DNA of 37,290 bases from a virus: positions 1 through 37,290 of the IMG/VR virus record IMGVR_UViG_3300025120_000192; one strand, given 5' to 3'. A program made the translations under genes and the position numbers. The notes under the pieces are model-generated. The model was not told where the DNA came from. It did no database searches and saw only the letters and a program-made list of their open reading frames with translations. How positions within the stretch are numbered: the stretch's first letter is position 1; every line of letters starts with the position of its first letter. Below, in pieces: positions 1 to 37,290 of this stretch.

Positions 1-250
1 TGTTCTGAGACATTAAGTACTGAGAGGCGTCAGATGAAGCGTTTAGAATCCATTCATTGGCCGCTTTGTTTTCCCCCTGCGGAGCATCGGACAAGATATC
101 TCCTGTAGCCCGAGACGAAGCGTCAATAGCCTCACGTTGTTTCTCTCGGTCAGCCTCCTGCTCCTTGAGCGTATCAACAAGGTTGGTGGTAATAGCACCC
201 CAGTCGACCCTGCTCTTCTCATCTCTCTTTACGTACTTATAGTAGCTCAT
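1..250 (-). CDS. Internal virion (cargo-like) protein, N-terminal fragment
   Basis: This is the first 83 residues of a gene that runs off the left edge. It starts at ATG 250-248, which overlaps the stop of the preceding gene (ATGA overlap). The fragment begins MSYYKYVKRDEKSRVDWG and is hydrophilic and helix-forming, with a stretch rich in Glu, Lys and Gln. I do not recognise it by family. Its position directly after a T7 gp14-like internal protein and the muzzle/ring genes is where crAss-like and T7-like phages keep large internal or ejected proteins, so a cargo/ejection role is inferred from context only. Confidence 0.6.
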   Translation of the reverse strand, partial: MSYYKYVKRDEKSRVDWGAITTNLVDTLKEQEADREKQREAIDASSRATGDILSDAPQGENKAANEWILNASSDASQYLMSQN

Positions 251-1143
251 TGACCTATGAGTTGTTGTGGCATTACAAAGGTTTGACCTGAATTTAATCC
301 AAAGGCTGAGGCTGGCTCAGGCTTGTAATTCTTAGCGGCTTTAATCTGGGCGTTCGTCAAAGCCTGACTCAAAAGCTCTTGCTGTGTTAGACCACCAAGT
401 GAGCCAAAGAAATCACCGAAGTTACCATCGTCTCCTAAAGCTGTTTGCATAGTATCTAAGTCAAGGCCATATTGTCGAGCGAACTGTTCACGTTGACCAG
501 CAGACATCCCAGACATCTGCTGTTGTAAAAGAGGAGTGGTTTGCCCTAGGAACTCATTTCGCATATCTCCCTGTAATTCTTTACCAATCATCTTAGAGCC
601 ACGCCCTTGCTTATACAACGCCTGTCCAGCGTCAATCGTAGCCCCTACACCAGCCAGCATCTCAGCTCCCGAGGTGATAGCCGCAGCTCTAGCCGCCTGT
701 GAGTCAGCCGCAGCTTGCTGAGCTCCAGTAGCCTCCGCTTCAGCAATACCTCGTCGAGCAGTTATATTAGCTACGTCCTGGCTTTTAACAGCTATATCCC
801 TGTTGTACAAAGAGCGCTCCTGAGCCGACCGTAACTTGTCTTCTAAAGCGAGGCTACCACCGACAGCGAGTCCCGCGCTACGTGCCGCACCCCTCGGGTC
901 AGCCTCCTGAGCTGCCTGTACCTGCTGAGCCATCAATCGCTGCTGGCTCTCTCGAGCCTGCATATAGGCTTCTGTAGGGACTGACAGCTCTTGCATAGGG
1001 TTAATCTCAGTGAGACGCTTTGCCTCGCGCGTCGCCTTCTGAGCGGCTTTCTGAGCTTCTTTAATACGACGGTTAGCCTCAATGGCTTGGTACGTACTTA
1101 CGCCCGCCGAAGCTAACTGTAGTGCTGCTGTTACAAATGCCAT
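247..1143 (-). CDS. Putative internal virion / ejection protein (T7 gp14-like character)
   Basis: The 298-residue product is rich in Ala, Gln and Glu. It has a hydrophobic N-terminus (MAFVTAALQLASAGVSTYQA), a long predicted coiled-coil segment (about residues 20-160) and a Gly/Ala-rich hydrophobic patch near 165-185 (EMLAGVGATIDAGQALY). This composition is typical of small internal virion proteins of podoviruses (T7 gp14 type) that form part of the DNA ejection channel; that assignment is inference. A TATCTTTG box at 1160-1167 sits 16 bases upstream of the start and there is no Shine-Dalgarno motif. The stop overlaps the start of the next gene, suggesting translational coupling. Confidence 0.6.
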   Translation of the reverse strand: MAFVTAALQLASAGVSTYQAIEANRRIKEAQKAAQKATREAKRLTEINPMQELSVPTEAYMQARESQQRLMAQQVQAAQEADPRGAARSAGLAVGGSLALEDKLRSAQERSLYNRDIAVKSQDVANITARRGIAEAEATGAQQAAADSQAARAAAITSGAEMLAGVGATIDAGQALYKQGRGSKMIGKELQGDMRNEFLGQTTPLLQQQMSGMSAGQREQFARQYGLDLDTMQTALGDDGNFGDFFGSLGGLTQQELLSQALTNAQIKAAKNYKPEPASAFGLNSGQTFVMPQQLIGQ

Positions 1144-1159
1144 ACGATTTATGTTTAGT

Positions 1160-1167
1160 CAAAGATA
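1160..1167 (-). promoter_or_regulatory. Late promoter -7 box (TAnnTTTG)
   Basis: On the minus strand this reads TATCTTTG, the Bacteroidota -7 consensus, 16 bases upstream of ATG 1143. No clear -33 TTG lies 17-23 bases further upstream. The same box with nearly the same spacing precedes several other minus-strand genes. Confidence 0.55.
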
Positions 1168-1174
1168 ATTAGAA

Positions 1175-1948
1175 TCAAGGATAGGATTTCATCATCTGAC
1201 TCTCTACTACGAAAAGTTCCGTAGCAGTAGTCGATGAGTTGGTCGCGATAAACTTGCAATAGTGTCCGAGTACCCCGTGGGATTCTGCCTGTGCATTCTT
1301 TACGCCCATCATATACCACGTGTTCTGCGGGGTTGTTCCGCCTGCCGACAAAGTAAAGCTTACCTGTGTCCTGTCCGCTGAAAACGCAGTGACAGGTCCG
1401 ACTACAATAGGTACACCTGGATTAGTAGGGTTAATCGTATACAAGATATCGCCGATAGATAAGATGCTACTTACAGCAAAACCAAAGGTGATGACTCCAG
1501 TCGCTACAGTAGTATTAGAGCCAATGCCATTGACCGAGCGAAGGACATACTGCGAAGGGTCAATAGTCAAGGCAGGCTCGCCGTTCTCTCCGTCAGGGTT
1601 ACGGACAAACGCAAAGAACACAGCCTCTTTCTTCTCAAACCACGCTTCATTGATGTATCCGTTTTGGATGTCCGTCTCCAGCTCCATCTCCCACGCTTGG
1701 TCAGACTCCAACTCCATCGTCTTCCACAAACTGTTGTCCGTTGGGTTGTCGTTGAAGATACTCGTCATCTGAGATGCGTAATTTACTCCGTAGTACTGAT
1801 TACGCACCTCATTGGTATTATGCCTGTAAAGATTGCCTCCCTTAAAAGAGTAGAAGTAGTTGTTCATACCAGCCATCCACTCGGGGATGTAAGAGTAGAA
1901 CGAAGGCCATCCCTTTACGTCAGGAGAATATGTTAGTGTCTCAGCCAT
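1175..1948 (-). CDS. Structural protein of the tail region, unknown role
   Basis: The product is 257 residues starting MAETLTYSPDVKGWPSFYSY. A longer reading frame exists from 1999, but the ATG at 1948 is preferred because it overlaps the muzzle gene stop as TAATG, the junction used repeatedly in this genome. The N-terminal half is aromatic-rich (Trp, Tyr, Phe) and contains WMAGMNNYFYSFKGGNLYRH. The C-terminal half is a beta-rich stretch with Val, Ile and Gly (around residues 130-220) resembling virion beta-barrel modules. Location immediately after the muzzle-like gene makes it a tail or tail-accessory virion protein. I know this type of N-terminus from conserved phage structural proteins but cannot name its function. 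Confidence 0.65.
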   Translation of the reverse strand: MAETLTYSPDVKGWPSFYSYIPEWMAGMNNYFYSFKGGNLYRHNTNEVRNQYYGVNYASQMTSIFNDNPTDNSLWKTMELESDQAWEMELETDIQNGYINEAWFEKKEAVFFAFVRNPDGENGEPALTIDPSQYVLRSVNGIGSNTTVATGVITFGFAVSSILSIGDILYTINPTNPGVPIVVGPVTAFSADRTQVSFTLSAGGTTPQNTWYMMGVKNAQAESHGVLGHYCKFIATNSSTTATELFVVESQMMKSYP

Positions 1949-4900
1949 TAGTTTACTTTTGTTACTATAACTCCATTTACAACCCTGATATACGTACAAC
2001 CTAGGGCGCCTCCACTTAGTTTATAATATCCGTCATCAGCTACATCCTCACCGAGGTTGTCTTTAAACACCCAGTCGCGAACGGCAGGGATACCAAATGC
2101 ATTAGGCGTCAATACAGGCAAATTATAAAGCGTAGAATCAATAGCTAGGGTGCAGATATTTACATCAGTATTAGACTTAATACTTGAAGCAAACCCAGTT
2201 AATATACGAGGGCAATCAACATCTACCGACCAGTTAGGAACGCCCGATGCACAAGGGCTTACAATACGTACGTCCATCGTTGAGGGTGTCGCACTAGTTT
2301 TAGAAACGTAAAGCACATAGCTTCCAGCGGCGCCAGTAGTCAAGCTCGTAAGGTCAGATGCTTGTATGGTAATCGACTCAGTGGTATTGCTATTAACAAA
2401 ATCTGCTGTTATTTCATCCCATTCGTAAATAGGACGCACTGAAGTACCTGGGCTCGGATTGCACGTTGTGTCATCTCCGTAATACGGCCCAGCAAAATAA
2501 GAGCTATTAGGGTTTCCTCCGTCTGTGAGAGTTGTAGCGCTAGACACGCTAGTAGTAACACTATCGTAAGTAACAAATATACCTGTAGAGGCCCCTGGCG
2601 TAAAACGAATAGGGACCACTCCGACTCCCGCCGCTAAGTCATAAGTAATGTCATAGGCTGTATTAGGTCGTAAAGCGCTACTAGCTGGAGCTGGGACAGC
2701 TTCGGGTTCTGTACATTTTCTATTGCACGAAGCACAAGAAGTGGTAGGCGATAGAAGTCCTGCTACTTGCTCTCGAACTATTGAGTTTCCGTTTACTAAC
2801 TGAGAATAGAACTGATTAGCAGCGGGTGTATTTAATGATTCATCTGAATAAACGGTCGTAGCTAAAGAAAGATTAGCTGCGTCTAAATAGAATGTAGTTA
2901 AAGCGCCGCAACTACAACAAGCCGAGGCCGCGCTAGCCCCAGCGCAGAGGTCAGCCGATTCGGCAAGCCTGTAATCATAAATGAGATACAGATACTCATT
3001 GGTGTTGTTAGGCATAATAAAATCGCCTGTGTACAACAGTGAACCTAAAGTGTTAGGCGTTACCGTCAATGCATTTGATGATGCAGCAGCCAATAAAGCC
3101 GCTATGTCAGTAGGGTTGTTTCCATACAAAGTACTGCTTCTTAAGTACATTAACTTATTAGAGGAAGCCGCCGTAGGGTCATAATTAAATGTGTCGCCCG
3201 ACTGCTTTCTTACTTGTACATATACCGTAGAGCCATTGGGTGGAAATATTGTAGTCCCCTGTAATCCTGTAAGCAATTGGTATTGAGAAACCACGGGTGT
3301 AGCGCCTGCGCCAAATATAACGCCTTGGTTATAGGTGTTGCTTTGAGTTGTGCCATCCACAAATCGGAACTCGTTATGTATGGTTTGAGTCGCTTGCCAA
3401 TCTAAATTTAACGCTACCTGTACAATCTTAAGTTCGTTGCCTACAGGACAGTTTACGGTAAAGTTTAAGTTGGTTACCGAACCGCCGTTAGCCGTCACAA
3501 CAATAGCTACTGTGTTAGGATTGACAGAGTCTTTGGAGATAGTTAAGGTACCCGCAGTAGTTATATTTCCACTAGGATAATCAGTTCCGTTATAGTTAGC
3601 GTTTATACTAAATGTAGTGATTCCTACCCCTGGCCCCAGTGCAGGGGTGTTCCACTCAATCACTACATCGCCCACTACACCACCCAAATTAACGCAGAAC
3701 TCAGAGGTGTCTCCCGCCGCCGCCAAGTTAATGGTCTGGCTAATATCGCAATTCACGCAGGCCGTTTCAACAGGGAGTTTATTCTCATTAGATGATACCA
3801 CATACTCATCCATATATGGGTCGTAACCACCAAGCTTCTGGGTGTTGAACTTAGAGTTGAATAAATCCCTAAAGTAACCACGCATACCCGATTGAGAAAT
3901 CACAGATAACTGTTCGTTGCTAAAGCTAGAGCCACGTAACTGAATGACCGCACCGCGCTTAGAATCGGTAAAGTATTTGTCCATACCAAACTCAGCATAA
4001 CTCTCGGGGTTAGCCGAGATGCCGTACTCCTCTACTCGAGCGACTTGCTGGCCTAAAATTAACGGAGCTGCGGTCAGGATGTTGCCACCCTCAGCATCTG
4101 TAACTGCGTTCTTGTTGGCAAGGACATATGATATACGGTCTTCCTGCAAAACCAAGATGTCCGTTTCTCGGGCCACCATCTTTTGGATAGGGCCGTATAT
4201 GTCTTCTAGAGCCTTAAAGTTAAGTAAGCCAAGGTTAAACTCGTTGAGTTTGTTTACGTTACTCTCGTCATTATAAACCCCGCTGTACGTGATATCAGCA
4301 AAGCGGTCTGCTCTCTTAAAGTCCTGAGCAGATACCAGTATAGTTCGTTCACCCAAAGCGAACGACTGACCGATAGACGAGTCCTCAATTTTATAGCTTT
4401 CTACGCCATTACCAAATGAGTAACAATTAAAGAAGTCAAGCTCCACCACGCCCTCTGTAGTAGCGTCTTGGTTGGTGACGTTACCTTGGTGGTATCCACC
4501 TATGACATCATAGTTCTCACTGCCTTCAAAGAACACACCGTCCGCAATTTCATTAGGGACTGTTTCAAAAGCAACAAGACTGCCAGGCTCCTGTATACAG
4601 AACTCAACTGTCGTTACAGAAGGCTCTCCAGCAAGACCACTTACAGCTCTACTCCCATTAACACACCGTAAATAAAGACGTCGTTCTGACGAAACGGTAG
4701 AGTCATTTATTTCATAAAAGAACATCTGGTTTTGCCCCTCAACAAGAGGTCTTAACGTAGATGTCGAACCAGACGATATGGGGCTTGAAATAGGTGCTAG
4801 TACCACATTAGAGTTTTCTCCAGAATCATCCTGACAATTTACATTGCAATCCATAGAAGACGGAATGATAGAGTTCAAACCTTCCCCCTCCCAAAATTCT

Positions 4901-7386
4901 TGAATATTCGAGTATGGTTGACTTGCCGTAAAGGTTTTAGTGACTCTACAAAACTCAGCGCCATTATTACCAGGACAGAGAAGACCTACATTATTCCTTC
5001 TGAATTTAATCTTAACCCTTACAACGCTTCCCGAAGGAACAGGAATTTGGCTAAAGCCACTGCTAGTATTTACGAAGAGAGGATAATTAACAATCGCTTG
5101 ACCTTGATAGTAGTTTTCTGTTTGAGTAGCCCCTAAACTAACTGAAGTACTATCGGTTGCTTTAGCTTTTACTTGAGAATAACATATATTTTGAACCGAA
5201 GTGTCTACGCTAAAGTCTTGAGCCCGTAACCGAATATAAAGACCTGGTACCTCTAATATATCAGTCGAATTCTGAAGTAAATGAAGGAAGTTAGTGGGCT
5301 GAGAAACTTTGTCTAGCACGGTAACTTTTAACTCATCAGATACCGCCCCATTTCCGTCTGTCTTTACAATAAGTTCAGTCCCTACATCTACTAAAGCTTG
5401 GTCTTGACCAACCAACCTAAACCAATAAGAGGTAGTGCTAGGGTCGTAATAATACGTTGTAGAGTATATCGTATCGTAGGTTCCTCGAGATTGCTTCAAT
5501 ACAAACTTATATGTGTCAGCCCAACTAGGAGCTGTCATATTTATTGGTATCGTAGTTCGAATCCTATTGATAGCAGAGCTATTAACAGGCGGGACAAAAA
5601 CCGTATTCTCAAAAGAAGTCAACGTAGTGGTGGCTCTCTTGTACTTGTCCATATAAACAATCCCTACCTCATAGTCTCTGTTACTGTGAAGGCTTTTATT
5701 GCTAGACTCGGTTTGATATGTAAACGCTACGTTACTAACATTAAAATACTCAAAGTTTTGATTGTCTGTTGTTGTGGTATTGTTGTACTGAGCAGCTAAT
5801 ATTTGTAGCGAAAATTCATTTGGTGTCGCAGAGTTGCTTGACAAAAACACACCTTGAGACCCTGCGGTAATTCCAGTGTTAACTAAGGTATATCCCGACG
5901 GAGCGACAAGAGCACAATTATATATATCGGTAAAAGCGCTTCCGCTGGAACAACTTCCTACAGGTTGAAAGCTTCCTGATAAATTAGAACCTATTTGAGC
6001 AATAAAATCAGGGCTGTTTACCATCTCAAATACAGTCGTGTAGTTTTGAGGTAAATTAAAAACAAATGAAACGGTAAATGTAGGATGGGCAATAGTTGAG
6101 CTTGGTGACCACGTTCCAGAAAACCCTTGGCTTGTAACGGTAAATGAAAAACCAAATACCCCTCCCTCCACTAAAGACAACCCTGTACCTGTAAAATCAA
6201 TTACAGCATTAGCATCAGTGGCGGTAACGGTAGAGGCTGTATCTATGGTGTAATTAACACCAGTGGACGTGCTGCCATTATTTTGTGATACAGAAAGATT
6301 TTGAGATAATAATCTAGCCGTATAATTTGTATCAATACGAGCCCCCGTAGCGGTCGTTAAATCATAACCATCCTCATAGTTGCCATACATCAAGCGGTTG
6401 CCCATAAATGTTTGAGCTTGAGCAACTAGAGGTACGTTATCATATAAACGTAATATCTCAGACGAAGGCAATAACGTATATATCTGCTGATTAGTAAAGT
6501 TAACCGTCTGCACTATACCGTCAGGCCAACCCGCCTCTTCCTTGATATACTTCTGCATAACCCGAATATCCGAGTCATTACCTAGCTTGAAGCATATATC
6601 AATACCAACCACATCTTCACCACCCGTATTCACCCCCACCACCGCTGTGTTGTAGCGGTTAAGCATTCCATCGTTAAAGTTGGTGTCGGGGTCTAGGTTG
6701 AAGGGGCTGCTCTCAAATGCCACATCCGTAAACTGCGACAACGCACTGTACTCATTGTCGATATACTTATATCGATAGGCAAACGAAACGAAGTTAGTCT
6801 CTAGGTAGTTCTCTTCGCCAGGCGCATCGATAAGCTGAAGGGTAGGCGCTTTTCTTGGCGGCTTTTTAATGACCGATATATCATCCTCTGTAATCTGGTC
6901 TACGTGACCTGCCGTTGGCTCGAGATAGCTTCTCGTGACGTTAATCTTACGAGGCGGGTTAATGTCGTCGGTAAAGAACAGTAAGTCCTCAACCTTATTG
7001 ACGCCAGTAATAAGGAACGTAGGGTTAAAGTTAAGGACGCTAGTGCTAACTACGTGGTATATGAAAAGGTCGGTATTGGTGTTGTACGAAACAATCATAT
7101 CCACTGGGGTACTATGTGACCCGTCGTGTATAAACCAATAGATAGTCTCATTGACACCATCCTCAAATGAGCCAATGCATTGAGCGGTACTTAAATCAAC
7201 GCCCTTGTACTGTAATGTAGTAAGTTTAGTATTTCCCTTGGAGTTTTCTACCGAGCCCACCTCAGACCCTTCCGTAGAGCCGAGGCGTACGTTTAATGCG
7301 TTGATATACTCCCCGTTAGGGACAAGGCGCTCGTCCACGCTCTTGTTCATACGCCCCTTGATAAAGTGCCTCTTTACGTTGCCCAT
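1948..7386 (-). CDS. Giant tail muzzle / stabilisation-like protein
   Basis: At 1812 residues this is the largest gene here. The N-terminus (MGNVKRHFIKGRMNKSVDER, then LVPNGEYINALNVRLGS and EGSEVGSVENSKGN) matches the characteristic start of crAss-like tail stabilisation or muzzle proteins, which also share features with the P22 gp4/T7 gp12 region. The muzzle closes the tail tube and interacts with DNA and the ejection apparatus; that role is from family knowledge. The rest is beta-rich with many Ser/Thr/Asn segments and several Cys clusters (CVNC near residue 1210, a CC-x-C group near 1485, CASCNRKC near 1555). Start and stop both use TAATG overlaps with neighbours, which ties it to the ring-protein genes upstream. 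No frameshift is visible. Confidence 0.75.
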   Translation of the reverse strand: MGNVKRHFIKGRMNKSVDERLVPNGEYINALNVRLGSTEGSEVGSVENSKGNTKLTTLQYKGVDLSTAQCIGSFEDGVNETIYWFIHDGSHSTPVDMIVSYNTNTDLFIYHVVSTSVLNFNPTFLITGVNKVEDLLFFTDDINPPRKINVTRSYLEPTAGHVDQITEDDISVIKKPPRKAPTLQLIDAPGEENYLETNFVSFAYRYKYIDNEYSALSQFTDVAFESSPFNLDPDTNFNDGMLNRYNTAVVGVNTGGEDVVGIDICFKLGNDSDIRVMQKYIKEEAGWPDGIVQTVNFTNQQIYTLLPSSEILRLYDNVPLVAQAQTFMGNRLMYGNYEDGYDLTTATGARIDTNYTARLLSQNLSVSQNNGSTSTGVNYTIDTASTVTATDANAVIDFTGTGLSLVEGGVFGFSFTVTSQGFSGTWSPSSTIAHPTFTVSFVFNLPQNYTTVFEMVNSPDFIAQIGSNLSGSFQPVGSCSSGSAFTDIYNCALVAPSGYTLVNTGITAGSQGVFLSSNSATPNEFSLQILAAQYNNTTTTDNQNFEYFNVSNVAFTYQTESSNKSLHSNRDYEVGIVYMDKYKRATTTLTSFENTVFVPPVNSSAINRIRTTIPINMTAPSWADTYKFVLKQSRGTYDTIYSTTYYYDPSTTSYWFRLVGQDQALVDVGTELIVKTDGNGAVSDELKVTVLDKVSQPTNFLHLLQNSTDILEVPGLYIRLRAQDFSVDTSVQNICYSQVKAKATDSTSVSLGATQTENYYQGQAIVNYPLFVNTSSGFSQIPVPSGSVVRVKIKFRRNNVGLLCPGNNGAEFCRVTKTFTASQPYSNIQEFWEGEGLNSIIPSSMDCNVNCQDDSGENSNVVLAPISSPISSGSTSTLRPLVEGQNQMFFYEINDSTVSSERRLYLRCVNGSRAVSGLAGEPSVTTVEFCIQEPGSLVAFETVPNEIADGVFFEGSENYDVIGGYHQGNVTNQDATTEGVVELDFFNCYSFGNGVESYKIEDSSIGQSFALGERTILVSAQDFKRADRFADITYSGVYNDESNVNKLNEFNLGLLNFKALEDIYGPIQKMVARETDILVLQEDRISYVLANKNAVTDAEGGNILTAAPLILGQQVARVEEYGISANPESYAEFGMDKYFTDSKRGAVIQLRGSSFSNEQLSVISQSGMRGYFRDLFNSKFNTQKLGGYDPYMDEYVVSSNENKLPVETACVNCDISQTINLAAAGDTSEFCVNLGGVVGDVVIEWNTPALGPGVGITTFSINANYNGTDYPSGNITTAGTLTISKDSVNPNTVAIVVTANGGSVTNLNFTVNCPVGNELKIVQVALNLDWQATQTIHNEFRFVDGTTQSNTYNQGVIFGAGATPVVSQYQLLTGLQGTTIFPPNGSTVYVQVRKQSGDTFNYDPTAASSNKLMYLRSSTLYGNNPTDIAALLAAASSNALTVTPNTLGSLLYTGDFIMPNNTNEYLYLIYDYRLAESADLCAGASAASACCSCGALTTFYLDAANLSLATTVYSDESLNTPAANQFYSQLVNGNSIVREQVAGLLSPTTSCASCNRKCTEPEAVPAPASSALRPNTAYDITYDLAAGVGVVPIRFTPGASTGIFVTYDSVTTSVSSATTLTDGGNPNSSYFAGPYYGDDTTCNPSPGTSVRPIYEWDEITADFVNSNTTESITIQASDLTSLTTGAAGSYVLYVSKTSATPSTMDVRIVSPCASGVPNWSVDVDCPRILTGFASSIKSNTDVNICTLAIDSTLYNLPVLTPNAFGIPAVRDWVFKDNLGEDVADDGYYKLSGGALGCTYIRVVNGVIVTKVN

Positions 7387-8312
7387 TATTTAATCCACTT
7401 ATTTTGTCCGCGCAAGTTCATCAAAAGACGCCCAGGGTGTATGTTACTGATACGAATCTTTGCGTTGCGCAGTAAAGCAGATTTATTTTTCTTCGACCGA
7501 TTTACTACATACTCCTGAGTTCCCATATGCGAATTGAGAAGCGAGTAAGAGATATACGCGTATACGTATTCTTCAAACAGCTTGTTAACAGTAATCAATG
7601 AGTCATCTCCACCCTCCATACCATCGCTGACGTATTCTAAGATGCAACTCTCACCCGACATCACAGAACTAAAATTAATGACTCCAGATTTTGGGTCGAT
7701 ACGAAACGTAGGGTTAGCGTTAGCGGTCTCTGTATTAAGGCCAAAAAAAGCCCCGCCTACAGGGAAGTCAAAATACCACATCCCATCGATACACCACCCT
7801 TCGTATCCATCATACGGGCTGTCTTCGTTGAGGTACATAGACTTTAATGTGCTGTTGAGCCTAGCCTCATCGATAGGTGAGAACTCTGGCTTCAGTGCCG
7901 CTCCCGTCTCATCAAATAGGATACGGTTGTTTGAGTCTTGCAGGTAAGCCTGTGCACTGGTAACCTGAATATTCTCGGTCAAGGGGAATACAACCCCGTC
8001 TTTAAACATAGATAGTCGTACCCAGTTTACGTAATCACTTGGAAGAATAAACCGAAGGTCATCCGATACGTTGAGCTGCAATACCTTAATCTCTTTGAAC
8101 GCATCGTAGTTAAGCTCCTGTATCGCTCGCTTGGCGTGAAACAAAATCTTATACCGAGACTTCTCATTAACCAGCTCATTGTTACCACTGTACATAAGCT
8201 GGTAATTGCTTACGATATCACGCAAGCTTACGTATTGATACGAACCCCAGTTCGCGTCTTCAGGTGAAGCGCCAGCGTTCTCATAGTATTGGTATTGAGT
8301 TAGGTATGCCAT
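7386..8312 (-). CDS. Ring / head-tail connector protein
   Basis: The 308-residue product contains SLRDIVSNYQLMYSG and SRYKILFHAKRAIQELNYD, a pattern I associate with crAss-like ring proteins lying next to the muzzle gene. These form the collar between portal and tail. The remainder alternates helical and beta segments (for example LRFILPSDYVNWVRLSMF). The stop overlaps the muzzle start (TAATG), consistent with stoichiometric co-translation of tail parts. It starts two bases after the stop of the upstream ring-like gene. The function is inferred from position and recognised sequence character. Confidence 0.7.
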   Translation of the reverse strand: MAYLTQYQYYENAGASPEDANWGSYQYVSLRDIVSNYQLMYSGNNELVNEKSRYKILFHAKRAIQELNYDAFKEIKVLQLNVSDDLRFILPSDYVNWVRLSMFKDGVVFPLTENIQVTSAQAYLQDSNNRILFDETGAALKPEFSPIDEARLNSTLKSMYLNEDSPYDGYEGWCIDGMWYFDFPVGGAFFGLNTETANANPTFRIDPKSGVINFSSVMSGESCILEYVSDGMEGGDDSLITVNKLFEEYVYAYISYSLLNSHMGTQEYVVNRSKKNKSALLRNAKIRISNIHPGRLLMNLRGQNKWIK

Positions 8313-8313
8313 A

Positions 8314-9000
8314 TTACTTGGTTGCTTGGTCGTCTAGCTGTTCTTGTCCTAGTGAATAATTCACAACATCCATCTCACGTATTGACACCCCTGAGTACTG
8401 TAAAATCTTATTTACCAATCGAGGCTCGTCATCAGACGGCAACTCAAAGTCTTGGTAGTCTGCCTGAGTCTCATCGAATACAGGTTCGCCTGCCGTTAAA
8501 CTAATATAAGTCCAGTTGGGCTCTAACGGGTATCTAATATATTGAATAGTTCCAGAGGTAATGGTATCTGGATATGCTGTGGCGTTATTGCCATTTTGAA
8601 CGTATGCGGGAAAGCTTAACGACGGCGATGTAAGTAAAGAAGAAAGAAGAAGATTAATCTTTGAGTTTGACACCTGCTCCATCTCGTAGTTACTTCCTGT
8701 AGGGAGAAGCCTGTTAAGAAGATAATAATCCGCTGGAAGAGCAAACGTATTGGTAGTAAAATTAGCTACCGTAGAAAAGGTGTCGATTACTTCCTCGAGA
8801 CCCCTTGTGATATCAGCATAGCCTGTTCCTGACTGTCGGATATTCTCCTTATTAATCTGGTAGTTATAGTCGTAAAAGTACTGGTCAAATATCTCGAGCT
8901 GTGCCTGCTTGGCATATAGATTAAAATCTGCTGGAGAGAGATACCCGAAATTATTCTTGTTCAGTATCGATAATACTGTATTCCTTACCGAATTTATCAT
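8314..9000 (-). CDS. Tail tubular / ring-like protein
   Basis: The 228-residue protein begins MINSVRNTVLSILNKNNFGY and continues LSPADFNLYAKQAQLEIFDQ, a helical N-terminus typical of head-to-tail connector proteins of Bacteroidota podoviruses. It is followed by a segment with ADYYLLNRLL and a C-terminal acidic tail. It is the first gene of a transcription unit, because a terminator (9027-9058) ends the previous unit and a TATCTTTG promoter box (9015-9022) sits 14 bases upstream of the start. The following ring protein and muzzle genes are tightly linked, so a collar or ring role is likely. Confidence 0.65.
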   Translation of the reverse strand: MINSVRNTVLSILNKNNFGYLSPADFNLYAKQAQLEIFDQYFYDYNYQINKENIRQSGTGYADITRGLEEVIDTFSTVANFTTNTFALPADYYLLNRLLPTGSNYEMEQVSNSKINLLLSSLLTSPSLSFPAYVQNGNNATAYPDTITSGTIQYIRYPLEPNWTYISLTAGEPVFDETQADYQDFELPSDDEPRLVNKILQYSGVSIREMDVVNYSLGQEQLDDQATK

Positions 9001-9014
9001 AGGGACACTTTTGA

Positions 9015-9022
9015 CAAAGATA
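9015..9022 (-). promoter_or_regulatory. Late promoter for tail operon (TTG-N18-TATCTTTG)
   Basis: The minus strand reads TATCTTTG here, with a TTG element at 9043-9041 exactly 18 bases upstream. The -33 element lies in the loop side of the terminator hairpin 9027-9058, so terminator and promoter physically overlap. The start codon is 14 bases downstream. Confidence 0.65.
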
Positions 9023-9026
9023 AATC

Positions 9027-9058
9027 AAAAAAAGGGGCCACAATTTGTGACCCCTTTT
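9027..9058 (-). terminator. Strong intrinsic terminator (minus strand)
   Basis: In the minus-strand transcript the arms AAAAGGGGUCACA and UGUGGCCCCUUUU form a 13-bp stem with an AAU loop, followed by a run of U. The single non-Watson-Crick position is a G-U wobble on the minus transcript but a C-A mismatch on the plus transcript, so the element is oriented for the minus strand. It ends the unit containing 9082-9387. Confidence 0.85.
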
Positions 9059-9081
9059 CTATTACGTTAATGCCTTTTCAA

Positions 9082-9387
9082 TTAGACAATACCAAACACA
9101 CTTGCCCTAGGAGGGTATGATAAAGCTGTGTGTTTATCCTGCGTGGCGGGTTTTGCCAACGCTGCAACCACCTGCCGTAAATACCACCCCGCATAGTTAA
9201 ATTTAGCTAGCTGAGCGGGACTCACCTCTTCTATTCCAATGCCCAGCTCTGAGAGCGCTACATTTAATTTAAGAGGAAAATTAAAGATAGTTCCACCCAA
9301 CTGAGGTAAGCAAACATAGCCTACAGTTCCCGCTTCAACCTCTACAGATGGAGAAGATGGTATGATAAGTTTCGTATTAGTCGCCAT
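9082..9387 (-). CDS. Small conserved virion-block protein, unknown
   Basis: The 101-residue product starts MATNTKLIIPSSPSVEVEAG and has an N-terminal beta-type segment (VGYVCLPQLGGTIFNFPLKL) followed by a helical segment rich in Ala and Leu (LAKFNYAGWYLRQVVAALAK). I do not recognise it. It sits between a beta-barrel-repeat virion protein and the tail unit, and is the last gene before the 9027-9058 terminator. A small head or collar accessory protein is a reasonable inference. Confidence 0.55.
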   Translation of the reverse strand: MATNTKLIIPSSPSVEVEAGTVGYVCLPQLGGTIFNFPLKLNVALSELGIGIEEVSPAQLAKFNYAGWYLRQVVAALAKPATQDKHTALSYPPRASVFGIV

Positions 9388-9397
9388 AGTCTTATGT

Positions 9398-10210
9398 TTA
9401 AGAGTGAGTGATGTGAGTAACTAGAAGATTCGTATACTGAACTGGATGCGGGATATACAAAGGATTGTTTCCAGCCTGTGCATTAGCCGTGTCTACCAAG
9501 GATTGTAGTTCCGCTTCTAACGTAGCTGCCGACGTAGTGTTTGGGACAATATAGATATTGTAGTTATCTACATTCGCTTCTACATCAGGAATTACAACAG
9601 TAATTAAAGAATCACTAGTCTTGGTGATAGAAGTAATGTTTTCACAATTGAAAGCAGCCTCATCGCATTGTTTAGTGGGAGTAATAACCCTAAATGCTTT
9701 TGCCGTTTCAATAGCGGTATCCAAAAGTAAATTTTTATCATCAATAACCTTTACAACAGTAGCTTTAGTGTCATCGGTGATATTGACTACGATGTCTCCA
9801 GCGGATACAAAATGGTCAAACTTAGAATCAACAACAGTAGTAAGGTAATTCGTATCTCCTGGAGCAGTCGTTGTTCCAGAAGCGGTAGTACCATATACAG
9901 GAGAATTAATTACAGGCCATCCAGCAGAAGTTGGTGATTCATAAATAACATACCCCTTTGCCGTTGGAGCTAAGTCGGCAGGGCTAACAGAAAGAGTGCT
10001 TCCATCATCCACAGCCGTTACAACCCCTGATGTACCATCAGTGGTATTTTGAATAATCATACCAGGGCGTACTTGAGAAAAACCCCCAAGATTGAAACCC
10101 GCCCCTGAATCGATTAGCTTTCCAGATGTAGTAGTCCCATCGCTAGTTCCATTATGAACGTAAATAGGTTTCTGAAAAACAACAAATTTTGGTAGAGGAT
10201 AATCAGACAT
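9398..10210 (-). CDS. Virion protein with two small beta-barrel repeats (head fibre/decoration candidate)
   Basis: The 270-residue protein holds two copies of a roughly 55-residue module: residues 31-91 (KLIDSGAGF ... VRPGMIIQNTTDGTSGVV ... GYVIYESP) and 125-177 (VVDSKFDHF ... SAGDIVVNITDDTKATVV ... FRVITP). The same module occurs once in the 153-residue protein at 27372-27833, and related wording appears in the capsid-protein insertion. The pattern V-x-x-G-D/M-I-V-x-N-T-T-D-x-T is common in phage decoration and fibre proteins. It has its own TATCTTTG promoter 16 bases upstream. Decoration or head-fibre function is inferred from repeats and its position close to the capsid gene. Confidence 0.6.
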   Translation of the reverse strand: MSDYPLPKFVVFQKPIYVHNGTSDGTTTSGKLIDSGAGFNLGGFSQVRPGMIIQNTTDGTSGVVTAVDDGSTLSVSPADLAPTAKGYVIYESPTSAGWPVINSPVYGTTASGTTTAPGDTNYLTTVVDSKFDHFVSAGDIVVNITDDTKATVVKVIDDKNLLLDTAIETAKAFRVITPTKQCDEAAFNCENITSITKTSDSLITVVIPDVEANVDNYNIYIVPNTTSAATLEAELQSLVDTANAQAGNNPLYIPHPVQYTNLLVTHITHS

Positions 10211-10226
10211 AGTTCAATATTTTTAT

Positions 10227-10234
10227 CAAAGATA
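10227..10234 (-). promoter_or_regulatory. Late promoter -7 box (TAnnTTTG)
   Basis: The minus strand reads TATCTTTG, 16 bases upstream of ATG 10210. The -33 region has no convincing TTG. It would allow separate expression of the decoration-like gene from the 246-residue gene upstream. Confidence 0.55.
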
Positions 10235-10249
10235 GGGGTTTTAAAAAAA

Positions 10250-10990
10250 TCACTCTAGCTGCTTGTCAAGCATCTTCAATACCTCGATACCATCATCACT
10301 CTGTAAGTAGGCCGCGATAGCGGACTTCGGGTCTTCACCAAAAGGAACCGTCATCATACGCTTCTTATTGGTCTTCAAGTTAAAGTGGATGTCGCGTCCG
10401 TTATTACGCATACCCAAAAGACCTTTGTCAAGGATTAATGACACCTTACCGTACAGGTCCAAAGAGGGGTCTTCTAGCGCTTCCAAGAAGTCAGAAGGGT
10501 ATCGCTTAGCTAAGATTAAGATATCGCGCTTGAGCTCAGCAGAAGACAGCTTACTAGGGTCAATCTCTAGGAGCACCCGAGCAATCATTTCCATCTCCGT
10601 CACACTCATCTTACGCGCAGCTACCAAAGCGTCCGCCTCGACAACCATATGGTCTAGCTCCTCCTGAGCGTCCTTCTCTTTATTGACTTCAGAAAAGGTA
10701 GAGCCTGAGTCAGGGTGCAGACTCAAAAAATGCTGTAGTACCTGGTTTTCTTTTGGTACCGAAAGGAACCCGTCTTCAAAGACGATTGGTTCTAAAATAA
10801 AGTTTCCGTCTTGCTCGTCCTCGAATGGAGTTTTCTGATTGCGAGCATACCGTAAAGCGCGATTGACTTGTCCGTCAAAATACATAAGCGGCTTACGAGA
10901 AGTGTTGCGGGAAGACAGCGCAAAGGTTAGCGGTGCCACGTCGCGGTTAAGCTTGTAGACCTTGTCTACGAGTTGAGCTTGTTTTTTCAT
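10250..10990 (-). CDS. Capsid-adjacent conserved protein, unknown
   Basis: The 246-residue product begins MKKQAQLVDKVYKLNRDVAP and is mostly helical, with acidic and Leu-rich stretches (MEMIARVLLEIDPSKLSSAE, ILILAKRYPSDFLEALEDPS). It contains a polar loop with Asn/Lys (FNLKTNKKRMMTVPFG). I do not recognise a domain. It lies directly downstream of the major capsid gene, after a terminator, where crAss-like phages carry auxiliary head or vertex proteins. No -7 box is seen before its start, so it may depend on read-through of the 11015-11050 terminator, which would set a lower level than capsid protein. Confidence 0.6.
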   Translation of the reverse strand: MKKQAQLVDKVYKLNRDVAPLTFALSSRNTSRKPLMYFDGQVNRALRYARNQKTPFEDEQDGNFILEPIVFEDGFLSVPKENQVLQHFLSLHPDSGSTFSEVNKEKDAQEELDHMVVEADALVAARKMSVTEMEMIARVLLEIDPSKLSSAELKRDILILAKRYPSDFLEALEDPSLDLYGKVSLILDKGLLGMRNNGRDIHFNLKTNKKRMMTVPFGEDPKSAIAAYLQSDDGIEVLKMLDKQLE

Positions 10991-11014
10991 TTTATTAAAT
11001 TGAGAATTTATAAG

Positions 11015-11050
11015 AAAAAAGGGGAGGGGGTTTTGCTGCCCCCTCCCTTT
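11015..11050 (-). terminator. Intrinsic terminator after the capsid gene (minus strand)
   Basis: The minus-strand transcript forms a 9-bp G/C stem (GGGAGGGGG with CCCCCTCCC, 11047-11022) with an 8-base loop, followed by C and six U. It immediately follows the stop of the major capsid protein and would insulate very high capsid transcription. Confidence 0.85.
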
Positions 11051-11056
11051 CAGAGA

Positions 11057-12496
11057 TTAGTCACGGAACAAGAAGAAGTTGTTCGCGCCGAGTGTACATA
11101 CAGCTCGCTCAGACAGGAAGTTGACTTCCATAGCGTCGAGGTCGCTAGTACGTGCTCCACCAGCAGAACCAGTAATCCAAGTCTTGTAACGACGGTCTTC
11201 AGTTTCTGAAGCTCGGTACCGAACGTGGAGGAAAGGTCGCTTAGCGTTCTTACCTAGGATTTGGTCATATACAGTTGTTGAACCAGCTGGCACCAACAAG
11301 CCGTCTACCTTACCGCCATTCAAACCACCACGCATAGTTGGGTCGTTCAAGTACTTCCAGTCAGACTTATAGAAGTCATAACCACGACGGAAGCCACGGA
11401 AGCCTAAGTTCAACGCCATCTCTTCGTCATTATCAAAGAGACCGTACGAAGTACCACCAGTACCGTAAGAGTTCTGAGCAGCCAACATATCGTCGATAGC
11501 GAATGAGAAGTCACGGTTAACGAAGATTACATTCTCTTCGATAGAACCCTGCTTATCCAATCGCTGGATGATAGTATCAAACTCAGCCAATGTAGTTGGA
11601 ATACCCTGGAATACATTTCCTCGAGCGTTAACTACGTAGAACACACCTTCTGAACCAGCGGCTGTGTTACCAGCAGCACCTGCTGTTGCTTGAGAGCTCA
11701 AAGCTGCCAAAGCACCCGAGCCTACTTCCGCAGGAACAGCTTCAATCATAGCAGTCTCCAAGTAGTCATCGAAACGAAGACGTGTCTCGTGCTCAGACTT
11801 CAGATACCATAGGTATCCAGTAGCTCCGTTTTCAGAAGTTACTTCAACCCAACCGATTTGAGCCATATCAGAACCGTTGACAGCGTACTTATCCTTCAAG
11901 ATAATTGGCTTATTCTCAAAGAAGTTGTCCTCAGCCTCCAAAGAACCAACCATACCATTTGTTCCTTTGGCAAACTCAGAACCATAAACGAAGATGCTAC
12001 AAGCAGCAGACGCTTGCATACCAGCTGCCTGACCGCCAGCTTCATAGTAAGCTACGTCAATAGTAAAAGCCCCAGCAGCAACGGCGCCAACGGCAGTAAT
12101 AACAGCTTTGTTATTAAGCGTAGCAGCTCCTGCCACAGAAGAAATCATAATAGTTTGACCTACACGCAAAGCGCTATTAGCAGTTCCAGCAGGAAGAGTG
12201 ATAGTCCACGTTGCCGTATCTGCTGCGTCAGCAGTTGCTGTAACACAAGAGTCATACTTAATATGCAAACGTCCTTGCTCAGCCCACTTGATGAGGTCAG
12301 AGTTAGAAGGCATCTCCGCTCCTACCATACGCAAGAAACCAGCGATAGTACGGTTTCCGTAGCGCTCGAATTCTTTCTCGTAAGTATCAGGAAGATACTG
12401 GTTCAAGAAATTAAAGTCAGTGATATAATTTGACGCCAAAGCTTTTTGCTCTGGTGCTGGGGTTAAATCAAACCCAGGGTTTGTCAATACAGCCAT
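11057..12496 (-). CDS. Major capsid protein (HK97 fold, crAss-like)
   Basis: The 479-residue protein is placed exactly where a major capsid protein is expected: portal, acidic scaffold, capsid, terminator. The N-terminus MAVLTNPGFDLTPAPEQKAL and the segment LNQYLPDTYEKEFERYGNRT are of the kind seen in crAss-like capsid proteins. C-terminal beta strands with ARKRPFLHVRYR-like character and a hydrophobic end (CTLGANNFFLFRD) fit an HK97-type P domain. Residues about 83-175 are an Ala/Gly/Val-rich insertion (SALRVGQTIMISSVAG) that resembles the small beta-barrel module of the decoration protein. The upstream region is A-rich without a Shine-Dalgarno motif. A strong terminator follows. Confidence 0.85.
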   Translation of the reverse strand: MAVLTNPGFDLTPAPEQKALASNYITDFNFLNQYLPDTYEKEFERYGNRTIAGFLRMVGAEMPSNSDLIKWAEQGRLHIKYDSCVTATADAADTATWTITLPAGTANSALRVGQTIMISSVAGAATLNNKAVITAVGAVAAGAFTIDVAYYEAGGQAAGMQASAACSIFVYGSEFAKGTNGMVGSLEAEDNFFENKPIILKDKYAVNGSDMAQIGWVEVTSENGATGYLWYLKSEHETRLRFDDYLETAMIEAVPAEVGSGALAALSSQATAGAAGNTAAGSEGVFYVVNARGNVFQGIPTTLAEFDTIIQRLDKQGSIEENVIFVNRDFSFAIDDMLAAQNSYGTGGTSYGLFDNDEEMALNLGFRGFRRGYDFYKSDWKYLNDPTMRGGLNGGKVDGLLVPAGSTTVYDQILGKNAKRPFLHVRYRASETEDRRYKTWITGSAGGARTSDLDAMEVNFLSERAVCTLGANNFFLFRD

Positions 12497-12513
12497 TTTT
12501 CTGTTTTTAAAAA

Positions 12514-13602
12514 TTATACTCTACGGGCGCTCCTAATTTTTAGTCCGCGTCCCGAATCGGAATTTACATTCCGAATTTGCATTCCATCCTTCCTCGATGT
12601 CTCAGGCACCTTTCGCGAATCCATATTTATGTTCTTGGATTTACGACTGATGTTTTCGACTCCGTCAGCTTTGCCCTGCTCATAAAAGAACTGGGCGAAC
12701 TTAGAAGGATTCATTGCAACGCTCAAAGCCTTATGGTATCCTGCTGCGTCCTGAATCAAACCGTCGTCACCCATAAACTTATTGATAAAGTTCATAATGT
12801 CAGTCTGGTTTTTCTTCAGCTCGCTAGCGTTCCCTGGGTTAAAAGTGACGTCCTTATCTCCGACTTTAAATTCAAAACCTTTGAATTCATCAGAAAAAAC
12901 TTCGTCAGTCTTATCCCGAAACCACTCGTTACGACGAGTGTTCTCTTGTTGGACACTACTAGACTCCTTCACGTATTGTTGATAGGCTTCAAAATCTTCT
13001 TTCTCTTCGCCAGACAAAGGATTCCCACTTGACTCAAGGGGTACCTTATATTGCTCTTGAAGGTCTGAGAAATATTTCTTAGCCTTATTAACCTCTTTCT
13101 TCTTAGCGACCTTTCGCTTACGAACAACAGCTTCCTCATCGAGGTCTTCATCGTAACTGAAATCGTCTACCATACTCTTTACATCGTCGGCGTCTAAGCC
13201 GTCTTCCGTAGCGAGATAGTAGTTCGCTAAGAGAGTGTCAGGGTTCATATCGTCATAGTCCTTGTTGAGTTCAACAAAGTCTTTGAGCCCACGACCCGTC
13301 TCTTTTTTGAAACGGAAATAAGCGTCTACATCTTCAGGGAGCTCAGGCGCGGACTCGCGCTCTTCGAATAGCTCCCCTACGGTGTTAATCTCTTTTCCGT
13401 ATCGGTCCTTTAGAAATGAAAGAACTTGTTCCTCATCTAAACCAGTGGGCTCGTCTTGTGTCGGCTCCGACACAGTTTCAGCTACTGGCTCATCAGGTGT
13501 TTCACCATTTACCTCGGCCTCGTGTTTTTCAAGAAGCTCCTCTTCCACTTCTGCAACAGACTTCTCTTCTACTACGCCTAGGTCTCGTACTTTAATTTCC
13601 AT
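12514..13602 (-). CDS. Capsid scaffold-like protein
   Basis: The 362-residue protein is highly charged. Residues 1-130 are very acidic (EVEEELLEKHEAEVNGE and many Asp/Glu). A Lys-rich coiled-coil segment (residues about 160-190) follows, and a basic C-terminus (SDSGRGLKIRSARRV) ends it. This acidic-helical/basic-tail layout and the position between portal and capsid genes are those of phage scaffolding proteins. The codons for VSEPTQ near residue 43-48 are formed by a copy of the GTGTCG-N4-CGACAC palindrome (13458-13473). A TATCTTCG box, one base off the promoter consensus, sits 15 bases upstream. Confidence 0.75.
   Translation of the reverse strand: MEIKVRDLGVVEEKSVAEVEEELLEKHEAEVNGETPDEPVAETVSEPTQDEPTGLDEEQVLSFLKDRYGKEINTVGELFEERESAPELPEDVDAYFRFKKETGRGLKDFVELNKDYDDMNPDTLLANYYLATEDGLDADDVKSMVDDFSYDEDLDEEAVVRKRKVAKKKEVNKAKKYFSDLQEQYKVPLESSGNPLSGEEKEDFEAYQQYVKESSSVQQENTRRNEWFRDKTDEVFSDEFKGFEFKVGDKDVTFNPGNASELKKNQTDIMNFINKFMGDDGLIQDAAGYHKALSVAMNPSKFAQFFYEQGKADGVENISRKSKNINMDSRKVPETSRKDGMQIRNVNSDSGRGLKIRSARRV
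13458..13473. repeat. GTGTCGNNNNCGACAC palindrome, coding copy in scaffold gene
   Basis: This copy reads GTGTCGGCTCCGACAC and is identical to the copy at 34414-34429; the reverse complement equals the copy at 37122-37137. It lies inside the scaffold gene, 20 kb from the other copies, and encodes VSEPTQ there. Confidence 0.8.
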
Positions 13603-13617
13603 TGTATTTAATTTGTG

Positions 13618-13625
13618 CGAAGATA
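13618..13625 (-). promoter_or_regulatory. Variant -7 box (TATCTTCG) before the scaffold gene
   Basis: The minus strand reads TATCTTCG, differing by one base from TAnnTTTG, with 15 bases to ATG 13602, the same spacing as the other late promoters. It could start a scaffold-capsid transcript ending at the 11015-11050 terminator. Confidence 0.35.
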
Positions 13626-13642
13626 ATTATTTTTCACCGACC

Positions 13643-16078
13643 TCATCGTGGCTCAAATTCAGCAAGGTCAAAGCCATCAAGGCTATCCTCGTTTGATTCA
13701 AAATTGATAGGCGGTAAGTTATTCTTACGCTGATTTATTAGTTTCGACTGCTCTGTATTTTGCTGGCTGATACGCTTCCCTTTTGCTTCTTCACGCATAT
13801 CCTCTCGTCCAGCAATAAGTTCTTCCGTAACACCCTTGAGCTGCATATTGTAATCGAACTCCTGCTGCATCAGCTGGTTTTTAAGTTGAGCCTCCATCTG
13901 CATACGCTCGATATCAAAAGCTACCTCGGCTTGTTTAATCTGTACCTTCTGCTGACCTTCGGCCTGTATCTTCATCATCTGAGACTCCGTAGCCAGCTTC
14001 TGCGATTCGAACTGCTGCTGAGCTTGCATCTGCTGCTGCTGAAGCTGCATAGCTTCCTCGCGCTCTTGCTTCTTCTTACGCTTGAGCTTGAGCAATTGGT
14101 TGCCTAGCTTGATGTTCTTAATCTCTCTGATATCGATAGCGTCCTCCAAGTTGATATCGTTCTTAGACAGAGCCATCTGGATATTCTGCTCGAGCATAGC
14201 CCTTTGCTCTTCGTCAGGAGCCACCTCAATAAAGACACCAAAATCGTAGATATATAAATCCTTAATATCGTTAAGTATAGAAATATTGTACTTGCCTATT
14301 TGATTTGCAAACTCTTCCCTAAAGTCCGCATACTCCAATATATCAGCTACCCTACAAGACAAGGCTTCTGCCAACGATTTTAAGATAAACAAGCTACCGT
14401 CTAAAATATGTCGAGTGGCTACGTTAGAGTTAAGCGCCGCTAGTTTCTGTACCCCTACCAATGAGTTAGGGTCAGGCATAGAACCATCCCTTGCTTCGTT
14501 GAGGCCAGTGATATCACGTATCATATTGAGATAGTGATTATAGTTCCCAATCAAAGCGCTAATCTTAGACTGCCCTGAGTTACTGGTGAGCTGCTGGATA
14601 GGGACTCGAGCGTTATTAAACTCGCCATCCTGCGTATAGCTACGCCCGACTACACTACCCGTCTGAAAATACAGACGCAAAGCGTCCTCTGGGTTGTACG
14701 CATTGCCTGTACCAAGGTCCACCTCGTTAAGTCCGTCAGCATCAATAAACACACCGTCTGGAACGATGCGTGACATTACCTGCTGTAATTTAAGGTGAGT
14801 AATTTGTATCTGGTCAGCCAAGGGAATCATACGTCGAACCAGTGATTCGATGTTACCCTTGTACATACGTGGTGCACAAGCCAAATAGTTTGGAACAGCA
14901 TACTGAGATGCAGATTTAGGGCGGACCATATTTTCCGCCATCTCCCACTTGAGAATAATATTGGTTCCCATTACCATAACGCCTTCGTACCATACATCAA
15001 TAGTCTTCTCGATTTTCTCGAACCGACCCTCCTCCATCATCTCTTCTGGCGGGTTAAATGTATCGTCCTTCTCAACCACTTTAGCGCCACCGCCCTCCAT
15101 AACCTTCTTCTTATAGACAAACTTCTGAGTTGTCTTATAATTAAAGTACATAAGGGTCGTGGTATCCTGATAGAAGATATCGTTATCGTAGAACTGCTGT
15201 ACGTTGTAGTAGTCGTACCAGCTCTGAGAATACTTTGAAATTTCCTTGAGGTCGTCAGTAGTAAGGTTAGGGTCTATCTTGATAAGCTCAGTAATAGGCA
15301 CTGTCTTAATCTCTCCCCAGTAAAAATTATCCTGGAAATACGGGTCTTCTGTATAGCTATACACCACGTTAGCAGGGTCTACATACTTTACCTGTACCCC
15401 GTCGCCTTTGAGAAACTCGTGCTTTACAACACCTAAACCAAGTACAGCGAGGTCGTAGTCTACGCGCTGCCTGGTTTCGTTATATCTGTTCTGCTCAAGC
15501 AGTGTATTAATAGCCTCTTCTTCGGCTATCTCTATAGCTGGCTTATAGTTAAGCTGCATATACAAAGACAGTTCCTCATCGCTATTAGGAAGCTCATCAG
15601 GAGACACAGTAAACGGGTCAACGCCAAAACCTTCCTTTACCTGCATCAAGAGGTCTTTAGAGACCATCTGAGCCTCTATCATATCTTGATACTTACTACG
15701 CTTAGCCGAAGACATAGCATCTTGAGCATAAGCTTTTACGTCAAACAAGCGGTCTGACATACCGTTGACCACGATATCTACAAACTTAGGAATGATTGGA
15801 ATTGGAGTCCAGTCCAAGTTCAAATAAGAAAGGTCGCCGTCGACCGAAAGTTCGCTTTTATACTTAGCAATAGATTGCTCTCCACGAGCATACAATCTTA
15901 ACCGATTAAAATCTCTCCACTGACTGTAGAAGCGACAACCGTTTCCATCCCTCTTAAACCACTCATATTGAATGGCTTGTCCAATCTGCAATCCATACTC
16001 ATAAGTCGCTTTTTCAGCGTCAGACACAAATTGGGTAGGGAACGAGGCAGATGCTATGTTAACTTGAACATCTCTCAT
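13643..16078 (-). CDS. Portal protein (crAss-like)
   Basis: The 811-residue protein follows the terminase gene directly, its start overlapping the terminase stop region (TAATG at 16078). The size and text, including WKMAENMVRPKS-like wand segments, GLNEARDGSMPDPNSLVGVQ and LKLQQVMSRIVPDGVFIDAD, are of the long portal type found in crAss-like phages. The portal forms the dodecameric vertex through which DNA enters and leaves. Residues about 665-780 are a Gln/Lys/Glu-rich coiled coil (AMQLQQQQMQAQQQFESQK), a crown/barrel extension inside the head. A TACCTTTG box at 16122-16129 lies 43 bases upstream. Confidence 0.88.
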   Translation of the reverse strand: MRDVQVNIASASFPTQFVSDAEKATYEYGLQIGQAIQYEWFKRDGNGCRFYSQWRDFNRLRLYARGEQSIAKYKSELSVDGDLSYLNLDWTPIPIIPKFVDIVVNGMSDRLFDVKAYAQDAMSSAKRSKYQDMIEAQMVSKDLLMQVKEGFGVDPFTVSPDELPNSDEELSLYMQLNYKPAIEIAEEEAINTLLEQNRYNETRQRVDYDLAVLGLGVVKHEFLKGDGVQVKYVDPANVVYSYTEDPYFQDNFYWGEIKTVPITELIKIDPNLTTDDLKEISKYSQSWYDYYNVQQFYDNDIFYQDTTTLMYFNYKTTQKFVYKKKVMEGGGAKVVEKDDTFNPPEEMMEEGRFEKIEKTIDVWYEGVMVMGTNIILKWEMAENMVRPKSASQYAVPNYLACAPRMYKGNIESLVRRMIPLADQIQITHLKLQQVMSRIVPDGVFIDADGLNEVDLGTGNAYNPEDALRLYFQTGSVVGRSYTQDGEFNNARVPIQQLTSNSGQSKISALIGNYNHYLNMIRDITGLNEARDGSMPDPNSLVGVQKLAALNSNVATRHILDGSLFILKSLAEALSCRVADILEYADFREEFANQIGKYNISILNDIKDLYIYDFGVFIEVAPDEEQRAMLEQNIQMALSKNDINLEDAIDIREIKNIKLGNQLLKLKRKKKQEREEAMQLQQQQMQAQQQFESQKLATESQMMKIQAEGQQKVQIKQAEVAFDIERMQMEAQLKNQLMQQEFDYNMQLKGVTEELIAGREDMREEAKGKRISQQNTEQSKLINQRKNNLPPINFESNEDSLDGFDLAEFEPR

Positions 16079-18324
16079 TATTTAACTAGTTCGCTTGTAT
16101 TTCCACGATTGTTGTACCTAGCAAAGGTAACAGATAATTTCGATTGCTTTTCAACAGGTTGATAGATGTGTTTTTGATTTGCCATAATAGCTAATCCAGA
16201 GCTAATTGTAGCGTCAAACTTCGTCCTGTTGTTGATATCAAACTTAGCCCAGTCTTCTAGAGTTCTGGTAAATGGCATAGCGCCTATATCGCCTTGCTCT
16301 CTGTACGTACCTTCCATATCAATACCGACGTGCTTCTCAATATATGTCTCGATGGCTGAAGCGTGAGATTGCTTAACATCTTCCGATGTGTTTGGTATAC
16401 CACCCAGTTCTTTTTCGGTCTTAGATAGTTTATTAAACTTCTTGTCGGGACGGTTCATAGAGAACTTGCGGTAACCCCTGTTCTTAAAATGATAGAGAAG
16501 CCTTGGCTTGTTATTCTCTGTAAGGATAGGCATACCATAAAATATACAAGCCATCAGAACTTCTTCGAAGAATATCTCAGCGGTCTGTGGGCGAGCTACA
16601 TACTCTAAGAAAAACTCGTTGCTCGGGGCGTCGTCCATATTAAACTTAGTCATCCCGTGAAGAGAGCCGTTCGAACCCCTTCCTCCTACTACACCAGATA
16701 TATCGTATGGGTCACACCCTAATGAGCCAATATGTTCATTTCCAGGATACTTCATACCATTGCGAACTACGATGTGGTTTTGCATACGCGACGGAGGTGT
16801 CCAACCCAATAAGAAACGACCGTTACGCTCTGGCGTCCATATAACTTGGCTGTCTTTCTGACCGTCTTTCCAATGAAATGAGCCCCTAGTGAGGTAATGC
16901 TCCTTTATCATTTCGTCGTTATAGTCAATCTGCTGGTATATCTTGGTTAGATTGAATATAGACTGCTTGCTTTCATCTCGAAAGGCGTGAGACTCGGTAC
17001 GCGGAAACTGCCGATAGAACTCGTTGAGCGCGTCGGGGTCGTTCTTAAGTGAAGCCACCTCGTTCTCCCAATACTCAATAGCACCCATTTTAATAGGACT
17101 CCCATCAATTCCCTTGACATCGTGAAGCGGTTTTCTAAATACAGGCATACCATACCTATCGATATAGCCTTCAAAGTTCCACTCCATAGGAATAAAAAGG
17201 CTGTACATACCGCTCTTAGTTTGACCGTTGGCGTTACGGTTGCTCACATCGGACTGCGAGTATAACGTCTTGTAGTTGCCACCTCCTTTGCTTAGAGCGT
17301 TGGAGGTAGAACCCATCATACACTTCCCTATGATTCGGCTACCCAGACGTAAACAGGTCTTTGTGACGCGCCAGTTGTTAAGAATATTTTCTGGCTTCTC
17401 CCACTTACCGCTTTCGTCGTGAACCAATAGGAGCAGCTTTTCTCCATCATAGCTGTTGTCCGCTGTGTTTTTCCAGTCAATAGTGGTATCCAGCCCATCC
17501 AGCTCGTTGTCCTCATCGAGGTACATATTACGCTTGGTAATCTTAGAGGCAGGCACTCGGTAGGCAAGCTCTGTCTTTGGCTTGTCCATACCGTCCTGTA
17601 TAGGCTTGAAGAAGAAGGGGTAGTTAGCCGATATAGGAACCACCTTATCGGTAAACATTTTTTTGGCGTCAGAACCTGTTTTGGAAAGTATGCCCACACG
17701 AGCGTCTTTAGCTAGTGTCCCTATATTAACACATTCAGAAGAACCCATAAACGAGAATCCTGAACGACGGATTTTTAGGTAGCACATACCGAAACACCTT
17801 ACGTCAGCTTTACACGCTTCCCAGAATATATAGAATATGCGGTTTGCCTCTCGGAAGTCAGGAAGCCCTACGTCAATTTTGGTCCACTGTAAGTACGTGT
17901 AGTGGGAGCCTGTTATGTATGTAGGCACTCCGTCATTCATAAACCACGCTCCATTTTCACGCCTGTCAAACTCTCGTTCCACAAAGTCTACCCACTTATC
18001 TTTAAAATCAGCTGGCATCTCATTCCACTGAAATATAGTCTTGATACGTGTAAGCTCCTTGGGATACTCTAACGGTTGCCAGTACTGCTCTTTCTTGGAC
18101 TTACTTCGCTGTATAGGGTCGGAATCAGCCATAGGAAGAGCAATGCGAACCCCTTGAATTTGCACTATATCACCTACAGTACCATCCTTTGAGATAACTA
18201 CAAAATCGTAGTCTTCGTTATAACCATACTTCCAGCTTCGCGCTTTATTTTTCCTGTTAAGTGTACTTTTAGGAAGAATATCTTCGAGCTTAATGAGTAG
18301 TTTATTTTGACCTTCGTTCAGCAA
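16078..18324 (-). CDS. terL: Terminase large subunit
   Basis: The 748-residue packaging motor has an N-terminal ATPase and a C-terminal RNase H-like nuclease. A Walker A-like position is KIRRSGFSFMGSSE (residues 184-197), without the classic GxGKT/S loop. Walker B is LLLLVHDE (297-304). The motif FPRTESHAFRDE (440-451) and the nuclease aspartate in GSLGCDPYDISG (D538) follow, with a second acidic motif in MPILTENNKPRLLYHF. Length and style match crAss-like terminases. The start lies inside the preceding small gene (23-base overlap). It packages DNA into the prohead through the portal encoded next. Confidence 0.92.
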   Translation of the reverse strand: MLNEGQNKLLIKLEDILPKSTLNRKNKARSWKYGYNEDYDFVVISKDGTVGDIVQIQGVRIALPMADSDPIQRSKSKKEQYWQPLEYPKELTRIKTIFQWNEMPADFKDKWVDFVEREFDRRENGAWFMNDGVPTYITGSHYTYLQWTKIDVGLPDFREANRIFYIFWEACKADVRCFGMCYLKIRRSGFSFMGSSECVNIGTLAKDARVGILSKTGSDAKKMFTDKVVPISANYPFFFKPIQDGMDKPKTELAYRVPASKITKRNMYLDEDNELDGLDTTIDWKNTADNSYDGEKLLLLVHDESGKWEKPENILNNWRVTKTCLRLGSRIIGKCMMGSTSNALSKGGGNYKTLYSQSDVSNRNANGQTKSGMYSLFIPMEWNFEGYIDRYGMPVFRKPLHDVKGIDGSPIKMGAIEYWENEVASLKNDPDALNEFYRQFPRTESHAFRDESKQSIFNLTKIYQQIDYNDEMIKEHYLTRGSFHWKDGQKDSQVIWTPERNGRFLLGWTPPSRMQNHIVVRNGMKYPGNEHIGSLGCDPYDISGVVGGRGSNGSLHGMTKFNMDDAPSNEFFLEYVARPQTAEIFFEEVLMACIFYGMPILTENNKPRLLYHFKNRGYRKFSMNRPDKKFNKLSKTEKELGGIPNTSEDVKQSHASAIETYIEKHVGIDMEGTYREQGDIGAMPFTRTLEDWAKFDINNRTKFDATISSGLAIMANQKHIYQPVEKQSKLSVTFARYNNRGNTSELVK
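16122..16129 (-). promoter_or_regulatory. Possible internal promoter for portal (TACCTTTG)
   Basis: The minus strand reads TACCTTTG inside the terminase 3' end, 43 bases upstream of the portal start. It matches TAnnTTTG, but lies in coding sequence and farther from the ATG than the other boxes. Confidence 0.35.
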
Positions 18325-18586
18325 AACCCTGCTTAGTATTAGTAGATGAATCGCCTCGTTTTTCCGCTGCCTCTAAATTTTCTTTCTCTTGCTCTATACG
18401 ATTAAGTATTTCTAGCGCATCGAATATAGCAAGCTTTTTAGTTGCCGCTGCATTTTTCAATCTGTCAGCAGCTAGCTCGTCTTCAGGGTCAGGCTTGATA
18501 ATATCTTCCTTCGCAACTTTAATAAGCTGCTCTACAGCTCTATGACCAGCAGATATTATTTTTTCTTTCAGCTCTTTTGCGTTCAT
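18302..18586 (-). CDS. Small helical protein preceding terL; terminase small subunit candidate
   Basis: The 94-residue product is entirely helical and charged (MNAKELKEKIISAGHRAVEQ, then KPDPEDELAADRLKNAAATK). It immediately precedes and overlaps the terminase large subunit by 23 bases, the classic place for a small terminase subunit that binds the packaging site. A short conserved protein with a DPEDELAADR-type motif in this position is familiar to me from Bacteroidota phages. No helix-turn-helix is obvious, so the assignment rests mainly on position. Its start overlaps the stop of the GroES-like gene (ATGA). Confidence 0.55.
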   Translation of the reverse strand: MNAKELKEKIISAGHRAVEQLIKVAKEDIIKPDPEDELAADRLKNAAATKKLAIFDALEILNRIEQEKENLEAAEKRGDSSTNTKQGFAERRSK

Positions 18587-19146
18587 AGTACTAGAGTTAT
18601 GTTATCAGTATACATACGATACAGCTTTTCTCCATCGACCGTAAATTCATATTCACTCTCTGGAGTAAAAGATACTTCATCGCCCTCCTTAACGCCTAAT
18701 TTATTTAATTGCTCATTACCGTATCGAAGAGTTCCAATTAAAGGTTCTTCTTTAGAAAACTTCTTAATCCAAGACTCTTTTTCTGTCGCTGGTTTCACAA
18801 AACAATATTTACCGTGAGCTGTCCAATGATTATCTTTTTTGTAAAGGAAAAACTGGTCCTGCTCGATAAAAAACAACTCATCTTTAAAATAGCTACGACC
18901 ACTCTTTTGAGCTCCGTACATATCGTAATAGTACTTAAATACGTTATGATGAACCAGTAGCACATCTCCTTCAGAGATAGGGCCTTTATAAGAAATGGGG
19001 GTGGCTTTTACAACAGCATAACGGTTAGAAAACCTGTGGTCTTCTTGAGAGGAGCTGACGATGAAGTCTACATCACCAATCTCTCTTATGTTATCGTATC
19101 GGCTATTGTTAAGGGGTTGAACTATAAAAGCGTGTGGTGACCTCAT
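18583..19146 (-). CDS. Double GroES-like (chaperonin-10 fold) protein
   Basis: The 187-residue protein appears to contain two chaperonin-10-like halves. The first (residues about 5-85) has NRYAVVKATPISYKGPISEG followed by DVLLVHHNVFK, like the GroES pattern of a Val-rich strand then I-x-x-G-D-x-V. The second (about 120-187) has YCFVKPATE, LIGTLRYGNEQLNKLGVKEG, DEVSFTPESEYEFTVDGEKL and YRMYTDNITLVL, which lines up with the GroES C-terminal part (VKVGDIVIF...EYKIDNEEVLIM.ESDILAI). It lacks an obvious IVL-type mobile loop. A role in virion assembly with the phage GroEL, or as a T4 gp31-like cap, is inference. It is coupled to the terminase genes by an ATGA overlap. Confidence 0.6.
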   Translation of the reverse strand: MRSPHAFIVQPLNNSRYDNIREIGDVDFIVSSSQEDHRFSNRYAVVKATPISYKGPISEGDVLLVHHNVFKYYYDMYGAQKSGRSYFKDELFFIEQDQFFLYKKDNHWTAHGKYCFVKPATEKESWIKKFSKEEPLIGTLRYGNEQLNKLGVKEGDEVSFTPESEYEFTVDGEKLYRMYTDNITLVL

Positions 19147-19367
19147 TAAAAGTTAATGTTGTACTCTACGGACAGAGGCATCGTATGCGAGAAGTGTTTC
19201 CAAAGAATTATCTCGTTATTGCGCTCTATCCATATCTGAATTGAATTTGATTTATCCTCAATTTTGATGAGGTGTATTTTATAATTACCCCCGAGAACCT
19301 CTTGGCCTAGCAAGTAATGCATCGCCGACTTATAGTCGGGACCTACAGAGATTTTACGGATAAGCAT
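19146..19367 (-). CDS. Conserved small protein next to terminase cluster
   Basis: The 73-residue product begins MLIRKISVGPDYKSAMHYLL and ends SHTMPLSVEYNINF. It is beta-rich with alternating hydrophobic residues (YKIHLIKIEDKSNSIQIWIE). I recall similar short proteins beside the GroES-like gene in aquatic phage genomes but know no function. Its stop shares a base with the start of the GroES-like gene at 19146, so the two are probably made together. The upstream fibre-type gene ends 3 bases before its start. Confidence 0.6.
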   Translation of the reverse strand: MLIRKISVGPDYKSAMHYLLGQEVLGGNYKIHLIKIEDKSNSIQIWIERNNEIILWKHFSHTMPLSVEYNINF

Positions 19368-19370
19368 AGC

Positions 19371-19934
19371 TTAGATAGAGTGAACTACAACGCTTGCGTG
19401 TGAACAATCTATATTCGCAGCCGCACTATTTTTAACTTTAATTTTTAAACTTTCGCCATAACCCAAGTTGGAAATACAGGTCATAACTAAGTTAAACTCA
19501 GTCGCGTTACCTGCTTCTGTTACGCTACTTGTAGATGAAAGTATATCTGTCTCAGCTCCAGCTGCCGTCCGCTGTGTTATTAAACCCGTAATAACATTAT
19601 TATTAGAGGCTTTTAAACTTAACACCACTGTTACTTGAGAAAGCAGTGTAGTCTGTGGCACATTTAAATTTGACACCAGTGCATTATTAGCAGTATACCC
19701 GTCAGACAAACTTGTAGAAAACGTCACATTTAAATCGACATAAGTGTCCGCTTGCGAGATAGTTGTTGTAGCTGGGGTATTAGAAAACGCGTCTATATAG
19801 TAAGCGGGAGACGTTGCTGAAGAGAGCGAGCCTACAGTAATATTCTTCGTGGCGTTAGAATCATTAGCGTCGCTAACAACAATTCTGTCGGATGGGCTTG
19901 GAGTAACAGTTCCGTATGAGCTAATCTTCGGCAT
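19371..19934 (-). CDS. Small fibre/structural-type protein
   Basis: The 187-residue protein is rich in Ser, Thr, Ala, Asn and Val with almost no Trp or Cys. It begins MPKISSYGTVTPSPSDRIVV, a pattern used at the N-termini of phage fibre proteins in this genome's style (compare MANVKFSQF at 27207). The C-terminal half alternates hydrophobic residues as a beta-sandwich would (TTLLSQVTVVLSLKASNNNV). It is likely a virion fibre or decoration protein. A TACCTTTG box lies 19 bases upstream of its start and overlaps the end of the holin-like gene. Confidence 0.5.
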   Translation of the reverse strand: MPKISSYGTVTPSPSDRIVVSDANDSNATKNITVGSLSSATSPAYYIDAFSNTPATTTISQADTYVDLNVTFSTSLSDGYTANNALVSNLNVPQTTLLSQVTVVLSLKASNNNVITGLITQRTAAGAETDILSSTSSVTEAGNATEFNLVMTCISNLGYGESLKIKVKNSAAANIDCSHASVVVHSI

Positions 19935-19953
19935 AGTCGTAAGGTTTAATATT

Positions 19954-19961
19954 CAAAGGTA
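19954..19961 (-). promoter_or_regulatory. Late promoter -7 box (TAnnTTTG)
   Basis: The minus strand reads TACCTTTG, 19 bases upstream of ATG 19934. No good -33 TTG is visible. It would separate the lysis cassette from the fibre/terminase/portal transcripts. Confidence 0.5.
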
Positions 19962-19962
19962 A

Positions 19963-20427
19963 TCAATCTCTATTCTTCCTTACGGCACTTCCGAAGAAGT
20001 ATCCAAAAATGCTCAAGACAATACCTTCTGTAATTCCGATAAGGTGAATCCAGACTTCTTTGTTAGATTCTGGAATGGTTAAATAGACAATAGCGTAAAT
20101 AATAAAAGCGAAAGAGCTTAATCCAATTATACCCGTTAAGTTAAACATAAGGTCAAAATTCCTGGTTTTAGAAACTTCAACCTCTCGTTGACGGGCAGAA
20201 TCTCTGTCTGATACCTCTAACGCATAGAGCTCCTTAAGGTGGCTATGGCCTTGCTCTCTATCTTCTGGACCTAACTTAGGGTCTGTATCTATAAGTCTAC
20301 TTACAATTCCTAAAATTCCCGCGTCAGGAGCCACATCCCCTACAACCCTTAAAATATCAGGCGCCTTTGATTTAAGCCAATTCGCTAGCTTAGTATCCTT
20401 AAATTTCTTTTTTTCTTTTACGCCCAT
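19963..20427 (-). CDS. Holin-like membrane protein
   Basis: The 154-residue protein has a charged N-terminal region (1-90) and two membrane segments, about residues 93-117 (LMFNLTGIIGLSSFAFIIYA) and 126-148 (WIHLIGITEGIVLSIFGYFF), ending in a basic tail (RKNRD). The arrangement resembles the phage Holin_3TMs group. Residues 55-90 hold a charged helix (PEDREQGHSHLKELYALEVS, then DRDSARQREVEVS) of the kind seen in those holins. It overlaps the amidase gene by 10 bases, supporting a lysis role: it would permeabilise the inner membrane and release or activate the amidase. Confidence 0.7.
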   Translation of the reverse strand: MGVKEKKKFKDTKLANWLKSKAPDILRVVGDVAPDAGILGIVSRLIDTDPKLGPEDREQGHSHLKELYALEVSDRDSARQREVEVSKTRNFDLMFNLTGIIGLSSFAFIIYAIVYLTIPESNKEVWIHLIGITEGIVLSIFGYFFGSAVRKNRD

Positions 20428-20825
20428 CGGTATTCTGTAGTGGCGTCAAAAGAAGGGCAAGCTTTATTTGAAAAGTCGCTATGAGAGTAAACTTCAGCCC
20501 CACAATGAAGTCTTTTAAGAGTAGAAACAAGCATTAACAAAGAGTCTTCCTGCTCAGTAGTTCTTGTGTCCATAGGTTCGCCCTCTTTATTTAGGCCCCC
20601 CACATAACAAATCCCAATCGAGCCGTCATTATGCCCTTTACAATGAGCTCCTCTTCGAGATAAATCTCTACCATACTCAATAACGCCATCTAAATTCACT
20701 ACAAAGTGATATCCTATATCTGAAAACCCTCGAGCCTTATGCCACTTGCGAATGTCATCAGCAAAGAACTCCTGGCCTTCTTTAGTAGCGGAACAGTGAA
20801 TAATAATTTTATCGACCTCTCTCAT
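20418..20825 (-). CDS. N-acetylmuramoyl-L-alanine amidase endolysin (T7 lysozyme type)
   Basis: The 135-residue enzyme is an Amidase_2/T7 lysozyme-like protein. Zinc ligands are H10 (in KIIIHCSAT), H115 (YSHSDFS) and C123 (NKACPSFD). Catalytic positions Y39 (DIGYHFVV) and K121 match T7 Y46 and K128, with the same spacing between H, K and C. It cleaves the amide bond between muramic acid and the stem peptide to lyse the host. The length is close to T7 lysozyme (151). There is no signal peptide, so export depends on the adjacent holin-like protein. Confidence 0.92.
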   Translation of the reverse strand: MREVDKIIIHCSATKEGQEFFADDIRKWHKARGFSDIGYHFVVNLDGVIEYGRDLSRRGAHCKGHNDGSIGICYVGGLNKEGEPMDTRTTEQEDSLLMLVSTLKRLHCGAEVYSHSDFSNKACPSFDATTEYRWA

Positions 20826-20836
20826 ATTTCTTGCCC

Positions 20837-21136
20837 TTAATTACTTAGCTTGTATATACGGTCGTCAAGTTTTTGAAGAACTTGTTTTATTTCTTGTATG
20901 TCCTCTTTAAGCATAGTCACGTCTTTGCTTGTAGACATAATAGCATTGTCTATAAGCTCATCGTGTACTTGGAAATCTTTAGATGAAACCTGTGGGGCAG
21001 GCAACTCTTTGGCTTCTGCTATTTCACTCTTTAGAGTAAAGTACATTCCAATAAACGTCGACAGCACTACTCCCAAACTTATAAGGTCTTTTATCCCTAA
21101 CGATAGTTTTGTATCCTTGTCGATTTCGATTCCCAT
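20837..21136 (-). CDS. Small membrane protein with coiled coil (lysis cassette)
   Basis: The 99-residue protein has one membrane segment (about residues 16-35, DLISLGVVLSTFIGMYFTLK) followed by a periplasmic or cytosolic coiled coil (about 68-96, STSKDVTMLKEDIQEIKQVL). Located directly upstream of the amidase, it could be a second holin/antiholin or a spanin-like component. No lipobox is present, so a classical o-spanin is unlikely. The 68 bases between it and the next gene upstream (21137-21204) are AT-rich with no clear signal. Confidence 0.55.
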   Translation of the reverse strand: MGIEIDKDTKLSLGIKDLISLGVVLSTFIGMYFTLKSEIAEAKELPAPQVSSKDFQVHDELIDNAIMSTSKDVTMLKEDIQEIKQVLQKLDDRIYKLSN

Positions 21137-21204
21137 TTTTTCTAATCAATATAAAATTTATATCTTGATTTATAGTTGAATTAGATTTCATTTCGAAGAA
21201 AATA

Positions 21205-21606
21205 TTATTCTTCAGGTTCAGGCGGGAACCATCCCGCTGCCTCCATATATGCTTCATCTCTAACCGTACATTCGGTAGGTATGATAGTGCTAAAAACTAC
21301 GGTTGAAGAGCCTGTTATGTCTAAGCTCAAGGAAGTCTTCTCTCCTGGAGGCATTAAAGGAAATAACTCCTGAAGCTTAGTAAGGTCTACTGCTGAGTTT
21401 ACATAGATAACCCAGTCTAAAACAATAGACAGAGCGGCCTCTCCCGTAGCAGGGTGGATGATTAATGGAAATAAATTAAAGTCTGCCTCATCAGGATTTT
21501 GAATCGACTCAGGCCGAGTAATGCAATAAAGCTGGCGAGAGATATCAGCTGCTCGCTCTTCCGAAGTCAACCCTCCTTCAGGCGGTACGATTAAATAGTT
21601 ACTCAT
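21205..21606 (-). CDS. Hypothetical protein linked to receptor-binding gene
   Basis: The 133-residue product starts MSNYLIVPPEGGLTSEERAA and ends in a Trp-Phe-Pro-rich acidic tail (EAAGWFPPEPEE). The middle part (LSIVLDWVIYVNSAVDLTKL) is hydrophobic but not clearly membrane-spanning. Proteins with a PEGGLTSEERA start next to tail fibres may be fibre chaperones or attachment proteins; this is a guess from position. A near-consensus TATCTTTA lies at 21613-21620, only 6 bases upstream of the start. Confidence 0.5.
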   Translation of the reverse strand: MSNYLIVPPEGGLTSEERAADISRQLYCITRPESIQNPDEADFNLFPLIIHPATGEAALSIVLDWVIYVNSAVDLTKLQELFPLMPPGEKTSLSLDITGSSTVVFSTIIPTECTVRDEAYMEAAGWFPPEPEE

Positions 21607-21626
21607 AATGTGTAAAGATAAGCATA

Positions 21627-24600
21627 TTAATAGATGCTGTAATAGTTGTTTACGTTGGTTTCAATTTCAGTACGGTTGTTTGTTTGGTCGACTGGATAAA
21701 CAATAAATTCTTGAATTGTACCCGACCAGATAATACCATTATTATGATAAGCACCAATCCGCATTTGCGCTGTATTCATCGCGCCACTTTTTAAGGGTAA
21801 AGTGGTTCCAGACGAGACAGAATCCCTAAACATTGTGGCCCCTCCTGCGGTACTTCCTGCAATGAACGAAAATAAATGTTGATTAGTATCTGCTGAACCA
21901 TATTGTATAGTTGGAGTAACAGGCCCGTAATAAAACCTATTAAATCCTGATTGGAAGTAATTCCAAAACCTGAGTTGTGTATCAGTTCCTAATGTGAACT
22001 GCATCCGATTCGAACTATTATTGTTTGAACGTGCTACCGTATTTACCGTTACGCTATTTAAATTCAAACCACTGATACTAATTGGGAAGTAAGTTGATGA
22101 GCCATTAAACTCAACCGCTGGCTTCCCGTTTTCTAATATTACCGAACCTGTGCTACCGTCATACACTTTAGGTCGTGCAGAAGATGTGTTTTGTGAGGCA
22201 TCATTGCCGTTGCCCGACTGGTCATACCATTTAGATACAAAAACATCGTTACTACCCCCGTAAGCGGCTAAAGCGGCAGTGTCTAAATTACCATTGCTAT
22301 CAAAACCGATGTCTTGAGTACTTCCAAGAGCATTATCTTGAACCTGGATAGCACTGCCTGTATAGGAATTACTTAAAAGGCGTAAGCTATAACCAGCTTG
22401 TGCACCCGAATAAGCGTCTAATAATTTAGCTAATACAAGCCCATAATAATTTCCTATGTTAGACTCTATTCCTGTTCGCTCGCTAGATTTGTCAGCGTTG
22501 TAAATAATGAATTCCTGTCCAAATTCATACATCTTCTGTCCACTTCGAGTAAGCCCAAAGCCGCCCGTCCAACTGCTGAAGTCACCTGAAACAGTCAAAA
22601 CGTTTTGAGACTGCATAGCATCCCACATAACACCACGTGTGACGCCTATTGGAACACCGTTGGTTACGTGAGCAATATTAGGAATCCCCGCACTACTTGC
22701 TCCATTATTTCCATTGACTCCGAAGCCATAGTATTCAGTAGTTGAACCAACATCAATCCCAATTCGCGGCCATTGATTACCGCCATTCGATTGCAGAACG
22801 TTGAAAATATAACTAGTCGAAGCGCCATTCCAACCCGTATCAGCCATAAAATCACCCGCCGCAAATGATAGCGATGCTTTAGTATTATTTACCACCACGG
22901 ACTGAGTAGAACCGTCATAAATTTTAGGACGAACGCTAGAGCTATTTTGTCTTAAATCATTACCGTTACCCGATTGGTCGTAAAAAACACTTACAAAAAC
23001 ATCATTAACACCCCCATAAGCTATCAGCTCAGCCGAGTCTAGATTATTACTTGAATCAAATGCAATTGCTTTAGGCGCCCCCCCTACATTGTCTTGAACT
23101 AATACAGCGCTTCCAGAATAAGAAGAACCTAGTTTACGTAATGAATAAGCCGCAGCAGACCCAGGAAAGGAGTTTAAAAGTAAGGGGTCTTTAATGGGAG
23201 TAAAAATATCGTAAAAGGTGTTGATGCTGCTTTCGATTCCCGTGCGGTTGTTTGCTTGGTCGGATGGATATAATACAATTTCTTGCGCGTTTCCGTTGAA
23301 ATAATCTACGTTTCCTTTTTGCCCTATCCTTACGCCAGTAGTTGTAATTCCTGTAGCGCTTCCTGTTTCTGCTGTTGCGCCATTATAGCCAACTGCAACC
23401 GAAGTGCCGTAAAGTGCAAAAACTAAATTTTGAGACGCTGTATAATTAGTGGTTGTGTTAATTCCGCCAAAGAAATTGACGCGCATTGTACCGTTTGAAT
23501 TGTAACGGAAAAATCCATTGCCTGTATTTCCGTCAAAGCAAAGTAAAGCGTCTCCGCTATTTGTTTGGTCGGGTTTAGCTACGTGAAAACTTGTTAGCGT
23601 TGTTTCAGATAACCCAACACTATCTAAGAAATCGTTTGTACCATCAAAATTTACCGCAGGCTTCCCGTTCTCCGTCACCACGCCAGTAGTCCCGTCATAA
23701 ATCTTTGGGCGAGAACTTGACGAAGTCTGCTCGGCGTCATTACCGTTGCCCGACTGGTCATACCACTTAACTACAAAGACATCATTGCTACCCCCGTACT
23801 CACTTAACTGAACAGTATTAAGTTCTCCAAATACATCAAAACTAACATCTCTAACGGCGCTACCTACATTGTCCTGAACTTGAATAGCACTGCCTGCGTA
23901 AGCAGTTCTAAGTTTACGAAGTGAGTAAGCAGCCTGAGCACCAGTGTATGTGTCTAGAGTTGGGATGTTTTTCGTAAAGTAACTTCCTATGTTTTCTTGT
24001 ATACTCACATTATCAGATGCGCTTTTAACGGAGGAATAAATTATTGCCTCCTGCATATGGTTTTGGCCTGGATTGCTAGGAGCAAAGCTTGATGTTCGTG
24101 AGTTAAGCTTAAATTCAGGGCTGGTTTGTGCAGCAAAAGATTCACCCCTAATTAATATTCTTTCAAAAAAATCCCCAGATTTATATTCCCCAGAATACGA
24201 AACGCCATCTACAAAGTCAGTAAATGAAAAAGGACCTTCCGAACGCAAAGCGGGGTTGTTGTCGGAATCAAAATTAAAAATCCATTCGCTGCCAGCATTA
24301 TCGGGAGTAAAAACAGAGAAAAAAGTTGATGTTTGACCTCCTAAAGTTCCTGCATATAAAGTTTCTCCCCCAACTCTTCTAAAATTTATCGCCGCTCTAT
24401 TTTCTTGTTCCACAAGTGTTCCGCCCGCAGAAACAATTATAGGACGGTTTATTACAGTTGGTTGACTAGCATCATTCCCGTTACCGCTTTGGTCATACCA
24501 AATAGAAACTCGAAGTTCTGTTGTTCCAGCAATAGCTAAGAGTGTGGCCGTGTCCAGATTGTTGTTAATATCAAATCCTATCTCAGACGTTGCGCCCCCT

Positions 24601-24821
24601 ACAGTGTCTTGAACTTGCATTGCGGCGCCTGTATAGGCAGAACGTAGCTTACGAACAGAGTACGCCGCCTCAGCGCCGCTCCCATAGGTAGTATCTAACA
24701 AAAGAGCGCCCTTTGCTGGTGCCAAGACACCATCTATAGCCGCTATGTTAGAAGAAGAAATATCATCTACAGATAAAAAATCTGTAAAACTAACCCCGCT
24801 TACTTTATCTATTGTTGCCAT
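21627..24821 (-). CDS. Receptor-binding/adhesin protein with four tandem AbfB/LamG-like domains
   Basis: The 1064-residue protein is a short N-terminal anchor (1-40) followed by four repeats of about 260 residues starting near 45, 281, 541 and 801. Each repeat opens with A-x-Y-S-x-R-K-L-x-x-x-Y-x-G-x-A-x-x-V-Q-D, contains YDQSGNGND (at 109, 344, 604 and 856) and, for repeats 2-4, closes with a R-T-x-I-E-x-x-x-x-x-Y-Y type motif. YDQSGxGN is also a hallmark of the concanavalin-fold catalytic domain of GH54 alpha-L-arabinofuranosidases (AbfB), so the repeats probably share that beta-sandwich and bind or cut surface glycans. I cannot verify catalytic acids. Host-receptor recognition at the tail tip is the likely role. 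Confidence 0.75.
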   Translation of the reverse strand: MATIDKVSGVSFTDFLSVDDISSSNIAAIDGVLAPAKGALLLDTTYGSGAEAAYSVRKLRSAYTGAAMQVQDTVGGATSEIGFDINNNLDTATLLAIAGTTELRVSIWYDQSGNGNDASQPTVINRPIIVSAGGTLVEQENRAAINFRRVGGETLYAGTLGGQTSTFFSVFTPDNAGSEWIFNFDSDNNPALRSEGPFSFTDFVDGVSYSGEYKSGDFFERILIRGESFAAQTSPEFKLNSRTSSFAPSNPGQNHMQEAIIYSSVKSASDNVSIQENIGSYFTKNIPTLDTYTGAQAAYSLRKLRTAYAGSAIQVQDNVGSAVRDVSFDVFGELNTVQLSEYGGSNDVFVVKWYDQSGNGNDAEQTSSSSRPKIYDGTTGVVTENGKPAVNFDGTNDFLDSVGLSETTLTSFHVAKPDQTNSGDALLCFDGNTGNGFFRYNSNGTMRVNFFGGINTTTNYTASQNLVFALYGTSVAVGYNGATAETGSATGITTTGVRIGQKGNVDYFNGNAQEIVLYPSDQANNRTGIESSINTFYDIFTPIKDPLLLNSFPGSAAAYSLRKLGSSYSGSAVLVQDNVGGAPKAIAFDSSNNLDSAELIAYGGVNDVFVSVFYDQSGNGNDLRQNSSSVRPKIYDGSTQSVVVNNTKASLSFAAGDFMADTGWNGASTSYIFNVLQSNGGNQWPRIGIDVGSTTEYYGFGVNGNNGASSAGIPNIAHVTNGVPIGVTRGVMWDAMQSQNVLTVSGDFSSWTGGFGLTRSGQKMYEFGQEFIIYNADKSSERTGIESNIGNYYGLVLAKLLDAYSGAQAGYSLRLLSNSYTGSAIQVQDNALGSTQDIGFDSNGNLDTAALAAYGGSNDVFVSKWYDQSGNGNDASQNTSSARPKVYDGSTGSVILENGKPAVEFNGSSTYFPISISGLNLNSVTVNTVARSNNNSSNRMQFTLGTDTQLRFWNYFQSGFNRFYYGPVTPTIQYGSADTNQHLFSFIAGSTAGGATMFRDSVSSGTTLPLKSGAMNTAQMRIGAYHNNGIIWSGTIQEFIVYPVDQTNNRTEIETNVNNYYSIY

Positions 24822-24834
24822 CTCATATTTTTAA

Positions 24835-25074
24835 CTACGGTCTAATTCCATAAGTGCCAGGGAGTAAAGTATAAGTAACTTCTTTATCCACTTCTAGATA
24901 AGTAATTTTCATTTCTTTCAATACAATCATCGGCTCGTACGTAGCGTAATATAACCCATTCTCCTCTTCACATTCATTGAGGTTTCTCTGGTCAAGCTTC
25001 CATCTAAAATTAGGAATAGAAGGGTCTGTCCACGACTGATTAAAGTCTGTGTATTGATTTACTATTACTCGCAT
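24835..25074 (-). CDS. Small fibre-cluster protein, unknown
   Basis: The 79-residue protein begins MRVIVNQYTDFNQSWTDPSI and is rich in Tyr, Glu and Thr, with a beta-type C-terminus (ITYLEVDKEVTYTLLPGTYG). I do not recognise it. Its ATG overlaps the stop of the RCC1-like gene (TGATG) and it precedes the 1064-residue adhesin by 13 bases, so it is probably a small linker, cap or chaperone for the distal fibre. Confidence 0.5.
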   Translation of the reverse strand: MRVIVNQYTDFNQSWTDPSIPNFRWKLDQRNLNECEEENGLYYATYEPMIVLKEMKITYLEVDKEVTYTLLPGTYGIRP

Positions 25075-26276
25075 CAGCTAAATGATGTTACAGCCATATT
25101 GTTTTGCATAAAGCAAAAAGCTCCATTAAAAGTATTTCCAACATTTATAGCCCTTGGGGTTCCATTGTTAGGCAATCCACCACTACTTCCTATTCTTAAA
25201 AAATTAGTAACATTATTGCCTGTGGCATACAAAACACCTCCCTTTACACCCGCTGTTTCATAGTTGCTAGGGCTGATGTGTTGAGCAAATAACTTTGTCC
25301 AGTCTGTATCAGCACCTATACCCGTCATAGCATTCCAAGCAGTAGCATAGGTGTTTGCAGTTGGAGAGCCATCTAATCGACCGTTGCCAGTTCCAAAACC
25401 AGCGAATCTTAAAGAACCACCCGTCGTTATAGCTGTAGCATTAAAATAATTAGCCGATATAGAAGCTATATCCCCACCGCTATAGCCTATCGTAGGGCCA
25501 TTTATGTCAGATGTAGCCGACGTAAAATTGCTCATACTAGGGTTATTTTGTCCAGACAGATATACATCACCACCCTGTATAAGGAAAGAACGATTACCCG
25601 AAGCTGCAATCCCCGTCCAGTTGGTTCCTAAAGTGTGCTCCTGAGTAAAGCTCGTTGTGTCACCGCTTTGAGTATTTTGAATAGTTTTATAATCACTGTT
25701 AGAGCCAGCGGAAAAAACTTTACCCGAAGCCGTTAAAGCTAATGAATGGGACTGCCCGCAACTAATATCAATCCAAGTTTCAGTATTATTAAGTATAGTC
25801 CAAGTGGGCGCTGTAGTAGATGCTGGGGACCCGTGAGCGTAATCAAAACTAAAGCCTGACGAATACAAATTACCATCTTTAATGGCTAAGCTCCAGTCAT
25901 TTCCAGATGCTAGTTTCTGCCAACCCGTGCTAGAGCCAAACTGTGTCCAAGCCCCTATAACTGGTGTAAAGCCAGTGCCTGTAAATTGGCTTGTTAAAAA
26001 ATAATACCATAAAGTACCGTCTGATTTAATAGCCCAAATTTGAGGCAAATAAGAACTGTTATTTCTTGCTGTCAACTCTACTACATTGTCTGTAGTAATT
26101 TTAAAGTTAAGGTACTCATAAGTCATATCAGGACGAGTAGAAGGTACTATGCCCCCACTCATATTAACGCCTGTCACTAAGGGGACAGTAGATAGCCCCC
26201 CTCCTCCAGTTTGTGAAGTAAAAAAACCGTCTACCTGGTCTATATTACTTGTATTTTGACCTGATATACTTGCCAT
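25074..26276 (-). CDS. RCC1-like beta-propeller fibre protein
   Basis: The 400-residue protein has a variable N-terminus (1-90) and then repeated blades with the RCC1 signature: a strand ending in Gly-x-x-x-S/W-x-x-A/L followed by G-x-x-x-x-x-G. Examples are IWAIKSDGTLWYYF, KLASGNDWSLAIKDGNLYSS, DISCGQSHSLALTASGKVFS and GIAASGNRSFLIQGGDVYLS. RCC1 propellers bind proteins or other ligands; in phage fibres they likely act as receptor-binding domains. It lies between two fibre-type genes, starts 1 base from the neighbouring stop and ends in a TGATG overlap. Confidence 0.7.
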   Translation of the reverse strand: MASISGQNTSNIDQVDGFFTSQTGGGGLSTVPLVTGVNMSGGIVPSTRPDMTYEYLNFKITTDNVVELTARNNSSYLPQIWAIKSDGTLWYYFLTSQFTGTGFTPVIGAWTQFGSSTGWQKLASGNDWSLAIKDGNLYSSGFSFDYAHGSPASTTAPTWTILNNTETWIDISCGQSHSLALTASGKVFSAGSNSDYKTIQNTQSGDTTSFTQEHTLGTNWTGIAASGNRSFLIQGGDVYLSGQNNPSMSNFTSATSDINGPTIGYSGGDIASISANYFNATAITTGGSLRFAGFGTGNGRLDGSPTANTYATAWNAMTGIGADTDWTKLFAQHISPSNYETAGVKGGVLYATGNNVTNFLRIGSSGGLPNNGTPRAINVGNTFNGAFCFMQNNMAVTSFS

Positions 26277-26277
26277 A

Positions 26278-27207
26278 TTAACTGATTTCTATCCAGTCCT
26301 GAGAAGGATTAAAGTAAACGGTGTCAGCAGACAATCTATAACCCATAACACGGCTGACAAATCCTGCGGTCCCTGATACAGCAGTAGTCGTAAGGGTGTT
26401 ATTTGTTGTGTCTAAATACACTACATCTCCATTAGACCCCGTTCCTAATGCGTAATAAATTATTCCTTTCTTTACCATTCCATCGCTTGAGTTTGCGCTG
26501 GTTGCATAACCCATTAACCCCGTAGAAGCGGCAGATACAGAGGTAGCGTTGGAATCCTCCCAGCCCGCAGCTCCATAAGCATATATACCTCCCTTTGTAA
26601 CATCAGCCGTAGCGGTTCCTAAATAAATAACTTCACTTCCTCTCCCATATCTTCCCAATATAGTAGTAGTAGTGTCTCGGTCGATACTAACTGAAAAAGC
26701 GTTGAGCCGTCCTGATAATTGTAATGTTGTGCCATCAAAGGTCAATCCAGACTCCCCCTCTAACGTGTCGTTAGTTGAAGTGCAAGTAATTAACCTATGC
26801 TGCGATTGAGTATTTACAGTAACGCCGCTAACGTCAGCAAACGAAAGAGTCTTGTTGCCATTCGTTGTTATAACTTGACCTGCTGAGCCATCAGTAGCAG
26901 GGTATGTTAAGTCCTGCAACTTCACATTGCCTTGCGCCACTTTGATTTCTACGATTGAGCCAGCCGTCGTAGAGTCATCTATTTTAAAATCCCCTCCGTT
27001 AGGGTTAATGGTTAAATCGTTGCTATCTTGGTCGTAGGTTCTATTACCGTCTGCTGTTAGGTTCGTGTTACCTAGGTTTGTCTCTAAATCCGCAGGAGAA
27101 ATACCAACGTTAGTGTTGGTTGCTCCAACGGTTTTAAAGCCAACCAACTCGGTTACATTAGCTTTATCCGTCTCTGTTGTAAACTGTGAAAATTTTACGT
27201 TTGCCAT
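26278..27207 (-). CDS. Tail/head fibre protein with beta-rich repeats
   Basis: The 309-residue product starts MANVKFSQFTTETDKANVTE, followed by a VGFKTVGATNTNVGISPADL segment. This start (F-x-Q-F... then I-x-x-x-D-L) is common among fibre proteins of Bacteroidota phages. The central part (residues about 55-170) has trimeric fibre-type text (DLTINPNGGDFKIDDSTTAG, LTFDGTTLQLSGRLNAFSVS). The C-terminal part (about 180-309) is a Gly/Ser/Val-rich beta structure containing GIIYYALGTGSNGDVVYLDT. It is likely a fibre shaft connecting the virion to the propeller and AbfB-like tips encoded next. Confidence 0.65.
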   Translation of the reverse strand: MANVKFSQFTTETDKANVTELVGFKTVGATNTNVGISPADLETNLGNTNLTADGNRTYDQDSNDLTINPNGGDFKIDDSTTAGSIVEIKVAQGNVKLQDLTYPATDGSAGQVITTNGNKTLSFADVSGVTVNTQSQHRLITCTSTNDTLEGESGLTFDGTTLQLSGRLNAFSVSIDRDTTTTILGRYGRGSEVIYLGTATADVTKGGIYAYGAAGWEDSNATSVSAASTGLMGYATSANSSDGMVKKGIIYYALGTGSNGDVVYLDTTNNTLTTTAVSGTAGFVSRVMGYRLSADTVYFNPSQDWIEIS

Positions 27208-27211
27208 AATT

Positions 27212-27370
27212 TCAAGGTGCTAGTTCGCTAACTAAAAGTTGTCCTGTCTCATCAATAATATTATCTCCACTATTACCCTCTTTTAAAATAAAGAATGTAG
27301 CGGGACTTACGGAGCCACCCCCCGTAATACCCCCAATCATATTCGCTATTATTATTGCAGTCCCTTGCAT
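27212..27370 (-). CDS. 52-residue fibre-cluster protein
   Basis: This short gene fills the gap between two fibre genes. It starts at ATG 27370, overlapping nothing but only one base after the stop of the 153-residue gene, and ends at 27212, four bases before the next start. The product begins MQGTAIIIANMIGGITGGGS, followed by VSPATFFILKEGNSGDN and a polar C-terminus ending LAP. The hydrophobic Gly-rich N-terminus is not long enough to be a confident membrane segment. The exact fit between neighbours and the absence of any other explanation for the 160 bases support it as a real gene. Confidence 0.6.
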   Translation of the reverse strand: MQGTAIIIANMIGGITGGGSVSPATFFILKEGNSGDNIIDETGQLLVSELAP

Positions 27371-27371
27371 A

Positions 27372-27833
27372 TTACCAGAGAGCTAAAATATTTGATGCCG
27401 TAGAGTCATTAAATACTCGCTTTACCTGAACAGGAATAAAGGACCCAGCAAGTACGCCCGTAAAAGTAATATCGCTATCACTAGACGTTAACACGTGTAA
27501 ATCACCCGCCCCTCCTACATACAATACGCAACCTGGATTGTCGTCTCCATATATAACGTATGCGTTTCCGCTAACAGTAAAAATATTCGCAGACAAGCTA
27601 AGCTGAGTACTACTATCTACAGCTACAACTGTTGCTATAGTATTATTAGTGGTATTGTATACAATAGAGCCTAATAAATTGTCTGTAAACCCACCGCCAG
27701 AGTCAACTAACTTAAGGCCCGATACCGACGTGACCGTTTTTCCTTGAGTAGGCCCTGCTACATTAGGGATGTTTATCGTAGCGCTAGGAATTACGTTAAT
27801 ACCTAATCCTACCTGTAGTTTTTGATATGCCAT
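27372..27833 (-). CDS. Virion protein with one small beta-barrel repeat
   Basis: The 153-residue protein carries one copy (residues 40-97) of the module duplicated in the 9398-10210 protein: KLVDSGGGF, then GSIVYNTTNNTIATVVAVDS and a closing AYVIYGDD. The N-terminus (MAYQKLQVGLGINVIPSATI) resembles particle-surface or fibre-base proteins. The C-terminal part (about 100-153) is beta-rich (GCVLYVGGAGDLHVLT, VQVKRVFND). It is the first of the fibre genes and starts 2 bases after the preceding small gene. A head-fibre or baseplate-like role is inferred. Confidence 0.6.
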   Translation of the reverse strand: MAYQKLQVGLGINVIPSATINIPNVAGPTQGKTVTSVSGLKLVDSGGGFTDNLLGSIVYNTTNNTIATVVAVDSSTQLSLSANIFTVSGNAYVIYGDDNPGCVLYVGGAGDLHVLTSSDSDITFTGVLAGSFIPVQVKRVFNDSTASNILALW

Positions 27834-27835
27834 AA

Positions 27836-28006
27836 TTATTTATCGTATGGGAAAATTCTGTTTAACGTATCTCGTCGCTGGCCGCAACCACAATCGGTGC
27901 CTGTAGCTTGGGAGACTTTCTCCACTACCTGCTTAATACCTGTGGCTCTAGTAAAATTCTCTACTGTATCGCCAAATCCTTTTGAAGCGCGAGAGCGGGA
28001 CGGCAT
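27836..28006 (-). CDS. 56-residue conserved Cys protein (CGCG motif)
   Basis: The gene starts at ATG 28006, overlapping the stop of the 72-residue gene as TAATG, and ends 2 bases before the next start. The product begins MPSRSRASKGFGDTVENFTR, continues ATGIKQVVEKVSQATG and contains TDCGCGQRRDTLNRIFPYDK. A fixed pattern G-F/L-G-D-x-x-E-x-x-T-x-A-T-G-I-K then D-C-G-C-G-x-R...LN-x-x-F-P-Y is one I recall as a small protein found in many aquatic phages, always near small basic proteins. Function unknown; the DCGCG group could bind a metal. Confidence 0.75.
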   Translation of the reverse strand: MPSRSRASKGFGDTVENFTRATGIKQVVEKVSQATGTDCGCGQRRDTLNRIFPYDK

Positions 28007-28224
28007 TACTTTCGGATAAGCTTAGTTAGATGACTACCTACCTTACCCCCTGCAATACACTGGTGCTCATAGCTCATAGAGTGGTCGCCTCCATAAGAAT
28101 GACCGTACATCTTCTTAGACATAGCCTTAGATTCGTCACGACGGTCCTTCATAGACTGTGATTTATTTCCGTTGCGAGCTCCTAGCGACTCGTCTAGTCG
28201 TGAGTTATAACCTTGCTTTTTCAT
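28006..28224 (-). CDS. Small basic virion-associated protein
   Basis: The 72-residue product begins MKKQGYNSRLDESLGARNGN and includes KSQSMKDRRDESKAMSKKM, a run of Lys/Arg/Ser, and a single Cys. The pattern L-D-E-S-L-G-x-R-x-G is familiar from small phage proteins of unknown function. It has its own TACATTTG promoter box 15 bases upstream and is coupled by TAATG to the CGCG protein. Its strong positive charge suggests a DNA-binding or internal head role, which is inference. Confidence 0.65.
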   Translation of the reverse strand: MKKQGYNSRLDESLGARNGNKSQSMKDRRDESKAMSKKMYGHSYGGDHSMSYEHQCIAGGKVGSHLTKLIRK

Positions 28225-28239
28225 AATATTGGGTTTTTA

Positions 28240-28247
28240 CAAATGTA
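28240..28247 (-). promoter_or_regulatory. Late promoter -7 box (TAnnTTTG)
   Basis: The minus strand reads TACATTTG, 15 bases upstream of ATG 28224, in the short gap at the end of the 96-residue gene. The distance matches the other late promoters. Confidence 0.55.
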
Positions 28248-28248
28248 C

Positions 28249-28539
28249 TTAATATTTTCCACGTCTACTGGAGGGAGAGCTCTTCTTAGAACCGCCCTTG
28301 CCAGCCCACAGTTTTTTACAGGCCCAGTACCTAGCCGTTAGTTTATTCGTAGCGGTACCACACTTATGGCGAGCTTTAAAGCTCTTACGCGCAGCAGCAG
28401 AGTAGTTATGGCCGTAACCCTTAGCACCGAAGTGGATGAGCTTCTCCTGGCCTCCAGAGCAAGCCTTAACCATCATCTTCTTGCCCGCTCGGTCGGACCG
28501 AGTAGGGCTGTTACATTTCATCTTACTCTTATTCGCCAT
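28249..28539 (-). CDS. Small basic Cys-containing phage protein (CNxPxR family)
   Basis: The 96-residue protein has the layout MKCNSPTRSDRAGKKMMVKA, then CSGGQEKLIHFGAKGYGHN, then RKSFKARHKCGTATNKLTAR and YWACKKLWAG. This is a well-recognised arrangement in aquatic phages (C-N-x-P-x-R ... V-K-A-C-x-G-G-x-E-K-x-I-x-F-G ... RKSFKARH ... K-x-x-A-x-Y-W-x-x-K-x-L-W). No function is established that I know of. The four Cys could bind a metal, and the very high Lys/Arg content suggests nucleic-acid binding. It is separated from the next gene by a single base. Confidence 0.75.
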   Translation of the reverse strand: MANKSKMKCNSPTRSDRAGKKMMVKACSGGQEKLIHFGAKGYGHNYSAAARKSFKARHKCGTATNKLTARYWACKKLWAGKGGSKKSSPSSRRGKY

Positions 28540-28540
28540 A

Positions 28541-28783
28541 TCAACTATTGGTTACACGACCAGCAGCCGTATTGGATACGAACTGCCTCCTGCTGCCGCC
28601 TTTCTTTTTTTTCTTACGAGCCGTAGAAGCTCGCTCCGATTTACTCATAGACTTAGCCTTAGCCAATGGCAGACATCGGTCAGGGTTCTTCTTGTCCTTA
28701 CTCGTGCCGCAAGCACCAAGGATAGAACCGTCCGTCCCAATACGAACCCATTTCTGGTCCCGCCATTTCTTTAGCTCTCCCAT
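28541..28783 (-). CDS. Small basic phage protein (WVRIGTDGSI / CGTSKDKKNPDRC family)
   Basis: The 80-residue product contains KKWRDQKWVRIGTDGSILGA and CGTSKDKKNPDRCLPLAKAK, then SERASTARKKKKKGGSRRQF. The signature W-V-R-I-x-T-x-G-x-I ... C-G-T-S-K-x-K-K-N-P-D-R-C-L-P recurs in aquatic phages, usually as a partner of the CNxPxR protein next door, as here. The two Cys flank a basic loop. Function is unknown; virion DNA condensation or a host-takeover role are both possible. Confidence 0.75.
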   Translation of the reverse strand: MGELKKWRDQKWVRIGTDGSILGACGTSKDKKNPDRCLPLAKAKSMSKSERASTARKKKKKGGSRRQFVSNTAAGRVTNS

Positions 28784-28826
28784 TATTTTTTCTTAGTCTT
28801 GGTCTTGCAATACTTGCTCGAGGTTA

Positions 28827-29240
28827 TTATCCTCTTCGTTTTTGACGCATTGTTTTGCGAGCAGTTTTCAAAGCAGATTTAGCGTTCTTCACAAGTTGCT
28901 TGCCTGAAGTTGCTGGTAGCGGAACATCACGTCCCGACATAGGACTTTTTTGCAAACTTGGCTTAGGGCCGTCAGTTTTGAGAGAGCGTACTTTTCTTTT
29001 TCGCATAGGAATCCGTGAAGAATCTTCACCTAACACTCCCGCAGCTGCTCTAGCACCGTGCATTGCAGGGCTAGGATTTTGTGCTGTTCCACCAAGTCCT
29101 GATTTTTTTAGCGCTTTAGCCGCTCTATTAGCCGAGCCTGCCGCAGCAGCCATCATATATCCTTGTCCTGCCTCTTTAGCCTCTGAACGGGTATTAATAG
29201 ATGTTTTAGCACCAGTAACTTTTGTTTTTTTCTTAGCCAT
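28827..29240 (-). CDS. Lys/Ala-rich basic protein
   Basis: The 137-residue protein has a strongly basic, low-complexity composition rich in Lys, Ala, Arg and Ser (MAKKKTKVTGAKTSINTRSE, and a C-terminus RKTMRQKRRG). The central Gly/Ala segment (YMMAAAAGSANRAAKALKKS) is helical. It resembles histone-tail-like or DNA-compacting proteins in composition only. Its ATG overlaps the stop of the 25-residue gene (TAATG). A 43-base gap after it contains no further convincing gene. Confidence 0.6.
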   Translation of the reverse strand: MAKKKTKVTGAKTSINTRSEAKEAGQGYMMAAAAGSANRAAKALKKSGLGGTAQNPSPAMHGARAAAGVLGEDSSRIPMRKRKVRSLKTDGPKPSLQKSPMSGRDVPLPATSGKQLVKNAKSALKTARKTMRQKRRG

Positions 29241-29317
29241 TATTTCTTGGTCTTTTTAGATTTTTTCTTTGATGCAGACTTCACCTTTTGGGTGCAGGGT
29301 TTTCCGTATGATGCCAT
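29240..29317 (-). CDS. 25-residue Lys-rich peptide
   Basis: A minimal gene bounded by TAATG overlaps on both sides: its ATG (29317) overlaps the stop of the 51-residue gene and its TAA (29242-29240) overlaps the start of the 137-residue gene. The peptide is MASYGKPCTQKVKSASKKKS followed by KKTKK, with 11 Lys and one Cys. The precise double overlap and amino-acid composition like its neighbours make translation likely despite its size. Confidence 0.55.
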   Translation of the reverse strand: MASYGKPCTQKVKSASKKKSKKTKK

Positions 29318-29472
29318 TATTTCTTACTTTTTTTTGCGTAGTTAGGGTCTTTGCAATATTTGCTCGCAGCCATATTAGCATAAGCCGAAGGGTAGCGGTC
29401 AAAGGTCCGCTTAGCCCAAGCGATTCCAGCGGGGCAAATCTTATTGCCAGTTTTTTTAGTGCGTCCAGCCAT
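29317..29472 (-). CDS. 51-residue basic Cys-containing protein
   Basis: The product begins MAGRTKKTGNKICPAGIAWA and continues KRTFDRYPSAYANMAASKYC, ending KDPNYAKKSKK. The pattern K-I-C-P-x-G-x-x-W-A-K-R-T-F-x-x-Y-P-S-A-Y-A-N-x-x-A-x-K-Y-C-K-D-P is one I recognise as a small conserved phage protein. It is the first gene of the minus-strand block downstream of the bidirectional promoter, with a leader of about 10 bases. The two Cys and positive charge match the adjacent small proteins. Confidence 0.7.
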   Translation of the reverse strand: MAGRTKKTGNKICPAGIAWAKRTFDRYPSAYANMAASKYCKDPNYAKKSKK

Positions 29473-29478
29473 AACTTA

Positions 29479-29496
29479 TAACTTTGACCAAAGTTA
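29479..29496. promoter_or_regulatory. Palindromic bidirectional promoter (two facing -7 boxes)
   Basis: The sequence TAACTTTGACCAAAGTTA is a perfect 18-bp inverted repeat. Each arm is a TAnnTTTG box, one for the plus-strand winged-helix gene (ATG 23 bases downstream) and one for the minus-strand small-protein operon (ATG 16 bases downstream). The palindrome could also be an operator. Two polymerases could not occupy it at once, so the two directions should compete. Clear -33 elements are not seen. Confidence 0.65.
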
Positions 29497-29509
29497 CAAA
29501 TTAAATTTA

Positions 29510-30007
29510 ATGGAAAACGAAAGCAAAGCCCCCGTCAAAATCATACACTATGACATCTACGATAGGAAGCCGCCACCCAACGATTATATGAAATACTGGA
29601 GAGTCATACGTAGATGGGCTCTATCTAAATATGAACTATCAATGCCAGAACTGGAAATGCTACTGTTTTTATACTCAGAAAGCTACTTCAGTAAAGAAAC
29701 CTTCGATGAGTACAACCAACTTATAAGCTGGAATAAAAAACGCTTCTCCAACCTCCTCCGCGATGGGTGGATTGTAGTATGGCGTAAAGCCCGAAAGAAC
29801 GAAAGAACGCTCTACGAAATATCATACAAAAGCCGTAGGGTAGTAGCAAGCATATACGACAAACTAAATGGGCAAGAGTTCTCAGAAAAGTATCCCTCTA
29901 ACCCTATGTTTAAAACCCACGCACCCTATACCGATGTGGTTTACCGTAACTATATCAAGAAAATAAACCAGACTATACGACGACGACAACGTCCCGCTCA
30001 AGAATAA
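29510..30007 (+). CDS. MarR-like winged-helix DNA-binding protein
   Basis: The 165-residue product (start MENESKAPVKIIHYDIYDRK) is chosen over a longer frame from 29444 because the promoter box lies at 29479-29486. Residues 38-110 fit a winged helix: LSKYELSMPELEMLLFLYSE, a helix-turn (SKETFDEYNQLISWNKKRFS), a recognition/wing part (NLLRDGWIVVWRKARKNERT, LYEISYKSRRVVASIYDKL). MarR-type proteins use this layout. The C-terminus is very basic (KKINQTIRRRQRP). It is the only plus-strand gene in the left 34 kb and is divergent from the late genes through a palindromic promoter, so it may be the switch regulator for them. Its 3' end overlaps the GroES gene by 35 bases. Confidence 0.65.
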   Translation: MENESKAPVKIIHYDIYDRKPPPNDYMKYWRVIRRWALSKYELSMPELEMLLFLYSESYFSKETFDEYNQLISWNKKRFSNLLRDGWIVVWRKARKNERTLYEISYKSRRVVASIYDKLNGQEFSEKYPSNPMFKTHAPYTDVVYRNYIKKINQTIRRRQRPAQE

Positions 30008-30230
30008 TGGTATAGGTTTCATCGCCTATCATCATAGAATGACCTGCGTTACGGTCAAAATAAATTACATCACCGCGATTAATCGTAGACACCTCAGTGC
30101 CAGGCTCTATGACCAAAGCCTTTTTGTAACGAAAAGATTGCGCATCCTCCGAAGACAACAAAAGCCCAGAGGCCGATGTGAGCTGCTCCTCGATAGGAGT
30201 GATGACCATATATTTATTTATTGGTTTCAT
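29973..30230 (-). CDS. groES: Phage GroES co-chaperonin
   Basis: The 85-residue protein is a compact GroES. It begins MKPINKYMVITPIEEQLTSA and has a mobile-loop region SASGLLLSSEDAQSFRYKKA, where GLLL replaces the GIVL tripeptide contact for GroEL. The fold core follows with VIEPGTEVSTINRGDVIYFD and the closing TYTIILERDVVVVV. It is about ten residues shorter than the usual 95. It would cap the phage GroEL encoded upstream in the same operon. The C-terminal codons overlap antisense with the plus-strand winged-helix gene. Confidence 0.85.
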   Translation of the reverse strand: MKPINKYMVITPIEEQLTSASGLLLSSEDAQSFRYKKALVIEPGTEVSTINRGDVIYFDRNAGHSMMIGDETYTIILERDVVVVV

Positions 30231-30481
30231 ATGACAAAGATTGGTGTGTTAGTCCCCATATAGGAACCTATAACGTTATACTCAAAATACTCGATGGCCT
30301 CGTCAAGAGACATCTCCCCATCTTTCATCAAGCACTCGTGACAACTTCCTATTCTATAACAGACACGGTAAGCATCCGCAAGTGGGTCATACGATAAACC
30401 AATAATGGCATCGTCAAAACCTTCAGCAAAAAGAGAAGTCTCACCTATATCCGATAGCCACTCATTTACTAGCTTCCTCAT
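30227..30481 (-). CDS. Conserved 84-residue protein between groEL and groES
   Basis: The start is taken at ATG 30481, which lies inside the end of groEL (20-base overlap); a longer frame from 30538 would lie further inside groEL. The product reads MRKLVNEWLSDIGETSLFAE then GFDDAIIGLSYDPLADAYRV, has CYRIGSCHECLM, and ends EYFEYNVIGSYMGTNTPIFV. The motif G-F-D-D-A-I-I-G...R-V-C-Y ... E-Y-F-E-x-N-V-x-G-x-Y-x-G-x-x-T-P-I-F recurs in many phage genomes as a protein of unknown function. The stop overlaps the groES start, placing it inside the chaperonin operon. Confidence 0.7.
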   Translation of the reverse strand: MRKLVNEWLSDIGETSLFAEGFDDAIIGLSYDPLADAYRVCYRIGSCHECLMKDGEMSLDEAIEYFEYNVIGSYMGTNTPIFVI

Positions 30482-32087
30482 AAGTTCTGGCTGAAGTGAT
30501 GATTGCATTCGTAGAAAGTATAGTAGTAGCCACGGCAACTGCGTTTCGTAAAGCGCTCTTAGTAACCTTCGCAGGGTCTATAACTCCCTGACGAACCATA
30601 TTACCGTACTCTCGAGTTTTTACATTAAACCCATATCCTTTAATATCTTTTTCTAAAATATTATCGTTCACCTCTTCAAAGTCAAGACCAGCGTTAGAGA
30701 CTATCTGATGTAGTGGATACTCTAATGCAGAATAGAGCACCCGATACGCTAGAGTATGCTCTTTAGGCATAGGCTTGTTAGACATCGACCTCCTTATATA
30801 ACGACCCTGCTCCCATAAAGCAATGCCCCCTCCAGGAACAATACCCTCCATTAACGCAGAACGAACCGCGCAAACCGCGTCGTCAACCCTGTCATAACGC
30901 TCCTTTTGCTCTAGGTCGGTATTGCCGCCCACATAGATAACGCCAACCCCGCCAGCTAAACTAGCTATACGCTCTAAGAAAAAATCTTTCTCCTCCTTCT
31001 TCGAAGCGTTATCATACGCAGCACGTAACTCCTTAACACGTAAGTCAATCGCTTCTTGAGTAACACGGTTCTCATCGCGTATCAATACGCTGTGCTCACG
31101 CTTAACAACAACGCGCTTAGCTAAACCCAAATCCTCCATACGGATTAAAGACAAATCATCGCCCGTCTTTTCAGAAAAATACTTAGCACCCATAGAAAGC
31201 GCTAAATCATTCATCACCTCTTCCTGCTTCCAACCAAATTGAGGAGGGCTGATATTGCAGAACTTAACGTCGTTCTTCATAACGTTAGCCCCCATAGTAT
31301 TTAAAAAGTTTACAGAGCAAGGAGCTATCAATAGCAACTTGTGGCGTTCCGATATAACCTGCTTCAATACATTCTCTAACTGCAACGGACTGTTTATCTC
31401 TGTACCGCAAACCAAGACGTAGCAGTTCTCCAATACACACTCGTCAGTCTCGTGGTTATTTACAAATAACGACGAGGTGTAACCACGCTCCACACGCATA
31501 CCATTCGTCACCTCGTAATAAGTGTCTGGAAGTAAACTGTTCTCAACCGTTACCACCCCGTCATTGCCGACAGCTTTGTACACATCAGAAATTATCTTGC
31601 CTAACTCCTTGTCGTTATTAGCAGATATAGTCGCTACATCCAACATCTTTTTGTCAGTGAGCTTTACCGAAGAGCCAGACAAGCGCTTAATGGTTTCTTC
31701 GCTTAACACGTTAAGATAACGCAAGAAGTCCGTCTTGTTGATGTCGCTATAGTCACGGATAAGCTCCTCCGTTAAATTTATTAAAGCTTCCGTTAAGACA
31801 ATAGCGGTAGTTGTGCCGTCACCCGCTTGAGTACTCGTTCGCTCCGAAGCCTCACGCATAATACGGACCGCTAAGTTCTCAACGGCATCCATCAAATGGA
31901 TAGACTTAGCTACCGTAACACCATCTTTCGTAACCGTAATACCGTGAGTGTGTTGCTCCGATTCAATAAGAACCGTTTGTCCGCTCGGGCCTAACGTACT
32001 CTTGACAGCGTTAGACATTTTAGTTATGCCGTCTTTAAGCTTAGAACGGCCAGCATCGTCAAAGACGATATTCTTAGGAGTAAACAT
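30462..32087 (-). CDS. groEL: Phage-encoded GroEL chaperonin
   Basis: The 541-residue protein spans all three GroEL domains. The equatorial ATP site is intact: TLGPSGQTVLIES (residues 31-43), TVTKDGVTVAKSI (51-63) and GDGTTTA (89-95). The apical domain includes MRVERGYTSSLFVNNHET, matching the SPYF-region. The intermediate/equatorial return has LAGGVGVIYVGGNTDLEQKE, RVDDAVCAVRSALMEGIVPG (the catalytic Asp398 position is conserved in DDAV) and EYGNMVRQGVIDPAKVTKSA. The C-terminal GGM tail is missing (ends YEEASK). It folds proteins inside a ring cage. A TAGATTTG promoter lies 22 bases upstream. Phage chaperonins usually serve capsid folding. Confidence 0.95.
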   Translation of the reverse strand: MFTPKNIVFDDAGRSKLKDGITKMSNAVKSTLGPSGQTVLIESEQHTHGITVTKDGVTVAKSIHLMDAVENLAVRIMREASERTSTQAGDGTTTAIVLTEALINLTEELIRDYSDINKTDFLRYLNVLSEETIKRLSGSSVKLTDKKMLDVATISANNDKELGKIISDVYKAVGNDGVVTVENSLLPDTYYEVTNGMRVERGYTSSLFVNNHETDECVLENCYVLVCGTEINSPLQLENVLKQVISERHKLLLIAPCSVNFLNTMGANVMKNDVKFCNISPPQFGWKQEEVMNDLALSMGAKYFSEKTGDDLSLIRMEDLGLAKRVVVKREHSVLIRDENRVTQEAIDLRVKELRAAYDNASKKEEKDFFLERIASLAGGVGVIYVGGNTDLEQKERYDRVDDAVCAVRSALMEGIVPGGGIALWEQGRYIRRSMSNKPMPKEHTLAYRVLYSALEYPLHQIVSNAGLDFEEVNDNILEKDIKGYGFNVKTREYGNMVRQGVIDPAKVTKSALRNAVAVATTILSTNAIITSARTYEEASK

Positions 32088-32109
32088 TAAATTGAATTTT
32101 ATTACCTAA

Positions 32110-32117
32110 CAAATCTA
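32110..32117 (-). promoter_or_regulatory. Promoter -7 box for the chaperonin operon
   Basis: The minus strand reads TAGATTTG, 22 bases upstream of the groEL start and just beyond the stop of the protease gene. No -33 TTG at standard distance. Confidence 0.5.
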
Positions 32118-32121
32118 CGAA

Positions 32122-33168
32122 TTAATCTAAAGATGGATGCCCTTCGCAAATAGTTCCATACAAAGATAATACTATTTGAAGGTCATTTACATCCACTAAA
32201 CCAGTCCCGTTGATGTCGCCAGACAGGCAACCAGGTTGCCCCCAACACGAAAGAACTGCCATTAAGTCTTGTGTGCCAATTACATAGTCGTTATTTAAAT
32301 CGCCTAAGCAAAAAGGATAGTCACCAAATAAAGAAGAGCGCTGATACAATAACATATTGTGCATACGCTCTATCTGACCAGGTGTAAAATGATGACGACA
32401 CGAATCAGGGTAATAGTCCATATGATTGTCAGCCGTATAGTCATACCAATCTTCAGGACACATCGGTGGGTCACAACTGAACTGTGGTTTAGTAGGAGGA
32501 GTGTCACACACAAAATCACCCCATACATCGCAAGACAATCCGTTATCATTACCGCAATTAGTAACCGATTGAAAAACGTGGTGTAAACCGCAGTAATGAC
32601 CCATCTCGTGAGTGATGACTTTGTTTAAAGAATTATTAGGACGTAAGTAGTCAGCACCAACCCCAAACGCAGTGTAGTTCATCCATATGCCATCACGGGC
32701 ATTGTAAGGAGAGTTGATGACATAAGACCACCCAAGGATGCCGCCACACATCTTAGGGATTATATAAATGTTGCAGTACTTAGATGTATCCCAAGATAAG
32801 TCATTCGCTAACTCAGTGTTCTGTGTGCCGTAATTAGGAAAACAAAAATTAGCATTCGATACGTAAATGTTGTGCCACGAATAATCCATCAAGTCCTTAT
32901 AGTCAATTGAAACCAAGTTGAAACTCAAAGAAGCTTCAGACATATCATCGTTCAATAAATTAATCGCCTCCTCAACATAAGACTCCTCCAAGTAACTCCC
33001 AGGAAAACTATCGCTCCAACAAACGTGAACCACTACGTCAATCTCCATAAAGTCAATCGAAGAACGATGAGATGGAAAATAATAAATAGTAGAGTCGTAT
33101 GCAGTTCCACATATGTCCTGTGAAAAAACACTCAAGGGGAACAAAAAGAAGACAACTAAATACCTCAT
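32122..33168 (-). CDS. Secreted M43-type metalloprotease with dockerin-like tail
   Basis: The 348-residue protein has an N-terminal signal peptide (MRYLVVFFLFPLSVFSQ, cleavage near residue 17) typical of Bacteroidota secreted proteins. The zinc-binding metzincin motif HExxHxxGxxH is HEMGHYCGLHH at 187-197, and the Met-turn is M250 in NHMDYYP, followed by HHFTPGQIERMH, the M43 (pappalysin/cytophagalysin) arrangement. Residues 289-342 hold two EF-hand-like dockerin repeats, GDLNNDYVIGTQDLM and GDINGTGLVDVNDLQ. Multiple Cys fit an extracellular enzyme. Nothing else in this block is secreted this way, so it looks like an accessory gene acquired from a host. It may digest surface proteins, help release, or block other phages. 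Confidence 0.85.
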   Translation of the reverse strand: MRYLVVFFLFPLSVFSQDICGTAYDSTIYYFPSHRSSIDFMEIDVVVHVCWSDSFPGSYLEESYVEEAINLLNDDMSEASLSFNLVSIDYKDLMDYSWHNIYVSNANFCFPNYGTQNTELANDLSWDTSKYCNIYIIPKMCGGILGWSYVINSPYNARDGIWMNYTAFGVGADYLRPNNSLNKVITHEMGHYCGLHHVFQSVTNCGNDNGLSCDVWGDFVCDTPPTKPQFSCDPPMCPEDWYDYTADNHMDYYPDSCRHHFTPGQIERMHNMLLYQRSSLFGDYPFCLGDLNNDYVIGTQDLMAVLSCWGQPGCLSGDINGTGLVDVNDLQIVLSLYGTICEGHPSLD

Positions 33169-33189
33169 AATAATAGCATTTTTTTTAAT

Positions 33190-33472
33190 GTGTAGAATGT
33201 AAGGTTTTTTTCCCCATATATATATATAGCAAATACTTACTCTTTTATTTTTTCTGAACTCTCATAGTAGAGAGTAAACTTAACATTCTTAACATTTCCT
33301 TCTGTAATACCAGTAAACGCTAGTTTTTTTTTGTGTAGAGTTTTTTTAAAGTCTACATTTTTGTGTAGAGAGTCTACACTTTTTGCAGATTTCAATGTTT
33401 TTTTTTACCTGATTTTTTATTGACCAAAAAATTAAAGGGAAAAAATTCGATGCAAATGAAAAAAGTCTACAC
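33190..33472. repeat. Non-coding AT-rich region with GTGTAGA/TCTACAC repeat cluster
   Basis: The 33169-33476 interval has no convincing gene. It contains GTGTAGA at 33190-33196, 33333-33339 and 33363-33369, TCTACAC at 33373-33379 and 33466-33472, and a 6/7 match (TCTACA) at 33352-33357. Positions 33363-33379 form a perfect inverted repeat GTGTAGA-GAG-TCTACAC. The surroundings are T-tracts and a (TA)n run (33217-33228). Repeated short sites in an AT-rich gap near the change of coding direction suggest an origin or an operator region; this is inference. Confidence 0.6.
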
Positions 33473-33476
33473 AGAA

Positions 33477-33500
33477 AAAGGAGGCCCCCCGACCTCCTTT
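33477..33500 (-). terminator. Intrinsic terminator of the small-gene unit (minus strand)
   Basis: Arms AAAGGAGG (33477-33484) and CCTCCTTT (33493-33500) give an 8-bp stem with an 8-base loop. On the minus transcript the stem is followed by a U run, so it ends transcription coming from 33847. Confidence 0.75.
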
Positions 33501-33536
33501 AGCTTAACACAAGAAAACAAGAAACACACAAACAAC

Positions 33537-33704
33537 CTACATAGTTCTACCACGCATATTAGATAATTCAATGCCGTCCGCAATCATAGAAACCTTCTCA
33601 GAACGCTTTACCATTTTACGATAACGAGCAGCTTGAGCAATCCCAGTCTCTCCAGGTAAACGGTCATTAACCAAACGACCGTCCTTTACGTTTAATCCCT
33701 CCAT
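33537..33704 (-). CDS. 55-residue protein in a mini-operon
   Basis: The product starts MEGLNVKDGRLVNDRLPGET and continues GIAQAARYRKMVKRSEKVSM, ending SNMRGRTM. It begins at ATG 33704, which overlaps the stop of the 47-residue gene as TAATG, and is followed 36 bases later by the minus-strand terminator. The amino-acid pattern is protein-like (balanced charge, no low complexity). I recall similar short text in phage proteins but know no function. The central basic helix (AARYRKMVKRSEK) could bind nucleic acid. Confidence 0.6.
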   Translation of the reverse strand: MEGLNVKDGRLVNDRLPGETGIAQAARYRKMVKRSEKVSMIADGIELSNMRGRTM

Positions 33705-33847
33705 TAGTACATCTTTAAATTTAAGCTGACCAAACCTAAAAATAAAATAAACTCCGAATGGTCAAACTCAGAGTTAACACCATACCAAGACCAGCCAATA
33801 CAAAAACCAATGTTTATGCGGTTATGAATAGAAAGTTCCCAGCTCAT
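33704..33847 (-). CDS. 47-residue aromatic protein, first gene of mini-operon
   Basis: The product is MSWELSIHNRINIGFCIGWS then WYGVNSEFDHSEFILFLGLV and SLNLKMY. Two Trp-rich/hydrophobic strands are separated by an acidic turn, a small beta-type fold I have seen in short phage proteins of unknown role. A TACCTTTG box ends only 3 bases before the ATG, so the mRNA may be leaderless. The stop overlaps the next start (TAATG). The fit of promoter, two coupled frames and terminator is the main evidence that it is real. Confidence 0.6.
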   Translation of the reverse strand: MSWELSIHNRINIGFCIGWSWYGVNSEFDHSEFILFLGLVSLNLKMY

Positions 33848-33850
33848 AGT

Positions 33851-33858
33851 CAAAGGTA
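33851..33858 (-). promoter_or_regulatory. Promoter of the mini-operon (TTG-N23-TACCTTTG)
   Basis: The minus strand reads TACCTTTG with a TTG 23 bases upstream (33884-33882). The TTTG ends 3 bases before ATG 33847, predicting a transcript that starts at or near the start codon. Confidence 0.55.
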
Positions 33859-33953
33859 ATTCTTTTTTGAGATATCGAAAGCAAGGGGGCTATATATACA
33901 CATTACGCGACGCGCCTCGATATGGAAACCGATTTTTTTTTGAGGGGTGGGGG

Positions 33954-33984
33954 TCGGGATTGCCTAGCGTTGTCCCGATTTTTT
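33954..33984 (+). terminator. Terminator-like hairpin (plus strand)
   Basis: Arms TCGGGA (33954-33959) and TCCCGA (33973-33978) with a 13-base loop are followed by TTTTTT. No annotated plus-strand gene precedes it within 3.9 kb, so it may attenuate or end a short non-coding transcript. Confidence 0.4.
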
Positions 33985-34054
33985 GGCGTTTTGCCTGAGC
34001 GGTTCGAACCGCATCCGCCCTACCGATTGACTGAAGGGTACAAGCTCCGACGCA

Positions 34055-34070
34055 GTGTCGAGACCGACAC
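34055..34070. repeat. GTGTCGNNNNCGACAC palindrome, copy with AGAC spacer
   Basis: GTGTCGAGACCGACAC: 6-bp inverted arms around four bases. It lies in the non-coding strand-switch region, not directly before a gene. Confidence 0.75.
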
Positions 34071-34294
34071 AGATACGGAAGGAGGAAGGGACGCAAGGGT
34101 GCGCTCTCCCCGAAAGAGAGAGAGAGGGAGCCTTCCCTTTAACCCCGTCCGACTCGTTCCCCCTTCAAACGTTCTGGGGTCACCCTTCTGTTTCCGCTCT
34201 GTTGTTCTTTGTTGTTCCGTCCCGTTGGGGATATGGGAATGCCCCGATAGAAAAGAAAGTTGAGTATTGATTAGGATTTAGGCAAGTATTGAAC

Positions 34295-34302
34295 TATATT
34301 TG
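34295..34302 (+). promoter_or_regulatory. Promoter -7 box for the first plus-strand gene
   Basis: TATATTTG lies in the context AAGTATTGAACTATATTTGA, which resembles AAGTATTGATGTATCTTTGA at the 36685 promoter, so the two promoters share an extended element. A hairpin GGGG-GAGA-CCCC (34321-34332, GNRA-type loop) sits in the leader before ATG 34348. Confidence 0.6.
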
Positions 34303-34347
34303 AAGAATAAATAAACAAGAGGGGGAGACCCCATAATTTCAATTGCT

Positions 34348-35112
34348 ATGAAGAAGCAAACAACAAAGAAGGTCGCAACCACCGCAAAGGTTGCAAAGGA
34401 GGAAAAGTCAAATGTGTCGGCTCCGACACAATCCGCTGAGGTCAAGGCTACGCTGAAGGCGTTGAGGGCAACCGCTCCAATTGTCAAGTTGAAGCAGAGC
34501 ATCGACAAAGGCTCGGTAGACGTGTTCACCAAATCCCTGAAGTTGGGTACGTTGCTTTCGGCTCGCTTGGAAGCGTTCAACGCACCTGAGTTCAAGGCGT
34601 TCATTAAGGCTAACGGAAGTAAGATGGAGAAAGAGAAGGAGAGGCTATGGACGGCGGTTGGCATCGGTCGCTCTTACTTCTACCGCCACGCCAAGGCAGG
34701 CAAGTTCCTGATTGGTGATGCTGACTCAGGTGAGCAGTTCATTGTGTATCGGGAGGCTATGCTTGCCTTGGATGAGAAGTGCGCTCTGGACGTGGATGCT
34801 TACAACGCTTGGATGAATGCAGAGAAGCCAGAGGCATCAGTTCCCGTGAAGGAGGAGGCGGTTGCTGAGTCCGAGGGCGAGGGTGACCAGGAGTTGGAGT
34901 TCACCGACGAGGAGCTTGACAAGGTCGCTGCTCAATTCATAGTTACCGATGGAGGCTCCATCCATAGCGATGAGGACGGGAAGACGATAAGGTTCAACGG
35001 CAACGAGCAGTTGCTGAAGGCGATGTTCACGAAGTGTGCCACGGGCTTGGGCTTGGTCTGTCTATCCGTTGAGGAGTTCGAAGCGGTGTTGACATCGGGA
35101 GTCGAGGCGTAA
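34348..35112 (+). CDS. Lys/Ala-rich protein, first gene of the right module; unknown
   Basis: The 254-residue product has a very basic, Ala/Thr-rich N-terminus (MKKQTTKKVATTAKVAKEEK), then a helical segment with a possible DNA-binding look (residues about 85-125: KANGSKMEKEKERLWTAVGI, GRSYFYRHAKAGKFLIG). A strongly acidic linker (about 168-195) and a compact C-terminal domain (TIRFNGNEQLLKAMFTKCAT) follow. The GRSYFYRHAKAGKF segment resembles a helix-turn-helix with an aromatic recognition helix but I cannot name a family. Codons for VSAPTQ near residue 23-28 are a copy of the dispersed palindrome. The tRNA-like element starts eight bases after its stop. A regulator or replication protein is possible. 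Confidence 0.6.
   Translation: MKKQTTKKVATTAKVAKEEKSNVSAPTQSAEVKATLKALRATAPIVKLKQSIDKGSVDVFTKSLKLGTLLSARLEAFNAPEFKAFIKANGSKMEKEKERLWTAVGIGRSYFYRHAKAGKFLIGDADSGEQFIVYREAMLALDEKCALDVDAYNAWMNAEKPEASVPVKEEAVAESEGEGDQELEFTDEELDKVAAQFIVTDGGSIHSDEDGKTIRFNGNEQLLKAMFTKCATGLGLVCLSVEEFEAVLTSGVEA
34414..34429. repeat. GTGTCGNNNNCGACAC palindrome, coding copy
   Basis: GTGTCGGCTCCGACAC, identical to the copy in the scaffold gene. Here it encodes VSAPTQ near the N-terminus of the 254-residue protein. Confidence 0.8.
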
Positions 35113-35119
35113 GCCTTCA

Positions 35120-35164
35120 AGGGGAGGCTTGGTGCTTCGGGAGGTTCGAATCCTCTCTCCCCTT
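35120..35164 (+). ncRNA. tRNA-like acceptor/T-arm minihelix
   Basis: A 7-bp acceptor-like helix (AGGGGAG 35120-35126 with CTCCCCT 35157-35163) encloses a T-arm: stem GGAGG/CCTCT (35140-35144 with 35152-35156, one G-U pair) and the 7-base loop TTCGAAT, the consensus T-loop. The T-stem directly abuts the acceptor 3' strand as in a real tRNA. Only 13 bases (GCTTGGTGCTTCG) replace the D-arm, anticodon arm and variable region, and CTA stands where CCA would be. It may be a degraded tRNA, an attachment-site remnant or an RNA-processing signal. Confidence 0.55.
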
Positions 35165-35177
35165 CTAATTTTAATCA

Positions 35178-35193
35178 GTGTCGGAGTCGACAC
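35178..35193. repeat. GTGTCGNNNNCGACAC palindrome with conserved leader
   Basis: GTGTCGGAGTCGACAC, preceded by CCCTTCTAATTTTAATCA and followed by AAAAACCAATCAGATATG, where the last ATG (35209) starts the next gene. The arrangement recurs at 35670. Confidence 0.85.
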
Positions 35194-35208
35194 AAAAACC
35201 AATCAGAT

Positions 35209-35592
35209 ATGAGACGAGATACTAACAAGGGTGTTCGGGATTTCTCGGGGAAGATAGCCTTTTGGACGGAGCAGTTGGAACTTGCCAAGAGTGGTGAGGG
35301 TCGTTATTCGGTCGAGCGAGCGAAGGAGTCGTTGGCGTACTTCAGGGGTCGGCAGGCTAACGTGGACGCTCCTTCTGTCCCACGTCCTGATGGGGATGAT
35401 GCGAAGGCTCGGGCTATAGCGAACTGCAAGGCTAGGTTCGAGGGTATGAGCGAGTCGGAGCGGTTATGGGAGGCTAACAAGTTCATCAACGATGCTTGCT
35501 CAAAGGGTTTGGGAGTGGCTACTGCGATGAGTTTCTTAAAGGAGTGCGAGGTGATGAGTGACACGGAGTTAGCGCATAGCATTATGTTCTAG
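35209..35592 (+). CDS. Hypothetical helical protein of the right module
   Basis: The 127-residue product begins MRRDTNKGVRDFSGKIAFWT. It has helical segments with regular charge (EQLELAKSGEGRYSVERAKE, SLAYFRGRQANVD) and a C-terminal helix pair (SESERLWEANKFINDACSKG, AMSFLKECEVMSDTELAHSI). No known domain is recognised. It starts 15 bases after a GTGTCG palindrome and follows the tRNA-like element. Codon choice (GAG, AAG, GCG, TTG) is more GC-rich than in the virion genes, like its neighbours in this module. Confidence 0.55.
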   Translation: MRRDTNKGVRDFSGKIAFWTEQLELAKSGEGRYSVERAKESLAYFRGRQANVDAPSVPRPDGDDAKARAIANCKARFEGMSESERLWEANKFINDACSKGLGVATAMSFLKECEVMSDTELAHSIMF

Positions 35593-35599
35593 GGGGGGC

Positions 35600-35669
35600 G
35601 TGGGTGTTAGGGGTGGCTCAAGTGAGCGTCACAAGGCTTCGCGGTCTTGCACCCTTCTAATTTAAACCT
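35600..35669 (+). other. Structured intergenic segment
   Basis: Between two genes, the sequence can pair GGGTGT with GCACCC over about 40 bases, enclosing a GCTC-AAGT-GAGC hairpin and a CAAG...CTTG stem. It ends with CCCTTCTAATTTAAACC, nearly the same tail as after the tRNA-like element (CCCTTCTAATTTTAATC), just before the next palindrome. It may be a diverged version of that element. Confidence 0.4.
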
Positions 35670-35685
35670 GTGTCGGGGTCGACAC
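35670..35685. repeat. GTGTCGNNNNCGACAC palindrome with conserved leader
   Basis: GTGTCGGGGTCGACAC followed by AAAAAACCAATTCTATG; the final ATG (35700) starts the next gene. The palindrome itself opens an in-frame GTG reading, but the ATG is preferred. Confidence 0.85.
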
Positions 35686-35699
35686 AAAAAACCAATTCT

Positions 35700-35891
35700 A
35701 TGGACAGAAATGAAGCTATTGATGAGGCGGTGAACATCTTAATGGATTATCACTTGCGCCCACACTTCCTCCTTGAGGATACCGAATCAGACATAGACGA
35801 TGAAATCTACTCACACCTACACAAGGAGGTGAAGAGTTTAATTGTCATAACAATGGCAGAATTTAAGGGGTACTATTTGCTCAAGAATTAA
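35700..35891 (+). CDS. Small acidic protein of the right module
   Basis: The 63-residue product starts MDRNEAIDEAVNILMDYHLR, has a strongly acidic middle (EDTESDIDDEIYSHLHKEVK) and a hydrophobic helix (SLIVITMAEFKGYYLLKN). The start at ATG 35700 is chosen because it follows the palindrome plus ACAAAAAACCAAT leader exactly as in the neighbouring gene; an in-frame GTG at 35670 inside the palindrome is possible but less likely. Its base composition is more AT-rich than the flanking genes. Function unknown. Confidence 0.55.
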   Translation: MDRNEAIDEAVNILMDYHLRPHFLLEDTESDIDDEIYSHLHKEVKSLIVITMAEFKGYYLLKN

Positions 35892-35923
35892 ACGAAGACT
35901 CTTTAACACAAAAACCAATTGAT

Positions 35924-36223
35924 ATGGTACGCAGATACAAAGAAGATTTCCCCGACGGGGTACGGGAGTGGGAGGTAAGGCTTATTGATTCTACTCACGT
36001 TCAGCGCACGTTGTTGAGCGTAGATGGGAAGCCAACGGATTTGAATCCGTGTTGGACGTGGCACGTAGGCGAGTTCAAAGGAGCGAGGGGCAATCTGGCT
36101 GAAATAGTTCGTTGGTTGCGCAATGACTACCGCTCTTCGGGGATGGGGTGGATAAAGTACAAGGAGTTGCACGATAGCGAGATGAGCACTCCTGACTTGG
36201 AGGATTACACACCAAACTACTGA
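35924..36223 (+). CDS. Hypothetical protein, right module
   Basis: The 99-residue product begins MVRRYKEDFPDGVREWEVRL and contains DSTHVQRTLLSVDGKPTDLN then CWTWHVGEFKGARGNLAEIV. The mix of Trp, His and Asp/Glu and the central beta-type segment suggest a small folded domain, but none is recognised. The leader retains ACACAAAAACCAATTGATATG while the palindrome in front of it is missing, so the leader and palindrome are separable. A second gene follows 5 bases downstream. Confidence 0.55.
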   Translation: MVRRYKEDFPDGVREWEVRLIDSTHVQRTLLSVDGKPTDLNPCWTWHVGEFKGARGNLAEIVRWLRNDYRSSGMGWIKYKELHDSEMSTPDLEDYTPNY

Positions 36224-36228
36224 GCGAT

Positions 36229-36549
36229 ATGTGGCTAGTATACACGAAACTATATAGGGGTGACGGATGGGCAACTGAGCAAAAGGAACTGCCGTTGCCT
36301 TTATCGGAGACCCACCGATGGGCAAAGCGAGAGGGTGTTGTTGCTTGCATTATTTACGATGAGCGCGAGGTGTTGTGGATGGACGCGAACGAGGAAGAGG
36401 ATACTGCGTTGGAGATAGCGAGGGATGTTGGTCTTGCTGAGGATATGGTGTTGCGTTGGTTTGAGAGAAAAGAATCGGAGTCGGAGTATGGTGATGACGA
36501 GCGAGGGTGTGATGAGTATCACAGGTTGAAGGATGACCTGTGGTTCTGA
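36229..36549 (+). CDS. Hypothetical acidic protein, right module
   Basis: The 106-residue product begins MWLVYTKLYRGDGWATEQKE, continues with a beta-type segment (VVACIIYDEREVLWMDANEE) and an acidic helix (EDTALEIARDVGLAEDMVLR), and ends in a highly acidic tail (ESESEYGDDERGCDEYHRLK). No domain is recognised. It is 5 bases after the previous gene, so the two are probably one transcript. Three hairpins follow its stop. A negative charge this strong is seen in DNA-mimic proteins, but that is only a suggestion. Confidence 0.55.
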   Translation: MWLVYTKLYRGDGWATEQKELPLPLSETHRWAKREGVVACIIYDEREVLWMDANEEEDTALEIARDVGLAEDMVLRWFERKESESEYGDDERGCDEYHRLKDDLWF

Positions 36550-36550
36550 C

Positions 36551-36603
36551 TGCCCATTTGGGGCGAAAAATGCCCATTATGGGCAATCCGCCAAAATGGC
36601 GGA
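36551..36603 (+). other. Tandem hairpins after the 106-residue gene
   Basis: The segment holds TGCCCATTTGGGGCG (36551-36565, partial stem), TGCCCATTATGGGCA (36571-36585, perfect 5-7 bp stem) and TCCGCCAAAATGGCGGA (36587-36603, perfect 7-bp stem with AAA loop). TGCCCATT is repeated directly. There is no U run, so classical termination is unlikely; processing, stability or protein binding are alternatives. Confidence 0.55.
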
Positions 36604-36624
36604 ATTCTTCCCAAGATGTGCAAA

Positions 36625-36640
36625 GTGTCGGAATCGACAC
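36625..36640. repeat. GTGTCGNNNNCGACAC palindrome
   Basis: GTGTCGGAATCGACAC followed by an A/G-rich leader (AAAAGAAAAGAGAGAAATG). The ATG opens only a 15-codon frame (36657-36704), and the promoter of the next gene lies inside it. Confidence 0.8.
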
Positions 36641-36660
36641 AAAAGAAAAGAGAGAAATGA

Positions 36661-36692
36661 TTTGGAATTACGGAAGTATTGATGTATCTTTG
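36661..36692 (+). promoter_or_regulatory. Perfect Bacteroidota-type promoter (TTTG-N20-TATCTTTG)
   Basis: TTTG at 36661-36664, a 20-base spacer and TATCTTTG at 36685-36692 match the primary sigma consensus of Bacteroidota exactly. The start codon 36724 is 31 bases downstream. The flanking AAGTATTGA element is shared with the 34295 promoter. Confidence 0.8.
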
Positions 36693-36723
36693 ATAAAGAA
36701 TTAAACGACTAAATAAAAACGCT

Positions 36724-37047
36724 ATGAAAGAGCAACTAGTAATCGATTGGAAGGAGACGCTTCCTTATGTGAGTATGAAGACTGCATACGACTCTGTGTT
36801 GAGAGAGAACACCGATGTGGTGATGAGCGTACAGATAGGCATTGACCCTGACCATACGTATGGGGGATGGTACGAGACGTACGACGAGGAGACGGGCGGA
36901 GGTGATTTCTACGCGGGCGGAGTGCTTGAGATAACGTGGGATGCTGAGACGGGTCAGCCGTGGCTGAACGGGTATGATGGGTGCTTTGAGTTGCCTGACT
37001 ACATCGTGGCTAAGTTGGTAGAGAATGGAGTGAAAGACAATCTGTGA
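36724..37047 (+). CDS. Hypothetical protein, right module
   Basis: The 107-residue product begins MKEQLVIDWKETLPYVSMKT and has an aromatic acidic middle (DPDHTYGGWYETYDEETGGG, then DFYAGGVLEITWDAETGQPW) and a C-terminal helix (LPDYIVAKLVENGVKDNL). It is notable for Asp/Glu/Tyr/Trp/Gly content and few basic residues. No domain is recognised. It has the best promoter in the window directly upstream, so it is likely expressed early by unmodified host RNA polymerase. Its leader (AAACGACTAAATAAAAACGCTATG) has no Shine-Dalgarno sequence. Confidence 0.6.
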   Translation: MKEQLVIDWKETLPYVSMKTAYDSVLRENTDVVMSVQIGIDPDHTYGGWYETYDEETGGGDFYAGGVLEITWDAETGQPWLNGYDGCFELPDYIVAKLVENGVKDNL

Positions 37048-37073
37048 ATCAAATCAGTGTGGCTTCGGCACGT

Positions 37074-37117
37074 TATCGTACCCAAAAAGATATGGTATCG
37101 TACCCAAAAAGATATGG
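37074..37117. repeat. 22-bp tandem direct repeat
   Basis: Two exact copies of TATCGTACCCAAAAAGATAT plus GG (37074-37095 and 37096-37117) are followed by a third TATCG that merges into the GTGTCG palindrome. Each copy carries an ATG; the one at 37092 is in frame with the next gene. Confidence 0.85.
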
Positions 37118-37121
37118 TATC

Positions 37122-37137
37122 GTGTCGGAGCCGACAC
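37122..37137. repeat. GTGTCGNNNNCGACAC palindrome with A-rich leader
   Basis: GTGTCGGAGCCGACAC followed by AAAAATCAAGTGAAATG, with the ATG (37152) starting the last gene. It is the reverse complement of the copies at 13458 and 34414. It lies in frame in an extended reading from 37092, encoding VSEPTQ. Confidence 0.85.
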
Positions 37138-37151
37138 AAAAATCAAGTGAA

Positions 37152-37290
37152 ATGAATAAATACCCTCTAATTAATGACGCAGGTGTCTTTGTAGGTACTT
37201 CTATGCAATGGGACATACGTGATGTCGAAAGATTAACAGGACAAACGGGCATCACCCTGAGCGAGCAAGACCTGAAGAAGGTTCTTACAA
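37152..37290 (+). CDS. Hypothetical protein, N-terminal fragment at the right edge
   Basis: The first 46 residues are MNKYPLINDAGVFVGTSMQW, then DIRDVERLTGQTGITLSEQD and LKKVLT, continuing off the window. The start at 37152 follows the palindrome/A-rich leader at the same distance as in the other genes. An in-frame ATG at 37092 would add 20 residues translated from the direct repeat and palindrome and is considered less likely. No family is recognised. Confidence 0.5.
   Translation, partial: MNKYPLINDAGVFVGTSMQWDIRDVERLTGQTGITLSEQDLKKVLT

Follow-up and report, generated by a model that had tools for sequence, protein, structure and literature searches.

A phage-specific clade of predicted exported M43 metalloproteases, encoded beside lysis genes in most relatives

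A metalloprotease gene of secreted type, lying beside groEL in a phage genome, raises the question of whether such a gene is an isolated oddity, as a preliminary description of this locus supposed, or an established component of phage genomes; and, if the latter, what the phage would do with it. The window, meaning the whole stretch of DNA that was analysed, is a 37,290-base virus record in its own right. The gene occupies positions 32122..33168 (minus strand), where it starts with ATG, runs in one frame of 348 aa and heads a leftward, groEL-led unit. Its product scores 64 bits with Pfam Peptidase_M43 (PF05572), for which the cut-off is 23 (E = 1.9e-17). The zinc-binding motif HEMGHYCGLHH (residues 187-197; 32578..32610, minus strand) and the Met-turn NHMDY (residues 248-252; 32413..32427, minus strand) are invariant in an alignment of 16 viral relatives. 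As first described, the protein is a member of the M43 (pappalysin) family with intact catalytic residues, and it is predicted to be proteolytic; in M43B enzymes the activity is Xaa-Arg/Lys cleavage.

The signal peptide comprises residues 1-16 (33121..33168, minus strand), with a predicted cleavage, read from the sequence, between VFS and Q17. By inspection, the leader MRYLVVFFLFPLSVFS is followed by QDICG, which puts Gln (Q17) at +1, and in the intact viral relatives, too, a small residue and then Q come after a hydrophobic leader. Under the Bacteroidetes Q-rule (PMC5837995), Gln is the first residue past the signal peptide, and the pattern that this rule predicts for Sec/SPI export is present in the window protein as well as in the intact viral relatives. 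The earlier claim that a phage carries an exported M43 enzyme therefore holds, with export predicted from the leader and the Q pattern. Searches of the window for type A or type B T9SS sorting domains (TIGR04183 and TIGR04131) gave no match. Near the C terminus (residues 287-342; 32143..32310, minus strand), the repeats CLGDLNNDYVIGTQDLMAVLSCWG and LSGDINGTGLVDVNDLQIVLSLYG constitute an EF-hand pair with dockerin resemblance. In the window protein, both Pfam models score under their cut-offs (Dockerin_1, 18.7 bits against 22.9; EF-hand_6, 21.7 bits against 25) and NCBIfam dockerin_GC falls short of a match; the family profile nevertheless matches a dockerin chain of known structure (2y3n_B, E = 0.0016). 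Thus the pair of repeats previously noted is present, and its assignment as dockerin is below threshold. Because the repeats score under the Pfam cut-offs, the idea that the window protein docks to a cohesin is a weak one.

An AlphaFold2 model of the window protein built on 91 aligned relatives, which replaced a 16-row model with a pLDDT of 55, reached a pLDDT of 80.8 and a pTM of 0.81. The profile of the phage M43 family matches mirolysin and ulilysin, and the top PDB matches to the model all belong to the pappalysin family (Foldseek E of about 1e-12 to 1e-11). The model superimposes on mature mirolysin (6r7w) with Z = 22.6 and an rmsd of 2.4 over 220 residues, and scores Z = 22.5 against promirolysin, 22.5 against proulilysin and about 20 against PAPP-A; for metzincins beyond the pappalysins, Z falls to 13.5. 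A matrixin of Maribacter phage Colly_1 was among the matches in the structure comparison with viral models. Mirolysin is a zymogen, the latency of which is held by Cys23, the fourth residue past the signal peptide, in Q20-R-T-C-G (PMC8259862). The N terminus of the mature phage protein reads Q17-D-I-C-G, and its Cys20 (33109..33111, minus strand; QDICG here, QRTCG in promirolysin) is invariant in the alignment of viral relatives (A1). Superposition of the model on promirolysin (6r7v) begins by pairing residue 20 of the model with residue 23 of the chain, at a model confidence of less than 50. Because the model is uncertain in that region, a cysteine switch at Cys20 is probable rather than demonstrated.

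The rest of the window is that of a phage: it encodes a P22-like portal, a large terminase (phrog_6681), virion proteins, GroES, GroEL and an amidase endolysin. Isolated phages that have related portals come from hosts in Flavobacterium, Cellulophaga, Tenacibaculum and Maribacter, so the host of this phage is likely to belong to the Bacteroidota. The phage GroEL gene (30462..32087, minus strand; phrog_5725, E = 4e-130) lies directly downstream of the M43 gene across a gap of 34 bp. A hairpin resembling an intrinsic terminator (33477..33500, minus strand; consensus match only) may end the preceding unit, and the M43 gene would therefore begin its own. The AT-rich interval before the M43 gene (33182-33480) contains repeated TGTAGA/TCTACA, direct and inverted, as possible operator or phage promoter sites. 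Elsewhere in the window there are two GroES-like genes, one far from groEL (18583-19146; phrog_13932) and a short one soon past it (29973-30230), the homologue of which in MW202828 is annotated as a chaperonin 10 kDa subunit. An RCC1-repeat (beta-propeller) protein is encoded among the virion and tail genes (25074-26276). From about 33900 to 37290 the coding strand switches, GC content jumps from 0.36 to about 0.50 and GC skew is reversed; the rightward open reading frames tested there had no PHROG match.

The M43-groEL junction also occurs in six other phage contigs (L002-L006 and L010), making seven with the window. This rules out a chimeric assembly at 32-33.2 kb, and the placement of the gene beside groEL in a phage genome is thus confirmed. 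A scan of groEL loci from a single sequence gave 3 loci, and an alignment-based repeat was used instead: M43 is present in 1 of the 52 groEL phage loci with upstream DNA, namely L143, which is on the same contig as L002. MW202828, the closest named genome (portal 73% identical), has no M43 gene. The gene is therefore optional within the groEL lineage.

A scan of IMG/VR with the window protein alone recovered 56 viral loci. In our most careful tree, 43 viral sequences lie on one side of a branch with support of 100/98 and the bacterial M43s lie on the other; a quick tree with 80 bacterial rows also sets the viral copies apart. In a wider tree, viral groups A, B, C and D form one clade (support 100/99). 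Values of dN/dS within the family are 0.05-0.12 for unsaturated pairs, indicating strong purifying selection. Given the separate viral clade and the low dN/dS, M43 is an old and maintained phage gene. The copy in the window is accordingly one member of a widespread phage-specific family, neither an isolated curiosity nor nested among bacterial M43 proteases, and the depth of the viral clade rules out recent capture from a bacterium. A single clade of groEL-linked copies received AU P values of 0.077 in one tree and 0.018 in the wider tree. Nesting of the lysis-linked copies of L007 and L008 within the groEL-linked group suggests that the gene has changed place between groEL and lysis positions. 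Group D, which came from a scan based on holins, joins the viral clade; group E is placed with bacterial M43s, which suggests a second M43 capture at the same holin locus. A T9SS tail on the group C proteins was considered and rejected: their ends resemble the latter half of a type A tail, and NCBIfam and Pfam give no support. Among 50,697 phage records, we found no annotated isolate record with the family, and the only match was an unannotated faecal scaffold (MT837139).

Beyond the groEL lineage, almost all relatives with sufficient flanking DNA are encoded beside lysis genes. In 41 of 57 viral loci, M43 has a lysis gene (for a holin, an M15 endolysin, an amidase or a short membrane-anchored coiled-coil protein) within 4 kb, as found with search models seeded from the same loci and named independently by PHROGs. 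GroEL lies within 4 kb in 6 of the 57, and 10 have neither, all of which except faecal scaffold L060 end at a contig edge on the relevant side. The same search around 80 bacterial M43 loci found none of these lysis genes and no groEL. The neighbours match holins phrog_3427 (E = 5e-21; present in 12 of 24 whole records) and phrog_1296 (E = 1e-4), endolysin phrog_894 (E = 2e-29), amidase phrog_822 (E = 3e-39) and, weakly, the Rz-like phrog_214. In the holin-based scan, which shares some contigs with the M43-based scan, M43 is within 3.2 kb in 42 of the 77 holin loci with enough DNA. It is on the holin strand in 38 of these 42 and in the opposite direction in 4; at 20 of the 38 same-strand loci its start overlaps the holin stop by 4 bases. 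The groEL neighbour emphasized initially is real for the window and peculiar to one sub-lineage, the usual neighbours being holins and endolysins. In-frame TGA codons, raised by a genome search report for the holins of L007, L008 and L050, were dismissed, as the holin frames are intact. Directly before the holin, L007 (1223-9535) and L026 (175-9330) encode single proteins of about 2,770-3,050 aa, and in this phage group there is, in addition, a ribonucleotide reductase-like gene that faces M43.

The lysis cassette of the window consists of a short membrane-anchored coiled-coil protein, holin/spanin-like (20837..21136, minus strand; phrog_19043), upstream of an N-acetylmuramoyl amidase endolysin (20418..20825, minus strand; phrog_822, E = 5e-56), and a holin-like protein (19963..20427, minus strand), homologues of which directly precede M43 in other phages and match the phrog_3427 holin (E = 5e-21). 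The corresponding coiled-coil proteins of L047 and L051 match the phrog_19043 family weakly. There is no M43 in this cassette; the gene is 12 kb away and adjoins neither holin nor endolysin in the window genome. Because it heads the groEL unit, the link to lysis for this phage comes from its homologues.

Holin loci without M43 often have other signal-peptide proteins in the same slot, which is also occupied by T9SS-sorted, phosphoesterase-like and unknown genes. Across 45 searched records, T9SS type A tails exceed the curated cut-off in 4 and type B tails in 9. Directly past the holin, L254 (5429-8592), L255 (5432-8921), L276 (5429-7963) and L271 (5539-7608) encode proteins of 690-840 aa with GCTDP..NYNP repeats and a T9SS type A domain, apparently destined for the T9SS of the host; in L254 and L255 this gene is followed by one for an exported, possibly beta-barrel protein of roughly 350 aa. 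A type B T9SS protein of 350-380 aa adjoins M43 in L258 (8481-9629), L265 (5783-6832), L292 (6067-7119) and L293, and is perhaps a partner or anchor of the protease.

The proximity of lysis genes in relatives suggests that the protease helps phages to leave or strip their hosts, and, among the exit, surface stripping and phage exclusion originally proposed, the position of M43 among lysis genes favours exit. We give about even chances to a role in lysis or release, in which M43 is a Sec-exported zymogen, made late, that acts on envelope or surface proteins around lysis. Its synthesis would coincide with that of virion and lysis proteins; the host Sec system would carry it across the inner membrane and signal peptidase I would cut before Gln17. 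Cys20, bound to the catalytic zinc, would keep the enzyme latent as a cysteine switch until autolysis or the opening of the envelope released it. The active protease would then cleave envelope or surface proteins of a Bacteroidota-type host, aiding the break-up of the cell and the freeing of virions from debris. A broader version is more tentative: a large group of Bacteroidota phages would use a dedicated exported metalloprotease zymogen for lysis, as an outer-layer step complementing or replacing a spanin, and would have acquired it two or more times at the one holin locus. Several observations count against the lysis reading: the 12 kb between M43 and the cassette in the window, the lack of M43 in the nearest groEL-phage relatives (for example, MW202828), the 4 of 42 holin loci at which M43 is in the opposite direction, and the low confidence of the model in the switch region.

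The position behind the holin also admits other proteins, and so may accommodate accessory genes rather than a lysis function. One such accessory role, as a moron, would be that of a digestive exoprotein, released by the host or in the lysate for nutrition, competition or interaction with grazers, so that proximity to the holin would provide only late expression and release. The variable content of the slot and the optional presence of M43 in the groEL lineage fit this explanation, as do the variable phage-encoded T9SS cargo enzymes described in Cryophage (PMC7468147) and a secreted C10 protease gene on a Bacteroides fragilis prophage (PMC2873492). It is hard to reconcile with a deep phage-only clade, strong purifying selection and the many phages in which M43 overlaps the holin by 4 bases; signs of lysogeny were not seen in the window, which is a fragment. 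We consider it rather improbable. Slightly ahead of it, and still unlikely, is the destruction of receptors: by trimming outer-membrane and surface proteins, the protease would prevent virions from binding to debris and other phages from adsorbing. The export signal and lysis-linked position are as expected for such a function, and in other phages of the set this slot is filled by T9SS-sorted proteins, which are presumably bound to the surface; yet nothing in the sequence indicates a particular substrate, and exclusion would usually need earlier expression.

The two remaining explanations fare much worse. M43 and the virion genes share a strand, as would suit a virion-associated protease for entry or virion maturation, but the signal peptide and Q-rule site of intact relatives, the many conserved Cys residues with a probable cysteine switch, and the location of relatives' M43 genes beside lysis rather than tail genes make that very improbable. 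M43 proteases are common in Bacteroidota, and a bacterial gene could in principle have entered the record by misassembly, or the contigs could be mis-binned bacterial DNA; with a junction common to seven groEL-lineage phage contigs, window included, and a viral clade separate from 80 bacterial copies, the probability of this is negligible.

Membership of the M43 family is known ground, and a phage-only M43 clade tied to lysis cassettes appears to be new; a search of the open-licence literature found no report of a phage M43 protease, which is weak evidence of absence. A conserved secreted protease confined to phages, and adjoining the holin in dozens of them, would bring a further class of enzyme into lysis or release in Bacteroidota. 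Such phages would use host routes to export their own proteins, namely Sec with the Q-rule and probably, in sister phages, T9SS, and the remodelling of host surfaces during infection becomes a testable question.

Phage lysis is described in terms of holin, endolysin and spanin. The M43 homologues belong to such cassettes by position and by overlapping the holin by 4 bases; proteases are not among the standard components, however, and the window M43 lies outside its cassette. A survey reported only unimolecular spanins in Bacteroidetes phages (PMC12596118). Mirolysin of Tannerella forsythia (M43B; 6r7u, 6r7v and 6r7w) shares the fold, zinc motif, Met-turn and QxxCG past the signal peptide, at 24% identity, and the model, in its low-confidence N-terminal part, puts Cys20 over Cys23; mirolysin serves bacterial virulence and carries a T9SS tail (PMC8259862), whereas the phage protein has no recognized T9SS tail and has a dockerin-like EF-hand pair. 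Ulilysin of Methanosarcina acetivorans (M43; 2cki and 8cdb) is similar in its catalytic fold (Z = 22.4) and, probably, its zymogen form, but is archaeal, comes from outside a phage context and does not match the C-terminal repeats. The T9SS cargo of Cryophage resembles the phage M43 in being encoded by phages and exported by a Bacteroidota host; it comprises type A-sorted glycoside hydrolases, together with a PA14 protein, encoded in variable islands, and the available part of that account mentions neither M43 nor a link to lysis cassettes (PMC7468147). Bfp3, a C10 enzyme on the B. fragilis prophage Bfgi2, is likewise a secreted-type protease on a Bacteroidota phage, but it is a cysteine protease and prophage cargo (PMC2873492).
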